The translations under genes were made by a program, and so were the position numbers. The notes below the pieces were generated by a model. That model did no database searches. It was given only the letters and a program-made list of their open reading frames with translations, and was not told where the DNA came from. This document shows, piece after piece, positions 1-64,000 of a stretch of DNA of 64,000 nucleotides. Within the stretch, counting starts at the first letter, position 1. Every line of letters starts with the position of its first letter. This DNA is from Longimicrobiales bacterium (GTDB lineage: Bacteria > Gemmatimonadota > Gemmatimonadetes > Longimicrobiales > Gaopeijiaceae), in assembly GCA_951828585.1 (NCBI GenBank), contig OX639991.1, positions 3,888,001 to 3,952,000 of the forward strand. The letters run 5' to 3'.

Positions 1-165
1 GGCCAGGACGGCCGAGCGGTTGCCGCGGGCGACGGCGCGCGGATTCGAAATCACCCGTTCGCGGGTCACTTCGGCAAGGAAGGAGACCTCGCGGCCCCCG
101 GCCCGGGCGACCTCGTCGCGGATGGCGCGGGCGGCCTCCGGGGCGAGCCGGAGGGGGAGGTCCAT
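1..165 (-). CDS. Partial CDS, N-terminus only; possibly the RadC/JAB-like head of a DinG-type helicase
   Basis: An open frame runs from an ATG at 163-165 on the minus strand to the window edge, giving the first 55 residues. It begins MDLPLRLAPEAARAIRDEV and continues with RAGGREVSFLAEV and ARGNRSAVLA. From memory, this pattern resembles the small regulatory or JAB-like N-terminal domain in front of some DinG-like helicases. That is a weak recollection and no catalytic motif is inside the window. There is no clear ribosome binding site before the ATG. The identity is tentative; the open frame is clear. Confidence 0.4.
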   Translation of the reverse strand, partial: MDLPLRLAPEAARAIRDEVARAGGREVSFLAEVTRERVISNPRAVARGNRSAVLA

Positions 166-170
166 CACGG

Positions 171-189
171 GTTAGCTGACTTAGCTAAC
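171..189. promoter_or_regulatory. 7-bp inverted repeat between two minus-strand genes
   Basis: GTTAGCT is followed by five bases and then AGCTAAC, a perfect dyad in the short gap between the gene ending at 215 and the partial gene starting at 165. There is no T-run, so an operator is as likely as a terminator. Nothing else supports a specific role. Confidence 0.3.
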
Positions 190-214
190 TTTCTAGCCAA
201 GTTGGGTCGCCCCA

Positions 215-1549
215 TCACGTCTTCAGCTTCTTCTTCTTCGCGGCCGGAAAGAGCACGTTGTTGAGGATGAGTCGGTAGCCGGGCGAGTTGGGGTGCAGCG
301 CCAGGTCGGTGGGCGGATCGCCGATCTGGTGCTCGGGGTCCTCGGGGTCGTGGCCGCCGTAATAGGTCCATGTCCCTTCGCCCAGGCTACCGTGGATGTA
401 CTTGGCCCAGGTCCCCTCGATGCCGAGCTTCACCACCCCGGGCTTGAGGCGGTCGATGGCGAACGAGGTGGTCAGCCCGTAGAAGTCCGCCAGCACCGAT
501 TCGTGGCTCTGCGTGAGCATGGCCGGGACGGGGTCGAACTTGGCGGAGAAGTCGAAGAGGCTGAAGGCGCCGAGCTGCTTCTTCCACGGCGTGTTGACCT
601 GGTGCCCGTCGATGTCGGAGAAGGAGTTGACGGAGGGAGAGAACTGGATCCGGGCGTCGTGGAAGGCCATCGCGAGCCCCCAGTCGACCTTGGCGTCGGC
701 GTCGGCGTCGGGCGGCGTCCCGTCGGAGTAGGCCGCGGCGATGTCGACCGAGGCGGCCGCGAGCGCCAGCTCCAGGGTCTCGGTCGCGGAACACATGGCG
801 AAGAGGAAGCCTCCCTGGTCCACGTAGTCGCGGATCGCGCGGCTGACCGCCTTTTTGAGCGCGGGCACGTCCGGGTAGCCCAGATCGCGCGCGGCCTCCT
901 CGTTGCGCGCCACCTCCTCCTCCAGCCACGGCGCCCCGGCATATGTGATGTAGAACTTGGAGTACTGGCCCGTGAAGTCCTCGTGGTGCAGGTGCAGCCA
1001 CTCGAAGTCGTCGAGGCCGCCCTGCAGGACCTCGATGTCCCAGATCTTCTCGTAGGGGATCTCGGCGTAGTCGAGGGCCATGGTGACGGCGTCGTCCCAG
1101 GGGGCGCTGTTGGGCGGCGTGTAGATCGCGACGCGGGTGGCCTTTTCGAGAACCACCGACTCCATGTTCGACTGGGCGATGATCCCCCGGATGCGCGCCT
1201 CGTCGGCCACCCCGACAGGTTGGATGGTGACGCCCATGAGCGCCGCCTGCCGCCGCGTCCCCTCGGTGTCGGGGAGGAAGAAGGCGCCGCCCTGGAAGTT
1301 GAGCAGCCACTCGGCGCGGCCGTCCTGTTCCAGCACCCGGTAGGCGAGGCCGTACGCCTTGAGGTGGTCGGTCTGGCCGCGGTCCATGGGGACGAGGAGG
1401 AGCTGCGCGGCGGCGTTGTCCGCGCCGCCGGCCACCGTGATCACGAAGGTGGCAGCCGTCAGGATACGGGCTCGGCGCGTCATCGCGCAAACCCGGCCGC
1501 CGCGACCACCACGGCCGCCGCCAGCTGCCAACCTCGCGCGAAGCGTCAC
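215..1549 (-). CDS. Conserved secreted protein of the family often labelled asparagine synthetase B
   Basis: This is a secreted protein of up to 444 residues. A hydrophobic signal segment ending near GGADNAAAQ is followed by LLLVPMDRGQTDHLKAYGL and WLLNFQGGAFFLP. This opening is typical of a family in Bacteroidota and Gemmatimonadota that databases often call asparagine synthetase B. No N-terminal catalytic Cys or ATP-pyrophosphatase loop is visible, so that enzyme name should not be trusted. The GTG at 1547-1549 forms a GTGA overlap with the upstream gene. An ATG at 1483 gives a cleaner signal peptide and is an equally plausible start. It is the last gene of the DUF4159-DUF4175-TPR operon, and the C-terminus is Lys-rich. 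Its function is unknown. Confidence 0.7.
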   Translation of the reverse strand: MTLRARLAAGGGRGGRGGRVCAMTRRARILTAATFVITVAGGADNAAAQLLLVPMDRGQTDHLKAYGLAYRVLEQDGRAEWLLNFQGGAFFLPDTEGTRRQAALMGVTIQPVGVADEARIRGIIAQSNMESVVLEKATRVAIYTPPNSAPWDDAVTMALDYAEIPYEKIWDIEVLQGGLDDFEWLHLHHEDFTGQYSKFYITYAGAPWLEEEVARNEEAARDLGYPDVPALKKAVSRAIRDYVDQGGFLFAMCSATETLELALAAASVDIAAAYSDGTPPDADADAKVDWGLAMAFHDARIQFSPSVNSFSDIDGHQVNTPWKKQLGAFSLFDFSAKFDPVPAMLTQSHESVLADFYGLTTSFAIDRLKPGVVKLGIEGTWAKYIHGSLGEGTWTYYGGHDPEDPEHQIGDPPTDLALHPNSPGYRLILNNVLFPAAKKKKLKT

Positions 1550-3192
1550 CCCGCGCCCCCGGCCCGGATCCGGTCCAGCTCCCGGCGCGCGCCCGGCACG
1601 ACGGGACTGTCCGGGTGCCCCACGATGAGGGCTTCCAGAATGCCTAGCGCCTCGTCGCGGCCCCCGGGCTCCAACGCCACCGCACGGGCAAGCATCAGCG
1701 CGGCTTCGGGGTATTCGCGCGCGTCCCGGTGTTCAGCCACGATGCGGCGCCGAAACGCCGTGGCCTCGGCGCCAAGGCCCGCCTGGTCGGCGGCACGGGC
1801 GCCCAGCGCCAGAATGGCGGGCCGGTCCGGCGCGGGGACCCGGTCGATCCCCTCCCGCACGATCCTCACCGCCTCGTCGGGACGGCCGCGGTGCCGTGCG
1901 ATGGCGGCCTTCGCGGCCAGCGCGGCGCCCACCGTCGTGACCTCGCTCAGGGCGAGCGCCAGGTCGAGCATCTCGGTGGCGAAGGACGGGGCGAGGTCGG
2001 GCAGCGCGGCCTGCAGCGCGGCGATGCCGTCGGGGATGGCACCGCCTTCGAGAAGGAGGAAGGCGCGTTCGAGGGCGGCGCCGGGACCGTCGATGCCGTC
2101 CAGCACCGCGAGCGCGGCTTCGCGCATCCCCTGGGCGAGGAGGCGGGGGGCGAGGGTGGCGGCAAGTTCGTCCAGATCGGTGGACCCGGGGTGCTCTTCC
2201 CGGAACGTGGCCAGTGCGGTAGCCGCCTCCTCGGGGTCTCCGGCTGCGACCCGGATGCGGAGTTCCTCGGCCCACGCGGAGGTGCGATCGGAGGTGCCAG
2301 GCGGGTAGAGATCCGTGATGCGGACCCGTGCCTCGAGCGCGGCGGCGGTGTCCCCGGCGGCGAGCGCCAGCGCGGCCGCGACCTCCAGACCGGGCAGGGT
2401 GACCGGGTCCGACATCAGCGCCGCGACGATCGCCGCACTGACCGGCGCCGATTCCTCGCCCAGTTCCTCCAGACGCCCCTGGATGTCGGCCTCGCGCTCC
2501 GGGTCCAACCGCAACGCGCGCGCCCATGCCGCTGCTCCCTCGTCGGCGCGCTTCGCCGCGATCAGCGCATCCCCCAGCTCGACCAGCATGCGGGGCGAGT
2601 CCCCCAGAGCGGCCAGCCCTTCCTGGATGACCTCGGCGGCCTCGCCCGGCCCGAGAGCCTCGCGCAGCGCCCGCGCCCCGTCGCGGTAGGGATCGGGAGC
2701 GTCCGGCACCGCCGCGATCCACTGCCGCACCGTCTCCTTGAGCTCGTCCTCGCGGCCGGTCTCGGTCAGAACCTTCAACTTCAGCGCCCACACATGGTTC
2801 GCCGCGGGCTGGTCGGCCAGACGGGCATCCAGGACGGGCAGCAGGTCGGCGATGCGCTCGTCGGCGCGCAGCACCCGTTCCAGCGACAGGATCGCCGACG
2901 ACGAACGCGGCTGCCGCTTGAGGAGCTCGCGCAGTGTGGCCTCGGCCTCCGCGAGCTCGCCGCGTGCCTCATGGGTGGAGGCTTCGCGGAGCATGCGGTT
3001 CTCCTCGCGCCGGTCCGGGCGGCGCTGGGCGTCCAGGGGCGGGGTGGCAGTCAGCGCAATGGCTCCGAGGAGACAGAGCAGGACCGCTGGCCGCGCGTGG
3101 CGGCGGGTCACGAACCGCGGCCGGCGCCCGGACCACTCGGTCCGTAGAGAGCACCGGGGCGGCTGTCCGACATCACCGCTCCAACGCGTCAC
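1546..3192 (-). CDS. Exported tetratricopeptide-repeat protein
   Basis: This is a 548-residue helical, Ala/Leu/Glu-rich protein with degenerate TPR-type repeats through most of its length, for example EARGELAEAEATLRELLKRQ and ADEGAAAWARALRLDPE. A signal-like segment (residues about 34-55, ending PPLDAQ) predicts export, so it probably works as a periplasmic scaffold. The start is the GTG at 3190-3192: it overlaps the previous stop as GTGA and has a purine-rich Shine-Dalgarno tract (GGGAGGGAGAGGGG) just upstream. A GTG at 3111 would put the signal peptide at the N-terminus but lacks a ribosome site. It lies third in a coupled envelope operon. No enzymatic motif was seen. Confidence 0.75.
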   Translation of the reverse strand: MTRWSGDVGQPPRCSLRTEWSGRRPRFVTRRHARPAVLLCLLGAIALTATPPLDAQRRPDRREENRMLREASTHEARGELAEAEATLRELLKRQPRSSSAILSLERVLRADERIADLLPVLDARLADQPAANHVWALKLKVLTETGREDELKETVRQWIAAVPDAPDPYRDGARALREALGPGEAAEVIQEGLAALGDSPRMLVELGDALIAAKRADEGAAAWARALRLDPEREADIQGRLEELGEESAPVSAAIVAALMSDPVTLPGLEVAAALALAAGDTAAALEARVRITDLYPPGTSDRTSAWAEELRIRVAAGDPEEAATALATFREEHPGSTDLDELAATLAPRLLAQGMREAALAVLDGIDGPGAALERAFLLLEGGAIPDGIAALQAALPDLAPSFATEMLDLALALSEVTTVGAALAAKAAIARHRGRPDEAVRIVREGIDRVPAPDRPAILALGARAADQAGLGAEATAFRRRIVAEHRDAREYPEAALMLARAVALEPGGRDEALGILEALIVGHPDSPVVPGARRELDRIRAGGAG

Positions 3193-6100
3193 CGTCCCCT
3201 CTCCCTCCCCGCTTCCCCACCCCCGCGCCGGTTCAGACGCTCGAAATACTTCACCACCAGCGCCCGTTGCGCCGGCGGCAGCGCCTGCAACGCGGCCGCG
3301 CTGGGAAGCGCATACCGCAGCACGTTCAGATCCCCGGCGCCGAGCGCGCTCACGCCCTCCCGGTTGAAGGCGCCCGGCTGCTCCGATTCCCGCTCCTCCG
3401 ATTCCTCGTCGCGCTCCAGGGTGCGCCCCGCGTCCAGCAGGCGGTGGAAGAGCCGCTCCTGGCGCCGCAGCACTTCGGGGTCCAGCCGGCCGCCCGCCAG
3501 CGCCTCGGCCAGGCGCCGCGCCTCTTCGGCAAGGGCTGACAGGTCACCGAGCGGGTCGCCCTCCTCCGTCCCCTCCTGGTTCATTTCGTCCAGCTCCTCG
3601 GCCACCTGCTCCTGGCGTTCCGCCACCTCCTCGACCTGCTCCTTGAGCGTCTCCTGGCCGAGCCGCATCGGGGTCAGCGCGGAGGCGTCCTGCATGATCT
3701 CGCCCTGCTGCTCGGCGAGCTGCTGGAGCTGCTGCATCATCTGCTCGGAGGCCGACGCGGCGCCCTGCGGCTGACCCTGTTGCTGTCCCGAGGTCATGGC
3801 CATTTGGGCCACCTCGTTCAGGGTGCGCACCACCTGCTCGGCCGCAGCCGCCGGCGACGGGCCCTGGGTGCGCGGGTTTTCCATGGCGGCAATGGTGCCG
3901 TCGAGCTGCTCCATGGCCTTTCCGACCGCGGTAAGGAGGTCGCGCGCCCCCGGAGCGGCCATCTCGGTGTCCTGGGCGTAGTTCTCGGCCAGGTTGCGCA
4001 GACCCTGCGCGATCGCGGCCTCGTCGCCCCGCAGCGCGGCCAGTTCGGCCGGGCTTGCCCCGTGCATCTCGCCGCGCAGCTCGGTCTGGCGGCGGGCCAG
4101 CGCCAGCGCGTCGGCGGCCGTCCGGCCCAGCGCCGCGCGAATCGCCTCCATCTGCTGCATCTGCATCTGCATCTGCGCCTGGTTGAGCTGCTGCGCCACC
4201 TGCGACAGGTCTCCCGCCGCCTGCTGCGCCTGCTGGCCGGCGTTCTGCTGCTGCCCCTGCTGGGCCATCTGCGCGGCCTGCTGCATCTGCTCGCGGGCCT
4301 GCGAGAGCTGCCGGCTCGCCTCCTGGACTCCCGCGCCCGCCTGCATCTGGCCCGCCTCCTGAACCCGCTGCTCCAGCTCCTCCAGTTGCTGCTGCAGCTC
4401 CTCGGCCCGCGCCTCGAGCGCTTCCTGCTGTTCGGCCCGGAGCGCTTCCTCACCACCCTCCAGCATGGCCTTGGCCAGAATCTCCTGCTCTTCGGCCAGC
4501 TCCTCGGCCTCCTGGCCGGTCGCACGGAAATCCTGCTCGATCGCGGCGTCGCGGAACTGCTCCAAGGAGTCCTCCAGGCGTTGGCGGAGCCGCTCCTGGT
4601 CCTCCGCCATCCGCTCCAGCGCCGCGGCAAGCTCGTCGGGGTCCATCTGCGACAGCTGCTCGGCGAGGGCGTCCAGCTCCTCGGCCCCGTCCTCCGGCGC
4701 GGCCTGGTCCAGCAACTCCTCCAGCTCCCCGATCCGCTCCTGCAGCTCCGGGTCGGCGAGCCCCGCGTCACGCAGCGCGTCGCGCAGCCCGGCGAGTTCG
4801 CGCTGCAGCGAGTCCAACGCGGCCATCATCTCTTCCTGGCGCTCGAGTGCGACGGCGATCTCCTCGCGGTCCTCGAAGCGGGCCTGGTCCTCGCGCCCGT
4901 CGCGATTGCCCTCGGCTTCGCTGCGAGCCTGGAGGTCGCGCGTCTCCTCTTCGGCGCGGCGGGCCTCCTCGGCCAGCTCCTCCACGCCCTCGGCCGCCTT
5001 GCTCAGCTCCTCCTCGGCCGCGCGTTCCAGCTCGGTCGCGCCCCCGATCCACAGCGCGTACTCAACGCTCTCGCGCACACGCGGCACGGGGTTGTTGTCG
5101 ACCGCGCGGGCCAGGTAGCGGATGGTGTCGCCCGGCGTGAGCGTCCAGGTGGAGACATCGAGAACCGGACGCACGATCGCCCCCGCCGAGCCCCCCAGCT
5201 CGACCCGGTGCACAATCGGCTCCCCCGCCTCGCCGAACGCGCTGATCCGCCGCACCACGATCTCGACGCGCTCGATCCCGTAGTCGTCACCCGCGTGGAT
5301 CACGAGCGGCTGGCGCAGGTCGACCGGCATGATCGTGTCGACCCCCGGATAGACGATCCCGACCTGGGGGGGCAGGTCCGGGACGACCTCGATCACCAGC
5401 GGACCGGGCGAGGCCGCCGCCTCTCCGCCCGCCGCGTCGCTGAACCGCCACGTGTAGGTGCCCGAACGGGACGGAACCCAGCCGCCCTCGAAGTCCGCGC
5501 CGCGCACCTCGAGGTCCAGCACCGTGCGCCCCTCCTCGTCGAGCAGCGTGCCGGCGCCGATCGCGCGGCTGCCCCGGCCACGCAGGCGAAGGTGGGTCCC
5601 CGCCGGGATGGCCAGATCGGGGACCTCGTTCTGGTACTCGCCGGGGGGGATGCCAGTGTGGGGGGGATGGGTGATCTCGACGGTGAACTCGTTCACGAAG
5701 AGCGGGTCGACCGGGGTGAGGACGTGGACATCGCTCGCCGCTCCGTCCGGCGCCTCGATCCAGTAGCGCGTCTCGGCGTGGACCGGCGGCAGGGTGGCCT
5801 GGCCGGCGCCTTCCGCCAGGGCGATGGTCTCCGCGCGGGTGACCTGGCCGGTCACGTCCCAGCGCAGCGTCACACTGTCGCGCAGAGGGGCGTGCGCGGT
5901 GATGTCGAGGACCGCGCCCCGCGCGACCTCGATCGTGCCGGGCTCGACGGTGACCGGGGGAAGCACGGGCTCGACCAGCACGGCGAGGGGGCTCAGAAGG
6001 CCGCCCCAGGCGCTGACGGTGCGCGCGGGGGCCAGCGCCAACACGAGGAGCGCGGCCGGCAGGGCGGCCAGGAACGCGGTCACGCCACGCCGAACCCGCC

Positions 6101-6548
6101 GCCCGACCCGATCGCCAAGCGGCCCCGCCAGCGCCTTCGAGTCCCCCCGGAGACGGCTCCCGACCTGCTCGATGGCCAGATCGCGCAGCCCCGGCGAGGT
6201 GCCCGGCGGCGCGAAGCGCGACAGCTCCAGGCCTCCCAGCACCGCACCCTCGTCCAGCCCGGCGATCCCGTCCATGGCTCGGGTGACCCGGTGCTCGGCG
6301 CACCAGTGCCGTCCCAGCCGGCGCCACGCCCAGACCCCGGCCGGGACGATGGCCGCGATCAGCACCACGATCAGGAGCGGGCCGGGACTCCCCGCGCTCC
6401 ATCCGCCCCCCCCCGCCACCGCCACCGCCACGAGTAGCAACGCCAGCACGGCCGCGCCGCACCACGCCGCCACCATGACCCCCAGCGACCGGGACAGGTA
6501 CCCGCGCACGCCCTCGACGGCACGCGCGATCCGGGTGGCCGCGCTCAC
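3189..6548 (-). CDS. DUF4175-family membrane protein with very long coiled coil
   Basis: This is a protein of about 1,119 residues. Two transmembrane helices lie near residues 22-44 and 56-74 and a third near 158-176. A beta-rich extracytoplasmic part follows (residues about 190-490, with VDPLFVNEFTVEITHPP). A very long acidic coiled coil covers residues about 500-1000, including a Gln/Met-rich stretch. The architecture matches DUF4175 proteins, which are usually found beside DUF4159 and MoxR/VWA genes. The start is the GTG at 6546-6548, which makes a GTGA overlap with the DUF4159 gene and has AGGTGG upstream. An extension to 6650 would run far into the upstream gene and was rejected. It is probably an inner-membrane anchor for an envelope complex; biochemical function is unknown. 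Confidence 0.8.
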   Translation of the reverse strand: MSAATRIARAVEGVRGYLSRSLGVMVAAWCGAAVLALLLVAVAVAGGGGWSAGSPGPLLIVVLIAAIVPAGVWAWRRLGRHWCAEHRVTRAMDGIAGLDEGAVLGGLELSRFAPPGTSPGLRDLAIEQVGSRLRGDSKALAGPLGDRVGRRVRRGVTAFLAALPAALLVLALAPARTVSAWGGLLSPLAVLVEPVLPPVTVEPGTIEVARGAVLDITAHAPLRDSVTLRWDVTGQVTRAETIALAEGAGQATLPPVHAETRYWIEAPDGAASDVHVLTPVDPLFVNEFTVEITHPPHTGIPPGEYQNEVPDLAIPAGTHLRLRGRGSRAIGAGTLLDEEGRTVLDLEVRGADFEGGWVPSRSGTYTWRFSDAAGGEAAASPGPLVIEVVPDLPPQVGIVYPGVDTIMPVDLRQPLVIHAGDDYGIERVEIVVRRISAFGEAGEPIVHRVELGGSAGAIVRPVLDVSTWTLTPGDTIRYLARAVDNNPVPRVRESVEYALWIGGATELERAAEEELSKAAEGVEELAEEARRAEEETRDLQARSEAEGNRDGREDQARFEDREEIAVALERQEEMMAALDSLQRELAGLRDALRDAGLADPELQERIGELEELLDQAAPEDGAEELDALAEQLSQMDPDELAAALERMAEDQERLRQRLEDSLEQFRDAAIEQDFRATGQEAEELAEEQEILAKAMLEGGEEALRAEQQEALEARAEELQQQLEELEQRVQEAGQMQAGAGVQEASRQLSQAREQMQQAAQMAQQGQQQNAGQQAQQAAGDLSQVAQQLNQAQMQMQMQQMEAIRAALGRTAADALALARRQTELRGEMHGASPAELAALRGDEAAIAQGLRNLAENYAQDTEMAAPGARDLLTAVGKAMEQLDGTIAAMENPRTQGPSPAAAAEQVVRTLNEVAQMAMTSGQQQGQPQGAASASEQMMQQLQQLAEQQGEIMQDASALTPMRLGQETLKEQVEEVAERQEQVAEELDEMNQEGTEEGDPLGDLSALAEEARRLAEALAGGRLDPEVLRRQERLFHRLLDAGRTLERDEESEERESEQPGAFNREGVSALGAGDLNVLRYALPSAAALQALPPAQRALVVKYFERLNRRGGGEAGRERGR

Positions 6549-7279
6549 GACGCCACCTGCGACATGGCAAAGACGAAGATGTTGACGCCCATCCTGAGCG
6601 CGTCCTCTCTGACCTCCGGCGGGTCCTCGTGCACGTCCGGGTCCTCCCAACCGTCCCCCAGGTCCGTCTCGTACGTATAGATCACAACGAGCCGGCCCTG
6701 ATGGAAGATACCAAAAGCCTGCGGCGGCGCGCCGTCGTGCTCGTGGATCTTGGGCAGACCTTCGGTGAAGTCGTAGGGGGCGTGGAAGACGGGGTGGCCG
6801 GGCGGGAGTTCAACGAGCTCCCTGTCCGGGAAGACGCGCCCCATCTCACGGCGGAAGGACTCGTCCAGGCCGTAGTTGTCGTCGGCGTGGAGGAAGCCGC
6901 CGCCCAGCAGGTAGCGCCGGAGCGCGAGCCGTTCCTCGTCGGTGAAGCGGACGTTGCCGTGCCCGGTCATGTAGAGGAAGGGGAAATCGCGCAGGGCGGG
7001 GTCGGTGGGACGGACCGCGACTTCACGGTCGGCGGTGGGGATGCCGGTGCGCTCGCGCACCTCGGCCAGGAGGTTGGGGAGGGAGGAGGGGTTGGCGTAC
7101 CAGTCGCCGCCCCCGTCGTACTGGAGGCGTGCGATGGTGACGGGGCCGGTTCCCTGGCCGTGGAGGGGGGGCGTGCAGACCGCCAGCATGGCTGCCAGCC
7201 CTACAGCTAATCCACCGGTCCGTCCGCTGCCGGTCCTCGCACAGACCCATATATACCTACGATATAACCATACACCCAT
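6545..7279 (-). CDS. DUF4159 domain-containing secreted protein
   Basis: This protein of about 244 residues has an N-terminal hydrophobic signal (LAVGLAAMLAVCTPPLHGQ) and a DUF4159 core with FLYMTGHGNVRFTDEER, GGFLHADDNYG and a C-terminal VIYTYETDLGDGWEDP. DUF4159 has a Rossmann or ThuA-like fold of unknown function and commonly accompanies DUF4175. The ATG at 7279 is used because it is the first in-frame start close to the signal peptide. The first codons are unusually AT-rich (TATATCGTAGGTATATAT), so this stretch may really be promoter sequence with a later start. It is the first gene of a four-gene coupled operon. Confidence 0.75.
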   Translation of the reverse strand: MGVWLYRRYIWVCARTGSGRTGGLAVGLAAMLAVCTPPLHGQGTGPVTIARLQYDGGGDWYANPSSLPNLLAEVRERTGIPTADREVAVRPTDPALRDFPFLYMTGHGNVRFTDEERLALRRYLLGGGFLHADDNYGLDESFRREMGRVFPDRELVELPPGHPVFHAPYDFTEGLPKIHEHDGAPPQAFGIFHQGRLVVIYTYETDLGDGWEDPDVHEDPPEVREDALRMGVNIFVFAMSQVAS

Positions 7280-7320
7280 ACGCCAACTTCGCACGATCGC
7301 GCCACGGCACCGCGGGCTCG

Positions 7321-8205
7321 TCACGCGTCCCCACCCTCCCCCGCTCCCCCCTTCACCCGCATCACCGCCTCGTACGCCGCACCCCGCGTCACCCCGGAGC
7401 GCCTGGCCACCTCCTTCGCGGCGGCGGTCGGGGCCAGACCCGCGTTTAGGGCCTCCCCGGCCAGCGCCTCGATCGCGGCCGCATCCGCGCTTCCCGTCCC
7501 CCCGGAACTCCCCTCCACCACGACCGTCACTTCGCCACGCGGGGGGTGTGCCCGGAAGTGGCGGGCACCCTCGGCCGGGGTCCCGCGGAAGACCTCCTCG
7601 TGCACCTTGGTCATCTCGCGGCACACCGCGATGCGGCGTTCGGGTGCGGTGGCTTTCGCGCGGGCCGCCAGGTCGTCCAGCAGGCCGGCCAGTCGTGAAG
7701 GAGACTCGAACATCACAGTCGTCTCGGTGGCGTCGATGATTCGCTCCAGCGCTCGGGCCCGCTTTCCCGCCTTGCGCGGCAGAAACCCCACAAAGGTGAA
7801 CGGGACACAAGGTAAGCCCGATGCCACCAGTCCCGCGAGGATCGCCGACGGTCCGGGAATCGGCACCACAGCGTGGCCGTCCGCGATGGCGGCGTTCACC
7901 ACGCGCTCGCCGGGATCCGACAGCAGCGGCGTGCCGGCATCCGAGACCAGCGCGACGGGATTGCCCGCGGCCAGCCAGCGGCGCGCCCGGGACACGCGGC
8001 TGGCCTCGTTGTGCGCATGCAGCGAGACCGGACGGGTGGCGACCCCGATGTGGGCGAGGAGGACCCGCGCCCGGCGTGTGTCCTCGGCCAGGATGTGATC
8101 GGCGGCGGCCAGGATCTCTCGCGCGCGCGCCGAAAGATCGGCCAAGTTGCCGATCGGCGTGGCCACGATGTACAGCCTCCCGGGCCCTGTCCGGGTCACC
8201 CCCAT
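7321..8205 (-). CDS. rsmI: 16S rRNA (cytidine-1402-2'-O)-methyltransferase RsmI
   Basis: This SAM-dependent methyltransferase makes the 2'-O-methyl mark on C1402 in the 16S rRNA decoding centre. The 294-residue length is normal. The tetrapyrrole-methylase fold is marked by LYIVATPIGNLADLS, AEDTRRARVLL, VALVSDAGTPLLSDPG, PIPGPSAILAGLVASGLP and FVGFLPRK. The C-terminal helical domain is present. The ATG at 8205 precedes the glycine motif directly. The upstream gap contains a repeat element with a strong dyad that faces this gene. RsmI is cytoplasmic and acts on the assembled 30S subunit. Confidence 0.95.
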   Translation of the reverse strand: MGVTRTGPGRLYIVATPIGNLADLSARAREILAAADHILAEDTRRARVLLAHIGVATRPVSLHAHNEASRVSRARRWLAAGNPVALVSDAGTPLLSDPGERVVNAAIADGHAVVPIPGPSAILAGLVASGLPCVPFTFVGFLPRKAGKRARALERIIDATETTVMFESPSRLAGLLDDLAARAKATAPERRIAVCREMTKVHEEVFRGTPAEGARHFRAHPPRGEVTVVVEGSSGGTGSADAAAIEALAGEALNAGLAPTAAAKEVARRSGVTRGAAYEAVMRVKGGAGEGGDA

Positions 8206-8225
8206 GAGGCCCTACGGGCAGCTTG

Positions 8226-8320
8226 CGGAAATATGTAAACTATACATGACATAATGTAATGCCGTTATTACATTGTGAACAATCCCATCCCGGTTCACCG
8301 GACCCATGCATCTGGACTGC
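8226..8320 (-). repeat. Interspersed leader-like element (copy 1) with ATGTAA/TTACAT dyad
   Basis: Read on the minus strand, this element contains a REP-like GCAGTCC arm, ATGCAT, a CCGGTGAACCGG stretch, and a core at 8233-8279. The core starts TTCACAATGTAAT and contains an 8-bp perfect inverted repeat (AATGTAAT, six bases, ATTACATT). Related copies lie at 18773-18925 and 56505-56645. All three sit directly upstream of a gene and in its orientation, here rsmI. This AT-rich island is unlike the surrounding DNA and probably holds promoter signals. Confidence 0.6.
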
Positions 8321-8422
8321 CGGGCCCTCCGCTTGCAGATTGCGGTTCCACAACTGGATGCGCTCCACACAACCGGGCGCCCCCACCGTTCCAGCAGCCC
8401 ATCCCTCGGGCAAGGAGACAGA

Positions 8423-8983
8423 ATGAGAAGAATGAACCTGCTAGTGCTGGCCCTGGCATCCGCGTTTATGCTGGCTCCCGCCAACCTGGAAGCGCAGAAC
8501 TGCTGGACCAGGGGTGACACTGCCGACCGACCCAGCCCGCTCGATTCCGCCGTGGTGACGATGGGCGACGATGTGGTGAAGGTCTGCTACGGCGCCCCCT
8601 CGGCGAAGGGCCGCACCATGGTGGGGGACGGCGGCGTGCATCCCTTCGGCCAGCCGTGGCGGACAGGCGCCAACGAGGCAACGGCGATCCACCTCCCCTT
8701 CGCGGCCACCGTGGCCGGTGTCGCCGTTGCGGCCGGGTCCTATTCGATCTACACGGTCCCGGGGGCGGACTCCTGGGGGATTCACATCAACTCCGTGGCC
8801 GACCGGTGGGGCACTCAGATGAACGCGGCCAACGACGTAGGCACGGGCACGGCGCCCGCGTTCGCGAACGACCACGTGGAGACGCTCGACATGACCTTCG
8901 AGAACGCCTCCGCCGACGCGGCGACGCTGGTCCTTCGCTGGGAGAGCTACAGGGTCGAGATCCCCGTCGCCCGCGGTAACTGA
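8423..8983 (+). CDS. DUF2911 family secreted protein
   Basis: This 186-residue protein begins with a signal peptide ([20 protein letters not shown]). The DUF2911 domain follows, with [46 protein letters not shown] and a C-terminal [14 protein letters not shown]2911 proteins are periplasmic or secreted, are widespread in Bacteroidota and Gemmatimonadota, and have no assigned reaction. The ATG at 8423 has AAGGAG six bases upstream, which decides the start over the longer frame from 8306. It is divergent from rsmI and probably monocistronic. Confidence 0.88.
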
Positions 8984-9039
8984 CCCTCTCGCGGGGAGTA
9001 GTCACCCGAGGGCGTGGGGAGAAAGTCCTCCGCGGGCCG

Positions 9040-9372
9040 CTACAGGTGCTGCTCGATCTTCTGTTGCAGCTGCGCCTTCGGCACCGCCCCGATGACCGTG
9101 TCGACGTGCTCACCGTCCTTGAAGAAGAGGACGCTCGGGATCGACCTGACCCCGAAGCGCATCGATGTGGACATGTTCGTGTCCACGTCCACCTTGCCGA
9201 CCCGGACCCGTCCCGCGAAGTCATCTGCCAGTTGAGTGACGAACGGTGCGATCAGCCTGCACGGCCCGCACCACTCGGCCCAGAAGTCGACCATGGAAAG
9301 GCCGCCGTGATCCTCGATCTGTTCCTTGAAGTTGTCGTCGGTGATGGTGACGACGTTTGCGCTGTCCGCCAT
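9040..9372 (-). CDS. trxA: Thioredoxin
   Basis: This is a 110-residue classical thioredoxin that reduces protein disulfides in the cytoplasm using electrons from thioredoxin reductase. The active site is FWAEWCGPCRLIAP, the conserved cis-Pro is in RSIPSVLFF, and the DDNFKEQI start is typical. The ATG at 9370-9372 gives normal length; the long upstream extension to 9903 reads antisense into the epimerase gene and is a shadow. It is divergently arranged with the epimerase gene across about 60 bp. Confidence 0.96.
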   Translation of the reverse strand: MADSANVVTITDDNFKEQIEDHGGLSMVDFWAEWCGPCRLIAPFVTQLADDFAGRVRVGKVDVDTNMSTSMRFGVRSIPSVLFFKDGEHVDTVIGAVPKAQLQQKIEQHL

Positions 9373-9433
9373 GATTCGATGTCCTTGAGTGAAGTGACCT
9401 GACCGTGATCCTGCCTGGAAATCTCCCCATGTA

Positions 9434-9955
9434 TTGTACACAGAGAAGGCCGGTAAGTTGAACACGAGGGAACCCGGGAGCCCCGGCGGTGGTGGGAGAA
9501 CGCGGGCCGGGGCGGACGCGGGCGAAGGGCGGCCGCCGGGAACTCGTGCGGGGCCCGTTGGCCTGCCGGGCGCGGAGTTCGACCACGTGGCGATCGCGGT
9601 GCGGTCGTTCGACGATGTGCTGCCGCTGCTGGAGGGGGTGGCCGGCGTGGCCGCGACGACACCGGTGCGGGTAGAGTCGCAGGGCGTGGAGGTGTGCTTC
9701 GTGGGGCAGGTGGAGCTGATCCGGCCGCTGGCGGAGGACAGCGGGGTGGCGCGGTTCATCGAGCGGCGCGGGCCGGGGCTGCACCACATCGCGTACCGGG
9801 TGGCGGATGTGGAGGCCGCGATGGAGGCACTGTCCGCCGAGGGCCACCGCTTCACTTCGGAGGGGCCGATGGTGGGCGCCGGGGGGCACAGGATCGCGTT
9901 CATGCATCCGAAGTCGGCGGGGGGAGTGCTGGTGGAGTTGGTGGAGGCCCACTGA
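9434..9955 (+). CDS. mce: Methylmalonyl-CoA epimerase (VOC superfamily)
   Basis: This enzyme interconverts (R)- and (S)-methylmalonyl-CoA in propionate and branched-chain acyl metabolism. The glyoxalase-fold motifs are clear: FDHVAIAVRSFDD, VELIRPLAEDSGVARFI, GPGLHHIAYRVADVEAAM and GHRIAFMHPKSAGGVLVELVE, with metal-binding His and Glu in the usual places. The first 45 residues are low-complexity and unlike family members, so the start is uncertain. A TTG at 9434 opens the frame and another TTG at 9458 is possible. No mutase genes are nearby. Confidence 0.85.
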   Translation: MYTEKAGKLNTREPGSPGGGGRTRAGADAGEGRPPGTRAGPVGLPGAEFDHVAIAVRSFDDVLPLLEGVAGVAATTPVRVESQGVEVCFVGQVELIRPLAEDSGVARFIERRGPGLHHIAYRVADVEAAMEALSAEGHRFTSEGPMVGAGGHRIAFMHPKSAGGVLVELVEAH

Positions 9956-10000
9956 CGTCGATGTCCCGGGCAACTCGGAACCCGATGTCACCGGCCCGCG

Positions 10001-10676
10001 TCAATTCACGGCCCGGGCGACCCGGAAACCCAGGTCCACGTTCCGGACCCCGGCCGAGGCCCCGAAGCGAAACGCCGAACTGAGGTTCCCCGGAATGCCG
10101 CTCCAGGACCCGCCGCGCAACACACGCTGGGACCAATCCCCCGACTCCCGGGCGCTGCCGTCTTGCGGGGGGCCCCCGCATGGTCCCCGTTCCAGCAATC
10201 CTCGGTCCATTCCCACACGTTGCTCCGCCTCCGTCAGCAGCCGGTATTGCGTCCCCGTTTCCCGTGACAACCACCGCAGATAATTCTGCGCGTCCTCCGA
10301 GTTCACTTTCATCACCGAACGGCTCCCCCGCCCCCAGCCCTCATCCCCCGGACGGTATTGACCGCACCCCCCCGCCTCCACGCAAGCATCGCACTCCGCC
10401 ATCGTCACCTCGTGCACCCCCAGCCGCGAACGGCAACCCGATCGTCACCCGGTGCAGAGGTCTTTCGGCGTCATCCCGTCCCTCCTCCGATGCCGGAGAG
10501 CCCATCATGAAGCTCCCCGCCGGGACCACTACCATCTTCGGGCATGCGGCGCAGTCCTGGAACTGCTGCCCCACCTCCTGTGCCAACGCCGACCGGGCGG
10601 GGAGAGCGTGCGCGGGCAGGACCAGGAGCAGAGCGAGGAAGGGTGGCCTGATTTCGAATTGACTGGATCGAAGCAT
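10001..10676 (-). pseudogene. Decayed SUMF1/formylglycine-enzyme-like protein gene
   Basis: The N-terminal part reads from an ATG at 10674-10676: a signal peptide, then [20 protein letters not shown], matching the intact paralogue at 11756-12574. In the C-run near 10417-10421 the frame shifts, and the continuation ([34 protein letters not shown]) is in another frame. About 50 residues are then missing relative to the paralogue: TEAE is followed almost at once by the VWEWTEDCWNGD region, which sits in a further frame. The C-terminus returns with QRVLRGGSW and GFRVARAVN. A frameshift plus an internal deletion make this a pseudogene. Confidence 0.8.
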
Positions 10677-10890
10677 CTGCTGGACCTCGGTGGCGGTGAG
10701 GCGGGGACGGCTGTTCAAGGCGCCGCGTGATTCGCGAAGGCGTGCAAATGGAATGGGCGAGTCAGAAGGATTGTAGTCCGCGCGTGACAGAATGCAGCCG
10801 GAGATTGCTTCCCGACGCCCGCGGGCGTTCCCTGCGGCCCGCGGCCGCCTCGGCGGGGCAAGTACGCTATTTGAACTAGAGATTCCATTC

Positions 10891-10941
10891 TTACCCCCTC
10901 CCCAACCCCACCTCCTCCACCAGCTACCGCCCGTCATCGAT
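10891..10941 (-). pseudogene. Relic of the C-terminus of the adjacent lipoprotein gene
   Basis: Minus-strand codons read DDGR, stop, [10 protein letters not shown], stop. The neighbouring gene ends with [17 protein letters not shown]. The Trp codon has become TAG. This is the surviving tail of a second copy and suggests that the SUMF1-like gene and the lipoprotein gene were once duplicated as a unit. The rest of 10677-10975 holds no recognisable gene. Confidence 0.6.
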
Positions 10942-10975
10942 CGCATCGGACATGGACAGACCCTTGGCTGGCACC

Positions 10976-11482
10976 TCATCCCGTCAGCCGCCCCAGCCCC
11001 ACCTCCTCCACGAGCCATCTCCCATCGCCCGTCCATACCAGGACGAAGGGGACGGTAACGTCCCGTTCCGCCACCGTGTTCAGCTCAACCTCGATACGTC
11101 TGGCCGGTCGGCCCTTTCCCGCGACCTCCTCCTGCGCTCCCACACGATAGGACTGGTGCGCGAGGAGGGCGGCCATGAGGTCCATGCGGAGTTCGACCTC
11201 CGCCGCCGTGGGACAACGCTCGCCCAGCCCGATCCATGAACCGATCCGCCGGAACCCGCACCCGATCGCGCCGCCGGCTTCGCCGATCGGACCGTCCCCG
11301 GTGCCGAAGCGCGCGGACATGGCCGCGTGGTCACGGCGGTTGGCCGCGTCGAGGAACTCAGCGACCACGCGGGCGGGTTCCAGGGGCGGTTCCGGATTGG
11401 GCAAAGGCCCGTGTGCGTTGTGAGCGGCGGCCCCGCTGCATCCGGCCAGCGCCAGCAGCGCAAGCCACGGCACCGCCTTCAC
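10976..11482 (-). CDS. Small lipoprotein, NTF2-like
   Basis: This is a lipoprotein of about 168 residues. The signal is [13 protein letters not shown], with the lipobox Cys near residue 16. A helix-rich domain ([20 protein letters not shown]) resembles the start of NTF2-like or SnoaL-like folds, and a C-terminal beta part ends [15 protein letters not shown]. The GTG at 11480-11482 has GGAGG eight bases upstream, which favours it over the ATG at 11539. It lies between the decayed and the intact SUMF1-like genes. The function is unknown; the fold assignment is inferred from pattern only. Confidence 0.6.
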
Positions 11483-11574
11483 GTCTCGGTCCTCCGCGGC
11501 GGAAACCAGCCCGCCACCTTTCCTCCGTTTCCACAGCATCGTGCTCCCCGCCTCGGTCGTTGCAGGTCATTGGC

Positions 11575-11627
11575 CCAGCCCGTGGACCGGATTCCCCGGC
11601 ATTCGCACGGCCTTGTCCACGGACTGG
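11575..11627. repeat. REP-like palindrome (short form)
   Basis: The left arm CAGCCCGTGGAC at 11576-11587 and the right arm GTCCACGGACTG at 11615-11626 pair with one mismatch around a GC-rich loop containing CCCCGGCATTCG. The same arms occur near 18772, 20404-20423, 38394-38431, 44685-44712, 45131-45176 and 56620-56645. Confidence 0.7.
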
Positions 11628-11652
11628 AGGGGGATCCATCCCCCATGCGACT

Positions 11653-11706
11653 GCCCGACAATCTGACTGCGGCGATCAGCGCGTCGTCAGCAACCTGCGC
11701 GCCATG
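11653..11706 (-). pseudogene. Stray fragment of clpB
   Basis: The bases CGACAATCTG, then GCGGCGATCAGCG, then TCGTCAG recur at the same spacing inside clpB near 14181-14217. The fragment is in clpB orientation and lies about 2.5 kb away from its match. No open frame is associated with it. Confidence 0.5.
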
Positions 11707-11755
11707 GGTTTCGCGGACAGACCCGCGCCCCTCTCCCGAGTATGCGCGGGGGTGG

Positions 11756-12574
11756 TCAATTCATGTTTCGGGCGACCCGGAAACCGACGTTCTTGGCTCG
11801 GAAGCCGACCAGACTCCAGCCGCGGACCGCCGAACGGGACCCCGGTTCGTCCCAGTACCAGGAACCGCCGCGCAGCACGCGATAGGAACAATAGCCCGAC
11901 CGCCAGGCACTCCCGTCGGCCGGGGCTCCCAAATAGTTGTCGTTCCAGCAATCCTCCGTCCATTCCCATACGTTCCCCAGCACGTCATAAAGGCCGAAGG
12001 GATTTGGCTCGACGGAACCCACCGGCGCGGTTCCATAGTCCGGGCAATCAGTTTGAAAGCTGCGCTCAATCGCGAACTGGCACGCCCTCGACCATTTCCT
12101 CCCATAGGGCCACCCATACCTCCACGTCCCGGCACGCGCCGCATACTCCCACTCCGCTTCGCTCAACAACCGGTACTGTTCTCCCGTGCGTCGCGACAAC
12201 CACCGCACATACGCCTGCGCATCCGTCCAACTCACGTGGATCACCGGACGGCGGCCCCGGCCCCACCCTTCGTCTTCCGGCTCATGACTCTCGCAGCCAC
12301 CCGCCCTCACACACGCGTCCCACTCGGCAAAGGTCACTTCGTACACGCCCACCGCAAACGGCAACTCTATATCCACCCGGTGCGCAGGGGTTTCATCTCC
12401 CTCTGTCCCAAACGACCCCATTCTGAAGCTCCCTCCTGGCACCACCACCATTTCGGGGCAGGCGGCGCAGTCGGTGAAGACCTCACCGGGTCCAAGCTCC
12501 TCCTGGGCTGCGGCGGGAGGAACGACGGCCAGCAGGAGCGTGCTCGCCAGCGTGCTTCGTGCGAGTGCGTGCAT
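11756..12574 (-). CDS. SUMF1/FGE-sulfatase-domain secreted protein
   Basis: This 272-residue protein has a signal peptide (LASTLLLAVVPPAAAQ) and a complete formylglycine-generating-enzyme-like domain: CPEMVVVPGGSFRMGS, AHRVDIELPFAVGVYEVT, YVRWLSRRTGEQYRLLSEAE, LGNVWEWTEDCW and RVLRGGSWYWDEPGSRSA. The paired Cys near the RGGS loop that true sulfatase-maturing enzymes use are absent (RGGSWYWDEPGS). It is therefore better read as a SUMF1-fold protein of unknown function than as a sulfatase activator. The ATG at 12572-12574 has GGAGA just upstream; an ATG at 12598 is an alternative. A decayed paralogue lies at 10001-10676. Confidence 0.82.
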   Translation of the reverse strand: MHALARSTLASTLLLAVVPPAAAQEELGPGEVFTDCAACPEMVVVPGGSFRMGSFGTEGDETPAHRVDIELPFAVGVYEVTFAEWDACVRAGGCESHEPEDEGWGRGRRPVIHVSWTDAQAYVRWLSRRTGEQYRLLSEAEWEYAARAGTWRYGWPYGRKWSRACQFAIERSFQTDCPDYGTAPVGSVEPNPFGLYDVLGNVWEWTEDCWNDNYLGAPADGSAWRSGYCSYRVLRGGSWYWDEPGSRSAVRGWSLVGFRAKNVGFRVARNMN

Positions 12575-12635
12575 TGCGGGTCTCCGGGCATGGGGCATTG
12601 GCGCAGAGCTGTGATTACATGTCGTACACCGGCTA

Positions 12636-15308
12636 CTATGGTTTCGGTCCTGTGGCGGAATCAAGCCCCTCCCCCACCCCCAGAAACAGCAGCCCGTCAC
12701 CATCCCCACCCTTCTCCACCCGCACCACACTCCCCGCCACCACCCCCCCATCCAGAATCCCCATCGCCAGCGGGTCCTGCACCAGACGCTGCACCGCCCG
12801 CTTGAGCGGCCGCGCCCCGAACGCGGGATCGTACCCCTCCTTCGCGATCACCTCCTTCGCCCCCTCCGAAACCTCCAGCACCACATCCTGCCCCGCTGCC
12901 AGCTTCACCACCCGCTCCAGCTGCAGATTCACGATCTCCTGCAACTCACTCCGGGACAGTGGCTTGAACACCACCACATCATCCACCCGGTTAAGGAACT
13001 CGGGCCGGAAATACTCCTTCAGCCGCCCTCTCACCATCTCTTCGACGCCGCGCCAAGCCGCGGGATCGGACCGCGCCGCGCCGCCAGGCCCGGTTCGTCC
13101 CACCCCGGCCCGCTCAGCCCCCACCAGAATCTCTGGCCCGGCGATGTTCGAGGTCATGATGATGACGGTGTTGCGGAAGTCGACCGTGCGGCCCTGCCCA
13201 TCGGTGAGGCGGCCGTCGTCGAGGATCTGCAGGAAGATGTTGAAGACCTTGGTGTGCGCCTTCTCGACCTCGTCGAAGAGGACGACCGCGTGGGGGCGGC
13301 GGCGCACGGCCTCGGTGAGCTGGCCGCCCTCGTCGTAGCCCACGTAGCCGGGCGGGGCCCCCACGAGCCGCGACACCGAGTGCGCTTCCATGTATTCGGA
13401 CATGTCCAGGCGCACCATCGCGCGCTCGTCGTTGAAGAGGAACGCGGCCAGGGCGCGCGCGGTCTCGGTCTTCCCCACCCCGGTTGGCCCCAGGAAGAGG
13501 AACGAGCCGATGGGGCGGTTGGGGTCCTGGATACCCGCGCGGGCACGGCGAACCGCCCGCGACACCGCGCTCAACGCCTTCTGCTGGCCGATGACGCGCT
13601 TGCCGAGCAGCTCTTCCAGGCCCGTCAGCCGCTTCCGCTCCGAGTCCATCAGCCGCGTCACCGGGATCCCGGTCCACTCCGCGACCACCTCGGCGATGTC
13701 GTCGGGAGTCACCTCCTCTTTCAGGAACTTCCCCTCGGCCTGGAGCCCTGCGAGCCGTTCCTCGGCCTTCTCGATATCCGCCTGCGCGGCCGGGATCTCC
13801 GAGTACTGGATCTCGGCGGCGCGGGCCAGTTCGCCAGCCCGCGTCGCCTGTTCGGCCTCGGTGCGCAGCCCGTCCACCCGCTCCTTGATCTCCTGGATGC
13901 GCGCGATCTGGATCTTCTCGGCCTGCCAGCGCGCCTTCATGGACTGGCTGGACTCGCGCAGTTCGGATAGCTCGGCCTCGATCCCGCCAAGCCGCTCGAG
14001 CGCACCCCGGTCATCCTCGCGGGCCAGCGCCTGCTTCTCGATCTCGAGTTGGATGATCTTGCGCTCCACTTCGTCGATCTCCTGGGGGAGGGAGTCGATT
14101 TCGATGCGCAGACGGCTCCCGGCCTCGTCCATCAGGTCGATGGCCTTGTCGGGCAGGAACCGTCCCCCCACGTACCTGTCCGACAATCTGGCCGCGGCGA
14201 TCAGCGAATCGTCAGTGATGCGGACGCCGTGGTGGACCTCGTAGCGCTCGCGGATACCGCGCAGGATGGTGATGGTGTCCTCGACCGAGGTGGGGGCGAC
14301 GTAGACGGGCTGGAAACGGCGCTCCAGCGCGGGATCCTTCTCCACGTGCTTGCGGTACTCGCCCAGAGTGGTCGCGCCGATCATGCGCAGGTCGCCCCGG
14401 GCGAGGGCGGGCTTGACCATGTTGCCCGCGTCGACCGCGCCCTCGGCCGCGCCGGCCCCCACGATGGTGTGCAGTTCGTCGATGAAGAGGATGTAGTGCC
14501 CGTCGGCCTCGGTGACCTCCTTGATGACGGCCTTCATGCGCTCCTCGAAGTCGCCCCGGTACTTGGCGCCCGCGAGCATGGCCGAGATGTCGAGGGAGAC
14601 GAGCTTCTTGCCGCTGAGCGAAGTGGGCACGTCGCCCGCCACGATGCGCTGCGCCAGCCCCTCGGCGATCGCGGTCTTGCCGACGCCGGGCTCGCCCATG
14701 AGCACCGGGTTGTTCTTGGTGCGGCGGGCCAGGACCTTCATGACGCGGCGGATCTCGTCGTCGCGGCCGATGACGGGGTCGAGCTTGCCGCGCCGGGCGC
14801 GCTCGGTGAGGTCGTGGGAGTAGCGGGCCAGCGCCTGGTACTTGTCCTCGGGGTTCTGGTCGGTGACGCGGTGGGAGCCGCGGATGGCCGCGAGCGCGGT
14901 GTCGAGGCGGTCGCGGGTGACGCCGTGGTCCCTGAGGATGCGGGCGGCGTCGCCCTTGCCGGCGGCGAGGCCGATGAGGAGATGCTCGGTGGAGACGTAG
15001 GCGTCGTCCAGGTTGCGGGCGGCCTCCTCGGCCAGGTCGAAGGTCTTGCGGAGTTCGCGGGAGACGCCGGGGACGGCTCCGCCGCTGACGCGGGCTCGGC
15101 GGGCGAGTTCGGTGTCGACGGCGGCGGCGACCCGATCGGGTGCGACTTCGAGCTTCTCGAGTACGGGCGCGACGATGCCGTCTTCCTGTTCGATCAGGGC
15201 CTTGAGGAGGTGGGCGCCCTCGATCTCGGGGTGTCCGCTGGTGCGGGCGTTCTTGGCGGCGGCCGAGACGGCTTCGGCGGCCTTTACGGTGAGTCGGTCC
15301 ATGTTCAT
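12636..15308 (-). CDS. clpB: ATP-dependent disaggregase ClpB
   Basis: ClpB threads aggregated proteins through a hexameric ring with DnaK in the cytoplasm. At 890 residues it is slightly longer than usual. Order: Clp N-domain (1-150), first AAA+ with Walker [17 protein letters not shown] and Walker B LFIDELHT, middle coiled coil (about 410-530), second AAA+ with [15 protein letters not shown] and [11 protein letters not shown], sensor NTVIIMTSN, and the C-terminal D2-small domain. An insert ([19 protein letters not shown], near residues 735-755) lies just after the sensor. The start [10 protein letters not shown] has CCGGAG upstream. Regulation is probably via the palindromes at 15346-15402. 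Two fragments of this gene lie elsewhere (11653-11706, 22168-22213). Confidence 0.96.
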
Positions 15309-15345
15309 CGGTCATCTATCTCCGGTTGCGATTCGGTTGGCGAAG

Positions 15346-15402
15346 CTGCCATTTTGGCAGGGTTGGGGGGGTCGTGGGCGCCGGAATCTGCCAATATGGC
15401 AG
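15346..15402. promoter_or_regulatory. Two perfect CTGCCA-N3-TGGCAG palindromes upstream of clpB
   Basis: CTGCCATTTTGGCAG (15346-15360) and CTGCCAATATGGCAG (15388-15402) are perfect 6-bp dyads whose centres are 42 bp apart, four helical turns. On the minus strand each is preceded by CAACC. They lie 37-94 bases before the clpB start, a good position for an operator or activator pair. A third perfect copy is at 18729-18743 and a half copy near 20883. It is not CIRCE or HAIR. Confidence 0.55.
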
Positions 15403-15719
15403 GGTTGCGGGGGTGTGAATCACGGCAGGGAATCGTCCAAAGTTATACAGGACTGCACGATCTGCGCTTCCTGCCGTTGAACCAAGCCTTGCTCCATCGT
15501 GTCGCGAAAGCGGGAAAGTCGGACTTGAACGGCGAGAGTCCCGCCCGCACATGTTGTTTTCTTGAAAACCGGACAGACCATGTGTCAAGACCCGCCATAC
15601 CCCATTTGTTCCTGACACGGCCTTGCGAGAATCCGGGGGGGGGGTACCCTTAGTACGGTTCGGGACTGGTCGAGGGCCGGACGACATGTGTACACTCCAC
15701 GAGAGGAGAATCATCATTC
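15403..15719. other. Intergenic region without a recognised gene
   Basis: This stretch lies between divergent clpB and the Cys-rich secreted protein. No convincing open frame, tRNA or terminator was seen. A run of nine G bases near 15637 and a purine-rich ribosome site just before 15720 are the only notable marks. Confidence 0.5.
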
Positions 15720-16166
15720 ATGAAGATCCGAAATCTGTTCCCGTTGCTGTTGGTGGCCATGGCGGCCGTGGCCGCGATGCCGGAGAGGGCATCGGCGCAA
15801 GGATGCTGGTACTGCGACGAGTGCTGGTGGGGAGAGGAAGGAAGGAGTTGCGTGCTGATGATTCCCTTTCCGCTTATTGGGTTCAGGAACTGCCACCAGG
15901 ACGCTCCATGCGATTGCTATATGAAACCAGAGGACTACGGCTTCTGCCACCTTGCACTTACCGCGGCCGAGACAGCGGAATACGAGACGGAGTTGGCGGA
16001 AACGCTGGCGGCCATCCGGGCCAACCGGTCCATCCCGGCGGACGGTAGCTTCTTCTACGCGAAGCGTGGCTCCGAATTCGTAGTCAGGCGCAAGTGTGAT
16101 GTCGCCGAAGTGGGCCGGGTTGCGATTTCCGAGGTCGAACCCGTGTCGGTCCTGGGTGCCGGATAG
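15720..16166 (+). CDS. Small Cys-rich secreted protein of unknown function
   Basis: This 148-residue protein has a clear signal peptide (LFPLLLVAMAAVAAM, cleavage after ERASAQ). The next 65 residues hold clustered cysteines (GCWYCDEC, SCVLM, NCHQDAPCDCYM, GFCHL), suggesting a disulfide-stabilised or metal-binding domain. A short helical region (LTAAETAEYETELAETLAAI) and a beta tail with one further Cys follow. GAGAGGAG lies upstream of the ATG at 15720. The next gene starts immediately after the stop, so the two are probably co-transcribed. No family was recognised. Confidence 0.7.
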   Translation: MKIRNLFPLLLVAMAAVAAMPERASAQGCWYCDECWWGEEGRSCVLMIPFPLIGFRNCHQDAPCDCYMKPEDYGFCHLALTAAETAEYETELAETLAAIRANRSIPADGSFFYAKRGSEFVVRRKCDVAEVGRVAISEVEPVSVLGAG

Positions 16167-17372
16167 ATGGTGGGGTTGTGGTCAGGGGACCCCAAGGGTC
16201 TCGCGTTCCTGGCGCTGACCCTGCTTCTCGCCGCCTGCGGCGACCGGCCATCACAGTCCGCCGATCAGCCGGACACACCCTGGCTCTCGGAACCGGAGTT
16301 CCAATTCGGCGATGCCTTCGCCGGAGACGCCCTCTTCGGCTTCATACCCTCCCTGCGCGTCAGCCCGGATGGCCGCCGTGTCTACGTCCTTGAACCCTAC
16401 GAGGCGCAGGTATCGGTCTGGACGCCCGGCGGCCGGCGCCTCTTTGACGTGGGTGGCGCCGGTGAGGGCCCCGGCGACTTCATGCTGCCCTACCGCATCC
16501 ACCTCGGCGACTCCTGGTTCTACGTCCGCGACCGGTCGCGATTCACGTACTTCTCCAACGACGGGAAGGTTCTGAGGACGGTTCCCAGCCCGCCCACGTC
16601 GGTAGGCTACCGGGGACTCCCGATTCGGGTGAACGCCCATCTTGCCGACGGGAGCTTCGTGGGCTTTCCAAGTATTCCGGCTTCAATGGAAATGGGCACT
16701 TGGGGCGATGACCCCATCACGAACCGGCCGGTGTCATGGATCCGCGAGACCTCTTCGGGGTGGAGGCATGATCCTGTGTTTTGGCAGAACATCCGCAACC
16801 GAACCTTGCTGGTGGCCGAGGATGGGGGTTACCACTTTACCGCGCAACCCTACTCGGATGGAGACATTTACCGGGAGGATCCGGGTGCCGGGAGCGTCGT
16901 GGTCGCCCGCCGCGCCGGGGAGCACCTGGGGCCGGGGGAGACCGAGCTGATTGAAGTGAGCGCACCGGGTGACACGGTGTGGAAGCGTCGCATGGAGTTT
17001 GATCCCGTCCGGCTGACCCGGCCCATGGTGGACGCGGCAATCGACGACTGGAGATCCGTGGTGGACGAATCCCGCCGTCCTTCTCGCGAGGCGGTCGAAA
17101 ACGCGCTACACCTTCCCGAGTACCTGCCCGCAGTCAAGACCTTCCATTTGACGTCCTCCGGTCACGTCTGGATTCAGAGTCACGAGCGGCGGGACACGCT
17201 CAGCGTCTGGTATTTGCTCGAACGAGGCGACGACGAGTCCCCTCCGCGGCCTGTCCTGCTGCCCGAGGCGTTCCAGTTGATGGACGCGACCGAGACCCAC
17301 GTTTGGGGCGTGTGGAAGGATGAACTGGACATCAACTATGTTGTGGGGCGGCGGTTGGTTCCAGTTGGCTGA
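16167..17372 (+). CDS. Six-bladed beta-propeller lipoprotein
   Basis: This 401-residue protein has a signal ending in a lipobox (LAFLALTLLLAAC, Cys near residue 24) and a propeller-type domain with NHL-like blade motifs: IPSLRVSPDGRRVYVLEP, VSVWTPGGRRLFDVGGAGEGPGDF and TETHVWGVWKDELDINYVVG. GGxGEGPGDF is the usual signature of the 6-bladed beta-propeller proteins abundant in this phylum. It is probably anchored in the periplasmic or outer-membrane face; no ligand is known. The ATG directly follows the stop of the Cys-rich protein. A close paralogue follows in tandem. Confidence 0.8.
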   Translation: MVGLWSGDPKGLAFLALTLLLAACGDRPSQSADQPDTPWLSEPEFQFGDAFAGDALFGFIPSLRVSPDGRRVYVLEPYEAQVSVWTPGGRRLFDVGGAGEGPGDFMLPYRIHLGDSWFYVRDRSRFTYFSNDGKVLRTVPSPPTSVGYRGLPIRVNAHLADGSFVGFPSIPASMEMGTWGDDPITNRPVSWIRETSSGWRHDPVFWQNIRNRTLLVAEDGGYHFTAQPYSDGDIYREDPGAGSVVVARRAGEHLGPGETELIEVSAPGDTVWKRRMEFDPVRLTRPMVDAAIDDWRSVVDESRRPSREAVENALHLPEYLPAVKTFHLTSSGHVWIQSHERRDTLSVWYLLERGDDESPPRPVLLPEAFQLMDATETHVWGVWKDELDINYVVGRRLVPVG

Positions 17373-17393
17373 ACCCGGCTGCGAAGTAACGTT

Positions 17394-18668
17394 ATGAGGC
17401 GTATTTCGATCTCCCTGTTGCACCTCTTGCTTCTCGCCGCGTGTGAGGTCCGGGAGCCTGATACCGTGGTCCACGCTCAGCCTGAACCCCCACGGCTGTC
17501 CGAGCCCGAATTTCAATTCGGCGGCGCCACCTCCCGACACGGCGGGTTCGGCCCGGTGAGCCACCTGCGGGTGAGTCCTGACGGCGGTCGCGTCTTCGTC
17601 CTGGAGCCGGATGAATCCCGGCTGACGGCCTGGACACCCGGTGGACGGCTGCTTCTCGATCTGGGCGGCCCCGGGGAGGATCCGGGCGATTTCACGGTTC
17701 CGCGGCGGTTGCACTTGGGCGACGACGGATTCTGCGTCCACGACCGTTTGCGGTTCAGTTGTTTCATGGGGGACGGAACGCTGCTGAGAACGGTGAACAT
17801 CCCTCCCGCGTCGGTCGACTATCAGGGATTCCGTCTCCGGGTCGACGCCTTGCTTGCCGATGGGAGCCTGGTGGGCGTTCCACGCATTCCCTTTGCGATG
17901 AGGTTGGGTTTGTCGGCCAATGATCCCGTTGACAGCGTGCCGCTGCTTCGGATCCGCCACACGGGCGATGGTTGGCTGCAGGAACCGCTGTTTACGCTCA
18001 ATACCCGCGGCGCAACCCTGCTGGTTCCCGGTGAGCGCCACATTTTCCTGCCGGCGCACCCGTACTCGACGGCTGACCGGTACGTTGCGGACCCGAGTGC
18101 CGCGACGGTTCTGGTTGCCCGTCTGGAGGGGCAACATTTCCGGCCGGGCGAGGCCGAGTTGCTGGAGATGAGCGTGGAGGGTGACACGCTTTGGCGCCAC
18201 CGGTTGGCCTTTGATCCGCTCCGGCCAACGCGGGAGTTGCTGGAAGCGACGATCGAAGATGTGGTGAAGATGCTTGGTCCCGAAGGCCCCCCGGCCAAGC
18301 TCCCACGCGATGTATCGGAGGACGGCGACCTGCCTGTATTCGGACTGGCAGCGCTGTCCGGCCCCCGGAAAAGCCCCCCACGCAACGTGATCGAGGATGC
18401 GCTGGGGACTCCCGAGTATCTGCCCGCGGTGTCGGACCTGGTCCTCACGTCCTCCGGCGCCATCTGGCTGGGCACACATGAGAGGTCGGACACGCTGGCA
18501 GTCTGGTACGTGATGGAGCGGGGACGGCGCGCTTCCCCGCCCCGGCGCGTCTTGCTTCCCGGGTGGTTCCGGGTGATGGACGCGACCGAGACGCATGTGT
18601 GGGGTGTGTGGAGGGGCGGGCCGGACATCAACTACGTGGTGGGGCGGCGGCTGGTGTCAGGATCCTGA
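17394..18668 (+). CDS. Six-bladed beta-propeller lipoprotein, tandem paralogue
   Basis: This 424-residue lipoprotein (signal LLHLLLLAAC) is related along its whole length to the preceding gene: LSEPEFQFGG, HLRVSPDGGRVFVLEPDE, LTAWTPGGRLLLDLGGPGEDPGDF and TETHVWGVWRGGPDINYVVGRR. It carries an extra segment near residues 290-330 (KMLGPEGPPAKLPRDVSEDG). The ATG at 17394 lies 21 bases after the previous stop. The pair looks like a local duplication that has diverged. Confidence 0.8.
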   Translation: MRRISISLLHLLLLAACEVREPDTVVHAQPEPPRLSEPEFQFGGATSRHGGFGPVSHLRVSPDGGRVFVLEPDESRLTAWTPGGRLLLDLGGPGEDPGDFTVPRRLHLGDDGFCVHDRLRFSCFMGDGTLLRTVNIPPASVDYQGFRLRVDALLADGSLVGVPRIPFAMRLGLSANDPVDSVPLLRIRHTGDGWLQEPLFTLNTRGATLLVPGERHIFLPAHPYSTADRYVADPSAATVLVARLEGQHFRPGEAELLEMSVEGDTLWRHRLAFDPLRPTRELLEATIEDVVKMLGPEGPPAKLPRDVSEDGDLPVFGLAALSGPRKSPPRNVIEDALGTPEYLPAVSDLVLTSSGAIWLGTHERSDTLAVWYVMERGRRASPPRRVLLPGWFRVMDATETHVWGVWRGGPDINYVVGRRLVSGS

Positions 18669-18728
18669 CGAAGACTCGCTTGCTCGCTCGGCCTCGATCA
18701 GGGGAAGCGGAATCGGCCCCGAGACCTC

Positions 18729-18743
18729 CTGCCAAAATGGCAG
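18729..18743. repeat. Third copy of the CTGCCA-N3-TGGCAG palindrome
   Basis: CTGCCAAAATGGCAG is a perfect dyad identical in its arms to the two upstream of clpB. It lies after the propeller gene and just left of the IS110-family element, with no obvious target gene. This location weakens the idea that the motif is only a clpB operator. Confidence 0.5.
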
Positions 18744-18772
18744 TCATGCGGGTAGCGGTGGGCGGCACCCCC

Positions 18773-18925
18773 TAGCAGCCCGTGGAAAAAATCCCCCCGG
18801 CATTCGAGCGGCGATGCATCCGGGCTGGGCGCTTTGCTTCACCGGTTCACGATGTAAGGAAAACATTACATATTGTCAACCACAGCGTACATTCGATAGC
18901 TCCAAGGCTTCGCTCTGCGTTGCTC
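18773..18925 (+). repeat. Interspersed leader-like element (copy 2)
   Basis: From left to right this has a REP-like arm (AGCAGCCCGTGGA), CCCCCCGGCATTCGAGCGGC, GATGCATCC, GCTTCACCGGTTCACGATG, a core at 18846-18893 with ATGTAA and CATTACAT, and AAGGCTTCGCTCTG. The same order of blocks is seen on the minus strand at 56645-56505, and the core recurs at 8279-8233. It precedes the transposase gene in the same direction. Confidence 0.65.
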
Positions 18926-19105
18926 CTCGGGCGAATAGCCCTGCTATTCACCTCTCGTCGCGCCTTGCCAGCCCGGCGCCTCACCGCTCTCGGTGCTCGG
19001 GCGGCCTTGTCCACGATGGAGTGGACGCCCCCTCCCGACGGCATCGCAATGTGCCAAGATGGTACTGAGCGATATGTCGAACCATCTGAGGGAGGAGGCA
19101 TCCAC

Positions 19106-20122
19106 ATGGAAGAGGTTAGCATCATCGGGATCGATCTGGCAAAGCGGAGCTTCCAGGTGCACGGGGCCAAGGCGGACGGGTCGGTGGCGTACCGCAGGAA
19201 GCTGAGCCGCGGGAAGCTGTTGGGCTTTCTCGCCGCGCAGCCGCCTTGCGCGGTGGCGATGGAGGCGTGCGCCAGCGCCCACTACTGGGGCCGGGAGATC
19301 ATGGCACTCGGCCACGAGGTGAGGCTGGTTCCTCCGATCTACGTGAAGCCCTTCGTCAAGCGCCACAAGAACGACGCGGCCGACGCGGAGGCGATTACGG
19401 AGGCCGCGCAGCGTCCGACGATGCACTTCGTGGCGGTAAAGACCGAGGCGCAACAGGCGCGGGGGATGCTCTTTCACACCCGTGACCTGCTGGTGCGCCA
19501 GCGCACGCAGACGATCAACGCGCTTCGGGGCCACCTGGCCGAGTACGGCGTTGTGGCTCCGCAGGGCAGGTCCCGGATCGGGCAGCTGGCCCGGGTGCTC
19601 GAGGACGGCGACTGTGGCCTTCCGGAGGCGGTCGTCGAGCTGGGCCGTCTGCTGCTCGGTCGGATCGATGAGCTCGACGAGAAGATCGATGGGCTCGACC
19701 GCGAGATCCGGGTGAGCGCGCGGGAGTGTGAAGAGACGGCGCGTCTGATGACGATCCCCGGAATCGGGCCGGTCACTGCGATGGCCATCCAGGCCTTCGC
19801 GCCGCCGATGGAGGGCTTCCGGTGCGGGCGCGATTTCTCGGCCTGGCTCGGCCTCGTGCCTCGGCAGCACACCACCGGCGGCAAGCCGAGGCTGGGCAGG
19901 ATATCGAAGATGGGGCAGCGCGACCTGAGACGCCTCCTGGTCACGGGAGCCATGGCGGTCATTCGGCACGCGAGCCGGGGCGGCGAGATCGCGGATCCGT
20001 GGCTGGCCGGGATGCTGGCGCGCAAGCCTAGGAAGCTAGTCGCGGTAGCGCTCGCCAACAGGACGGCGCGGAGGGTCTGGGCGCTGGCCACCAGGAAGGA
20101 GGCGTACCGCGCTGCCGCCTGA
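19106..20122 (+). CDS. IS110-family transposase (DEDD/RuvC-like plus Tnp domain)
   Basis: This 338-residue protein catalyses RNA-guided transposition in the characterised IS110 relatives. The N-terminal RuvC-like domain starts IGIDLAKRSFQVHG (first catalytic Asp), with KRHKNDAADAEAI further on. The C-terminal domain has MTIPGIGPVTAMAIQAF, FSAWLGLVPRQHTTGGK and LGRISKMGQRDLRRLLVTGA. The ATG at 19106 has GGAGGAGG upstream. The open frame extends back to 18782, but that part is non-coding repeat. The gene appears intact. Confidence 0.93.
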   Translation: MEEVSIIGIDLAKRSFQVHGAKADGSVAYRRKLSRGKLLGFLAAQPPCAVAMEACASAHYWGREIMALGHEVRLVPPIYVKPFVKRHKNDAADAEAITEAAQRPTMHFVAVKTEAQQARGMLFHTRDLLVRQRTQTINALRGHLAEYGVVAPQGRSRIGQLARVLEDGDCGLPEAVVELGRLLLGRIDELDEKIDGLDREIRVSARECEETARLMTIPGIGPVTAMAIQAFAPPMEGFRCGRDFSAWLGLVPRQHTTGGKPRLGRISKMGQRDLRRLLVTGAMAVIRHASRGGEIADPWLAGMLARKPRKLVAVALANRTARRVWALATRKEAYRAAA

Positions 20123-20234
20123 GCGGGCGGCGAAAGGAAAGAAGCGAAGCAGAAAGCCGACGGGATAATTGGGCGGCAGGACGCACGAACGGAGTAAGGG
20201 CAAACGGTCGATGAGACGGGATCGGAAAAACCAG

Positions 20235-20423
20235 CTAGCAGTCCAGGGCCTGAGAGCCCGCTTCCACGATTTGGATCCGATCTCACGAACACCATACGGG
20301 CCCGCGGCCAACGAGAGCCGCATCAAGAGGCCGGACATACGACAGTACCTGACCAGATTGCCACCGACTCGGTTCCCGCATCCGGGCTTGCCCACCCTGG
20401 GGCGTCCACATACGGACTGCTAG
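20235..20423. repeat. Region bounded by a perfect 10-bp inverted repeat
   Basis: CTAGCAGTCC at 20235-20244 and GGACTGCTAG at 20414-20423 are exact inverted copies flanking about 170 bp of non-coding DNA downstream of the transposase. The right arm is preceded by GTCCAC and ATAC, so it reads as a REP-like arm with a 4-base insertion. This may be a small non-autonomous unit or the 3' end of the IS110 element. Confidence 0.55.
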
Positions 20424-20752
20424 ATGATCAGGGAAGAATCGGGCCAGACGTCGAAGGGGTCGGCTTCACCGGCAGCGAACTCCTCTGGAGTGTATACGAG
20501 GAGGTCGACCACCGTGGGCAAGGCGCAGTCCAGCTCCCTGGCGAGGTTCGACGCGCGCTGCGAGCGCGGGAGATCGGTGTCCATCACGATGGCGAGGTCG
20601 AGGTCGGAAAACCCGTCCGCCTGACCGCGGGCCCAGGATCCGAAGACGATGGCGCGCTTCGCTCCCGCCTTGCGCAACACCGGTCCCGCGCGCCGGCGCA
20701 GCTCGTCGAATGTGCAGGGCGCGGAAGCGGAAATCACGGTGACTTCCGACAT
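20420..20752 (-). pseudogene. MNT-type nucleotidyltransferase, 3'-truncated copy
   Basis: This is a minimal nucleotidyltransferase with the motif IVFGSWARGQADGFSDLDLA (GS-x9-DxD), as in MntA antitoxins that AMPylate HEPN toxins. It begins MSEVTVISASAPCTFDEL at 20750-20752. Compared with the copy at 22438-22794, its C-terminus is replaced after PFDV by WPDSSLII and a stop that lies in the IS110-side sequence. The HEPN partner that should follow is absent. Truncation by the element next door is the simplest explanation; activity is doubtful. Confidence 0.7.
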
Positions 20753-20879
20753 CGGTGGTGGTCTCCTGGTTGCGGTGCCGGGACGGGGCGGGTGTCGCGG
20801 ATCGCCTGGGCGAACTCGGTTATGGTAGTCCCGGGAGGGGGGAATATCCAGCGGCGACGGAGATCCCCGCAGCCCACAA
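20451..20879. repeat. Direct repeat, copy A (MNT gene plus upstream region)
   Basis: This segment is a diverged direct copy of 22493-22927 in the same orientation. It includes nearly all of the nucleotidyltransferase gene and about 125 bp upstream, with shared CGGATCGCCTGGG and GAGATCCCCGCAGCCCACAA. The two copies flank a propeller lipoprotein gene and a clpB fragment. Confidence 0.75.
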
Positions 20880-21017
20880 AGATGGCAGGGTTGCGGGAGG
20901 TGGCGGGCGGGACCCCATATATTCATAGGGAAGATTCGGGACAGTGTCGGGAGGGTCAGGCCAGGGGTCCCGACGCCGTCCGTCCCGAGGACCGGTCACG
21001 TCATCGGGACGGACCCA

Positions 21018-22121
21018 ATGCGCTCTCCCGGCCGAACTACAGGAGCTCTTCTGATTTCGAACGGACCGACGACGACCGCGCTCGGAGCTATCGCCGTACT
21101 GTCCTGCAGCGCGTGCGAACGCCCTTCAACCCGCTCCTTTGCGGAGCCCGTGTACTTTTCCGAGAGCGACTCCGCGTATGTGATAAGCAAGGTCGAGGCC
21201 CGTTTGGGTGGCTTCGGCGACGACCGGGTCGCGTTCGGTTCGATTCTCGATGTCGAGAAGATCCCATCCGGCTGGGCGGTTCTCGACGGAATCAACCGAC
21301 ACATAGTATTTGTGGATCGCGATCTGAACCCGTTACGTATCGTGGGAGGGGCCGGTGAAGGCCCAGGCGAATTCCAGGCACCCGGGCAACTGGCGATGGT
21401 CGGCGATACGATCGCGGTTCTCGAAATGGGGAGCGGCGGACGAGTCTCCTACATTGGGCCCCAGGGTAACTTCTTGCGGGTATCCGGCCATGTGGGGCAC
21501 CCTGTGGGTTCGATCGCGGTTCATCCGGACTCGGGCAGGTTCTATCCGATTCTGGCACGAGAGCATTATCTGATGCGCGTCACGGGGGATGAGGATCCGC
21601 GGCAGATCGCTCGGGTGCCTGCCATCTTTCTCCCTGAGATCAAGGGGTCCGCCGACATTGCGGAGACCCCCAACTTGGTGGCCGTTACAGAAGATGGGAC
21701 GGTTCACGTCCTTGACGGAGAACACTTGGCGCTCGTCAGCTACGATGGCAGCGATGATACGGGCGGTCGGATCGCGCTTCTTCCGATGGAAGCGCGAAAT
21801 CGCCTCCTTGAGGAAAGAAGTCAGACCGGGAAAACGTTTGGGGGCTATGAGCTGTTGCTGGAGCAAACGGTAACCCGGCTCGATCCCCTTGCTGACGGGC
21901 GGCTCTTCGCACGAGTGAGGTACCGTGCCAGCGAGGGATACGTCCTGGACCCGGGGTCCATGACGGCAACCCCAATCGTGGTCTCCCTTGCCGACTGGCG
22001 ACAGCGAGTCGTGTATTTCGACGGCAGGCTCCTGGTTCTGGGTGGCGGGCTGACCCCGGAACTCGTGCTGGCCACAACCGAACTCGCACCGCACCCAAAG
22101 ACCGGGGAAGAGGGCCGGTAG
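21018..22121 (+). CDS. Six-bladed beta-propeller lipoprotein
   Basis: This 367-residue protein has an N-terminal hydrophobic signal ending LGAIAVLSCSAC (lipobox). Propeller motifs include IPSGWAVLDGINRHIVFVDR, LRIVGGAGEGPGEFQAPGQL and VAVTEDGTVHVLDGEHLALV. GGAGEGPGEF is the family signature. It is distinct from the pair at 16-18.7 kb. An ATG at 21018 opens the frame, although a start closer to the signal segment is possible. The gene is enclosed by the direct repeats of the MNT locus, so it may have been captured by, or moved with, that duplication. Confidence 0.75.
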   Translation: MRSPGRTTGALLISNGPTTTALGAIAVLSCSACERPSTRSFAEPVYFSESDSAYVISKVEARLGGFGDDRVAFGSILDVEKIPSGWAVLDGINRHIVFVDRDLNPLRIVGGAGEGPGEFQAPGQLAMVGDTIAVLEMGSGGRVSYIGPQGNFLRVSGHVGHPVGSIAVHPDSGRFYPILAREHYLMRVTGDEDPRQIARVPAIFLPEIKGSADIAETPNLVAVTEDGTVHVLDGEHLALVSYDGSDDTGGRIALLPMEARNRLLEERSQTGKTFGGYELLLEQTVTRLDPLADGRLFARVRYRASEGYVLDPGSMTATPIVVSLADWRQRVVYFDGRLLVLGGGLTPELVLATTELAPHPKTGEEGR

Positions 22122-22167
22122 CCCAATGGTGCCGCAGCAGCGGGCATCCTCACTCCCTTCCCGTGCC

Positions 22168-22213
22168 TGATGACGCGCTTGCTCAGCAACTCTTCCAGAC
22201 CCGCAAGCCGCTT
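22168..22213 (-). pseudogene. Second stray fragment of clpB
   Basis: GATGACGCGCTTGC, AGCA, CTCTTCCAG and AGCCGCTT appear at the same spacing as in clpB near 13590-13634, roughly 40 of 46 positions matching by eye. Orientation is that of clpB. No open frame is associated. Confidence 0.5.
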
Positions 22214-22252
22214 GAAGCCGTGGCCCGAAAACCTGTCCAGATGGCAGGGCGG

Positions 22253-22441
22253 TCAAGCGCTCGAAGAATGCCGCCTTGCCGCTGTCAGGATTGCCGACGC
22301 GCCAGCGATGGCCGTCGCGGCGGCCTGTTGGGCGGAAAAACAGGCGTGCGCGTAGAACCCGCCTTCTTCCGCGTAGCGGGCGTGACGAAGGTCGTCCACC
22401 GCGGCGTCGAGCCACCGCATCGCCTGAGCGTCACCCGTCAT
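22253..22441 (-). pseudogene. HEPN-domain protein, C-terminally truncated
   Basis: The 62-residue frame starts MTGDAQAMRWLDAAVDDLRH and continues FYAHACFSAQQAAATAIAG, the usual opening of a HEPN toxin partner of MNT enzymes (about 120-130 residues when complete). It then loses similarity (ILTAARRHSSSA) and stops, so the second half carrying the RNase RxxxxH motif is missing. The ATG overlaps the MNT stop as ATGA. The breakpoint is next to the clpB fragment. Confidence 0.6.
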
Positions 22442-22794
22442 CGGGGCTCCCGCAGGATCTCGATGCCTTCGCGTCGCAACAGGTCAAAGACATCGAAGGG
22501 GTCGGCCTCACCGGCCGCGAACTCCTCTGGAGTGTATACGAGGAGGTCGACCACCGTGGGCAAGGCGCGGTCCAGCTCCCCGGCGAGGGCCGATGCGCGC
22601 CGGGGGCGGGGGAGATCGGTGTCCATCACGATTGCGAGGTCGAGGTCGGAAAACCCGTCCGCCTGACCGCGGGCCCAGGATCCGAAGACGATGGCGCGCT
22701 TCGCTCCCGCCTTGCGCAACACCGGTACCGCGCGCCGGCGCACCTCGTCGAGTGTGCAGGGCGCGGAAGCGGAAATCACGGTGACTTCCGACAT
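22438..22794 (-). CDS. MNT-type nucleotidyltransferase (MntA-like antitoxin)
   Basis: This 118-residue protein has the catalytic IVFGSWARGQADGFSDLDLA and a complete C-terminus (FDVFDLLRREGIEILREPR). In characterised MntA/HepT pairs this enzyme AMPylates and silences the HEPN RNase. The start MSEVTVISASAPCTLDEV at 22792-22794 is shared with the truncated copy at 20420. It is translationally coupled to a truncated HEPN gene, so the antitoxin survives while the toxin is damaged. Confidence 0.8.
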   Translation of the reverse strand: MSEVTVISASAPCTLDEVRRRAVPVLRKAGAKRAIVFGSWARGQADGFSDLDLAIVMDTDLPRPRRASALAGELDRALPTVVDLLVYTPEEFAAGEADPFDVFDLLRREGIEILREPR

Positions 22795-22927
22795 CGGTGG
22801 TCGTCTTCTGGTTGTGGTGTTGGGGCGGAGCACGTGTTGCGGATCGCCTGGGTGGCACTCGGTAATGGTAGCCTCGGGAGGAGTTGATTTCCAGATTGCG
22901 GCGACCGGAGATCCCCGCAGCCCACAA
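22493..22927. repeat. Direct repeat, copy B (MNT gene plus upstream region)
   Basis: This is the partner of 20451-20879. Similarity covers the nucleotidyltransferase gene and about 130 bp beyond its start, ending at CAGCCCACAA. The remainder of the gap to the OPT gene (22928-23108) shows no gene or clear control signal. Confidence 0.75.
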
Positions 22928-23108
22928 GGATGCAGGGAACCCCCGGTCGTTTGCGTCCGAGCGCGCGACGCCGTCAGTTTAGCGTTTGTTGAAGGCCGGC
23001 AGAAGCACGGCATTTCGATCGGCGGACACGTCCCCGCGACCTCGCCCGTTCGCCGCCGCGAGCGCGCCGTTTCCCGGCTCACCGACCCCCAGAAACGGAG
23101 CACCCCCC

Positions 23109-25115
23109 ATGGCATCGGTCGACCCCCCGGCCCGCAAGGGCCTGCCGCCCGAAGCGTACGAAGTCATCCCGGGCAGCGAGTATCGCCCCTACGTCCCCGC
23201 CAGCCAGTCGATGGCCGAGTTCACCGTCAAGGCGGTGGTCATCGGCATCCTGATGGCGGTGGTCTTCGGGGCCGCGAACGCCTACCTGGGTCTGCGCGTG
23301 GGGCTCACGGTGAGCGCCTCGATCCCGGCGGCGGTGATGGCGGTGGCCATCTTCCGCGTGCTGCGCCGCGGCACGATCCTCGAAACCAACATGGTGCAGA
23401 CGATCGGGTCGGCGGGCGAATCGGTGGCCGCCGGGGTGATCTTCACCATTCCCGCGCTCTTCATCTGGCAACGGACCGATCCGACGATCGTGGTCGACCT
23501 TCTTCAGGTTGCGGTGATCGCCGGCTTCGGCGGGCTGCTCGGGGTGCTCTTCATGATCCCGCTCAGGCGCTACCTGATCTCGCGCGAGCATGGAAAGCTC
23601 CCCTACCCCGAAGGCACCGCCTGCGCCGAGGTGCAGGTGGCGGGCGACACGGGCGGCAGCAAGGCCCGCCTCCTCTTCTCGGGTCTGGGGCTCGGCGCGC
23701 TCTACCAGACTTTCGCCAACAGCAACGGGCTGGGCCTCTGGAACGAGGGGCCGCACGTGCCGCTCCCACAGAAGGCGCAGATCGGGGGCGACTTCACACC
23801 CGAATTGCTGGGCGTGGGCTTCATCATCGGGCCACGAATCGCGGCGATCATGTTCGGGGGAAGCGCGCTGGCGTGGCTGATCATGATCCCCGCCATCAAC
23901 CTCTGGGGCGGCGGCAATGTGGTGTATCCGGCCGACGTGCCCATGTCCGACCTCGGCTCCGGTGAAATCTGGAGCTACTACCTGCGCTACGTGGGCGCGG
24001 GCGCCGTCGGGTGCGCCGGCATCGTCACGCTGATCAAGTCGTTTCCCACGATCATCGAGTCGATCAGGCTCGGCGTGGGTCATGCGGGCGGAGGGGGCGC
24101 GGGCGACCTGCCGCGCACGCAGCAGGACCTGCCGATGAAGCTGGTGATGGGCCTGGCGGCGCTGATGGCCGTGGCGCTGTGGCTGTGGCCCGGGGTCCCG
24201 GTGAACATTTTGGGCGCGTTGCTCATCGTGATCTTCAGCTTCTTCTTCGTGACGGTGTCCAGCCGGATCGTGGGGTTGATCGGGTCGTCGTCGAACCCGG
24301 TGTCGGGGATGACGATCGCGGCGCTGCTCCTCACCTCGCTGATCTGGGTGGCGCTGGGACTGAACGACGGCGGGGCCGCGACCAAGGTGGCGGTCCTGGC
24401 GGTGGGCGCCGTGGTGTGCATCTCGGCGGCCGCGGCGGGCGATACCTCGCAGGACCTCAAGACGGGGTTCCTGGTGGGGGCAACGCCGAAACGCATGCAG
24501 ATCGGCGAGATGCTGGGGGTGCTCGCCTGCGCGGTGACGATCGGCTTCGTCCTGGTCGTCCTGAACGAGTCGTACGGTATCGGCACGGTGGACGGGCTGG
24601 CCGCGCCCCAGGCGACGCTGATGAGCCTGGTGATCGACGGCGTGCTGAACGCGTCGCTGCCCTGGACCTTCGTGTTCATCGGGATCGGGCTCGCGCTGGT
24701 GGTCGAGTTCGTCTTCAAGCTGCCCTCGCTGGCCTTCGCGGTGGGCGTCTACCTGCCGGTGTCGCTGATGACGCCGATCCTGGTGGGCGGACTGATGCGG
24801 ATGGCGCTGACACGCCGGTACGAGGACGCGGGCGACACGGAGGACGGCGTGAACGTCCTGGCCGAGAAGCGCGAGCAGGGGGTGCTGTACGCATCCGGGC
24901 TGATCGCGGGGGCGGCGCTGGTGGGCGTCCTGATCGGCGGGGCGATCTACGCGATGACGTACTTCACGGGGAATCCGGAGGCGGCGGAGGTGTGGCAGGT
25001 GGGGCACGAGTGGATGGACAGGGTTCCGGCCCTGGCATCGGTGGTGGGCACGCTTGCTTTCGCCGGGCTCTGCTGGATGCTCTGGCGGGCGGCCACACGA
25101 TGGATGGAGACATGA
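23109..25115 (+). CDS. OPT family oligopeptide transporter
   Basis: This 668-residue inner-membrane protein has about 15 hydrophobic segments. OPT signatures include AEFTVKAVVIGILMAVVFG, ANAYLGLRVGLTVSASIP, QTIGSAGESVAAGVIFTIPA and GNVVYPADVPMSDL. OPT/YSL carriers import peptides or metal chelates by proton symport; the substrate here cannot be told. The ATG at 23109 has GGAG upstream and begins MASVDPPARKGLPPEAYEVI, normal for bacterial members; the extension to 22986 is unlikely. It ends with an ATGA overlap to a small lipoprotein gene. Confidence 0.92.
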   Translation: MASVDPPARKGLPPEAYEVIPGSEYRPYVPASQSMAEFTVKAVVIGILMAVVFGAANAYLGLRVGLTVSASIPAAVMAVAIFRVLRRGTILETNMVQTIGSAGESVAAGVIFTIPALFIWQRTDPTIVVDLLQVAVIAGFGGLLGVLFMIPLRRYLISREHGKLPYPEGTACAEVQVAGDTGGSKARLLFSGLGLGALYQTFANSNGLGLWNEGPHVPLPQKAQIGGDFTPELLGVGFIIGPRIAAIMFGGSALAWLIMIPAINLWGGGNVVYPADVPMSDLGSGEIWSYYLRYVGAGAVGCAGIVTLIKSFPTIIESIRLGVGHAGGGGAGDLPRTQQDLPMKLVMGLAALMAVALWLWPGVPVNILGALLIVIFSFFFVTVSSRIVGLIGSSSNPVSGMTIAALLLTSLIWVALGLNDGGAATKVAVLAVGAVVCISAAAAGDTSQDLKTGFLVGATPKRMQIGEMLGVLACAVTIGFVLVVLNESYGIGTVDGLAAPQATLMSLVIDGVLNASLPWTFVFIGIGLALVVEFVFKLPSLAFAVGVYLPVSLMTPILVGGLMRMALTRRYEDAGDTEDGVNVLAEKREQGVLYASGLIAGAALVGVLIGGAIYAMTYFTGNPEAAEVWQVGHEWMDRVPALASVVGTLAFAGLCWMLWRAATRWMET

Positions 25116-25480
25116 AGAGCATGAGGGTCTGGTGCGTCGCGGTCGCGCTGCTGGCGACGGCGGGCTGCGAAGAGAACGGTGGGCCGGAGACGATCGGCCG
25201 GGAGGTCTTCGTGGAGGCCTACGTCGCGCTGCGGGTCGCGGAGCTGCGCGAGCGCACGGACGACGGCATCTCGGCGGCGGCGCGCGAGCGCGTGCTGGCC
25301 GAGAAGGGCGTGACGGAGGAGGAGTTGCTGGCCTTCGCCGAAGTGCACGGGCCCGACGTGAACTTCATGGAGCAGGTGTGGGACGAGGTCGAGACACGCC
25401 TCGATGAGATGCGCAATACACCTGACGTACCGGGGGTGGAGGGCGGGGCTGGCGGGGATCCGGCGGCCTCCCCCCCCCTC
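25112..25480 (+). CDS. Small lipoprotein, DUF4296-like, with undefined 3' end
   Basis: Coupled to the OPT gene by ATGA (25112-25115). The signal has a lipobox (VWCVAVALLATAGC). The domain FVEAYVALRVAELRE, ARERVLAEKGVTEEELLAF and FMEQVWDEVETRLDEMR resembles the short DUF4296 helical lipoproteins. The domain is complete by about 25414, yet no in-frame stop occurs before the convergent guaA gene: the frame runs on antisense through guaA to 27166. A TGA one frame away at 25423-25425 and a run of nine C near 25471 suggest a frameshift or sequence error. The given end is therefore nominal. Confidence 0.55.
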
Positions 25481-25483
25481 CCC

Positions 25484-27148
25484 CTACTCCCACTCGATCG
25501 TGGCAGGCGGCTTCGAGCTTATGTCGTAGGTCACGCGGTTGACGCCCGCGACCTCGTTGATGATGCGGGTCGAGACGCGGGCCAGGAACTCGGGCTCGAA
25601 GGGGTACCAGTCGGCGGTCATGCCGTCGCGCGAGGTGACGGCGCGGAGCGCGACGACGTTCTCGTAGGTGCGGCCGTCGCCCATGACGCCCACGGCCTGG
25701 ACGGGGAGCAGGACGGCGAAGGCCTGCCAGATGTCGTCGTAGAGGCCGGCGGACTCGATCTCCTCGAGGTAGATGGCGTCGGTGAGGCGCAGGATGCGCA
25801 GGCGATCCTCGGTGACGGGGCCGAGGACGCGGATGCCGAGGCCGGGGCCGGGGAAGGGATGGCGGCGGATGAGGGCGTGGTCGAGGCCCAGCGTCTGGCC
25901 GACGCGCCGCACCTCGTCCTTGAAGAGCTCGCGCAGAGGCTCGACGAGTTCGAAGGAGAGGTCGTCGGGGAGGCCGCCCACGTTATGGTGGGTCTTGATG
26001 GTGGCCGACGGGCCGCGCACCGCGTGGGACTCGATGACGTCGGGGTAGAGCGTCCCCTGCACGAGGAAGCGGGCGTGGGTGCCGAGTTCGCGGGTGGTGC
26101 GCTCGAAGACGCGGATGAAGGTCTCGCCGATGATCCGGCGCTTCCGTTCGGGGTCGGCGACGCCGTCGAGGGGACCGAGGAACTCTTCGGCCGCCTCGGC
26201 CACCACGAGCCGGATCCCCATGTGTTCGCGGAAGGCTTGCTCCACGCCTTCGCGCTCGTTCATGCGCATGAGCCCGGTGTCGACGAAGACACAGGTGAGC
26301 TGGTCGCCGACGGCCTTGTGGACCAGCGCCGCCGCCACGGACGAGTCCACGCCGCCAGAGAGCCCGCAGATGACCTGGGCGTCGCCCACCTGGCGGCGGA
26401 TGCGCTCGACGGATTCGGCCACGAAGGCCCCGGGCGTCCAGTCGGCCGAGCAGCCGCAGATGCGGAAGAGGAAGTTGTCGACGATCTCCTGGCCGCGAGG
26501 GGTGTGCGCGACCTCGGGGTGGAACTGGACGCCGTAGATGGGGCGGGAGCGGGCGCGGAAGGCGGCGACGGGAAGGTCGGCGGTGGCGGCGAGGGTGACG
26601 AAGCCGGGGGGCGGCTCGTCGACGTGGTCGCCGTGGGAGCACCAGACGGTGACGTCGTCGCCGGGGTCGAAGCCGTGAAAGAGGTCGGGGGCGGCGGGGG
26701 TATCCGGCGGCGGCCGGTCGACGCGCAGGGTGGCGCGGCCGTATTCGCGCTTGCCGGGCAGGACGGCGCCGCCTTCGTGCCGGGCGATGAGCTGCATTCC
26801 GTAGCAGATTCCGAGGACGGGGACGCCGAGGTCGAGGAGGATGGGGTCGAGGCCGGGGCCGGCGTCGTCGTAGACGGAGGATGGGCCGCCCGAGAGCACG
26901 ATGCCGGTGGGGCCCCAGGCGCGGACCCAGTCGGTGGAACGGTCGGGGGGGTGAATCTCGCAGTAGACACCGGCCTCGCGGATGCGGCGTGCGATGAGCT
27001 GCGTGAACTGGGAGCCGTAGTCGACGAGGAGGATGCGGTCGTGGGCGGCGGGGGTGGGGTGGGCGGTGGAGGCGGGGGGCGAGGTAGGGGGATGCGTGGG
27101 GTCGTCGGGGGGGGGTGGCGGGGGAGGGACGGCGGGCGTGTCAGGCAT
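25484..27148 (-). CDS. guaA: GMP synthase (glutamine-hydrolysing)
   Basis: This enzyme converts XMP, ATP and glutamine to GMP. The class I amidotransferase domain ([20 protein letters not shown], nucleophile in [19 protein letters not shown]) is followed by the PP-loop ATPase ([16 protein letters not shown]) and the dimerisation domain ending [16 protein letters not shown]. The ATG at 27146-27148 overlaps the lysA stop by several bases. An unusual Pro-rich leader of about 37 residues ([13 protein letters not shown]) precedes the amidotransferase domain, and no later ATG exists. It ends the proS-lysA-guaA run and converges on the OPT-lipoprotein pair. Confidence 0.96.
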
Positions 27149-28502
27149 GGGGTTCACCACGGATGAGGTCGTCGAAGCGTTCGCGGCGGCGGGCCAGGGT
27201 GACGTGGTCGCCGTGCACGAGGACTTCGGCGGGACGGGGGCGAGAGTTGTAGTTGGACGCCATGGTGAAGCCGTAGGCGCCGGCCTGGTGGACGCACAGG
27301 AGCGCGCCGGGGCGCGGGAGGGGGAGGGGGCGGTCGCGCGCCAGGAAGTCGCCCTGCTCGCAGACCGGGCCGACGATGTCGACGAGCTCGACGGGGTCCT
27401 GGCCGTTTTCTCGCACCGGCGTCACCGAGTGAACGCCTCCGTAGTGGCTCGGGCGGATGAGCTCGGTCATGCCGGCGTCGGTGACGACGAAGGTCTTTTT
27501 GTCGCTTTTCTTCACATATAATACTTGTGTGATGAGTACGCCAGCATCGCCCACGAGGAAGCGGCCGGGTTCGATGATAAGGGTCAGTCCGCGCCCACGA
27601 AGGCGGGTGGCGACCTGGCGTCCGAGGGCATGGACGTCCAGAGCGTCCCCTGCTCCATCCGAGATGCCGAAGCCGCCGCCAAGATCCACGTAGCCGAGCT
27701 CGACTCCGAGTTCGCGGCGCGCGCGGTCGGCGACCGCGAGCACGACGTCGAGCGCACGCAGGAAAGGTGCGGGATCACGGATCTGCGACCCGATGTGCAC
27801 GTCCACGCCGACCGCGCGAAGAGCTGGATGCGCGGCCACCCGGCGATACATGTCGTGCGCCTCACGCGGCGAGACCCCGAACTTGGCGGTCGCGTGACCC
27901 GTGCGGGTGAACTCGTGCGTGGGGCTGCGGACATCGGGGTTCACACGCACCGCAACCGGTGCAACCGCGCCCATTTCGGCGGCCAGGGCGCCGAGAACTT
28001 CCAGCTCCTGGGCGCTCTCCACATGGAAGGACATGATCCCGGCCTCGATCGCGTAGCGCATTTCGTCGCGCGACTTGCCCACGCCGGCGAAGACTATGCG
28101 ATGGGCGGGGATCCCTGCGCGGAGCGCGCGGTAGAGCTCGCCGCCGCTGACGATGTCGGCGCCGGCGCCGGCCCGCGCGAGGAGCCTCAGTATGGCCAGG
28201 TTCGGGTTGGCCTTGACCGAGTAGGCGACGAGGGGGTCGGGCGATGGGTGCTGGAAGGGAGAAGGCGTGGACGTGCGCGTCGTGGCGGCAGAGATGAACG
28301 TCGAGCCAGGGACATCGCCCCGTCGATCGGCGAACGTCTCCTCCAGAGTGTGCAGCCGCTCCACGATCCGGTTACCATTGTACACATATAATGGCGTTTT
28401 ATGCTGTTCCGCAAGTCCTTCCAGGGAGTGAGCGCCGCAGTGGAGCACCCCGCCCCGGCGCGGGAACGGAGGGGCCTCGGCGGTCAGTACGCCCGTGCCC
28501 AC
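27141..28502 (-). CDS. lysA: Diaminopimelate decarboxylase
   Basis: This PLP enzyme converts meso-diaminopimelate to lysine. The PLP lysine is in [14 protein letters not shown]. Other motifs are [42 protein letters not shown] and [10 protein letters not shown]. An insert before the PLP motif ([17 protein letters not shown]) is longer than usual. The GTG at 28500-28502 has GGAGGT at good spacing and overlaps the proS 3' end by 19 bases; the ATG-less extension to 28538 was not used. It is probably co-transcribed with proS and guaA. Confidence 0.93.
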
Positions 28503-29956
28503 ACCACCTCCATCCGGGCCTTGCCACCCCCCGCGCAATGCACAGGGGTGGTCGCCGAGCGGAACTCCTCGCCGGGGATGACGCGAATGGTGGCCTTCGT
28601 GGCCTCCTTGACGCGCTCCTCGACGGCGGGGTCGCCCGACCAGCCGGAGTGCACGAAGCCGACACCCTCGTCCAGGAGCGCGCCGAGTTCCTCGACGGAC
28701 GAGACCTCGCCGCGATGGGTGGCGGCCTCGCGCCGGGACCTTGCCGCGTCAAGGAGCTCTCCCTGCAGCGCTTCGAGCCGTGCCGACATTTCAGCCACGG
28801 CCCGCCCTTCTTCCACCCCCACCTTCCGATCCTCGCCCGGAGCGGTCACGCGGCGCACCACCACCACCTCCCCCCGCCCCACATCACGCGGCCCGATCTC
28901 CACGCGCACGGGCACCCCCTTGCGCTCCCACTCGAAGAACTTCGCGCCCGGAGACAGGTGCCGGCGCTTGTCGGCGGCCGCGCGCACACCCGCGTCCCCA
29001 AGCGCCGCCACCACGCGATCCGCCGCCTCGCTGACCACCGCCCACTGCTCGTCGCTGCGGCCGATCGGCACGACCATCACCTGCGTCGGCGCCAGCTTCG
29101 GCGGCACCACCACGCCCACGTCGTCGCCGTGGGTCATCACCAGTCCCCCGACCAGTCGGGTCGACACGCCCCACGAGGTATTCCACGCGTACTCCTCGCG
29201 GCCTTCCCTGCTCTGGAAGGTGAGGCCGAACTGGCGCGCGAAGTTCTGCCCGAGCATGTGGGACGTGCCCGCCTGCAGCGCCTTGTTGTCCTGCATGAGC
29301 GCCTCGCAGGCGTAGCTGCGCACCGCGCCGGCGAATTTCTCGGACTCGGACTTGCGTCCCGTGAGCGGGGGCATCGCCATCCAGTCCTCCATGAAGCTCC
29401 GGTAGATTCCCAGGATCTTCAGGGTCTCCTCTTCGGCCTCCGCCTCGGTGGCGTGCGCGGTGTGGCCCTCCTGCCAGAGGAACTCGGCGGTCCTGAGGAA
29501 GAGGCGGGTCCGCCGCTCCCAGCGCATGACGTTGGCCCACTGGTTGAGCAGGATGGGCAGGTCGCGGTAGCTCTGCACCCACTTGGCGTACATGGCGTAG
29601 ATGATGGTCTCCGAGGTGGGACGCACGACGTAGGGCTCCTCCAGCTCCTTTCCGCCCGCGTGGGTCACCACGGCCAGCTCGGGTTTGAAGCCCTCCACAT
29701 GTTCCTTCTCGCGCTCGATGAAGCTCATGGGGATCAGGAGCGGGAAGTAGGCGTTCTGGTGGCCGGACGCCTTGAACATGTCGTCGAGCGCGCGCTGCAT
29801 GTTCTCCCAGATACCGTATCCCCAGGGGCGGATGACCATGCTTCCGCGCACCGGCGAATAGTCCGCCAGCTCGGCCTGCTGGACGACCTCGTTGTACCAG
29901 GCGGAGAAGTCCTCGGACCTGGGGGTGAGTCCCTTTTTCTGCGCTTTCCTGCCCAT
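28484..29956 (-). CDS. proS: Prolyl-tRNA synthetase, archaeal/eukaryotic-type
   Basis: This class II synthetase charges tRNA-Pro. The 490-residue length, the absence of the bacterial editing insert, and the C-terminal domain ending WARAY with a terminal Tyr place it in the short ProRS type found in many bacteria. Motifs: SPVRGSMVIRPWGYGIWE (start of the catalytic domain), YVVRPTSETIIYAMYAKWV, RWERRTRLFLRTAEFLWQEG and LTFQSREGREEYAW (motif 3 region). The ATG at 29956 abuts the stop of the upstream small membrane protein. Confidence 0.95.
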   Translation of the reverse strand: MGRKAQKKGLTPRSEDFSAWYNEVVQQAELADYSPVRGSMVIRPWGYGIWENMQRALDDMFKASGHQNAYFPLLIPMSFIEREKEHVEGFKPELAVVTHAGGKELEEPYVVRPTSETIIYAMYAKWVQSYRDLPILLNQWANVMRWERRTRLFLRTAEFLWQEGHTAHATEAEAEEETLKILGIYRSFMEDWMAMPPLTGRKSESEKFAGAVRSYACEALMQDNKALQAGTSHMLGQNFARQFGLTFQSREGREEYAWNTSWGVSTRLVGGLVMTHGDDVGVVVPPKLAPTQVMVVPIGRSDEQWAVVSEAADRVVAALGDAGVRAAADKRRHLSPGAKFFEWERKGVPVRVEIGPRDVGRGEVVVVRRVTAPGEDRKVGVEEGRAVAEMSARLEALQGELLDAARSRREAATHRGEVSSVEELGALLDEGVGFVHSGWSGDPAVEERVKEATKATIRVIPGEEFRSATTPVHCAGGGKARMEVVWARAY

Positions 29957-30328
29957 TTATTCGCTGTCCCCTTCGGGCGATTGCCCGGATGTGTCCCGGG
30001 CGGGCTTCGCCGGGGTCTTCTGTCTGCGCTTTTCGACCAGGAAGGCCACCAGGGCGGGAATCCCGAAGAGCGCAAGCGACGCCCCCACCCACGTTGTACG
30101 GAAGGGGAAGCCGAAAGCCCTCCCGGCCAGCAGGGCCGCGAGCCATCCCCCCGCCACCGAGGCAATGATCGCCGCGCCCAGGATGATGAACTCCAGGATG
30201 TTGAGACGCCGCGCCGCCCGTTTCAAGGCCGCACGCACCGCCTCGACATCGGCGGCATCGGGTTCGTGCGCGGCGGGCTCTTTTCCAACGGGTTGCCTCC
30301 TCCCGCCCGCGGATCGTTTCCTGGTCAC
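29957..30328 (-). CDS. Small two-helix membrane protein of unknown function
   Basis: This is a 123-residue protein with a basic, Gly/Arg-rich N-terminus, a helix-rich stretch (AALKRAARRLNILEF) and two hydrophobic segments (IILGAAIIASVAGGWLAALL; TWVGASLALFGIPALVAFLV), ending in a charged tail. The GTG at 30326-30328 forms a GTGA overlap with hisS, and its stop abuts the proS start, so it is embedded in the hisS-proS unit. No family was recognised. Confidence 0.7.
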   Translation of the reverse strand: MTRKRSAGGRRQPVGKEPAAHEPDAADVEAVRAALKRAARRLNILEFIILGAAIIASVAGGWLAALLAGRAFGFPFRTTWVGASLALFGIPALVAFLVEKRRQKTPAKPARDTSGQSPEGDSE

Positions 30329-31647
30329 GGGTTTCTCCCGGTAGCGGGCGGGGGAATCTCTTGCTCCGGCAACGACTGGAGGGGCCTGGTCTCCTGAATC
30401 CCGGTCTTCATGTCCCGAACCGTCGCCGACGCGGCGGCCGCCTCGTCCGGACCGATGATGAGTGCTTGCCGCGCTCCCGCTCTGCTGGCGGCCTTGAGCT
30501 GCTTGCCGACCCCCTGCGACCTCAGCGAGTACATGACCGAGTGCCCGGCCGCGCGGAGCCGGTGACCGGTCTCCAGCCCCAGGGCGCGCTGTTCCGGGCC
30601 CACCCAGATCACGTAGTAGTCGCACGCCGGGGCCGCATCGGGCACGAGATCCCGGTCCCGCAGCAGCTCGCCGAGAACCACGTCGCCCATCCCGAAACCG
30701 ACGGCGGGGAGCGGCTCGCCTCCCACCAGCTCGAGGAGCCGGTCGTAGCGGCCGCCGCCGCAGATCGCGCGCAGTTCGCCGGCCCGGTCGAAGAGCTCGA
30801 AGACGATGCCCGTGTAGTAGGCCAGTCCGCGCACGACCGTGAAGTCGAATTGCAGGTACGCGCCAAGGCCCATCGCCTCGAGGATGGACCGGTGCTCGTC
30901 GAGAGGCCGCATGGCATCGGTGACGGGGGCCGAGTCGCGGAAACGGTCCGCCAGGTGGTCGCGCGAACCGTCGGCCAGGATTTCGGCCAGCGTGTCGACG
31001 GTCGGCGATGAAAGTCCCAGCGCCTCGAGGCCGGCGCGGGAGCGCTCCGGGCCCGCCCTGGCCGCCTTGTCGATCACCGCCAGGCAACCGGAGTGCGTGC
31101 CGCGCGGCGCGCCCGCTGCCGTCAGGACCGCTGTCACGAGGCGGCGGTCGTTCACCCGCGCGACGAAGTCGTCCTCCCCCAGCCCCAGGCCGCGCAAGGC
31201 GTCGATGGCCACGGCCAGGACCTCGGCGTCGGCAGCCACCCCGGCCTCGCCCACTATGTCCACGTTGAGCTGGAAGTGCTCCCTGAGCCGGCCCCGCTGG
31301 CTGCGCTCATAGCGGAAGAGCTGGGGGATCGAGAACCAGCGGATCGGCTTGGGCATGCCACGGCTGCGCCCGGCCAGCATGCGCGCCAGCGTGGGGGTCA
31401 TCTCCGGGCGCAGCGCCACTTCCCGGCCCCCCTTGTCGCTGAAGGTGTAGAGCTGCCCCACGATCTCGTCGCCGCTCTTCTCGACGTAGAGGCCGAGCGG
31501 CTCCAGCGGCGGCCCGTCGTACTCCCCGAAGCCGTAGCTGCGCGCAACCCGCCGCCAGGTGTCGAAGACGTGGCTGCGAAGCGCGAGGTCCGCGGGGGCG
31601 AAATCCCGAAAACCGGGGAGGCGGGAGAAGGATCTGGCTGCGGGCAT
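30325..31647 (-). CDS. hisS: Histidyl-tRNA synthetase
   Basis: This 440-residue class II enzyme charges tRNA-His. Motifs: GFRDFAPADLALRSHVF (start), ALRPEMTPTLARML (motif 2 region), WFSIPQLFRYERSQRGRLRE, and the histidine-binding VVRGLAYYTGIVFELFDR with AICGGGRYDRLLELVGG. The anticodon-binding domain is at the C-terminus. The ATG at 31645-31647 begins MPAARSFSRLPGFRDF, close to the first motif; the open frame upstream of it is antisense to folC and spurious. It is coupled by GTGA to the next gene. Confidence 0.95.
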   Translation of the reverse strand: MPAARSFSRLPGFRDFAPADLALRSHVFDTWRRVARSYGFGEYDGPPLEPLGLYVEKSGDEIVGQLYTFSDKGGREVALRPEMTPTLARMLAGRSRGMPKPIRWFSIPQLFRYERSQRGRLREHFQLNVDIVGEAGVAADAEVLAVAIDALRGLGLGEDDFVARVNDRRLVTAVLTAAGAPRGTHSGCLAVIDKAARAGPERSRAGLEALGLSSPTVDTLAEILADGSRDHLADRFRDSAPVTDAMRPLDEHRSILEAMGLGAYLQFDFTVVRGLAYYTGIVFELFDRAGELRAICGGGRYDRLLELVGGEPLPAVGFGMGDVVLGELLRDRDLVPDAAPACDYYVIWVGPEQRALGLETGHRLRAAGHSVMYSLRSQGVGKQLKAASRAGARQALIIGPDEAAAASATVRDMKTGIQETRPLQSLPEQEIPPPATGRNP

Positions 31648-31736
31648 GGATGCGAAGATAACCGGAGGGGGATGTTCCCCAAAAGATAAGTCTCTTCGGC
31701 AGGCCCAAGGGCGTTCTCCGAACACCGGCCCGCCGT

Positions 31737-33035
31737 TCATCCGTCCCGGAAGGGATTCACCCCCAGGATCTGGAGCGCGTCGCCCACAGTGTGGCAGGAC
31801 CCCGTCACCACGACCGTCCCGCCCCGGGCCAGGCCGGCCGCGCGCATTACGGCGGCCCCCACATCGTCCACCACCTCGATGGAAACACCGTCCCCCACCT
31901 CGGACGCGACCGCGCGCGGATCCCAGTTCCTCTCGGGCGGAGCGGATGCGGGAATGGTGAAGACCACCCGGTCGGCGAAGTCCACGAGCGGCGGCAGCAT
32001 GCGCGACCAGTCCTTGTCGCCCAGGATCCCCGCGAGCACCACCAGCGGCCGGGGCGGCGCGAGATCGGCCAGGATGCGTGCGAGCGCCCCCACCGCGGCC
32101 CGGTTGTGCGCCACGTCGAAGATGTAGTGCAGGTCGCCCACCCGGTGCACCTGCCCCCTGCCCGGCCACCGCACCCCGGCGACCCCCGCGCGCACGGCAT
32201 CCGGCGAAGGCGGACACGGGAGCAGCTCCAGGGCGCGGACGGCGAGCGCCGCGTTGGCCGCCTGGTGGGCGCCGGGGAGCGGTGTGTGCAGATCGAGGAG
32301 GCCGCCGCCCGCGGTGCGCACGGAGAAGCGCGTGCCGCCACGGCCGAGACGAAGTTCCGCGATGTCCCGCCACGGCTCGATCCGGTGAAACGGGGCGCCG
32401 ACCCGCGCCGCCCGGTCCTCCAGCACTTGCAGCGCGGCGGGACGCCCCTCGGCCGTGACAACGGGCACACCCGGCTTGATGATCCCCGCCTTCTCGCGCG
32501 CAATCTCCTCCAGCGTGTCTCCGAGATAGTCCTGGTGGTCCAGGGCTACGTTGGTGATGGCGGTGACCTCTGGTTCGATCACGTTGGTCGCGTCGAGCCG
32601 TCCCCCGAGTCCGACCTCGATGCAGGCCGTGCCGACCCGCTCTTCCGCGAAGACGACCAGCGCCAGCAGCGTGGAGGCCTCGAAGAACGACATGCCGAGT
32701 TCACGCGCCAGGGGACGGATCCGCGCGGCCGTGTCGAGGAGGCGGTGGGCGGGGACGGGTTCGCCATCGATCATGATGCGTTCCCGGAACGAGCAGAGGT
32801 GGGGCGAAGTGTACAGTCCCGCGCGTTCGCCCTGATGTCGCAGGACCGACGCCCATGTGGACGCGACGGAACCCTTTCCGTTGGTTCCGCCGACGTGCAT
32901 GGCGCGGTAGCGGCGGTGGGGGTGTCCCAGTTCGGCGAGTGCCGCCCGCATGCGTCCCAGTCCCCAGTCGACCGCCGTCGGGACTCCCGGGAAGAGGGCG
33001 TCCATGAGGGGATCGGGGCCGGGGGGGCGGGTCAC
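31737..33035 (-). CDS. folC: Bifunctional folylpolyglutamate synthase / dihydrofolate synthase
   Basis: This Mur-ligase-fold enzyme adds glutamate to dihydropteroate or folate. The P-loop HVGGTNGKGSVASTW is typical of FolC, followed by YTSPHLCSFRERIMIDG, FEASTLLALVVFAE, EVGLGGRLDATNVI and TNVALDHQDYLG. The second domain holds FDVAHNRAAVGALARIL. The length of 432 residues is normal. It starts at GTG 33035 (MTRPPGPDPLMDALFPG). It lies 35 bases after accD, the order seen in many bacteria (accD-folC). Confidence 0.94.
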   Translation of the reverse strand: MTRPPGPDPLMDALFPGVPTAVDWGLGRMRAALAELGHPHRRYRAMHVGGTNGKGSVASTWASVLRHQGERAGLYTSPHLCSFRERIMIDGEPVPAHRLLDTAARIRPLARELGMSFFEASTLLALVVFAEERVGTACIEVGLGGRLDATNVIEPEVTAITNVALDHQDYLGDTLEEIAREKAGIIKPGVPVVTAEGRPAALQVLEDRAARVGAPFHRIEPWRDIAELRLGRGGTRFSVRTAGGGLLDLHTPLPGAHQAANAALAVRALELLPCPPSPDAVRAGVAGVRWPGRGQVHRVGDLHYIFDVAHNRAAVGALARILADLAPPRPLVVLAGILGDKDWSRMLPPLVDFADRVVFTIPASAPPERNWDPRAVASEVGDGVSIEVVDDVGAAVMRAAGLARGGTVVVTGSCHTVGDALQILGVNPFRDG

Positions 33036-33070
33036 GGGGGACGCCGGGTCCGCCGGACGGGAGCTGCCGG

Positions 33071-33928
33071 TCAGACGCGGGGTCTCCAGCCTGCGTGCGT
33101 GTGCCGGAGCAGCTGGGCGATCGCGGACTTGAGTTCGCGGCGGTCGATCACCCGGTCGACCATCCCGTGCTCCTCGAGGAACTCGGCGCTCTGGAACCCG
33201 GGCGGGAGCTCCTGCTTGATGGTCTCGCCGATGACGCGCGGTCCCGCGAAGCCGATCAGCGCCCCGGGCTCGGCCAGGTTGACGTCGCCCAGCATGGCGT
33301 AGGAGGCCGTGACGCCGCCGGTGGTGGGGTCCGTGAGCACCGAAATGTAGGGCAGCTTGCGTTCGTGGAGGCGGGCGAGAACCGACGAGGTCTTGGCCAT
33401 CTGCATGAGCGAGAAGATGCCCTCCATCATGCGGGCCCCGCCCGAGGCGCTCACCACGACGAGAGGAAGTTCGCGCTCGAGGGCGTCCCTGCCGGCCCGC
33501 GCGATCTTCTCGCCCACCACCGACCCCATCGATCCGCCGATGAAGCTGAAATCCATCACCGCCAGCGCCACCGGGATGCCCTCGATCCGTGCCCGGCCGG
33601 TGATGACGGCTTCGCTGCGCCCGGTGCGCCGGCGGGCCGCATCGAGCCGGTCGGTGTAGGCCTTGAGATCGGCGAAGTCCAGGGGATCTCCGCTGGCCAT
33701 CTCCGCATCCTCCTCTTCGAAGGAACCGGGATCGGCGAGCAGTTCAACGTAGCGGGACGCCGTGATCCGGAAGTGGTTCCCGCACTCCGGACATACGCCC
33801 AGGTTCCGGGCCAGCCGCTCCCTGTAGAGAATCTCCCCGCATCCGTCGCACTTGGAGAAGACATCCGTGGGCAGGTCCCGGCGCCCTTCCCCGGAAAGCC
33901 GCGTCTTCTGTTTTCGAAACCAAGCCAC
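33071..33928 (-). CDS. accD: Acetyl-CoA carboxylase carboxyltransferase beta subunit
   Basis: AccD pairs with AccA to move the carboxyl group from carboxybiotin to acetyl-CoA, the first step of fatty-acid synthesis. This protein of about 285 residues has the zinc ribbon (CDGCGEILYRERLARNLG followed by CPECG) and crotonase-fold motifs VVSASGGARMMEG, ISVLTDPTTGGVTASYAMLG and GALIGFAGPRVIGET. The GTG at 33926-33928 (MAWFRKQKTRL) is the usual start position for this family. It lies 35 bases downstream of rodA. Confidence 0.96.
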   Translation of the reverse strand: MAWFRKQKTRLSGEGRRDLPTDVFSKCDGCGEILYRERLARNLGVCPECGNHFRITASRYVELLADPGSFEEEDAEMASGDPLDFADLKAYTDRLDAARRRTGRSEAVITGRARIEGIPVALAVMDFSFIGGSMGSVVGEKIARAGRDALERELPLVVVSASGGARMMEGIFSLMQMAKTSSVLARLHERKLPYISVLTDPTTGGVTASYAMLGDVNLAEPGALIGFAGPRVIGETIKQELPPGFQSAEFLEEHGMVDRVIDRRELKSAIAQLLRHTHAGWRPRV

Positions 33929-33963
33929 AGGTCGTCGTCCCCCGGTCTGCCAAAGCGGATGGG

Positions 33964-35199
33964 TCAGGAATCGTCGTTGGCCAGCGCAACGACCACGGCG
34001 GCGGCCATCCATGACATCAACAGGAACGAACCGCCGTAACTGATGAACGGCAACGGGATCCCGGTGACGGGGACCACCCCGATGGTCATTCCGGCGTTGA
34101 TGAACACGTGCGTGAGCCAGGCCCCCAAGATACCGAAGATGAAAAGACCGGCAAAGGATTTCTTGGCGGCCTCCGCCATGGTGATCATCCGGAAGAACAG
34201 GTAGCCGAAGAGCACGAGAACCACCGACGTGCCGATGAACCCGAACTCCTCCCCGACCACGCTGAAGATGAAGTCGGTGTGCTGTTCCGGCAGGAAGGCC
34301 AGTCTCTTCTGCGTCCCCGCCGTGAAGCCCTTGCCGAAGACGCCGCCACTCCCCACCGCCACCTTCGACTGGATCAGCTGCCAGCCCGCGTTGCGCGGAT
34401 CGAGCTCCGGGTCCAGAAAGACGAGCAACCGGTTTCGCTGATACTCGGCGAGGGAATTCCAGAGGGGCTGGGCGATGGCTCCAGCCGCGATGTTGCCCAG
34501 AATCACCGCGACGGACTCGACCAGGTACAGCCGGAAACGGTACAGGTAGAGACCGATGGCAAGCAGCACGATGTAGGCGGCCCACACGCGCAGGCTGAAG
34601 GCGAGGATGAGACCCAGTCCCGGCGAAGCCGCAAAGAGGATGAGCGGCCAGGGCGTCCCCGCCCAGAAGATCACGGCGAAGAAGATCCCGATGAACGCGA
34701 GCGCGGTGCCCAGGTCGGGCTGCAGCAGAACCAGTCCGAGTGGCAGACCGACCAGCACCGCGGGCGTCAGAAGGTCGCGGAGATACTGCGGAGGATCGTC
34801 CCGCCCGGCCAGCAGGGCGGCGAGCGCGAGCGCCGTAGAGATCTTCGCGGCTTCGGCGGGCTGGAAGCGGAAGCCGCCAATCGACAGGAAGCTGCTGATG
34901 CCTTCCGCGGTACCCGCGCCGGTCCCCGCCACAAGGGTTATCGCGAGCACGCCCACCCCCAGAACGTAGCCGGGCACCGCAACCCACTCGAACCATCGGA
35001 GCGGTATTCGGGAGACAATCAGCAAACCGACGACCGAGGCCCCCAGAAAGACCGCCTGGCGGATCCAGAGCCCCTGGGTGATGGTGCTGGGGACTTCGAG
35101 CACGCCCGCCGAGTAGATCATGCCCACGCCGAATACGGAAAGCAGCAGGAGGGCGATGACCATGGGCTGCTGCCAAAGCGGAGCGATCAGCCCACGCAT
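33964..35199 (-). CDS. rodA: SEDS peptidoglycan glycosyltransferase RodA
   Basis: RodA polymerises glycan strands for side-wall growth with PBP2. This 411-residue protein has about ten transmembrane helices and SEDS motifs FQPAEAAKISTALALAALLA, LLQPDLGTALAFIGIFF, WQLIQSKVAVGSGGVFGKGF, LPEQHTDFIFSVVGEEFGF and GIPLPFISYGGSFLLMSWM. The ATG at 35197-35199 shares one base with the mrdA stop (TGATG), so it is translationally coupled to its partner PBP2. Confidence 0.96.
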   Translation of the reverse strand: MRGLIAPLWQQPMVIALLLLSVFGVGMIYSAGVLEVPSTITQGLWIRQAVFLGASVVGLLIVSRIPLRWFEWVAVPGYVLGVGVLAITLVAGTGAGTAEGISSFLSIGGFRFQPAEAAKISTALALAALLAGRDDPPQYLRDLLTPAVLVGLPLGLVLLQPDLGTALAFIGIFFAVIFWAGTPWPLILFAASPGLGLILAFSLRVWAAYIVLLAIGLYLYRFRLYLVESVAVILGNIAAGAIAQPLWNSLAEYQRNRLLVFLDPELDPRNAGWQLIQSKVAVGSGGVFGKGFTAGTQKRLAFLPEQHTDFIFSVVGEEFGFIGTSVVLVLFGYLFFRMITMAEAAKKSFAGLFIFGILGAWLTHVFINAGMTIGVVPVTGIPLPFISYGGSFLLMSWMAAAVVVALANDDS

Positions 35200-37049
35200 C
35201 AGGGATCCGGCTGGCGCGCCCACGCCGTGCTTCGCCCCGCGAGAAGGTACTCGCCGAGCGTCTGGATCGTGTCGCGGGGAATCCCGTGCTGCCCGCGCAG
35301 GTAGAAGTCGGCCGTCTTGGCACCCAGCGGCGCCGCGACCCCCGATCCGCTCTCGCCGAATTCGACCAGGGCAACCACCACGATCTCGGGAGCCTCGCCG
35401 TAAGGGCCGGCGATCGCCGTGAACCACGCGTGACTGGGGCGGCCATCGCCGCTCTGAGCCGTACCCGTCTTGCCCAGGAGATCGAAGTGCTCCAGAGAGG
35501 ACCGGTAGGCAGTACCCCCCTGCCGGGTGACACGGCGCATTCCTTCACGAACCTGCTCCAGATGTTCCTGGCGGATGTCGAGACTCCAACTCGCCTCGTG
35601 TGCGCCGACCGTGGCCGAGCGAAGTACGGAGGGAGCGGGAGCGGAGCCGTCGCGAGCGATGGCGAGGACGAACTGCGCCATCTTGAGAGGGGTCTGGCCG
35701 TTCGGGCCCTGGCCGATCGCGAGGTTCAGCGCCTCGCCCTCCTGCGCCCGGTAGCCGAAACGCCGCTCCCAGAACTCCGGACCCTCCGGGAAGTCCCCGC
35801 GAGCCTCCACGGGAAGATCGATTCCGCATTGCTCGCCGAATCCCATGCGGTTCCCCACTTCGAGCATCCGGGCCAGGCCGATGCCCAGCCCGAGCTGGTA
35901 GAAATACACATTGCACGAGTGCTGGATCGCCCCGGCTAGGTCCAGCGAGCCGTGTCCTTCGGGTTTCCAGCACCGGTATGCGCGGTTGCCGAAGACGTAG
36001 GAACCCCGGCACGAGACGGGCATCCGTTGGCCGGGAGTGACCACGCCCAGGTCGAGCGCGATCGCCGCCGTGGCCAGCTTCCAGGGCGACCCCGGCGGGT
36101 ACTTGCCCATCACGGCACGGTGGTAGAGCGGGCTGTCCGGATCCTGCACCAGGCGGTCCCACTCGGAGCGGTCGACGACCCCGGCGAAGACGTTGGGGTC
36201 GAACGAGGGCGCGGAATAGAGTGCCAGCACGCCGCCCGTTTCGACATCGAGAGCCACCACCGACCCGTTCATGCCATCCGGAAAGATCCGGGCGATCCAC
36301 TCCATGAGCTCGAGGTCGAGGTTGAGCTGGAGGTCGGTCCCCGGCTCCGCGGCCACGCCCGGCACCCCTTCGAAGGACCCCACGATCCTGCCCGACGCGT
36401 CGACCTCGACGTACCGCATGCCGGGTCTTCCCTGCAGCGTGGACTCGTGCTGGGCCTCGACGCCCGACCGCCCCACGATCCACCCCGGCTCGGCGCCTTC
36501 GGCCTCGCGCGCCTCGACCTCGGCCTCGTTGATCTCGCCCACGTAGCCGATGACATGCGCGCCGACCCGTCCGGCCGGATAGCGCCGCTTCGGACGCGAC
36601 TCGATCAGGAGCCGGGGGAAGATGGACCGACGCTCCTGGAGCGCCGCCACCGCGTCGAAGGGGGCGTCCACCGATACCAGAAGAGGGCGCGGCGGTCCGG
36701 AGCGCGCCCGGTCGGCCAGCTCCTCGAACCGCCGGTCGTCGAGCTCCAGGTGTTCTCGCAGCCGGTGCAGCGTCGAAGTCATGGAATCGGGCTGGTCGTG
36801 AATAATGGAGACCGAGTAGCCCGGAACGTTTTCTGCGAATACCCGCCCCGCCCGGTCCCGGATGACCCCGCGCGGCGCCGGAACGGTAAGGGGTCTCAGG
36901 CGGTTGGATTGCGACTCCAACAGCCAGTCCGAGGATCTCAGGACCTGAAAGCGAAACAGTACCGCCACGAGGACACCCAGTAGAACCACGACGACGACCC
37001 GGGCGCGCACGGCCAGCACCCTGACCTGTTGGGGATTACGGGGCGTCAC
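35199..37049 (-). CDS. mrdA: Penicillin-binding protein 2 (elongasome transpeptidase)
   Basis: PBP2 is the class B transpeptidase that crosslinks side-wall peptidoglycan. This 616-residue protein has one N-terminal membrane helix (ARVVVVVLLGVLVAVLF), a PBP dimer domain, and a transpeptidase domain with SxxK as GKYPPGSPWKLA, SxN as QHSCNVYFYQLG and KTG as LLGKTGTAQSG. The Pro-Trp inside SxxK replaces the more usual Thr-Phe. The GTG at 37047-37049 forms a GTGA overlap with mreD. Confidence 0.95.
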   Translation of the reverse strand: MTPRNPQQVRVLAVRARVVVVVLLGVLVAVLFRFQVLRSSDWLLESQSNRLRPLTVPAPRGVIRDRAGRVFAENVPGYSVSIIHDQPDSMTSTLHRLREHLELDDRRFEELADRARSGPPRPLLVSVDAPFDAVAALQERRSIFPRLLIESRPKRRYPAGRVGAHVIGYVGEINEAEVEAREAEGAEPGWIVGRSGVEAQHESTLQGRPGMRYVEVDASGRIVGSFEGVPGVAAEPGTDLQLNLDLELMEWIARIFPDGMNGSVVALDVETGGVLALYSAPSFDPNVFAGVVDRSEWDRLVQDPDSPLYHRAVMGKYPPGSPWKLATAAIALDLGVVTPGQRMPVSCRGSYVFGNRAYRCWKPEGHGSLDLAGAIQHSCNVYFYQLGLGIGLARMLEVGNRMGFGEQCGIDLPVEARGDFPEGPEFWERRFGYRAQEGEALNLAIGQGPNGQTPLKMAQFVLAIARDGSAPAPSVLRSATVGAHEASWSLDIRQEHLEQVREGMRRVTRQGGTAYRSSLEHFDLLGKTGTAQSGDGRPSHAWFTAIAGPYGEAPEIVVVALVEFGESGSGVAAPLGAKTADFYLRGQHGIPRDTIQTLGEYLLAGRSTAWARQPDP

Positions 37050-37519
37050 CGGCTCAACGAGCCACGGGCGAAGATGAGCCGCGCCACCAGGCCGGCCGCG
37101 GCGGCGTACAGCGCGAGCAACGGCGACTCCATCAGCACGAAATCGCTGAAGGGCACCCGGCTGCCTGAGTCCGACACCACCCACACGAGCACGTCGCGCC
37201 CCCACTTGCCCAGCACGAGAAACACCGCGAGAAACGGGATCGAGTCACCTACGAAGAGTTCCCTGGTACGCGCCGCGAGGGCTCCCACCACCGACATGGC
37301 GAAGACGTTCGCGCCAAATGAGACGACCGAGAAGGCGTCCTCCAGCAACCCCAGAACGAACCCCGTGGCCGCGCCTCCGGCACTCCCCAGGGCGCGGCTT
37401 GCGAGCAGCAGCGCGACAACTGCCAGGTCCGGCGCCACCTTCCCCAGGCCCAGGGCCACATGGAGCAGCAGATGGGTCACGACCAGCCCTGCGCACAGCA
37501 GCAATACGCGCAGATTCAT
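37046..37519 (-). CDS. mreD: Rod shape-determining protein MreD
   Basis: This is a 157-residue polytopic membrane protein with about five hydrophobic segments (VLLLCAGLVVTHLLLHVALG, LAVVALLLASRALG, ATGFVLGLLEDAFS and others). It is assigned as MreD from size, topology and its fixed place between mreC and mrdA. The G-x-x-x-GLLEDAFS motif matches the family's conserved DxF region. The ATG overlaps the mreC stop as ATGA. Confidence 0.92.
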   Translation of the reverse strand: MNLRVLLLCAGLVVTHLLLHVALGLGKVAPDLAVVALLLASRALGSAGGAATGFVLGLLEDAFSVVSFGANVFAMSVVGALAARTRELFVGDSIPFLAVFLVLGKWGRDVLVWVVSDSGSRVPFSDFVLMESPLLALYAAAAGLVARLIFARGSLSR

Positions 37520-38385
37520 CGCTGATCCGCCTGCCCCGGACCGGCGGCGCTGTCGGGCTCCACGGCCACCGTGTCGGCGACGCTATCCAGATACACCAGT
37601 GCGTGCGTGGCCGCGCCGGGGTAGACCGCCGGGTCGACGTAGTAGCTCCGGCTCCACCCCGCCGAGGCTTCCGCGGGTTCGGCGACCCAGCCGATTCGAA
37701 TCCCCCGGGGAAATGTCCCCCCGCGCCCCGACGTGAGCAGCTCTTCGCCGGGGCTGAGATCGGAAAGGTAGGCCGTGCCGCGGAGAATCAACCGGTCCTG
37801 CTCGCGGAAACCACCCCTCACCGCCTCGACCAGTCCGTACGTGCGGCCATCCGGCGTCATCGCGGAGGCCCGGAAGTCACGATGTGACCAGTCGAAACCG
37901 ACGGCCCGGCCCGAAAACACCTCCTGAACCTGACCCAGGAGCCCCGCTTCGGTAGCCACGGCGTTGAAGGGGCGGACGCCGTCGTCGGAACCGGCGTCCA
38001 GCAGGAAGATGCTCTCGGCGCCGGGGGTGCCCGTGCGAATCACCGTGGCCGCCCGCACCTGATGTCGCTCCCGCTCCGAAAGACCCAGCGCTTCGCGCAA
38101 CTGGCGGTTTTCTTCGGCCAGCGTCCGGCCGGCGGCCACGAGCCCCGTTACCGAATCCATCTGCGCGCGCAGGACGTTGAAGTCGAGGGCGCGTTCACGC
38201 ATCCGCGCGATCGCCCCGTTGATCTCGAGGAGAGGGCTCAGCACCGTCTCGCGCAGGAACAGCTGAATGGAACGCTGGGACCCCGGTGGCAGGTTCAGAA
38301 CGATCAAGGACCCCAGGATGATACCAGCGGTCAGGAGGAAGTCCCGCTTGCGGCCCTCGCCACTTTCCCTGGGCTGGCCCGCCAT
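37516..38385 (-). CDS. mreC: Rod shape-determining protein MreC
   Basis: This is a 289-residue bitopic protein with a membrane helix (FLLTAGIILGSLIVLNL), a periplasmic coiled coil (ARMRERALDFNVLRAQ, GRTLAEENRQLREALGL) and the double beta-barrel domain (VIRTGTPGAESIFLLDAG, GQVQEVFSGRAVG, ELLTSGRGGTFPRGIRIG). MreC links MreB to PBP2 in the elongasome. It is separated from mreB by a REP-like palindrome. Confidence 0.94.
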   Translation of the reverse strand: MAGQPRESGEGRKRDFLLTAGIILGSLIVLNLPPGSQRSIQLFLRETVLSPLLEINGAIARMRERALDFNVLRAQMDSVTGLVAAGRTLAEENRQLREALGLSERERHQVRAATVIRTGTPGAESIFLLDAGSDDGVRPFNAVATEAGLLGQVQEVFSGRAVGFDWSHRDFRASAMTPDGRTYGLVEAVRGGFREQDRLILRGTAYLSDLSPGEELLTSGRGGTFPRGIRIGWVAEPAEASAGWSRSYYVDPAVYPGAATHALVYLDSVADTVAVEPDSAAGPGQADQR

Positions 38386-38393
38386 TCCGGGTT

Positions 38394-38431
38394 AGCGGTC
38401 CGTGGGGGGGATTTTTTCCACGGGCTGCCTA
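38394..38431. repeat. REP-like palindrome between mreB and mreC
   Basis: GCGGTCCGTGG and CCACGGGCTGC pair around GGGGGATTTTTT-like loop bases. The mreB stop codon lies within the last bases of the repeat. On the minus strand a hairpin here could damp read-through into mreC or protect the mreB end. Confidence 0.65.
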
Positions 38432-39472
38432 TGTCCTCAGAACCGGCCGGTACTTCGAGAACTTCTCCAGAATGCGGCCGGACCCGCGGACCACGCAGGT
38501 CATCGGTTCGTCGTCCACGTGGATCGGGAGATTGGTCTCGAGCGCGATCAGCTTGTCGAGGCCGCGGATCAGCGCTCCCCCACCCGTCATCACGATCCCG
38601 AAGTCCACGATGTCGGATGCAAGCTCCGGCGGCGTGATCTCCAGCGCCGAGCGCACCGCTTCGACGATCGACCTTAGCGGTTCCTGCAGGCATTCCCGGA
38701 TCTCCTCGGAGTGGATCACCACCATCTTGGGGATTCCGGAAAGGAGATCCCGGCCCTTCACCTCCATTTCCCGCTCGCCCTCGATCGCGATCGCCGAGCC
38801 GATCTGCATCTTGATCGCCTCGGCCGTCGGTTCGCCGATGAGCAGGTTGTAGTTCTTGCGCAGGAAGGTGATGATCGACGTATCCAGCTCGTCGCCACCG
38901 ATCCGGATCGATGTGTCCGCCACAATCCCCGACAGCGCGATGACCGCGATCTCGGTGGTCCCCCCGCCGATGTCGATGACCATGTTTCCCCGCGGCGTCT
39001 CGATGGGCAGCCCCACCCCGATGGCGGCGGCCATCGGTTCGGCGACCATGTACACCTCGTTCGCGCCCGCCGCCTGGGCCGAGGAGCGCACGGCCCGCCG
39101 CTCCAGCTCGGTGATGCCCGAAGGCACCCCCACCACTACTCTCGGCTTGATGCGGAAGATCCGCTTTGACATGACCTGCTTGAGGAAGTGGCGAAGCATG
39201 AGTTCGGTGACGTCGACATCGGCAATCACCCCGTCTTTGAGGGGCCGCACGGCCTCGATCCCGTCCGGGGTCCGGCCGAGCATGCGCTTGGCTTCGAGTC
39301 CCACGCTCATGATGCGTTTTGTCCCCCGCTCCACCGCCACCACCGAGGGCTCGCTCAGAACGACACCCTCTCCCTTGACGCAGACCAGCGTGTTGGCGGT
39401 CCCGAGGTCGACGCCGATGTCGCTCGTGGGAACCAGCCGCTTCGAACTAAGCCAGCTCGAGATTGGTGACAA
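38429..39472 (-). CDS. mreB: Rod shape-determining protein MreB
   Basis: MreB is the actin-like ATPase that directs side-wall synthesis. This 347-residue protein has DIGVDLGTANTLVCVKG (phosphate 1), VPSGITELERRAV, AEPMAAAIGVGLP, MVIDIGGGTTEIAVIALSG (phosphate 2), and VMTGGGALIRGLDKLI (adenosine motif). The frame starts at a TTG (39470-39472), giving MSPISSWLSSKRLVPTSDIG. No ATG or GTG is available before the first motif. It heads the mreBCD-mrdA-rodA cluster. Confidence 0.96.
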   Translation of the reverse strand: MSPISSWLSSKRLVPTSDIGVDLGTANTLVCVKGEGVVLSEPSVVAVERGTKRIMSVGLEAKRMLGRTPDGIEAVRPLKDGVIADVDVTELMLRHFLKQVMSKRIFRIKPRVVVGVPSGITELERRAVRSSAQAAGANEVYMVAEPMAAAIGVGLPIETPRGNMVIDIGGGTTEIAVIALSGIVADTSIRIGGDELDTSIITFLRKNYNLLIGEPTAEAIKMQIGSAIAIEGEREMEVKGRDLLSGIPKMVVIHSEEIRECLQEPLRSIVEAVRSALEITPPELASDIVDFGIVMTGGGALIRGLDKLIALETNLPIHVDDEPMTCVVRGSGRILEKFSKYRPVLRT

Positions 39473-39557
39473 CTGTCGTCATGAGCCGTGGGGGCTCCGG
39501 TTCAAGGGTATCGACCGGTGGGACTCGGAACCATCCTAACCTACCGTAATCGCGTCC

Positions 39558-41117
39558 TCATTTCACGCCCGTACTGCCGAACCCTCCCTCGCCGCGTCCG
39601 GTTGCCGAAACCGCGGAGGTCTCCTCCACCAGCGGCGCAAGGCACCGGTTGAAGACCAGTTGCGCAATGCGGTCGCCGCGTCCGATCTCCACGGGCTCGG
39701 GGCCCAGATTCTGCATGAGGATCTTGAGTTCGCCCCGATAGTCCGAGTCGATCGTGCCCGGGCTGTTGGGAAGTGTGATGCCGTGCCTCGCCGCCAGTCC
39801 CGACCGCGGCCGCACCTGGCATTCGACCCCCTCGGGCAACTCCATGACCAGGCCCGTACAGGCCGCGTGCACGTCCCCGGGAGAGAGCCGGAACTCTTCG
39901 CAGCTGCGAATGTCGTATCCGGCCGCGCCCCCGGACGCCCGCTCCGGCAGGGTCAGGTCGGGGTTCTGGGGGAGACGCTTGAAACGGACACGCTCGATAG
40001 CCCGGGGGGTCGCTCCGTCCAGCGACTCGCAGGCCATCCCGAATGCCTCGGCAACCCCGGGGTGTACGATCCTGCCGCCCACGATGTTGATCCCCGGGGC
40101 AAGGCAGTGGTCCTCGTCACAGGCTCGCCGCCAACCCTTTGTCGCTAGCTGGAGCGCGTACGGCAGCGTCGCGTTCGTGAGGGCGAGCGTCGAAGTGCGG
40201 GGCACCGCGCCGGGCATGTTCGTGACACCGTAATGGATGACGCCGTCGACCTCGTAAACCGGATCTTCATGGGTGGTGGGCCGGATCGTCTCCACGCACC
40301 CGCCCTGGTCCACCGCCACGTCGACGATCACCGATCCGCGCCGCATGGTGGCCAGGTCTTCCCGCGCCACCAGGCTCGGGGCCCTGGCTCCCGGAACCAG
40401 CACCGCGCCCACGACCAGATCCGTGTCCCGCAGCTGTTTGCGCACCGCGTAGCGGGTCGAGTAGAGCACGTTGACATTGGCGGGCATGATGTCGGCGAGC
40501 TGGCGCAGGCGGGCGAGCGAAATGTCCATCATCGAGACGCGCGCCCCCAGCCCCGCCGCCATCTTCGCCGCATGGGTGCCGACCACGCCCCCGCCCAGGA
40601 CGAGCACCTTGGCGGGAAGCACCCCGGGTACGCCCCCGAGCAGGATCCCCGATCCGCCGTGGGGCCGCTCCAGATACTTCGCGCCCGCCTGAATCGACAT
40701 CCGTCCCGCGACCTCGCTCATCGGAGTAAGCAACGGCAGCGAACCACACTCGGGACCCACCGTCTCGTACGCGATGGCGACCGTGCCGCTGTCCATGACG
40801 GCGCGAGTCAGCGCCTCCGAAGCCGCAAAGTGGAAGTAGCAGAAGAGCATCTGGTCTTCCCGCATGAGCGGCCATTCGGGAGCGATCGGGTCCTTGACCT
40901 TCATGACCATGTCGGATCGCGCCCAGACCTCTTCGGCGTCGGCCGCGATTTCCGCGCCAGCCTGTTCGTAGAAATCGTCGGTGAAGCCGCTGTTCTCGCC
41001 GGCCCCGGCCTGGATCAGCACCCGCTGCCCCGCCTGGGTCAGCGCCTCTGCGCCGGCCGGCGTCAGGGCGACCCGGTACTCGTTCTGTTTGATCTCCGTT
41101 GGAACGCCTACAAGCAT
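39558..41117 (-). CDS. Alanine dehydrogenase-dUTPase fusion protein
   Basis: This single 519-residue frame joins two enzymes. Residues 1 to about 368 are alanine dehydrogenase (L-alanine plus NAD to pyruvate): MLVGVPTEIKQNEYRVALTP, catalytic Lys in MVMKVKDP, His in CYFHFAAS, NAD fold KVLVLGGGVVGTHAAKMAA and Asp in VDVAVDQGG. From about 376 to the end is a trimeric-type dUTP diphosphatase with all five motifs: AAGYDIRS, RPRSGLAARHG, GTIDSDYRGELKILM, RIAQLVFNR and RGEGGFGSTG. The join is AEAFGMACESLDGATPRAIE, with no stop or spare start. The ATG at 41117 overlaps the M16 peptidase end by about 10 bases. Both halves look catalytically complete. Confidence 0.9.
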   Translation of the reverse strand: MLVGVPTEIKQNEYRVALTPAGAEALTQAGQRVLIQAGAGENSGFTDDFYEQAGAEIAADAEEVWARSDMVMKVKDPIAPEWPLMREDQMLFCYFHFAASEALTRAVMDSGTVAIAYETVGPECGSLPLLTPMSEVAGRMSIQAGAKYLERPHGGSGILLGGVPGVLPAKVLVLGGGVVGTHAAKMAAGLGARVSMMDISLARLRQLADIMPANVNVLYSTRYAVRKQLRDTDLVVGAVLVPGARAPSLVAREDLATMRRGSVIVDVAVDQGGCVETIRPTTHEDPVYEVDGVIHYGVTNMPGAVPRTSTLALTNATLPYALQLATKGWRRACDEDHCLAPGINIVGGRIVHPGVAEAFGMACESLDGATPRAIERVRFKRLPQNPDLTLPERASGGAAGYDIRSCEEFRLSPGDVHAACTGLVMELPEGVECQVRPRSGLAARHGITLPNSPGTIDSDYRGELKILMQNLGPEPVEIGRGDRIAQLVFNRCLAPLVEETSAVSATGRGEGGFGSTGVK

Positions 41118-42412
41118 GATTCCATCCCGTTCGGTTCATCGGGGCCGAGGCAGAGCGCATAGAGGCGCTCGGGGTCGAGCACCTCCCCGGCCACACGGAC
41201 AATATCGCACCCGGATACCGCGTCGATCATCCCCTGCACCTCGTCGAGACCCGCGAAGGGCTCTCCGTGCAGTGCAAAACCCGCCAGCCGATGGAGACGG
41301 GCGCCCGGCGCTTCGAGCGCAAGCATCAACTGACCCTTCACCTGCTCCTTGATCCGGGCCAGCTCGTCAGGCGCCAGGCCCTCGGTGGCCACGTCGCGAC
41401 ACACCTCGCGCACGGCATTGAGCGCGGCCGGCGCCCAGGCCGGACGGGTCCCCACGTAGATGCCCAGGACACCCGCCCGGGCGAAGAAGGACTGATACGC
41501 GTAGACCGAGTAGGCAAGTGCCAGTTCTTCGCGCACGCGCTGGAACAGCCTGGAGCTCATCCCGCCGCCCAGCGCCGCCGACAGGAGGATCAGGGCGTAG
41601 CGATCGTCATGCGCGTGTCCAGGCGTGTCGCGTCCCAACACGATGTGCACCTGGGACGAATCTCGTGCGACCCGGTCCGTCCCCGGCCGCACTTCGCCCG
41701 GGTCAGCCACGGCTGGAGCTTCGCGCCCGGCTTCGATGTAGCCGAACCACTCCCCCGCGAGATCAACAAACGCGTTGTGTTCGACGCACCCGGCCGCCGC
41801 GACCACCAGGTTGGTCCCCACGTACGAGGTGCGATGGAGCGCGGCGAGGTCCTCGCGCGTGATCGCGCCGACCGTGTCACGCGTTCCCAGAATGGAATAC
41901 CCGTACGGGTGGCCGCCCCACATCCGGTCGCCATGCAACTCGAAGACCAAGTCGTCGGGCGTGTCCTCGACGGCCGCGATCTCCTCGCCCACGACCTCCT
42001 TCTCGCGGCCCAGGTCGGACTCGGCGAGCAGCGGGTTGCGCACCAGGTCCGAGATCACCTCGGCTGCCTGCGGGAGATGATCCGAGAGCACCCGCGCCTC
42101 GTAACCGGTGTGTTCACGCGAAGTGTAGGCGTTCAGCGATCCACCCAGGCTCTCCAGCGCCAGGGCGATCTCCCGCCGGGACCGGTTTTCGGTGCCGCGA
42201 AAGACCATGTGTTCCAGCAGGTGGCTGGCGCCCATCATCTCGGCGGACTCCAGCGCGGACCCCTGGCGGACCCACGCCCCCACCGCCACGGAGCGCACGC
42301 CGCGCATGGATTCCGTCAGGACGCGGACGCCGTTGCCGAGCCGTGTCGCCCGGTACGCCTCACCCCCCGCCGGGCGGCGTGTCACCCCGGAGTCGGTCTT
42401 CCCCCGGTGCAC
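41108..42412 (-). CDS. M16 family (pitrilysin-like) zinc peptidase
   Basis: This is a 434-residue metalloprotease of the processing-peptidase type usually found just after pnp. The inverted zinc motif is ASHLLEHMVFRGT (HxxEH), with the downstream Glu in EKEVVGEEIAAVEDTPDD. The second inactive half has LILLSAALGGGMSSRLFQ and REELALAYSVYAYQ. The start is GTG at 42412, right after the pnp stop; a second GTG nine codons later is possible. It is cytoplasmic or membrane-associated; its substrate is unknown. Confidence 0.93.
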   Translation of the reverse strand: MHRGKTDSGVTRRPAGGEAYRATRLGNGVRVLTESMRGVRSVAVGAWVRQGSALESAEMMGASHLLEHMVFRGTENRSRREIALALESLGGSLNAYTSREHTGYEARVLSDHLPQAAEVISDLVRNPLLAESDLGREKEVVGEEIAAVEDTPDDLVFELHGDRMWGGHPYGYSILGTRDTVGAITREDLAALHRTSYVGTNLVVAAAGCVEHNAFVDLAGEWFGYIEAGREAPAVADPGEVRPGTDRVARDSSQVHIVLGRDTPGHAHDDRYALILLSAALGGGMSSRLFQRVREELALAYSVYAYQSFFARAGVLGIYVGTRPAWAPAALNAVREVCRDVATEGLAPDELARIKEQVKGQLMLALEAPGARLHRLAGFALHGEPFAGLDEVQGMIDAVSGCDIVRVAGEVLDPERLYALCLGPDEPNGMESCL

Positions 42413-42413
42413 C

Positions 42414-44543
42414 TTACCCGCGGGCGCCGGCCTTCTTCGCCTCGGGGGCTCCCTCCTCGGCCGCGGCGGCCTTCTTGGAAAGGCGCATGCGCCCCTTCTC
42501 GTCCACCGAGAGGAGCTTCACCCGGATGATGTCGCCCCGGTTGACCACGTCCTCGGTCTTGCCGACCCGGTAGTCGGCCAGCTCGGAAATGTGGCAGAGT
42601 CCCTCCACCCCCGGCATGATCTCGATGAAGGCGCCGAAGGTCGTGGTGTTCTTGACCGGCCCTTCGTAGATCCGGCCGACTTCGGGCTCCTGGACGATCG
42701 CCTCGATCATCTCCTTGGCCCGCGCCCCCGCTTCCCCCGACACGGCCGCGATCTTCACGATTCCGTCGTCGTCGACCTCGATCGTGGCGCCGGACTCTTC
42801 CTGTATCGCGCGGATGATCTTGCCCTTGGGCCCGATGATGTCACCTATCTTCTCAGGGTTGATCCTGATCGACGTGATCCGCGGGGCGTGCGGCGAAAGA
42901 TCGTCGCGCGCGGATTCGATGACCTCGTTCATGCAGTCCAGAATGTGCATGCGACCCTTGCGCGCCCGCTCGAGCGCCTCCTCCAGCAGTTCGAAGTTCA
43001 ACCCGTCGATCTTGATATCCATCTGGATCGAGGTCACGCCCTTGCGCGTGCCGGCCACCTTGAAGTCCATGTCCCCCAGGGCGTCCTCCAGCCCCAGGAT
43101 GTCGGTCAGGATGGCCACCCGGTCCCCCTCGGTCACCAGACCCATCGCCACGCCGGCGCACGCGTCCTTGATCGGCACGCCCGCGTCCATCAGGGACAGC
43201 GACGCCGAGCATACCGAGGCCATCGACGACGACCCGTTGGATTCCAGGATGTCGGAGACGATCCGGATCGTGTAGGGGAAGTCGTCGTAGTCGGGCAGGA
43301 GGGGCTGAATGGCACGCGCCGCGAGCGCCCCGTGTCCCTTTTCGCGCCGCGAGGTGGAACGGATCGGCCTGGCCTCGCCCACCGAGAAGGGCGGGAAGTT
43401 GTAGTGCAGCATGAACGACTTGGTGATCTGTTCCGCGCTGTCGATCGAGTCGATGCGCTGCTCGTCCCTGGAGGTGCCCAGGGTGACGACACCGAGGGAC
43501 TGGGTCTCGCCCCGTGTGAAGAGGGCTGAGCCGTGCGTGCGCGGGAGTACTCCGGTTTCGCAGCTGATCGGGCGAACGTCGTCGTAGGCACGGCCATCGG
43601 CCCGGATTCCCTCGTCAAGGGTCCTTGCCCGCACGCTCTTCTTTTCGAGCGACCGCACGACCTCCCTGACGTCCTTCTCGTCCACCTCGGCTTCGGGGTC
43701 GTCCGCCGCCAGCTGCCCGGCCACCTCGGCCGCGATTTCGCCCAGCGCCGCCATGCGATCCTGCTTCCCCGCGATCCGCACGGCCTCGGCCACCTTGTCG
43801 GCGGCGGCGCCCTCCACGCGGCTCCGCAGCTCCGGGTCGACCTGCTTCGCCTCCCACGCCATCTCCGGCTTGCGGCGCGGCGCGATCAGCACTTCCTGAA
43901 TCTCGACCAGCTCCCGGATCGCCTCGTGGGCCACCTTCAGCCCCTCGAGAATCTCGTTCTCGGGAACCTCGATGGCCCCGCCCTCGACCATCACGATCGC
44001 GTTGTCCGAACCGGCCACCACGATGTCTACGTCGGCGTATTCGAGCTGCGTGAAGGTCGGGTTGACCACCCAGTTGTCCTGGATGCGCCCGATCCGCACC
44101 GAGGCGACCGAGGTGTGGAAGGGGATGACCGAGGTGTTCAGCGCGACCGAAGCACCGATCAGGGTGAGCACGTCGGCGTCGTTCTCCTGGTCGGCGCTCA
44201 GCACCTGGGCGTGGACCTGGGTCTCGTTGAAGAAGCCGTCGGGGAAGAGGGGGCGCAGCGTGCGGTCCGTCAGCCTCGACGAAAGGACTTCCTTCTCCTG
44301 GGGAGCGCCTTCGCGCTTGAAGAAGCCGCCCGGGATCTTGCCCGCGGCGTACGCTTTCTCGCGGTACTCGACCGTGAGGGGGAAAAATGGGAGGTGGGTG
44401 GGCTTGTCCTGCGCAGTCGCCGTCACGAGGACGACGGTTTCGCCGAACTGAACAAGGCAGGAGCCGTGCGCGAGACGCGCCATCCGGCCCACTTCGAGTA
44501 CGAGTTTTCTGCCAGCGAACTGGCGTTCGATTCTTTCAATCAT
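42414..44543 (-). CDS. pnp: Polyribonucleotide nucleotidyltransferase (PNPase)
   Basis: This 3'-5' phosphorolytic exoribonuclease is part of the RNA degradosome. The 709 residues contain two RNase PH domains (LARLAHGSCLVQFGETVVLV; RPISCETGVLPRTHGSALFT; GEARPIRSTSRREKGHGALA; SDILESNGSSSMASVCSASL), a KH domain (IIGPKGKIIRAIQEESGATI) and an S1 domain (GPVKNTTTFGAFIEIMPGVEG). The C-terminus is short and charged. It starts MIERIERQFAGRKLVLEVG at 44543 with a GAAGAAAAAG purine tract upstream. It lies downstream of rpsO, the classical order. Confidence 0.97.
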   Translation of the reverse strand: MIERIERQFAGRKLVLEVGRMARLAHGSCLVQFGETVVLVTATAQDKPTHLPFFPLTVEYREKAYAAGKIPGGFFKREGAPQEKEVLSSRLTDRTLRPLFPDGFFNETQVHAQVLSADQENDADVLTLIGASVALNTSVIPFHTSVASVRIGRIQDNWVVNPTFTQLEYADVDIVVAGSDNAIVMVEGGAIEVPENEILEGLKVAHEAIRELVEIQEVLIAPRRKPEMAWEAKQVDPELRSRVEGAAADKVAEAVRIAGKQDRMAALGEIAAEVAGQLAADDPEAEVDEKDVREVVRSLEKKSVRARTLDEGIRADGRAYDDVRPISCETGVLPRTHGSALFTRGETQSLGVVTLGTSRDEQRIDSIDSAEQITKSFMLHYNFPPFSVGEARPIRSTSRREKGHGALAARAIQPLLPDYDDFPYTIRIVSDILESNGSSSMASVCSASLSLMDAGVPIKDACAGVAMGLVTEGDRVAILTDILGLEDALGDMDFKVAGTRKGVTSIQMDIKIDGLNFELLEEALERARKGRMHILDCMNEVIESARDDLSPHAPRITSIRINPEKIGDIIGPKGKIIRAIQEESGATIEVDDDGIVKIAAVSGEAGARAKEMIEAIVQEPEVGRIYEGPVKNTTTFGAFIEIMPGVEGLCHISELADYRVGKTEDVVNRGDIIRVKLLSVDEKGRMRLSKKAAAAEEGAPEAKKAGARG

Positions 44544-44684
44544 CTTTTTCTTCCAGAGGTGCCGCCCGGTCGGACGGCGAGGTAGCGGGAGGCAATGGCC
44601 CCCCGAGCGTCGGAAATGCCACTAGCGCTGCACGGCACCGGGATCGGCGCGGTACGGGCGTGGCGGTGTGCAATGAAGGGGTGT

Positions 44685-44712
44685 GCAGCGGGGATTCCTA
44701 CCACGGGCTGTC
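44685..44712. repeat. Degenerate REP-like arm between rpsO and pnp
   Basis: GCAGCGGGGATTCCTACCAC followed by GGGCTG resembles the loop and right arm of the REP-like family. The following bases TGCAGATTGCGG also occur beside the element at 8331-8343. The rest of the rpsO-pnp gap (44544-44684) holds nothing recognised. Confidence 0.45.
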
Positions 44713-44735
44713 TGCAGATTGCGGTCGTTCGAGGG

Positions 44736-44996
44736 TCAATGACGCAGCCCGAGGTCCTTGATCAGGGCCCGGTAGCCGTCCACATCCGTCCGCTTGAGGT
44801 ATTCGAGCAGACGGCGCCTGCGCCCCACCATCTTGAGGAGGCCGCGGCGGCTGTGATGGTCGTGCCTGTGAGCGTCGAAGTGGTCGCGGAGGTGGTCGAT
44901 CCTGGCGGTGATGAGGGCCACCTGCACCTGGGTGCTCCCGGCACCGTTTTCGTGGGGCTGGTACTTCCTGACGATCTCTTGTTTGTCGATTCCCAT
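44736..44996 (-). CDS. rpsO: 30S ribosomal protein S15
   Basis: This 86-residue S15 binds the central domain of 16S rRNA early in 30S assembly. Typical motifs are [59 protein letters not shown] and [20 protein letters not shown]. The ATG at 44994-44996 gives standard length. pnp follows on the same strand. A hairpin lies in the leader, in line with the autoregulation known for S15. Confidence 0.97.
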
Positions 44997-45022
44997 GCCT
45001 GTTTCCGTGTCTTGCACCGTGT

Positions 45023-45043
45023 CGCCCGGAACGTCGCCGGGCG
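45023..45043 (-). promoter_or_regulatory. Perfect 7-bp hairpin in the rpsO leader
   Basis: CGCCCGG and CCGGGCG are exact inverted copies with a 7-base loop, 27-47 bases before the rpsO ATG. S15 leaders in several phyla carry structured autoregulatory sites. The position is right but the structure is too simple to assign to a known class. Confidence 0.35.
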
Positions 45044-45130
45044 GACAGCCTTTTAATGTAGCTGATGGGGGGATGGGAAGGAAGGTCGGCGTTTTCCAAC
45101 GGCAAATGAGCCCCAGGTCGGGGCCTGGAC

Positions 45131-45176
45131 AGCAGTCCGTGGACAATGCCGGGGGGGATTCTGTCCGCGGGCTGCT
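45131..45176. repeat. REP-like palindrome (best preserved copy)
   Basis: AGCAGTCCGTGGAC at 45131-45144 and GTCCGCGGGCTGCT at 45163-45176 form a 14-bp stem with two mismatches around a loop with seven Gs. The TAG stop of the following propeller gene lies in its edge, as at mreB. Confidence 0.75.
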
Positions 45177-46302
45177 ACCGCTCCAGCCGCATTCGCATGA
45201 TGTCCAGGGCATTCGAGCCCAGCTCGGTGAATCCGTAGCCGGCCACCGTCCTGTCATCGAGAAGAATGAGCGGCTGGTCGTGCAGCTGCGACGCGATCAT
45301 GGTGCAGGTCGCCAGGTCGATCACGTCGAGGCGGCCCTGATAGATCCCGGTGAGGATCTCCGGCGCCGCCTCCGGGGGAATGTCGGCCGGGTCAGCCGCC
45401 ATGATCTGCACGAACGGGTCCAGCCAGTCGGCGCGCAGAACCACGAGGGACACCCAGAGCAAACCGCCCCGGTCGACGTGAACGTCACCGATGAGATCGG
45501 GGGGCGGGTTATCCGGCGATGGCAATTCCTGAAACGTACCATCGGCGTTCAGCTGCGGCTCCCCGCGCAGCGCACCCAGCCGGGAACCCTCCCGGGACCA
45601 CGCTTCGACCACATACTCGGCCACTCTCGCCGCGAACACACCGCCGTCGGGGCCGACCGCAAGTCGGAACTCGGGAGGCAGGAACTCGAGCGACTCCGTA
45701 TCCGGTTCCCCCGCGCCAAACGATGTCAGGACCTCGGTACCATCGATAATGTGGAGAGGCATGCGCTCACTTCCGGGCCCCTCGATCGAAGCCTGGACGA
45801 CGTATCGGTTACCGTCGTCCAACGGCGCATTCGCCCCGACCCACCTCGGGAGCTTCTTCTCCTCGACCAGCGTGAACGCTTCGTCGATCAACGATATCCT
45901 CAGGTTGTCCGTGTCAAGGACATGGACTCGTCCGGAAGCATCCGCATGCATCGGCGCGGCCCTGCCGAACTCCATCGGACCATCTCCCCGGCGACCTACC
46001 GTCCTGACAAAAGCGCCGTCCGGGTCGAAAACCTTGATTTCTTCGTTCTGGCCCACCCAGTAGTTCCCCCGGCCGTCCCTCACCAGGTTCTGCATCGTGC
46101 CCCTGTCGACCAGATACCCGGGGCCCAGTTCGTCGCTCCCAAGGCTGGTCACGTGGGCAAACTCGATGCAGTCGTCGCACGGCGCCGCCTTTCTGTCCAG
46201 GATGCAGCCGTCGCCGAAGAAGGTGCCCGGTTCGCGGACCTCTTCGGCACAGCCGGAAAGGGCCGCCAGGAGGGCGGTGGTCAGCGTGAGTCGACCCTTC
46301 AT
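45175..46302 (-). CDS. Six-bladed beta-propeller lipoprotein (downstream tandem copy)
   Basis: This 375-residue lipoprotein starts [18 protein letters not shown] (lipobox). It has [19 protein letters not shown] and propeller motifs [53 protein letters not shown] and [30 protein letters not shown] corresponds to the GxGEGPGEF signature. The ATG at 46300-46302 has a GGGGGGAA ribosome site. It is a close paralogue of the next upstream gene (46453-47565) and shares its upstream control block. Confidence 0.82.
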
Positions 46303-46380
46303 GATTCCCCCCTCTCTTGATCGGTAGCGTCGCCGGCCGGTACCGCCTGCGTTTTCACGGAAATTCGACCACCGGATGGG

Positions 46381-46446
46381 TTCGGTAGAGTAAATCCCGG
46401 TTGACGTTTTGTAAACTGCGGTTGTCACTTTGCCTGTCACTTTGCC
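46381..46446 (-). promoter_or_regulatory. Repeat-rich upstream block, copy 1
   Basis: On the plus strand this reads GGTAGAGTAAATCCCGG, TTGACGTTTTGTAAACTGCG, then TGTCACTTTGCC twice with a 12-base period. The same block, slightly extended, lies at 47650-47735 upstream of the paralogue. It sits 80-145 bases before the start of the 45175-46302 gene. TGTCACTTT repeats look like binding sites for a dimeric regulator or the end of a transposon of the Mu/Tn7/IS21 type. Confidence 0.5.
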
Positions 46447-46452
46447 GACGGG

Positions 46453-47565
46453 CTACCGGTTCAGCCGCACCCGCATGACATCCAGGGTATTCGCGCCCAA
46501 CTCGGTGAACCCGTACCCCAGCACGGTCCTGTCTTCGAGCAGGATCAGCGGCTGGTCGTGCAACTGTGACGCGACCAGGGTGCATGTCGCCAGGTCGATC
46601 ACGTCGAGGCGGGGCTGGTAAATCCTGGTGACGACATCCGGCGTGACTTCGGAGGAGACATCGCCCGATGGATCCCACAAGATGTGCCGCAGCCAGTCGG
46701 GTCGCAGGATGAGAAGGGACACCCAAAGCAAACCGCCCGAGTCGGCATGAATATCACCGATGCCACTGGGGGGCGGGTTGTCGGCCGATGGAGGTTCCTG
46801 CAGCGATGCCTCCGCGTTCAGCTGCGGCTCCCCCCGGAGCGCGCCGACGCGCGTACCCTCCTGAGACCATGCCTCGATCATGTACTTGACCGGGTGCGCC
46901 GCGAACACGCGACCTTCCGGACCGCCCGCAAGGCGCAGATCGATGGATCCAAGCGAAAACCCCTCGTCCGGCTCCTTTTCGCCGAACGAATTCAGGATTC
47001 CTGAGCCATCGACAATGTGCACGGGCATGCCCGTCCGACCTGGCTCCTCGATCGATGCCTGGACGACGTATCGGTCACCGTCGTCCAGCGGAGCATACGC
47101 CGAGATCCACGCCGGGAGTCGCTTCTCCTCGACCAGCGTGAATGTTCCGTCAATGACCGATATTCTCTGGTTCCGGGTGTCGAACACATGGACTCGCCCG
47201 GAGGCATCCGTATGCATCGGAGCGGCCCTGCGGAACTCCGTCGGCCCGTCTCCGCGGCGGCCCACCGTCCTGAGAAAAACACCGTCCGGGTCGAAGACCT
47301 TGATCTGTTCCTCCTGGCCCACCCAGTAGTTCCCCCGGCGGTCCCGCACGACGTCCATCGCGCCCCTGTCGACCAGATACCCGGGGCCCAGCTCGTCGCT
47401 CCCAAGGCTGGTGACGTGGGCAAACTCGATGCAGTCGTCGCACGGCGCCGCCTCCATGTCCAGGATGCAGCCGTCGCCGAAGAAGGTGCCCGGTTCGCGG
47501 ACCTCTTCGGCGCAGCCGGAAAGGGCCGCCAGGAGGGCGGCGGCAAGCGTGAGTCTACCCTTCAT
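46453..47565 (-). CDS. Six-bladed beta-propeller lipoprotein (upstream tandem copy)
   Basis: This 370-residue lipoprotein starts [18 protein letters not shown]. It is closely similar to the gene at 45175-46302: [60 protein letters not shown] and [20 protein letters not shown]. Two genes of such similarity with the same upstream block indicate a recent tandem duplication of about 1.27 kb. The ATG at 47563-47565 has AAGGGGAA upstream. Its ligand and role are unknown. Confidence 0.82.
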   Translation of the reverse strand: MKGRLTLAAALLAALSGCAEEVREPGTFFGDGCILDMEAAPCDDCIEFAHVTSLGSDELGPGYLVDRGAMDVVRDRRGNYWVGQEEQIKVFDPDGVFLRTVGRRGDGPTEFRRAAPMHTDASGRVHVFDTRNQRISVIDGTFTLVEEKRLPAWISAYAPLDDGDRYVVQASIEEPGRTGMPVHIVDGSGILNSFGEKEPDEGFSLGSIDLRLAGGPEGRVFAAHPVKYMIEAWSQEGTRVGALRGEPQLNAEASLQEPPSADNPPPSGIGDIHADSGGLLWVSLLILRPDWLRHILWDPSGDVSSEVTPDVVTRIYQPRLDVIDLATCTLVASQLHDQPLILLEDRTVLGYGFTELGANTLDVMRVRLNR

Positions 47566-47649
47566 GATTCCCCTTCCTTTGGGGTGGTGAGCTCGCCGGG
47601 CGGGCGCCGCCCGCGTCTCACTCACGGTAACCCGGATCACCGGCATCGG

Positions 47650-47735
47650 CACGGTAGGCAGAGTAAACCCCGGTTGACATTCTGTAAACTGCAGTTGTCA
47701 CTTTACATGTCACTTTACCTTACATGTCATTCTAC
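47650..47735 (-). promoter_or_regulatory. Repeat-rich upstream block, copy 2
   Basis: Plus-strand reading: GTAAACCCCGGTTGACATTC, TGTAAACTGCAG, then TGTCACTTTACA, TGTCACTTTACC and, after TTACA, TGTCATTCTAC. This copy has three TGTCAYTYTAC units where the other has two. It lies 85-170 bases upstream of the 46453-47565 start. Confidence 0.5.
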
Positions 47736-47768
47736 GCCTATCGACCTGTACAAGCCGTGACTCGCGGC

Positions 47769-48707
47769 TCATTCTCCGCGCGCCAACACCTCCCGCGTCC
47801 GCCGAACGTCCCCCTGCATCTGTTCCACCAGTTCGTCCACCGAGTCGAAGGCGGCGACGGAGCGCAGCCGTTCGATCAGCTCCAGCCGGATGTCACACCC
47901 GTACAGCTCACCCTCGAAGTCCAGTAGAAAGACTTCCACGGCGGCGCCCGCTCCGGGGAAGGTGGGCCGGGGGCCAATGTGGAGCGCACCCATGAACCTG
48001 CCCGCCGGCACAGTCGCATAGCAGGCGTAGATGCCCTCGGCCGGAATGAGCTTGTCCGGGTCGGCGACGTGGAGGTTGGCGGTGGGGAAGCCGAGTTCCC
48101 GTCCGCGTCCGTCTCCGGGGACGACGGTTCCCGTGATTGAATAGGGTCGGCCCAGACCGCGGTTCGCGTCCTCGAGCCTGCCTTCGGCAAGCGCCCGCCG
48201 GACCTTGGACGAGGAAACGGCTGCGGGGCCCGCGTGCACGGCCTCCACTACATCCACCGCAAAGCCGCACTCGGCTCCGATGTCCCGCAGCGTGTTGACG
48301 TCGCCCGAACGCCCGCGGCCGAAGCCGTGGTCGTAACCGATGACCAGCTCGCTCATCCCCAGTCCTCCGAGGAGGATTTCGGTGACGAACCGCCGTGGCG
48401 AGTACTCTCGCAGCTCGGGCGTGAAGGCGAGGAACACGACGTAGTCCAGTCGGCTGGTGGCCAGAACCGCCTTCTTCTCCTCCGTCGTGGTGAGCATCTT
48501 CGGAGCGGCCTCGGGCCGAACGATTTTCAGCGGATGAGGGTCGAAGGTGACGAGGACGCTCCTGCCCGCGCGGGCCGCGGCGCGGGCCCCGATCTCCTCG
48601 AGCACGCTCCAGTGGCCCCGGTGCACGCCGTCGAAGGTGCCCACCGTGACGATCACGGGACGATCGTCGCGCGGAAGGCCGGAAACGCCGTCCTGGAAGA
48701 CGGTCAT
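47769..48707 (-). CDS. ribF: Bifunctional riboflavin kinase / FAD synthetase
   Basis: RibF makes FMN then FAD from riboflavin. The nucleotidyltransferase half has VTVGTFDGVHRGHWSVLEE, VLVTFDPHPLKIV, LGMSELVIGYDHGFGRGRSG and SSSKVRRALAEGRLEDANRG. The kinase half has GTVVPGDGRGRELGFPTANL, GIYACYATVP and EVFLLDFEGELYGCDIRLEL. The ATG at 48705-48707 (MTVFQDGVSG) is taken as start. It is the last gene of the rimP-nusA-infB unit, a common arrangement after truB. Confidence 0.95.
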   Translation of the reverse strand: MTVFQDGVSGLPRDDRPVIVTVGTFDGVHRGHWSVLEEIGARAAARAGRSVLVTFDPHPLKIVRPEAAPKMLTTTEEKKAVLATSRLDYVVFLAFTPELREYSPRRFVTEILLGGLGMSELVIGYDHGFGRGRSGDVNTLRDIGAECGFAVDVVEAVHAGPAAVSSSKVRRALAEGRLEDANRGLGRPYSITGTVVPGDGRGRELGFPTANLHVADPDKLIPAEGIYACYATVPAGRFMGALHIGPRPTFPGAGAAVEVFLLDFEGELYGCDIRLELIERLRSVAAFDSVDELVEQMQGDVRRTREVLARGE

Positions 48708-48740
48708 GCCCGCCCCCTCGTGCACGCCGCGCACCCACTC

Positions 48741-49631
48741 TCACGCATTGTGAAACACCTTGCGCGGCTCCAACACGCCGTCGCGCACGGCGCCCACCGC
48801 CACGAGCCGGTCGTCCGGCAGGGCGAATACCGCTACGCCACAGTCCGGCGCGCCATTCGGCACCTTCTTTCCCGTCGCGAGCATCGCGGCGTCGCCCGAA
48901 TCGACCACCACACGCGGCAAGTGGGCCAGCGCCGAGACCGCATCGATCCAGGCCTGGCCAGGTATCCCCCTCCCCCCCACCACCTCCTCCAGCCCCACCG
49001 CGTCACGCACATCGAACCCACCCACCCGGGAACGTCGCAGCGCGGTGAGGTGGCACGCCGTACCGAGCCGTTCCCCCAGTTCGACGCCAAGGCTGCGCAC
49101 GTAGGTCCCACTCGAACACGCCACCCTGAAGTGCACCTCGGGCAGGTCGACCTCGACCACCTCGAAAGCGCGCACGATTACCTCACGCGGCGGAAGCTCC
49201 ACGCTCTCCCCCCGGCGCACACGGCGATGCGCCGGAACGCCCCCCACCTTGACCGCCGAGTACACCGGCGGCGACTGCAGCAACGATCCAACCATCCCCC
49301 CCGCGACCATGCGGATGCGATCCGCCGTGAGCTCCCTCCAACAGTCATCCTCCGCGATCACCGCCCCCTCCGGATCCTGCGAGTCCGTCGCGACCCCGAG
49401 GCGGGCCGTCGCCTCGTACTCCTTGTCCGCCCCCGCCAGGTACTCCAGAAGGCGGGTGGCCCGACCGATCCCGAGTACCAGCAGCCCCGTCGCAAAGGGA
49501 TCCAGCGTTCCGGCGTGACCCGCCTTCTTCACCCCGAGCGACCGCCGGACCACCGCCACGACATCGTGGGAAGTGATCCCTGCCGGCTTGTCCACCAGCA
49601 ACATCCCCATGGAGGCGGACGATTCGCTCAC
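48741..49631 (-). CDS. truB: tRNA pseudouridine-55 synthase TruB
   Basis: TruB makes pseudouridine 55 in the T-loop of tRNAs. This 296-residue protein has the catalytic Asp in KKAGHAGTLDPFATGLLVLG, then LLEYLAGADKEYEATARLGV, QSPPVYSAVKVGGVPAHRR and CSSGTYVRSLGVELGERLG. The GTG at 49629-49631 overlaps the rbfA stop (GTGA). Confidence 0.96.
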   Translation of the reverse strand: MSESSASMGMLLVDKPAGITSHDVVAVVRRSLGVKKAGHAGTLDPFATGLLVLGIGRATRLLEYLAGADKEYEATARLGVATDSQDPEGAVIAEDDCWRELTADRIRMVAGGMVGSLLQSPPVYSAVKVGGVPAHRRVRRGESVELPPREVIVRAFEVVEVDLPEVHFRVACSSGTYVRSLGVELGERLGTACHLTALRRSRVGGFDVRDAVGLEEVVGGRGIPGQAWIDAVSALAHLPRVVVDSGDAAMLATGKKVPNGAPDCGVAVFALPDDRLVAVGAVRDGVLEPRKVFHNA

Positions 49632-50047
49632 GGGTCGCCTTCTCCGGACGGCTGCTCCGGATCCCCCGGGGGGTCATCGGAAGACGGCTGCTCTTCCGCT
49701 TCACCCTCGGGCAGCACCTCCTTCAGGATCGCCTCGATCCGCTGCCCCGCCGCGATCGAGGTGTCCCGCTCGAAACGCAATTCAGGCATGCGCCGAATAT
49801 GCAACTCCCGTCCCAGCACGGAACGCAGGAAGGGCGCGGCCCGTCCGAGAGCGGCCACGGTGCGGACCTGCTCGTCCTCCGATCCATACGGCTCCACGAA
49901 CACGCGCGCGAACCACAGATCCGCGCTCACATCCACTCCGGTCACCGAGAGCGGCCCCACCTCGGGATCGCGCACCACGGACTGGATCTTCACCGAGAGC
50001 TCCCTGCGCAACTGCTCGCCCAGGCGGGCACGGCGGCGGGAGGACAT
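49628..50047 (-). CDS. rbfA: 30S ribosome-binding factor RbfA
   Basis: RbfA is a KH-fold factor in late 30S maturation. This 139-residue protein has RRARLGEQLRRELSVKIQSV, RDPEVGPLSVTGVDVSADLW, ARVFVEPYGSEDE and RMPELRFERDTSIAAGQRI. A Pro/Glu/Asp-rich tail follows. The ATG at 50045-50047 shares one base with the stop of the DUF503 gene (TGATG). It is in the standard infB-rbfA-truB order. Confidence 0.94.
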   Translation of the reverse strand: MSSRRRARLGEQLRRELSVKIQSVVRDPEVGPLSVTGVDVSADLWFARVFVEPYGSEDEQVRTVAALGRAAPFLRSVLGRELHIRRMPELRFERDTSIAAGQRIEAILKEVLPEGEAEEQPSSDDPPGDPEQPSGEGDP

Positions 50048-50325
50048 CAGTAGCGCTCCGTGGAGTTGGCCACCACCACGGCATCCCGCGCCCCGGCAAT
50101 ACGGCGGTCCACGGCCTCCTGGATCGAGTCCGCCTGTGCGGAGTGCGCCGCCAGAAACGCCACCGATATTCGCGCCCGGTTGCGCACGTCCTGCAGCCCT
50201 GACTCGACCACCGAAACGTTCATGCGCGCGAGGCGGTCCCTCAGCGAACGGAGGACGGAGCGCTTCTGCTTGAGCGACCCGGAGCCCGGAATTGCAAGAT
50301 CCCATGTCGACACGGTCACCACCAT
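50047..50325 (-). CDS. DUF503 (YlxP-like) family protein
   Basis: This 92-residue protein reads VVTVSTWDLAIPGSGSLKQK, RSVLRSLRDRLARMNVSVVE and VRNRARISVAFLAAHSAQAD, the pattern of DUF503/YlxP proteins encoded between infB and rbfA in many bacteria. The B. subtilis relative is probably linked to ribosome assembly. The ATG at 50323-50325 gives the usual length. Confidence 0.9.
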   Translation of the reverse strand: MVVTVSTWDLAIPGSGSLKQKRSVLRSLRDRLARMNVSVVESGLQDVRNRARISVAFLAAHSAQADSIQEAVDRRIAGARDAVVVANSTERY

Positions 50326-50360
50326 CGCGGGTCTCGGGCGCGTATCCGGGACGGACGTCC

Positions 50361-53126
50361 TCAATCCCGCTCGGCGCTGGCCAGAGTGCGGGCGACCTCC
50401 TGGACCTGGTAGGTCTCGATGACGTCCCCGGCCTTGACATCGTTGAAGTTGGAGATACCGACACCGCACTCGAAGCCTTCCTTGACTTCCTTGGCATCGT
50501 CCTTGAAGCGCTTGAGCGAACCGATCTCGCCGTCGTAGATGACGACGCCGTCGCGGATCACCCGGGCATTGGCTCCACGCTGGATCGTGCCGTCCACCAC
50601 GTAGCTGCCCGCGATGGTGCCGGTTCCGCGGATCTTGAAGATCACCCTCGCCTCGGCGGCGCCCGTCACGCTCTCCCGACGCTCCGGTGCGAGCAGGCCC
50701 TCCAGCGCGGCCCTGACATCGTCCACGGCCTCGTAGATCACATCGTAGGTCTGGATGTCCACGGCCTCGCGCGAGGATGCCTGCCTCGCACCGGCGTCCG
50801 GACGGACCCGGAAGCCCACAACGACCGCGCCCGCAGTCAGCGCGAGCATGACGTCGGACTCGTTGACCGCGCCCACGCCCCGGTGGATGATCTCGACCTG
50901 TACCTCCTTGGCGGAGAGCTGCTCGAGAGCGTCGCACAGCGCCTGCACGGACCCGTCCACGTCGCCCTTAACCACCAGACGCAGCGTGCTCACGTCGCCG
51001 TCGGCCAGGAGTTGGGTGAAGTCGCCGAGCTTGATGCCGCGCTCCCTGATGCGAAGCTGTTTCTCGCGGTCCAGGCGCTGGCGGTTGCCGGCGATCGAGG
51101 CGGCCTTGTCGGCGTCCATGACCTGGAAGACATCGCCAGCCTGAGGGACGCCGGCCGCGCCCAAAATCTGTACCGGGATGCCAGGTCCCACATTGTCGAC
51201 GTGGTGGCCGCGCTCATCGAGGAGGGCCCGGATGCGGCCGTCGTAGAGGCCGGCCACGAAGTTGTCGCCAACCCGCAGCGTCCCGCTCTGCACCAGGAGC
51301 GTGGCCAGTGGGCCCTTTCCGACATCGAGCTCGGCTTCCACCACCGCGCCCACTGCATCCCGCGAAGGGTTGGCCTGCAGCTCCAGGATCTCGGCCTGGA
51401 GGAGAATCTTGTCCAGCAGGTCGTCCATGCCCTGGCCGGTCTTGGCCGACACTTCCGCTACCAGCGTGTCGCCGCCGAAGTCCTCGATGGTGACGCCATG
51501 CTGCAGGAGATCCTGGCGAACCCGGGCCGGGTCGGCCGCCTGCAGGTCGATCTTGTTGATCGCCACGATCATCGGGACGCCCGCATTCTTCGCATGGCTG
51601 ATCGCCTCGATGGTCTGGGGCATGACGGCGTCGTCGGCGGCCACGACGAGGACCACCAGGTCGGTCACGTCGGCACCCCGGGCGCGCATGGCCGTGAAGG
51701 CGGCGTGGCCGGGCGTGTCCAGGAAGGAGATGGTGCGGCTATCGTCGAGCTCGACATGGTAAGCGCCGATGTGCTGGGTGATGCCGCCCGCCTCTCCAGC
51801 CACGACGTTGGTGTCGCGGATCCAGTCCAGCAGCTTCGTCTTGCCGTGATCGACGTGCCCCATGACGGTGACCACGGGCGGGCGCGGGCGCAGATCGGCC
51901 GGATCGTCCTCCTCGATATCCTCGCCGGGTGGGAGGTAGTCGGTCTCGCGGACGGCCTGGTAGCCGAATCCCTCCAGCAGCAGCTCGATCTGATCGAAGT
52001 CGAGCCGCTGGTTGATCGTGACCATGAGGCCCATGTTGCGGAAGGCCGAACCGATGATCTCCGTAGCGCTGGCCTCGACGAGCTCGGCGAGTTCCGCGAC
52101 GGTGAGGAATTCGTTGACGCGGACGGTGGTGGCTTCGACCGCGACCTTTTCGGCAGCCCTTTCCTGCGCGGCAACGCGCTCCTCCTTGGCCGCGGCCACG
52201 GCACCCTTGCCCTTGCGGCGCTTCTTGCGGCCGCCCTTGATCTCGGCCATGACCCGCTGGATGTTCTGCTTGGCCTTGTCGCGATCGGTCCCGCGGCGGC
52301 GCTTGCCCCGCCTGCGCTCCCTCTTCTTGCGACCGTCGGAGGTGTACCCTTCGGCCTGGATCCGCACCTTGCCGCCCGGACCCGCGCTGGCCGCCGGCGC
52401 GGGTTTGCTCCCCACCGGGGCCAAGCCGCCGGGAGCGCCTTCCCGCGCGCGAGACGGCTTGGGCCCGGTACGCGCCGGCATGATCGGGGACGCTGCTTCC
52501 GCCGGCCCGATCGCGGGTTCCGGCTCCCCTTCCGGGGCTTGGGCAGCCAGAGGGGGAACGGTGGTCTCCGCTGGACCCGTATCGAGGTCGACCAATGGGG
52601 TCGCCGGCGGGGTCGGGTCGGATTTCGGCTGCACCGCTTCCACCGGCGGAGCTGCGATATCGGGCTCCTGAACTTCGGGCTCCACCGGCGCGGCCGGGGC
52701 AGCGGTTTCCAACGGCTGGTCCTCCTCGACCGGCGGCGCGGTGTCCACCGGCGCGTCCACCACACCTGCCTCCGCGGCCACCGCGGGCGCCACCGTCTCG
52801 ACTATTTCGGCATCGACCTCACCGTCCGCGGCCGCGGATTCCTCGGGTGAGACCTCGGCCGTGACGGAGGGTTCGGGAGTCGCGACCCGCCGGCGGCGGC
52901 GCCTTCGGCTCGTGGGCTTGTGCGCCTTCACCACCGCGCGCATGACATCCGCGGCTCCGCCGTGGCCCGCCCTGCGCTCCCGTTCAAGGCGCGTGCGCAC
53001 CTTGGCAACATCCGTGTCCCGGATGAGGGCGTCGGCGTGACCCACACGCACGCCCGATTCCCTCAGGAACCTGAGGAGGACATCGGCGTTGACCCTCAGG
53101 TCGACCGCAAGTTCCCGGACCCGCAT
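50361..53126 (-). CDS. infB: Translation initiation factor IF-2
   Basis: IF2 is the GTPase that brings initiator tRNA to the 30S. This 921-residue protein has an N-terminal IF2N motif (MRVRELAVDLRVNADVLLRF), a long Pro/Ala/Glu-rich linker (residues about 85-300), a second IF2N near 320-370, and a G domain with VVTVMGHVDHGKTKLLDWIR, GGITQHIGAYHVEL, SFLDTPGHAAFTAMRARGAD and IVAINKIDL. The C-terminal initiator-tRNA-binding domain follows. Its start shares one base with the nusA stop (TGATG). Confidence 0.97.
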   Translation of the reverse strand: MRVRELAVDLRVNADVLLRFLRESGVRVGHADALIRDTDVAKVRTRLERERRAGHGGAADVMRAVVKAHKPTSRRRRRRRVATPEPSVTAEVSPEESAAADGEVDAEIVETVAPAVAAEAGVVDAPVDTAPPVEEDQPLETAAPAAPVEPEVQEPDIAAPPVEAVQPKSDPTPPATPLVDLDTGPAETTVPPLAAQAPEGEPEPAIGPAEAASPIMPARTGPKPSRAREGAPGGLAPVGSKPAPAASAGPGGKVRIQAEGYTSDGRKKRERRRGKRRRGTDRDKAKQNIQRVMAEIKGGRKKRRKGKGAVAAAKEERVAAQERAAEKVAVEATTVRVNEFLTVAELAELVEASATEIIGSAFRNMGLMVTINQRLDFDQIELLLEGFGYQAVRETDYLPPGEDIEEDDPADLRPRPPVVTVMGHVDHGKTKLLDWIRDTNVVAGEAGGITQHIGAYHVELDDSRTISFLDTPGHAAFTAMRARGADVTDLVVLVVAADDAVMPQTIEAISHAKNAGVPMIVAINKIDLQAADPARVRQDLLQHGVTIEDFGGDTLVAEVSAKTGQGMDDLLDKILLQAEILELQANPSRDAVGAVVEAELDVGKGPLATLLVQSGTLRVGDNFVAGLYDGRIRALLDERGHHVDNVGPGIPVQILGAAGVPQAGDVFQVMDADKAASIAGNRQRLDREKQLRIRERGIKLGDFTQLLADGDVSTLRLVVKGDVDGSVQALCDALEQLSAKEVQVEIIHRGVGAVNESDVMLALTAGAVVVGFRVRPDAGARQASSREAVDIQTYDVIYEAVDDVRAALEGLLAPERRESVTGAAEARVIFKIRGTGTIAGSYVVDGTIQRGANARVIRDGVVIYDGEIGSLKRFKDDAKEVKEGFECGVGISNFNDVKAGDVIETYQVQEVARTLASAERD

Positions 53127-54475
53127 CAGGCCGTCTCTTCCTTCGAAGCCGCCGCGTCATCCCCGGCGCCGACCGGATCCGCTTCGACCACGGTAAGGTC
53201 TTCGATCAGGGTGAGCAGCTGCATGGCCGCGTTCTCGGTGACACCGTCCACGGCCAGGAAGTCCGCCCGGTCCAGGTCGATGATGTCGAGGAAGCTGTTG
53301 TATCCCGAGCCATTCAGCGCCGCGAGGGTCTCTCCGTCCAGCGCAAGTTCGCTGAGCGGGAAGTCCGCCGTCTCGTAGGAGTCCGTCTCCTCCTCCACGA
53401 AGACCGACATGTCCGCCCCGCGCTCCAGCCACTCGCGGGAACCGTAGAGATCGATCTGCCACCCGATCAACTGCGACGCCAGCCGCACGTTCTGGCCGTT
53501 CCTGCCGATCGCCAGCGAGAGTTGGTCCTCGTCCACGATCGCGGTGATGACCTGACGCGCCGGATCCGAATGGACCTTGGCCACGCGGGCGGGCGCGAGC
53601 GCGCGCCGGGCGAAGATCTCGGGCGTGGGGTGCCAGGGGACGATGTCGATCCGCTCGCCGCCCAACTCGCGGACGACCGCCTGGACCCGGGAGCCCTTGA
53701 GCCCCACGCAGGCACCGACCGGGTCGATGGAGTCGTCGCGGCTGTGCACCGCGATCTTGGTCCGCCCGCCAACCTCGCGCGTGGATTCCTTGATCTCGAC
53801 GATGCCCTGGTAGATCTCCGGCACCTCGAGCTTGAACAGCGCCGCGACAAAACCGGGGTCCGCGCGGGAGAGGATCAGGCGGGGACCCTTAGGCGTTTCG
53901 TCCACCTTCTTCAGGACGGCCCGGATCGACTCGCCCTGGCGAAACCGCTCGCGCGGGTTCTGTTCCTTCCAGGGAATGATGGCCTCGGCCTCGCGGGAGC
54001 GGTTCAGAATCAGGACCAGCTTGCCGCGCTCGATTTGCTGCACCTCGCCGGAGAGCAGTTCGCCCACGCGATCGGAGTACTCGTCGCGTATGCGCTGCCG
54101 CTCGCCCTCGCGCACCAGCTGCACGATCCGCTGCTTGGTGGCCATGACCGCGTTGCGGCCGAACTCGGTGAACGCGACGGGGATCTCCATCACGTCACCG
54201 ACCTCGTAGGTGGGATCGTCCCATCGCGCCTCGTCCACCGTGATCTCCGACGAAGGGTCTTCCACCTCCTCGACGACCCGCTTGAGCACGACCATCTCGA
54301 TCTCCCCAGAGACATCGTCGATGATGATCTCGGCGTTGACGTTGGGGCCGAATATGCGGGCCAGGCCGGCGTGAATTCCGTCTCTGATGAGCTCGTTGAC
54401 CTGCTCGAACTCGAGGCTCTTGGCGTCCATGATGTCGCTGAACGCCGCTCTGATCTGCTCGGTGTTTACGGTCAT
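53126..54475 (-). CDS. nusA: Transcription termination/antitermination protein NusA
   Basis: NusA binds RNA polymerase and controls pausing and termination. This 449-residue protein has the N-domain (MTVNTEQIRAAFSDIMDAKS), S1 domain (RVGELLSGEVQQIERGKLVL), KH1 (IKESTREVGGRTKIAVHSRD; DPVGACVGLKGSRVQAVVRE) and KH2 (DEDQLSLAIGRNGQNVRLAS). A C-terminal helix-hairpin-helix region (LAALNGSGYNSFLDIIDLDR) and an acidic tail follow. The ATG at 54473-54475 overlaps the rimP stop as ATGA. No ylxR gene lies between nusA and infB. Confidence 0.96.
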   Translation of the reverse strand: MTVNTEQIRAAFSDIMDAKSLEFEQVNELIRDGIHAGLARIFGPNVNAEIIIDDVSGEIEMVVLKRVVEEVEDPSSEITVDEARWDDPTYEVGDVMEIPVAFTEFGRNAVMATKQRIVQLVREGERQRIRDEYSDRVGELLSGEVQQIERGKLVLILNRSREAEAIIPWKEQNPRERFRQGESIRAVLKKVDETPKGPRLILSRADPGFVAALFKLEVPEIYQGIVEIKESTREVGGRTKIAVHSRDDSIDPVGACVGLKGSRVQAVVRELGGERIDIVPWHPTPEIFARRALAPARVAKVHSDPARQVITAIVDEDQLSLAIGRNGQNVRLASQLIGWQIDLYGSREWLERGADMSVFVEEETDSYETADFPLSELALDGETLAALNGSGYNSFLDIIDLDRADFLAVDGVTENAAMQLLTLIEDLTVVEADPVGAGDDAAASKEETA

Positions 54476-54966
54476 GACACCTTCCAATCGTGGACCAGGC
54501 GGGCTGCCGCCACCCGCGACCGTGGGACCTCGACCTCGTCACCCCCGTTCAACCGGAGCCGGATGGATCCCGTGTCGCCCTCTTCGCCGCCCAGACCCAG
54601 CAGCTCGCCCTCCAGGCGCGAACTCCGCTCGTGGAGCGTTTCCGAGCCGGTGACGGCGATCTTCCGGCCGCGGAACCGCTGGAAGTCCCTGTCCCGGGTG
54701 AGGGGGCGCTCCAGACCCGGCGAGGACACCTCGAGGACGTACCGCTCAGGTACCCTCGCGTCTTCGTCGAGCCACGCCTCGATACTCCGGCTCACCGTCG
54801 TACAGTCGTCCAGCGAGACGGGCCGGTCCAGCGCTGTGCGTTCCACACGGAGCCGGATGACCGGACGGCTGGAACTCCCCGTCCAGTCGAGCTGAACCAG
54901 CTCGTACCCCAGGCCGGAAATCCGCGTTTCCAACTCCTCCTGGATTCCTGCCCGGTTCGCTTTCAA
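54472..54966 (-). CDS. rimP: Ribosome maturation factor RimP
   Basis: RimP helps mature the 30S subunit. The 164 residues include LETRISGLGYELVQLDWTG, DCTTVSRSIEAWLDED, YVLEVSSPGLERPLTRDRDF and an SH3-like C-terminus. The best start is the TTG at 54964-54966 with AAGGGG upstream; the open frame continues back to 55098 but that stretch contains the leader hairpin. It is the first gene of the rimP-nusA-infB-DUF503-rbfA-truB-ribF unit. Confidence 0.92.
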   Translation of the reverse strand: MKANRAGIQEELETRISGLGYELVQLDWTGSSSRPVIRLRVERTALDRPVSLDDCTTVSRSIEAWLDEDARVPERYVLEVSSPGLERPLTRDRDFQRFRGRKIAVTGSETLHERSSRLEGELLGLGGEEGDTGSIRLRLNGGDEVEVPRSRVAAARLVHDWKVS

Positions 54967-54991
54967 GTCGTCACCCCTTGCGACAGTCGAT

Positions 54992-55022
54992 AAAAAAAGC
55001 GGGGGATGCCTTCTCCCCCACT
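54992..55022 (-). terminator. Intrinsic hairpin with T-run between the promoter and rimP
   Basis: Minus-strand GTGGGGG, a 9-base loop and CCCCCGC form a 7-bp stem followed by seven T residues. It lies after the predicted promoter at 55069-55098 and 26 bases before the rimP start, so it would act inside the operon leader as an attenuator. It could also catch read-through from murA. Confidence 0.75.
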
Positions 55023-55068
55023 CAAACGCCGCCGGCCTCGGCCGGTCGGTTCGGGACCACCTGACTGT

Positions 55069-55098
55069 AGTATAGCCGTGACGCAGTCTCCCGGTCAA
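55069..55098 (-). promoter_or_regulatory. Predicted sigma-70-type promoter of the rimP-nusA-infB operon
   Basis: On the minus strand TTGACC (55093-55098) and TATACT (55069-55074) are separated by 18 bp. Transcription would start near 55060 and give a leader of roughly 95 bases containing a CCGGCC/GGCCGG stem and then the intrinsic terminator. Confidence 0.65.
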
Positions 55099-55188
55099 TC
55101 GCCTTTCGCCCGGTGTGCACCGGGGAGCGCGTGCGTCCAGCCTGAGTAACTTGCACTTCGAATGCAGCGGAGTTTCGGCCGCGGTGGG

Positions 55189-56466
55189 CTACTCGCGGCG
55201 CTCGATCCGGGCACCCAGGGTCCGCAGCCTCTCGTCGATCCTCTCGTATCCGCGCTCGATCTGTCCCGCGTTGCGGATCAGGCTTTCGCCCCGGGCCCCG
55301 AGGGCCGCGATGAGCATGGCCATTCCGGCCCGGATGTCCGGGCTTTCCACCCTCGCGCCGTGCAGGCTCGACGGACCTACGACCACGACCCGGTGGGGGT
55401 CGCAGAGGATGATGCGGGCGCCCATGCTCACCAGCTTGTCGGTGAAGAACATCCTGGACTCGAACATCTTCTCGTGAATCAGGATCGTGCCCCGCGCGCT
55501 GGTGGCGGCGACGACGGCGATCGAGGTCAGGTCGGCCGGGAAGGCGGGCCAGGGGCCGTCATCGACCTTGGGGATGTGCCCGAAGGCGTCCATCCGGATG
55601 ACGGGTTCCGTGCGTCCGTCGACGATGAGATCGCGTCCGTCCACCCGGCAGTCGATCCCGAGCCGCCGGAAGCCGAGCAGGATCGAGTCGAGGTGAGCGA
55701 CCGGGGCGTCCTCGATCACCAGCCGGCTGCGCGTGACGGCCGCCAGACCGATGAAGGAGCCCGTCTCGACGTGGTCCGGGCCGATCTCGAAATCGGCGCC
55801 GCCCAGGGTTGGCGCACCATGGACGGTGAGATTGGAGGTCCCGACCCCCTCGATGCGCGCACCCATGGCGTTGAGGAGGTGGCAGAGGTCCTGGACGTGC
55901 GGCTCGGCGGCCGCGTTGCGAATCAGCGTTTCACCGTCGGCCATCGACGCGGCCATCACGGCGTTCTCGGTGGCCGTGACGGAGGGCTCGTCCAGGAACA
56001 TGTCGGTGCCCTTAAGGGCGGGCGCGCGGATGTCGAGACCGGTCGATGTCTCCGCCTCGGCTCCCAGCGCCTCGAAGGCGAGCAGGTGCGTGTCGAGGCG
56101 GCGGCGGCCGATGACGTCGCCCCCGGGAGGAGGCAGCGAGAGGGAGCCGAACCGGGCCAGGAGCGGTCCCGCGAGGAGGATCGACGCCCGGATCCGCTCG
56201 GAGAGCTCGGGATCGAGGTCGCCGGCCTCGACGTTCGCGGCGTTGACCACAACCGTGTTCGCACCGGTCCACGTCACGGACACCCCCAACGACTCCATGA
56301 TCTCGAGGAGGGTGTGGACGTCGCGGATCCGGGGGACGTTGCGGACGGTCACCGGCTCCGCCGACATAAGGGTCGCCGCGAGAACCGGCAGGGCCGCATT
56401 CTTGTTGCCGGCCGGCCGAATGGCGCCGCTCAGCTCATGGCCGCCCGATACGATGAAGGATGACAT
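55189..56466 (-). CDS. murA: UDP-N-acetylglucosamine 1-carboxyvinyltransferase MurA, Asp-type
   Basis: MurA transfers enolpyruvate to UDP-GlcNAc, the first committed step of peptidoglycan synthesis. This 425-residue protein has SGAIRPAGNKNAALPVLAAT (Lys-Asn pair), LLAGPLLARFGSLSLPPPGG, FPADLTSIAVVAATSARGTI (catalytic Asp) and MFESRMFFTDKLVSMGARI. In the mobile loop the usual GGCxIGxRPxDxH reads GGDVIGRRRLDTH, so Cys115 (E. coli numbering) is Asp. Asp-type MurA enzymes are active and insensitive to fosfomycin. The ATG at 56464-56466 is taken as start; the upstream frame runs into a repeat element. Confidence 0.95.
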   Translation of the reverse strand: MSSFIVSGGHELSGAIRPAGNKNAALPVLAATLMSAEPVTVRNVPRIRDVHTLLEIMESLGVSVTWTGANTVVVNAANVEAGDLDPELSERIRASILLAGPLLARFGSLSLPPPGGDVIGRRRLDTHLLAFEALGAEAETSTGLDIRAPALKGTDMFLDEPSVTATENAVMAASMADGETLIRNAAAEPHVQDLCHLLNAMGARIEGVGTSNLTVHGAPTLGGADFEIGPDHVETGSFIGLAAVTRSRLVIEDAPVAHLDSILLGFRRLGIDCRVDGRDLIVDGRTEPVIRMDAFGHIPKVDDGPWPAFPADLTSIAVVAATSARGTILIHEKMFESRMFFTDKLVSMGARIILCDPHRVVVVGPSSLHGARVESPDIRAGMAMLIAALGARGESLIRNAGQIERGYERIDERLRTLGARIERRE

Positions 56467-56504
56467 CGGCTGAAAGATACCGAATTCCGCGGTTCTCTGG
56501 ATAG

Positions 56505-56645
56505 AGCGAAGCCTTTCAAAGATCCAATGTATACTCCACATTCCATAATGTATAGTATACTTTACATCGTGAATCGGTGAAGCGAAGCGGAAGCGCGGAT
56601 GCATCGCCGCTCAAATGACGGGGGGGTTTTGTCCAGGGGCTGCTG
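56505..56645 (-). repeat. Interspersed leader-like element (copy 3) upstream of murA
   Basis: On the minus strand: REP-like arm AGCAGCCCCTGGAC, CCCCCCGTCATTTGAGCGGC, GATGCATCCGC, GCTTCACCGATTCACGATG, and a core at 56573-56527 with ATGTA and TACAT around AGTATACT, then AAGGCTTCGCTCT. The block order equals that at 18773-18925. It ends about 40 bases before the murA start, so it is probably the murA leader or promoter region. Confidence 0.65.
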
Positions 56646-56688
56646 ACTCCCCATATTCCGGGCCCCGATCACGCCAGGCGGAGCCAAC

Positions 56689-57384
56689 ATGTCACCCACT
56701 CTCGCTGCCCCTCTTCAGGACACCACCGTCGTCGAACTGGCGCGCGACGGCCTCGCGGTGGTCTCGGCGTGGACGATGGTCGGGCTGGGCCTGGCGTTCC
56801 TGGCGATCCTGGTGGTGCTGGTGCTCGTCCTGGCCGAACTCCGCACGCTGTCGCGAACCTGGACCGGTTTCGTGGCCACCACGACCGAACGGTCCGGGCC
56901 GCTCGTCGAGCACGCGAACAACGCCGCCCGCAACCTCGACCACATCACATCGGTCGTGCGGTCCGAGATCGACCGCCTGAACGGCATGATCGAGGGCGTG
57001 ACCGATGACATCGGGGAGGCCTCGGTCGAGGTCAGGCGCCGGATCGCCGACCTTTCCGCATTACTTGACCTGGCCCAGTCGGAGGCGGAGGATGCGGTGC
57101 TCGATGCGGCGGCCAAGTTGCGGATGTTACGGAAGGGGGCGGGGTTGCTGGCGGGGGTGGCGGGGCTGGGTGGGGGAGATGGGGGTGGGGATGGTGATGG
57201 GGATGCGGGTGGGGGCGGGGCGGGGCGGGGGCGAGGTGATGAGGGAGACGATGCAGAAGGGGCGGGGGGTGGGGGTGGGGGTGGAAGTGGTGAGGGGCGG
57301 GGTGGTGAGGGGGATGCCGGGGCGGGGGCGGGGGCGGAGGCGGTGGGTGAGGGATCGGATACCGATGGTTCGGGCGAGGGCTAG
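56689..57384 (+). CDS. DUF948-like membrane protein with Gly-rich tail
   Basis: This 231-residue protein has one membrane helix (MVGLGLAFLAILVVLVLVLA), a helical region (RTWTGFVATTTERSGPLVEH; HITSVVRSEIDRLNGMIEGV) like DUF948 or YtxG-type proteins, and a last 75 residues made almost only of Gly, Asp, Glu, Ala and Arg. The tail is encoded by a G-rich low-complexity tract (57125-57375) and may not be a fixed coding sequence. The ATG at 56689 fits the membrane topology. It is divergent from murA. Confidence 0.7.
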   Translation: MSPTLAAPLQDTTVVELARDGLAVVSAWTMVGLGLAFLAILVVLVLVLAELRTLSRTWTGFVATTTERSGPLVEHANNAARNLDHITSVVRSEIDRLNGMIEGVTDDIGEASVEVRRRIADLSALLDLAQSEAEDAVLDAAAKLRMLRKGAGLLAGVAGLGGGDGGGDGDGDAGGGGAGRGRGDEGDDAEGAGGGGGGGSGEGRGGEGDAGAGAGAEAVGEGSDTDGSGEG

Positions 57385-57490
57385 TCCGTAGGAGTGTGAT
57401 GCAAACGTCCTCCCGCGACGACAGGTGGCCGTATGGAGAACGGTCTGGCTGCCAACACCGAGGCCCAACGGACCACCCGCTTTGCAAGGA

Positions 57491-58300
57491 CTACTTCTCG
57501 GTCACCGCCAAGCTCCGGTAGCGCACCGACCCGACGATCCCGAATCCGCCCACCACGTTCTGGATCGGAGGGACGGAGAAGGAAGTGTCTCCGTTGCCGC
57601 TGGTGATGAAGGAATAGAGGTGTTCATCGAAAGCGGCGACATCGAGGGTGAGCGGCTGAACCGCAGCCTCGATCGCATCGTCGGGTACCGGAGTCGTCAT
57701 TGATGTATCGTCCACCTCGATGTACCAGCCCTCTCCCCCGCGGCTGAACACGCCTCTTTCCGAACGCGGCCGCAACGACGCCATATACCGATGGGTGGCG
57801 AGGCTCGGGGTCCAAGTTGAAGACAGCGAGTCTTGATCGCTGTTCCGCAAGAGTACCGCCGTCTCCACGTGAAAGGCTCCGACCGCGGCAGTGACACCCC
57901 AGGCCGTCGCACGATCGTCAGCCGACACCTCTACACGGTAGCTCGCACCGTCGTCCAGGACCGCGGCCGGCACCAGACATTGGGCAACTCCTATCACAAG
58001 TCCGCCGTACCTTGGGCCGCAGCGGCTCACGTCCACGGCCTCGGTGGTTTCAGCGACAAGGGTCCAAACGCCGTCGCTTGCTCGATAGACTCTTGCAACG
58101 GTCCCCGTGAGCGGGTCGGAGTAGTCCACCGGCCAGACCAGCATCGGATGTGCAGTGGAGTCGGGGCTCAGAACCGCGAAAACGATCAGCCGGTCGTCGA
58201 GGTATCGCGGGAACTCGGGATGGGCAACATCACCGCATGCAGCGATCACGGTGGCGCCAATCGCGAGGACGAGACGGACGGGAGGCGGTCTCGGGCGCAT
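57491..58300 (-). CDS. DUF4249-like lipoprotein partner of a TonB receptor
   Basis: This 269-residue lipoprotein (signal LVLAIGATVIAACG) continues with FPRYLDDRLIVFAVLSPDST, beta-rich segments and a C-terminal YSFITSGNGDTSFSVPPIQN, VVGGFGIVGSVRYRS. The pattern (early strand, GG-x-GGFG-x-F near the end) is that of DUF4249 proteins, which sit next to TonB-dependent receptors. Its ATG lies three bases after the receptor's stop, so it is co-transcribed. It is probably an outer-membrane accessory; ligand unknown. Confidence 0.78.
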   Translation of the reverse strand: MRPRPPPVRLVLAIGATVIAACGDVAHPEFPRYLDDRLIVFAVLSPDSTAHPMLVWPVDYSDPLTGTVARVYRASDGVWTLVAETTEAVDVSRCGPRYGGLVIGVAQCLVPAAVLDDGASYRVEVSADDRATAWGVTAAVGAFHVETAVLLRNSDQDSLSSTWTPSLATHRYMASLRPRSERGVFSRGGEGWYIEVDDTSMTTPVPDDAIEAAVQPLTLDVAAFDEHLYSFITSGNGDTSFSVPPIQNVVGGFGIVGSVRYRSLAVTEK

Positions 58301-58303
58301 TTG

Positions 58304-60592
58304 TCAGTACCGGAAGTCGACGCCGACGAAAGGGAACAAGGGGAGTTGGTGTCTCGGAGTCAACTTGCGATCGTCGCTTCCGCCCGGTCTCGCAGCATAG
58401 GTCAGCACATTCTGCCGCCCGGTAATGTTCGGAATCGTAACAAAAGGCGCGATCGCCAGAGTGTCCCAACGGAAAGCGTAGCGGACCGAGAAGTCGACGC
58501 GGCCGTAGTAGGGCATCCGCCCCTGCACATTCGACAGGATGGTGAAGTCATCACGTCCCCCATTCAATCCGCGGCGCCGTGGATCGTAGCGCAGCCCGTA
58601 GAACTCCCCGGCCGGAAACCAGAAAGGCGTGCCGGACCCCACGGTTGTGCGGAGCGACGCGCTGAAGCCCAGCAGGTCTGCGAGGTTCAAGGTGGCATCG
58701 ATTTCGTGCCGTCTGTCCCATCGCGGCCAATACTTCCGCCCGTCGCCGTCACGCAATTCGACCCAACCGTGCTGGTAGGAAATCCAGCCCCGCAGGAGCC
58801 CCGCATGCCTCTCGAGGCTCAACTCCCATCCGTAGGCGCTCCCGCCATGGTACTGAAGCGCGGACAGGTCGCGAACGGACTCGGGCTGCCAACTCGAAAT
58901 GTCGGTGAACCGGCGGGTCCACGCCGTTGCCGACCCCGTCCACCTGCTGCCCCGCCAATAGTCCAGCGACACGCTGGCCCCCTCGGCCGTCGACACGGGC
59001 TGCCCCTCACCGCGCAGGAACCACATCGGAGCCCCGGGCACGACATGGCGGTCGTCGCGGAGCACCGAGAGGAACTGGAAACTGCGGTCCAGGCTGCCGC
59101 TGATAGCGAAAGCACCCAGGTGATACCGGGCGGAGAGGCGAGGTTCCGCGAAGACCCGCGCGCTGTTTCGTTCGGTCCCCAACCGTGCCCCGGGCGCGAG
59201 CCGCAGTGCGCCGATCCAATGTTCGACCTCCACGAAAACCGATGCGTGGAGATAAGTACCCAACGTCTCTCCCTGCATGTATGCTCCCGGACCCGTAGTG
59301 CCTCGAAGACTCACTGGACCACCTTCCACCAGCAACCCCGTCCGCACACCCGTCGCTTCCCCGCGCACCGCGATCTGGGCGCGCACCCCACCAGCGCCGA
59401 TCCGGTTGCGCGCGGACAGCCCGGATTGCTCCTCTCCGACTTCAATGTGCCCCTCGTACCGGCTGAAGTACCCCGTCACGTCACTGGTGAGTCGGTTCCC
59501 CCTGACCCACGACCACGTGACGGACGACACGAGGTTCGTCCAATCCGACCGGAGCGATTCCCCCACGCCGAGAAAGTCCCAGGAGAAACGGTCTTCGGTA
59601 GCCAGCAACGAGATCCCCAGCCGGTGTTCTTCGGAAGGATACAGGTGCAACCCCATGTTGAGATCGTGGAAGGCGAACGGGGCGTCCACGCCCGGCAAAT
59701 CAATGGTGGCCTTCCGCCCCGCCGCCAGCCATCTGCCGTCCGACCAGGGAAGGCCACCGTCCAACGCGGCGCGCAGGCCCACGCCGCTCAAACCGCCGCT
59801 GAACCGCGTTCCCGTTGTCCCTCCCGCACGTTGCCGGGCGGAGACGACCCCGGAGAGCGAGCCTCCATACCGCGCCGGAATCGATCCCTTGTAGAGTTCG
59901 GCGGACTCGACGACATCGGGATTGAACAGGCCGAACATCCCGAACATGTGATACGGGCCGAAGACCGGGGCGCCATCCAAGAGAACTGCTACCTGGTCGG
60001 CACTGCCACCGCGCACGAACAGCTCCGCGCCGAAGTCGTTGACGCTCGCTACGCCCGAAACAGACTGCAGGCTGCGGAACACGTCGGTTTCGGCCACGGC
60101 GGGCACCGCGCGCACCTCGGTCCGGGTCATCCCCACGGCGCCTATCGCCACCTCGCGCTCGAACATCTGGCGGGCGAGCTCCCGCGAATCGGTCCCGGTA
60201 CGGACTGCCTGTACGGTGAGCGAGGTCAGGACGATGGTCGAGCGCGTGAGACGGAGCTCGACCAGTGTTCCGCCGTCGGGCCGTGCTACCACCGTGTCCA
60301 TTCTGGCGTAGCCGACCCGGGTTGCGACGATCCGAAGAAGATTCGCTTCCGACGCAAGGGAGGCGACACCCAGGCTGTCGCTTGCCCGGCTCTCGGACAT
60401 GTCGGGAAAAGACACGTGCACACTTGCCAGCGGAGCATCGGATTCCCGGTCCACGAACCGAAATCGCCAGTTACCCTCCAGGGGGTCTTGAAAGACGCCG
60501 GAGACCGGGCTCGGGCACGACGACAGTGCGATGGCCACGACGAGGGCCGAAGAGTGACGGTACCGCTGCCGGAATCTCGCAACGCGGTCCAT
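58304..60592 (-). CDS. TonB-dependent outer-membrane receptor
   Basis: This 762-residue protein has a signal segment (SSALVVAIALSSCPSPVSG), a carboxypeptidase-regulatory-like domain (residues about 40-115), a plug domain (VRAVPAVAETDVFRSLQSVS; NDFGAELFVRGGSADQVAVL; ADQVAVLLDGAPVFGPYHMF; ELYKGSIPARYGGSLSGVVS) and a 22-strand beta-barrel ending FPFVGVDFRY with the usual terminal aromatic. It imports a ligand across the outer membrane with TonB energy. No substrate clue is present. It is followed by its DUF4249 partner. Confidence 0.92.
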   Translation of the reverse strand: MDRVARFRQRYRHSSALVVAIALSSCPSPVSGVFQDPLEGNWRFRFVDRESDAPLASVHVSFPDMSESRASDSLGVASLASEANLLRIVATRVGYARMDTVVARPDGGTLVELRLTRSTIVLTSLTVQAVRTGTDSRELARQMFEREVAIGAVGMTRTEVRAVPAVAETDVFRSLQSVSGVASVNDFGAELFVRGGSADQVAVLLDGAPVFGPYHMFGMFGLFNPDVVESAELYKGSIPARYGGSLSGVVSARQRAGGTTGTRFSGGLSGVGLRAALDGGLPWSDGRWLAAGRKATIDLPGVDAPFAFHDLNMGLHLYPSEEHRLGISLLATEDRFSWDFLGVGESLRSDWTNLVSSVTWSWVRGNRLTSDVTGYFSRYEGHIEVGEEQSGLSARNRIGAGGVRAQIAVRGEATGVRTGLLVEGGPVSLRGTTGPGAYMQGETLGTYLHASVFVEVEHWIGALRLAPGARLGTERNSARVFAEPRLSARYHLGAFAISGSLDRSFQFLSVLRDDRHVVPGAPMWFLRGEGQPVSTAEGASVSLDYWRGSRWTGSATAWTRRFTDISSWQPESVRDLSALQYHGGSAYGWELSLERHAGLLRGWISYQHGWVELRDGDGRKYWPRWDRRHEIDATLNLADLLGFSASLRTTVGSGTPFWFPAGEFYGLRYDPRRRGLNGGRDDFTILSNVQGRMPYYGRVDFSVRYAFRWDTLAIAPFVTIPNITGRQNVLTYAARPGGSDDRKLTPRHQLPLFPFVGVDFRY

Positions 60593-60631
60593 CAGCAGCC
60601 TCCTTCAGAGGGGCCCACGGTCAAGGGTTGC

Positions 60632-60798
60632 CTACCAAACCAACATGACCTGGAAATCCGGGTCATTGTCGTTGTTCTCGTCGAAGTACTTCCATACGCC
60701 GTCCTCATCCCATGCCAGCGTCGACGATCCCAAATCGTCGTCCGGCGAGCCCCAGTCCTCCTCGGTCACAACAAGCGTGAAGACGGCACCGTCTTCAA
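60632..60798 (-). pseudogene. 3' end of a secreted-protein gene split by IS1380
   Basis: On the minus strand the frame reads EDGAVFTLVVTEEDWGSPDD, LGSSTLAWDEDGVWKYFDEN, NDNDPDFQVMLVW, stop. It begins exactly at the TTGAA target duplication and lacks any start. Joined to the frame at 62568-62786 after removing the IS and one TTGAA, it reads through without interruption. Confidence 0.85.
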
Positions 60799-62567
60799 CC
60801 TGCCTTATTCATGAATTCGCGAGTCGAGGGCAAGGTAGGGGGCTGAGAGGCCTCTCACAACCCCGATGGCGGGTCGGGGGCGGTTCCGGGGGCAAAAAAC
60901 GGGCGTTTCGAGTCCGAAAAGGTTAGTTTGTTCGACCGAACCGAGCCGGTTTCCGGCGCTTGGAGACACCTCGGCGTCCTTGCGGCCGCCGGGGCCGGGA
61001 AAGGGTTCGGCGCCTGGCGGCGCCCGCGCTATCCGGAGGGCCCGTGCAGGGTCGCGAGCCCGCGGGCGAGCATGCGCCAGTGCGCCGACGCGCCTCCGAT
61101 GGTCATCGTAATCCGGCGGCCCGATACGGTGAAGCGCGCCGGGGTGCGGAGCACGCGGTCCGCGAGACGCCGCAGGCTCCAGCCGGTTCCGGTCATGCGC
61201 TCCAGCACGGCGCGCTGGACGTGCATGATCTGGTAGCCGAAGCCGGCGAGCAGCAGGCGCACCTGGTTGCACGCGAAGGGGTCCACACCCTTCTCGCGCT
61301 TCGCGATCTTCTTGCCCCGGTAGTGGCTCTTGCGGCGCGACGTGGACGACAGGGCCGGGGAGACGACGCTCATCAGCTCGCCCAGGTGGCCCTCCGCCTT
61401 GCCGCGCTTGCGGTACAGCGCCAGGAGGTCCTCGCCGGACATCTCCTCCGACGGCATCGAGGTCAGCAGCCAGAAGCAGCGCGGGATGAGTTCGCCCGGC
61501 CGCTCGACGACGACCTGCACGACCCGGCGGGAACGGGACCACGACCCGGCCCGGTAGGACGACTCGCAAACCCAGGTGCGGGGCTCGCCGCCGGGCGCCC
61601 CGTTGTTCAGCGCATCCCAGACCACGGCGTCCATGGCCGGCAGCGCCAGGCGCTTCAGCACGGCGTTGTTGCGCACCCGGGCCACGTAGTGCGTGCCCCG
61701 CTCCTCCAGCGCCGCCATCAGCGGCTCGCCGGGATATCCCGCGTCGAAGCGCACCGCTGCCTTCCCGCACAGATGCCGCTCCGCCCGCTCCAGCACCTCG
61801 AGGACGAACTCCAGCCCGCCGTCCGCCGTGTGCACCTGCCCCTCGCGCAGCCGCAGATCCAGGATGTCGCCCGTCTCCCCCGCCGCCGCCACGATCGGAT
61901 GATACACGCGCCGGTGATAGTAGCCGTTCCACGCGCTGCCCGGCTGTTCCCCATGGACCTCGACCGGCAGGCTGTCGATGTCGATCACCAGCGTCTTCGG
62001 ACGCCGCCGGCCGCCCATCGCCTTCAGCCGCCACCCCGCCAGCCGCTGCAACCCCTCGCGCAGCACCTCGACGCCCTCCTTCGCCGACCACGCCGCCACC
62101 CGCCGCGACAGCGTCGGCTGCGAGGGCAGGCACCCGCCCTCGCCCAGCGGAGCCGTGCCCGCCCGGTCGCCGGTGGCCAGCCGCAGCGCCGGATCGTCGC
62201 GCAGCTCCGTCGCGTCGCCATGGTCCCGGCGGCCCTGCCCCGCCAGCAGCAGAAGCGTCCGCGCCAGCCGCCTCTGAGAATGCCGGATCCGGCGCCCGTC
62301 CCGCTTGTCCGGCAGCCCCTCCGCCAGAAACCGCACCACCCTGCTGCGCCGCAGCAGCTCGCGCCCCGTCAGAGCCCCCGAATCCCCCGTGATCCGGTCC
62401 CGGCCGGACCCAATCCTGATCGACCTGTTGAAGCTGAACGGCGCATCCATTATCTTCACCCCCGACGTGATGGCTGGCAGGTGCTCGCGATCCTTCTAAC
62501 ACTCTGAATCTAAAGCACTTGCCGCCTCACGTCGCCTCGCCTCCCGGCCATTCGTGAATAAGGGGGG
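60799..62567 (-). mobile_element. IS1380-family insertion sequence, complete
   Basis: The element is 1,769 bp. Its ends on opposite strands are CCTGCCTTATTCATGAAT and CCCCCCTTATTCACGAAT, 15 of 18 positions identical. It is flanked by a 5-bp direct repeat TTCAA (60794-60798 and 62568-62572; TTGAA on the minus strand). One transposase gene fills most of it. Excision restores the reading frame of the interrupted gene exactly. Confidence 0.9.
61029..62459 (-). CDS. IS1380-family DDE transposase
   Basis: This 476-residue transposase has features typical of IS1380: LGEGGCLPSQPTLSRRVAAW, the first acidic residue in TLVIDIDSLPVEVHGEQPGS, YYHRRVYHPIVAAAGETGDI, the second in AAVRFDAGYPGEPLMAALEE, and YRKRGKAEGHLGELMSVVSP with the last Glu. 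The ATG at 62459 starts MKIMDAPFSFNRS. The gene appears intact and carries its own flanking inverted repeats. Confidence 0.93.
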   Translation of the reverse strand: MKIMDAPFSFNRSIRIGSGRDRITGDSGALTGRELLRRSRVVRFLAEGLPDKRDGRRIRHSQRRLARTLLLLAGQGRRDHGDATELRDDPALRLATGDRAGTAPLGEGGCLPSQPTLSRRVAAWSAKEGVEVLREGLQRLAGWRLKAMGGRRRPKTLVIDIDSLPVEVHGEQPGSAWNGYYHRRVYHPIVAAAGETGDILDLRLREGQVHTADGGLEFVLEVLERAERHLCGKAAVRFDAGYPGEPLMAALEERGTHYVARVRNNAVLKRLALPAMDAVVWDALNNGAPGGEPRTWVCESSYRAGSWSRSRRVVQVVVERPGELIPRCFWLLTSMPSEEMSGEDLLALYRKRGKAEGHLGELMSVVSPALSSTSRRKSHYRGKKIAKREKGVDPFACNQVRLLLAGFGYQIMHVQRAVLERMTGTGWSLRRLADRVLRTPARFTVSGRRITMTIGGASAHWRMLARGLATLHGPSG

Positions 62568-63322
62568 TTCAATAGGATTCGCGCCCAAAAGCAAATAGTG
62601 GATATCCATGAGGTCACCCACTTCGACGTCGTTGTGAAGATAGGTCCCGGACACGCCTTGGTATGGGCCAGCCATGTAGAACAAGTCTATCCGGATTTCA
62701 CAGTCCCCATCCCACGGATCGAGATTGCGGAGGAGTTTGTACTTGTCAATGTAAACAGAATCATCTCCGGCTTCACGTGCGTTCACATTGCTGATTCGCC
62801 GAGTCGTGCCTGACGGCTCAAAACGATGATCTCAGTCGAATCGGAGTCCCACAGGGCTCCCAACGCAATCCGGGGTGTCCCGGTCCAAACGAGTCGGTGT
62901 TCCGCAAACGGTACCACGAACTCAAGCTCTGGAAGTCCGTGAACCATTGAGAGGAACTGTACGGCGGACAGATTCAAGGCATTAGCGCTTGCCTCCAGCA
63001 AGTCCCGCGCACGCGCCTCGGTGAGGTCCGCCCCGAGAATCAGGCTGTGATCGACTCTTGATGACGCCCTCATGGCCTCCAGCACGCTTGAGCGCACCTC
63101 TGCGGATCCCATCGCCGATGCCATCGCGCGGGCGATCTCCGACAATTGGGTCTCGGGGGCAGCATCCTCCAATGGCAAGACATGCGGGTTCGATGGGATG
63201 TCGACGCATGCGGCAAGCGTACTGACGCTACCGGCAATCAGAAGAGCGCAACTCCATCGGAGCAAGAGAGATCTGAATCTCTCTCGAGGAGTGAGGACCG
63301 ACCTGCGGTTCGGGGGGGGCAC
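62568..63322 (-). pseudogene. 5' part of a secreted-protein gene interrupted by IS1380
   Basis: The first frame (63322-62783, GTG start) encodes a lipoprotein: LLLRWSCALLIAGSVSTLAAC, a helical region (ILGADLTEARARDLLEASAN) and LPELEFVVPFAEHRLVWTGT. It ends SAM-stop, and a second frame begins as a GTGA overlap: MNAREAGDDSVYIDKYKLLR, DPWDGDCEIRIDLF, GDLMDIHYLLLGANPIE. It is then cut by the IS. In a Gemmatimonadota family I recall, both parts belong to one protein of about 300 residues, so the overlap may be an old frameshift or deletion. The alternative is two coupled genes. Confidence 0.65.
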
Positions 63323-63854
63323 TTGGCCGTCTTACCGTGAGCATCTCGCGCTCCTCTCAAATGGGTCGCGGCGGCATTGGCCGTGCCTCATTGAACAACC
63401 AGCCCTTCGCGACATGTCGTTCTCGGTCCGCTCCTCAGACCCCCACACCGACCCGGAACGGCACGGGCCGCACACCAGCCCAAGCCTTCCGGTGGGAGGT
63501 CACAAAAACTCTTTGCCTACCATATGTTGTGAGACCAGCAACGGCTCCGCAAGCGATCAGCTTCTGCGACCGCAGGCAGAACCCGCCCCACGTTGCTCGG
63601 CGTATCGTTGCAAGTCATTGTCCGCTAACCGGTTATGGCAATCCTGAAGCACTCAATGGTGGAGCGACACCCAGGTCCTCCGTTTGCTAACACTGCTCCA
63701 CATTCGGTCTCGCTACTCCCCGTTCGACTCCGGTCACAACCGGACCACGGTCCTGGGTTGGGAGCGGGCGGAGGATGTCGGCGCCGTTGGCCAGCGAATG
63801 TTCGTCCTGACCGGTTTCCGTATCGGGTCGGCCGCAACACCAGACAACTGCGGT
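63323..63854. other. Intergenic region without a recognised gene
   Basis: Several short open frames occur on both strands, but none has a ribosome site, signal peptide or recognisable motif. Base composition is less GC-rich than the flanks. The frame ending at 63872 (RTTVLGWERAEDVGAVGQRM) could be the tail of a lost gene; this cannot be shown. Confidence 0.4.
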
Positions 63855-64000
63855 GGGGCTTATAACGAATAGTTGACAAGGGCGATGGACCCTGTCACCT
63901 TTGACATAGTCACCGGAGACAGGAGGCGGAAGATGGCCAGCAAGGCGCCCGGCAGGGTTCACCGAAAGGGAATCACCCTGATGGAGCTGGCCGCCAGGTT
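63855..64000 (+). mobile_element. Left end of an IS1595-like element, cut by the window edge
   Basis: GGGGCTTATAACGAATAGTT at 63855 resembles the ends of IS1595-type elements, followed by ACAAGGG and CCCTGT repeats and the transposase start. The right end is outside the window, so the boundaries are tentative. Confidence 0.55.
63933..64000 (+). CDS. IS1595-like transposase, N-terminus only
   Basis: The frame starts ATG at 63933 with AGGAGG at 63921-63926. The 22 visible residues include KAPGRVHRKGITLMELAARF. HRKGITLMEL is the characteristic opening of many IS1595-family transposases. The rest is beyond the window. Confidence 0.65.
   Translation, partial: MASKAPGRVHRKGITLMELAAR

Follow-up and report, generated by a model that had tools for sequence, protein, structure and literature searches.

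The stretch of DNA analyzed here (64,000 nucleotides, referred to as the window) contains a rimP-nusA-infB operon on the minus strand. The region between murA and rimP comprises a promoter, a GC-rich stem (H1) and a terminator-like hairpin (H2). In the direction of transcription, the features of the locus are as follows:

55189–56466, minus strand: murA, the upstream gene (TIGR01072, 470.2 bits)
55069–55098, minus strand: sigma-70-type promoter, with the -35 box TTGACC at 55098–55093, an 18-nt spacer and the -10 box TATACT at 55074–55069
55029–55049, minus strand: H1, a GC-rich leader stem with a C-rich 5' arm, located by folding; it has no T-run and is not terminator-like in the window
54992–55023, minus strand: H2 with its seven-T tract, a predicted attenuator terminator, as judged by folding and conservation
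54973–54979, minus strand: likely ribosome-binding site AAGGGGT, judged from the sequence
54472–54966, minus strand: rimP, with a likely TTG start at 54966
53126–54475, minus strand: nusA (TIGR01953, 368.9 bits, cut-off 253.4)
50361–53126, minus strand: infB, coding for IF-2 (TIGR00487, 758.5 bits), downstream and under the same leader as rimP and nusA

The promoter TTGACC-18-TATACT that the first-pass annotation had placed between murA and rimP is indeed present, and transcription from it is predicted to start near position 55062. In H2, positions 55023–55014 pair with 55006–54997 and enclose a loop at 55013–55007; the seven T's occupy 54998–54992. The sequence of the hairpin is GAGTGGGGGA-GAAGGCA-TCCCCCGCTT (55023–54997, minus strand). 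H2 with its T tract ends 25 nt short of the TTG codon at which rimP likely starts, and this start aligns with those in relatives. The frame is open from 55098, but a longer RimP N-terminus reaching across the hairpin was rejected because promoter and hairpin would then fall inside the reading frame. The identity of rimP is given by a Pfam RimP_N match above cut-off, together with NCBIfam RimP matches of which the best has an E-value of 7.5e-27 and none exceeds the curated cut-off. A second promoter-like site (TTCACC-16-TATACT, 56554–56581, minus strand) is located upstream of the likely murA start.

H2 folds into 10 base pairs, including G-U pairs, with -18.1 kcal/mol and a z-score of -3.45; none of 200 shuffled sequences was as stable. 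The first-pass annotation had described a 7-bp hairpin with seven T's, of which the hairpin and the T's stand and the stem length is to be corrected to 10 bp. It had also pointed to the GC-rich leader stem. This stem is present as H1, but in the window sequence alone it has a z-score of 0.06 and is no more stable than its shuffles. A promoter scan of the surrounding 4 kb yielded two sites for 0.3 expected, which is above chance. A terminator scan of the same 4 kb yielded two overlapping matches for 1.7 expected, which is not above the shuffled sequences. Since the terminator scan alone does not beat shuffles, the case for H2 rests on its conservation.

A NusA match was obtained in 139 of 146 genomes of the window's own order (Gemmatimonadota), and 100 loci upstream of nusA were fetched from these. 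Six loci were left out, four for want of a RimP match (L049, L081, L098, L101) and two as incomplete (L062, L110); the remaining 94 offer a complete view of the upstream side of rimP. The H2 pattern matches 89 of these 94 loci as well as the window. By eye, four of the five misses (L043, L076, L126, L127, L130) carry a slightly changed hairpin. The fifth, L130 (genome G005), belongs to the family of the window and has rimP and nusA, with no hairpin found by the pattern, by eye or by the covariance model R1 described below. Looking at the promoter-hairpin order in relatives was a check that the first-pass annotation had proposed, and this order is kept: the 120 nt preceding H2 contain a promoter with a score of 9 of 12 or more in 71 of the 86 rows that could be tested, compared to 0.1% of 698 control windows (of the 90 rows with the pattern, 4 dropped out for short length or N's). 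In 89 of 90 rows the -10 box of the best-scoring pair ends 26–61 nt upstream of H2; the one deviating row is a locus containing N's.

For the alignments the loci were thinned to 73 leaders (A1, omitting L111, L112, L120 and L128 by choice) and 76 hairpins (A2, omitting L050 with its changed C arm). Across the 73 leaders the paired cells amount to 98.0% for H2, 87.0% for the outer helix of H1 and 58.8% for its inner helix. Changes on both sides of a pair were counted in 26 cells of this alignment, compared to a shuffled mean of 16.3, and 2 of 500 shuffles reached as high a count; some of the changes on both sides fall in the outer helix of H1. In the 76 hairpins the motif GTGGGG is invariant, the C arm is nearly so, and the T tract directly 3' of the stem is retained in every copy. 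A chance origin of H2 is ruled out by its conservation in the loci of the order. A repeated element is ruled out as well, as the hairpin pattern occurs only once in the window's own genome.

The specificity of the hairpin was judged with R1, a covariance model of H2 built on the 76 hairpins of the order. It gave 137 matches in 133 of the 146 genomes (E-value up to 0.1). Matches to members of the training set are expected, and the informative part is that almost nothing else matches. The great majority (128 of 137) are located 54–861 nt upstream of nusA on the same strand. The other nine comprise four that precede a RimP match on contig pieces lacking any NusA match (L272, L273, L278, L279), one after murA at a contig end (L275), another at a contig end (L274) and three weak second matches with E-values of 0.03–0.08. 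The hairpin is thus essentially a single-copy element per genome, upstream of nusA. In a sample of the phylum, 87 of 200 genomes match at E-values up to 0.01. G196 contains an extra R1 match 8.5 kb downstream of nusA, and G209 has one at the same distance. The extra G196 copy is located between what are presumably secF-like and tatD-like frames, and we take it to be an ordinary terminator.

The comparison was then widened to 40 loci belonging to other families in the class and phylum, and the approximately 700 nt upstream of nusA were searched in each for the best-scoring terminator-like hairpin. It passed the score cut at 39 of the 40 loci; on the opposite strand 3 of 40 did so, and among first-order randomised sequences 55 of 400. 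At the phylum locus L296 (G151) no hairpin was seen in the stretch searched. The stems are altered and still pair, as in GATGTGGGG..CCCCACAT, AATGTCGGG..CCCGACATT, GCGGGC..GCCCGC and GAGTGGGG..CCCCACTC. These hairpins aligned poorly by automatic means, and we draw no pair-by-pair claim from that alignment. A promoter precedes the hairpin with a score of at least 8 in 34 and at least 9 in 22 of the 39 loci (controls: 7.3% and 1.9% of 675 windows).

An attenuator at this position has been described before. Naville and Gautheret (2010, PMC2965389) called the rimP-leader the most ubiquitous attenuator and characterized it by a conserved G-rich/C-rich stem, by the lack of an antiterminator in most species and by NusA as the best candidate for the sensor. 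The window element fits this family in all but the exact loop-side pair. Both have a premature terminator-like hairpin with a U-stretch between the promoter and rimP-nusA-infB. Both have a G-rich 5' arm and a C-rich 3' arm conserved in sequence (the invariant GTGGGG in the order), and both lack a visible antiterminator, in most published species there and in the leaders of the order here. The distance of 25 nt between terminator and gene lies within the 4–130 nt given in that paper. In the window stem GTGGGGGA..TCCCCCGC, however, the GGG/CCC part is present and the c-g pair of the published GGGc..gCCC is absent; this pair is found in the class relatives L249, L251, L252 and L290. A further difference is that in Gemmatimonadota the element also precedes nusA where rimP is gone.

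The Rfam family RF01770 (rimP) occupies the same gene position as the window element. Its model has no match in the window's genome and none in the window at the gathering cut-off, and among 14 control genomes it matches that of E. coli only. In a scan of the window no Rfam family reached its gathering cut-off; a match to the Xoo2 sRNA (E-value 0.97, 15.6 bits, cut-off 45) was taken as chance. The metY-rimP-nusA-infB leader of E. coli likewise has two tandem hairpins before rimP, there with T-runs, the second being G-rich on its 5' arm. It differs by metY and further promoters upstream, and H1 of the window has no T-run, although at least four T's are located between H1 and H2 in 31 of 88 leaders of the order. 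Two terminators in tandem, like those of gammaproteobacteria, may thus be present in some of these leaders. The nusA leader of B. subtilis resembles the window in that an intrinsic terminator in the 5' leader of a nusA operon controls read-through (PMC12288461); NusA dependence is experimental in that report, and for the window it is proposed.

Based on these results we propose, with a probability of roughly 0.68, that H2 is a premature terminator which attenuates rimP-nusA-infB, with NusA as the sensor in a feedback loop. The operon's own promoter would start a leader of approximately 95 nt, and RNA polymerase would reach the intrinsic terminator H2 after approximately 65–70 nt. Part of the transcripts would end there and the remainder would read through into rimP-nusA-infB. 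Plentiful NusA would stimulate termination at H2 and so reduce expression of the operon that encodes it, and scarcity of NusA would raise read-through. Termination at H2, its partial extent and the role of NusA as sensor are what we infer. The proposed sensor, nusA, would also be the main target; infB or genes after it are equally possible as targets. NusA is favoured as sensor because of reports on three other leaders. NusA of B. subtilis controls its own synthesis by stimulating termination in the nusA leader (Mondal 2016, as reported in PMC12288461). In S. agalactiae, RNA-seq showed transcription ending upstream of rimP, 31 nt past the start site, and autoregulation by NusA was proposed (PMC4448216). 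In E. coli the terminators t1 and t2 are located upstream of rimP (PMC6511841).

The probable attenuator of the first-pass annotation is borne out in that the order of promoter, hairpin and gene is kept through the order and the class, approximately once per genome and independently of murA. Such an arrangement could also be a fixed, leaky terminator that lets a constant share of transcripts pass, without any feedback. Hairpin and U-tract of H2 are strong and no sensor structure is seen. NusA-dependent terminators of B. subtilis are described as often having distal interruptions of the U-tract (PMC8060035). H2 with its good U-tract is unlike many of these and might terminate without NusA. The stem sequence, on the other hand, is conserved beyond what pairing demands (the invariant GTGGGG and most of the C arm), although a conserved sequence could itself serve a set efficiency, and the nusA leader of B. 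subtilis is reported to be autoregulated (PMC12288461). Altogether we consider a constant read-through share unlikely.

If the leader is regulated, the signal might be read by the RNA itself, with H1 and H2 exchanging partners as in an antiterminator, perhaps in response to another factor. Most leaders retain H1, some of its pairs being changed on both sides, and gammaproteobacterial leaders with an upstream terminator and a potential antiterminator have been described (PMC2965389). H1 is variable, however, and has no T-run in the window. Moreover, pairing of the G-rich 5' arm of H2 with upstream RNA had a mean of 0.52, compared to 0.58 in shuffled RNA, and was above the shuffles in 37 of 88 leaders. 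As the arm is sequestered no more than in shuffled RNA, no conserved antiterminator was found, and an RNA switch appears very improbable to us. The lack of a conserved antiterminator, as in the published family, makes a protein the likely sensor.

RimP could be this protein, either directly or through ribosome assembly. It is the product of the first gene in most genomes and was named as a possibility by Naville and Gautheret (PMC2965389). A number of genomes lack the gene. RimP_N (PF02576) is absent from all nine genomes of genus g4 examined and from G032, and present in three comparison genomes. In the phylum sample it is missing in 23 of 200 genomes at E-values up to 0.01 (G251, G263 and G281, which have no RimP_N match at this threshold, are taken to be among the 23). 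The C-terminal family PF17384 is missing in all 23 rimP-less candidates tested and was found in five of five comparison genomes, in three of them below the family's cut-off. Four of the 23 phylum genomes without RimP_N (G171, G174, G181, G249) also have no NusA match, and in G281 nusA is located 211 nt from the contig start. Seventeen show the hairpin directly before nusA. G222 (L284) contains an intact H2 426 nt before nusA and a rimP remnant, i.e. a partial RimP reading with 44% identity to the G211 protein and part of it missing; G222 is a draft genome and an assembly fault is possible. Four more g4 genomes (G087, G102, G123, G139) are alike in having no rimP and the hairpin before nusA. 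H2 is thus kept in 21 of 21 rimP-less genomes with a visible region, 54–219 nt before nusA, and a promoter scoring at least 8 of 12 precedes it in 17 of 17 rimP-less loci tested.

On a NusA tree of 85 rows the presence of rimP requires four changes (bootstrap range 4–4): genus g4, G032, part of genus g64 and a group of g80, g96, g98, g100 and g107. The count of changes itself does not separate loss from gain. Because most lineages, the outermost rows among them, have rimP, the natural reading is that of four losses of rimP in the phylum. The retained hairpins show that neither the sensor nor the target need be RimP, and feedback by RimP or via RimP on ribosome assembly is therefore hardly tenable. 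When rimP is deleted from within the operon, the leader stays behind by default; persistence of the leader thus demonstrates independence from RimP and not sensing by NusA. That RimP is not needed nevertheless favours feedback by NusA, as reported for B. subtilis and inferred for E. coli. The NusA feedback suggested by the first-pass annotation is hence supported indirectly, by the hairpin staying at nusA through four rimP losses, by the lack of a conserved antiterminator and by the B. subtilis report (PMC12288461).

H2 might instead be the terminator of murA or of whichever gene is located upstream. It would stop murA transcripts too, and murA lies upstream in the window and in most of its family. 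The promoter precedes H2, however, and the hairpin remains with nusA. Among the 89 hairpin-bearing loci of the order, 65 have a detected murA and 24 do not; of the latter, 17 belong to families f2 and f3, with no murA in the stretch examined, and a few are truncated by a contig end. The leader is accordingly tied to rimP-nusA rather than to murA, which leaves a murA terminator barely credible. Hairpins also pause polymerase, and sequence cannot distinguish this from termination, but a NusA-stabilised pause, a processing site or a 5' stability element as the main role of H2 is highly implausible given the T tract kept after the stem in all 76 aligned copies.

For the attenuator with NusA as sensor, the rimP losses serve as a natural experiment on whether RimP or NusA is the protein to which the element responds, a point left undecided in 2010. 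Because four natural rimP deletions each keep the switch right before nusA, we lean towards regarding the widespread "rimP-leader" as really a nusA element, in which NusA would sense and rimP would be a mere passenger between switch and target. The attenuator family itself is already known; what is new is the persistence of the hairpin at nusA after loss of rimP. In searches of the open-licence literature we found no paper describing the element in front of nusA in genomes that lack rimP. The attenuator is also extended here through a phylum for which the literature searched gave no reported case, and to whose member in the window the Rfam model is blind. The rimP-less lineages provide ready-made minimal leaders. 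In genus g4 (L101 = G037, L098, L269, L276) a frame of approximately 100 codons, charged and helical-looking, is located between murA and the nusA leader.
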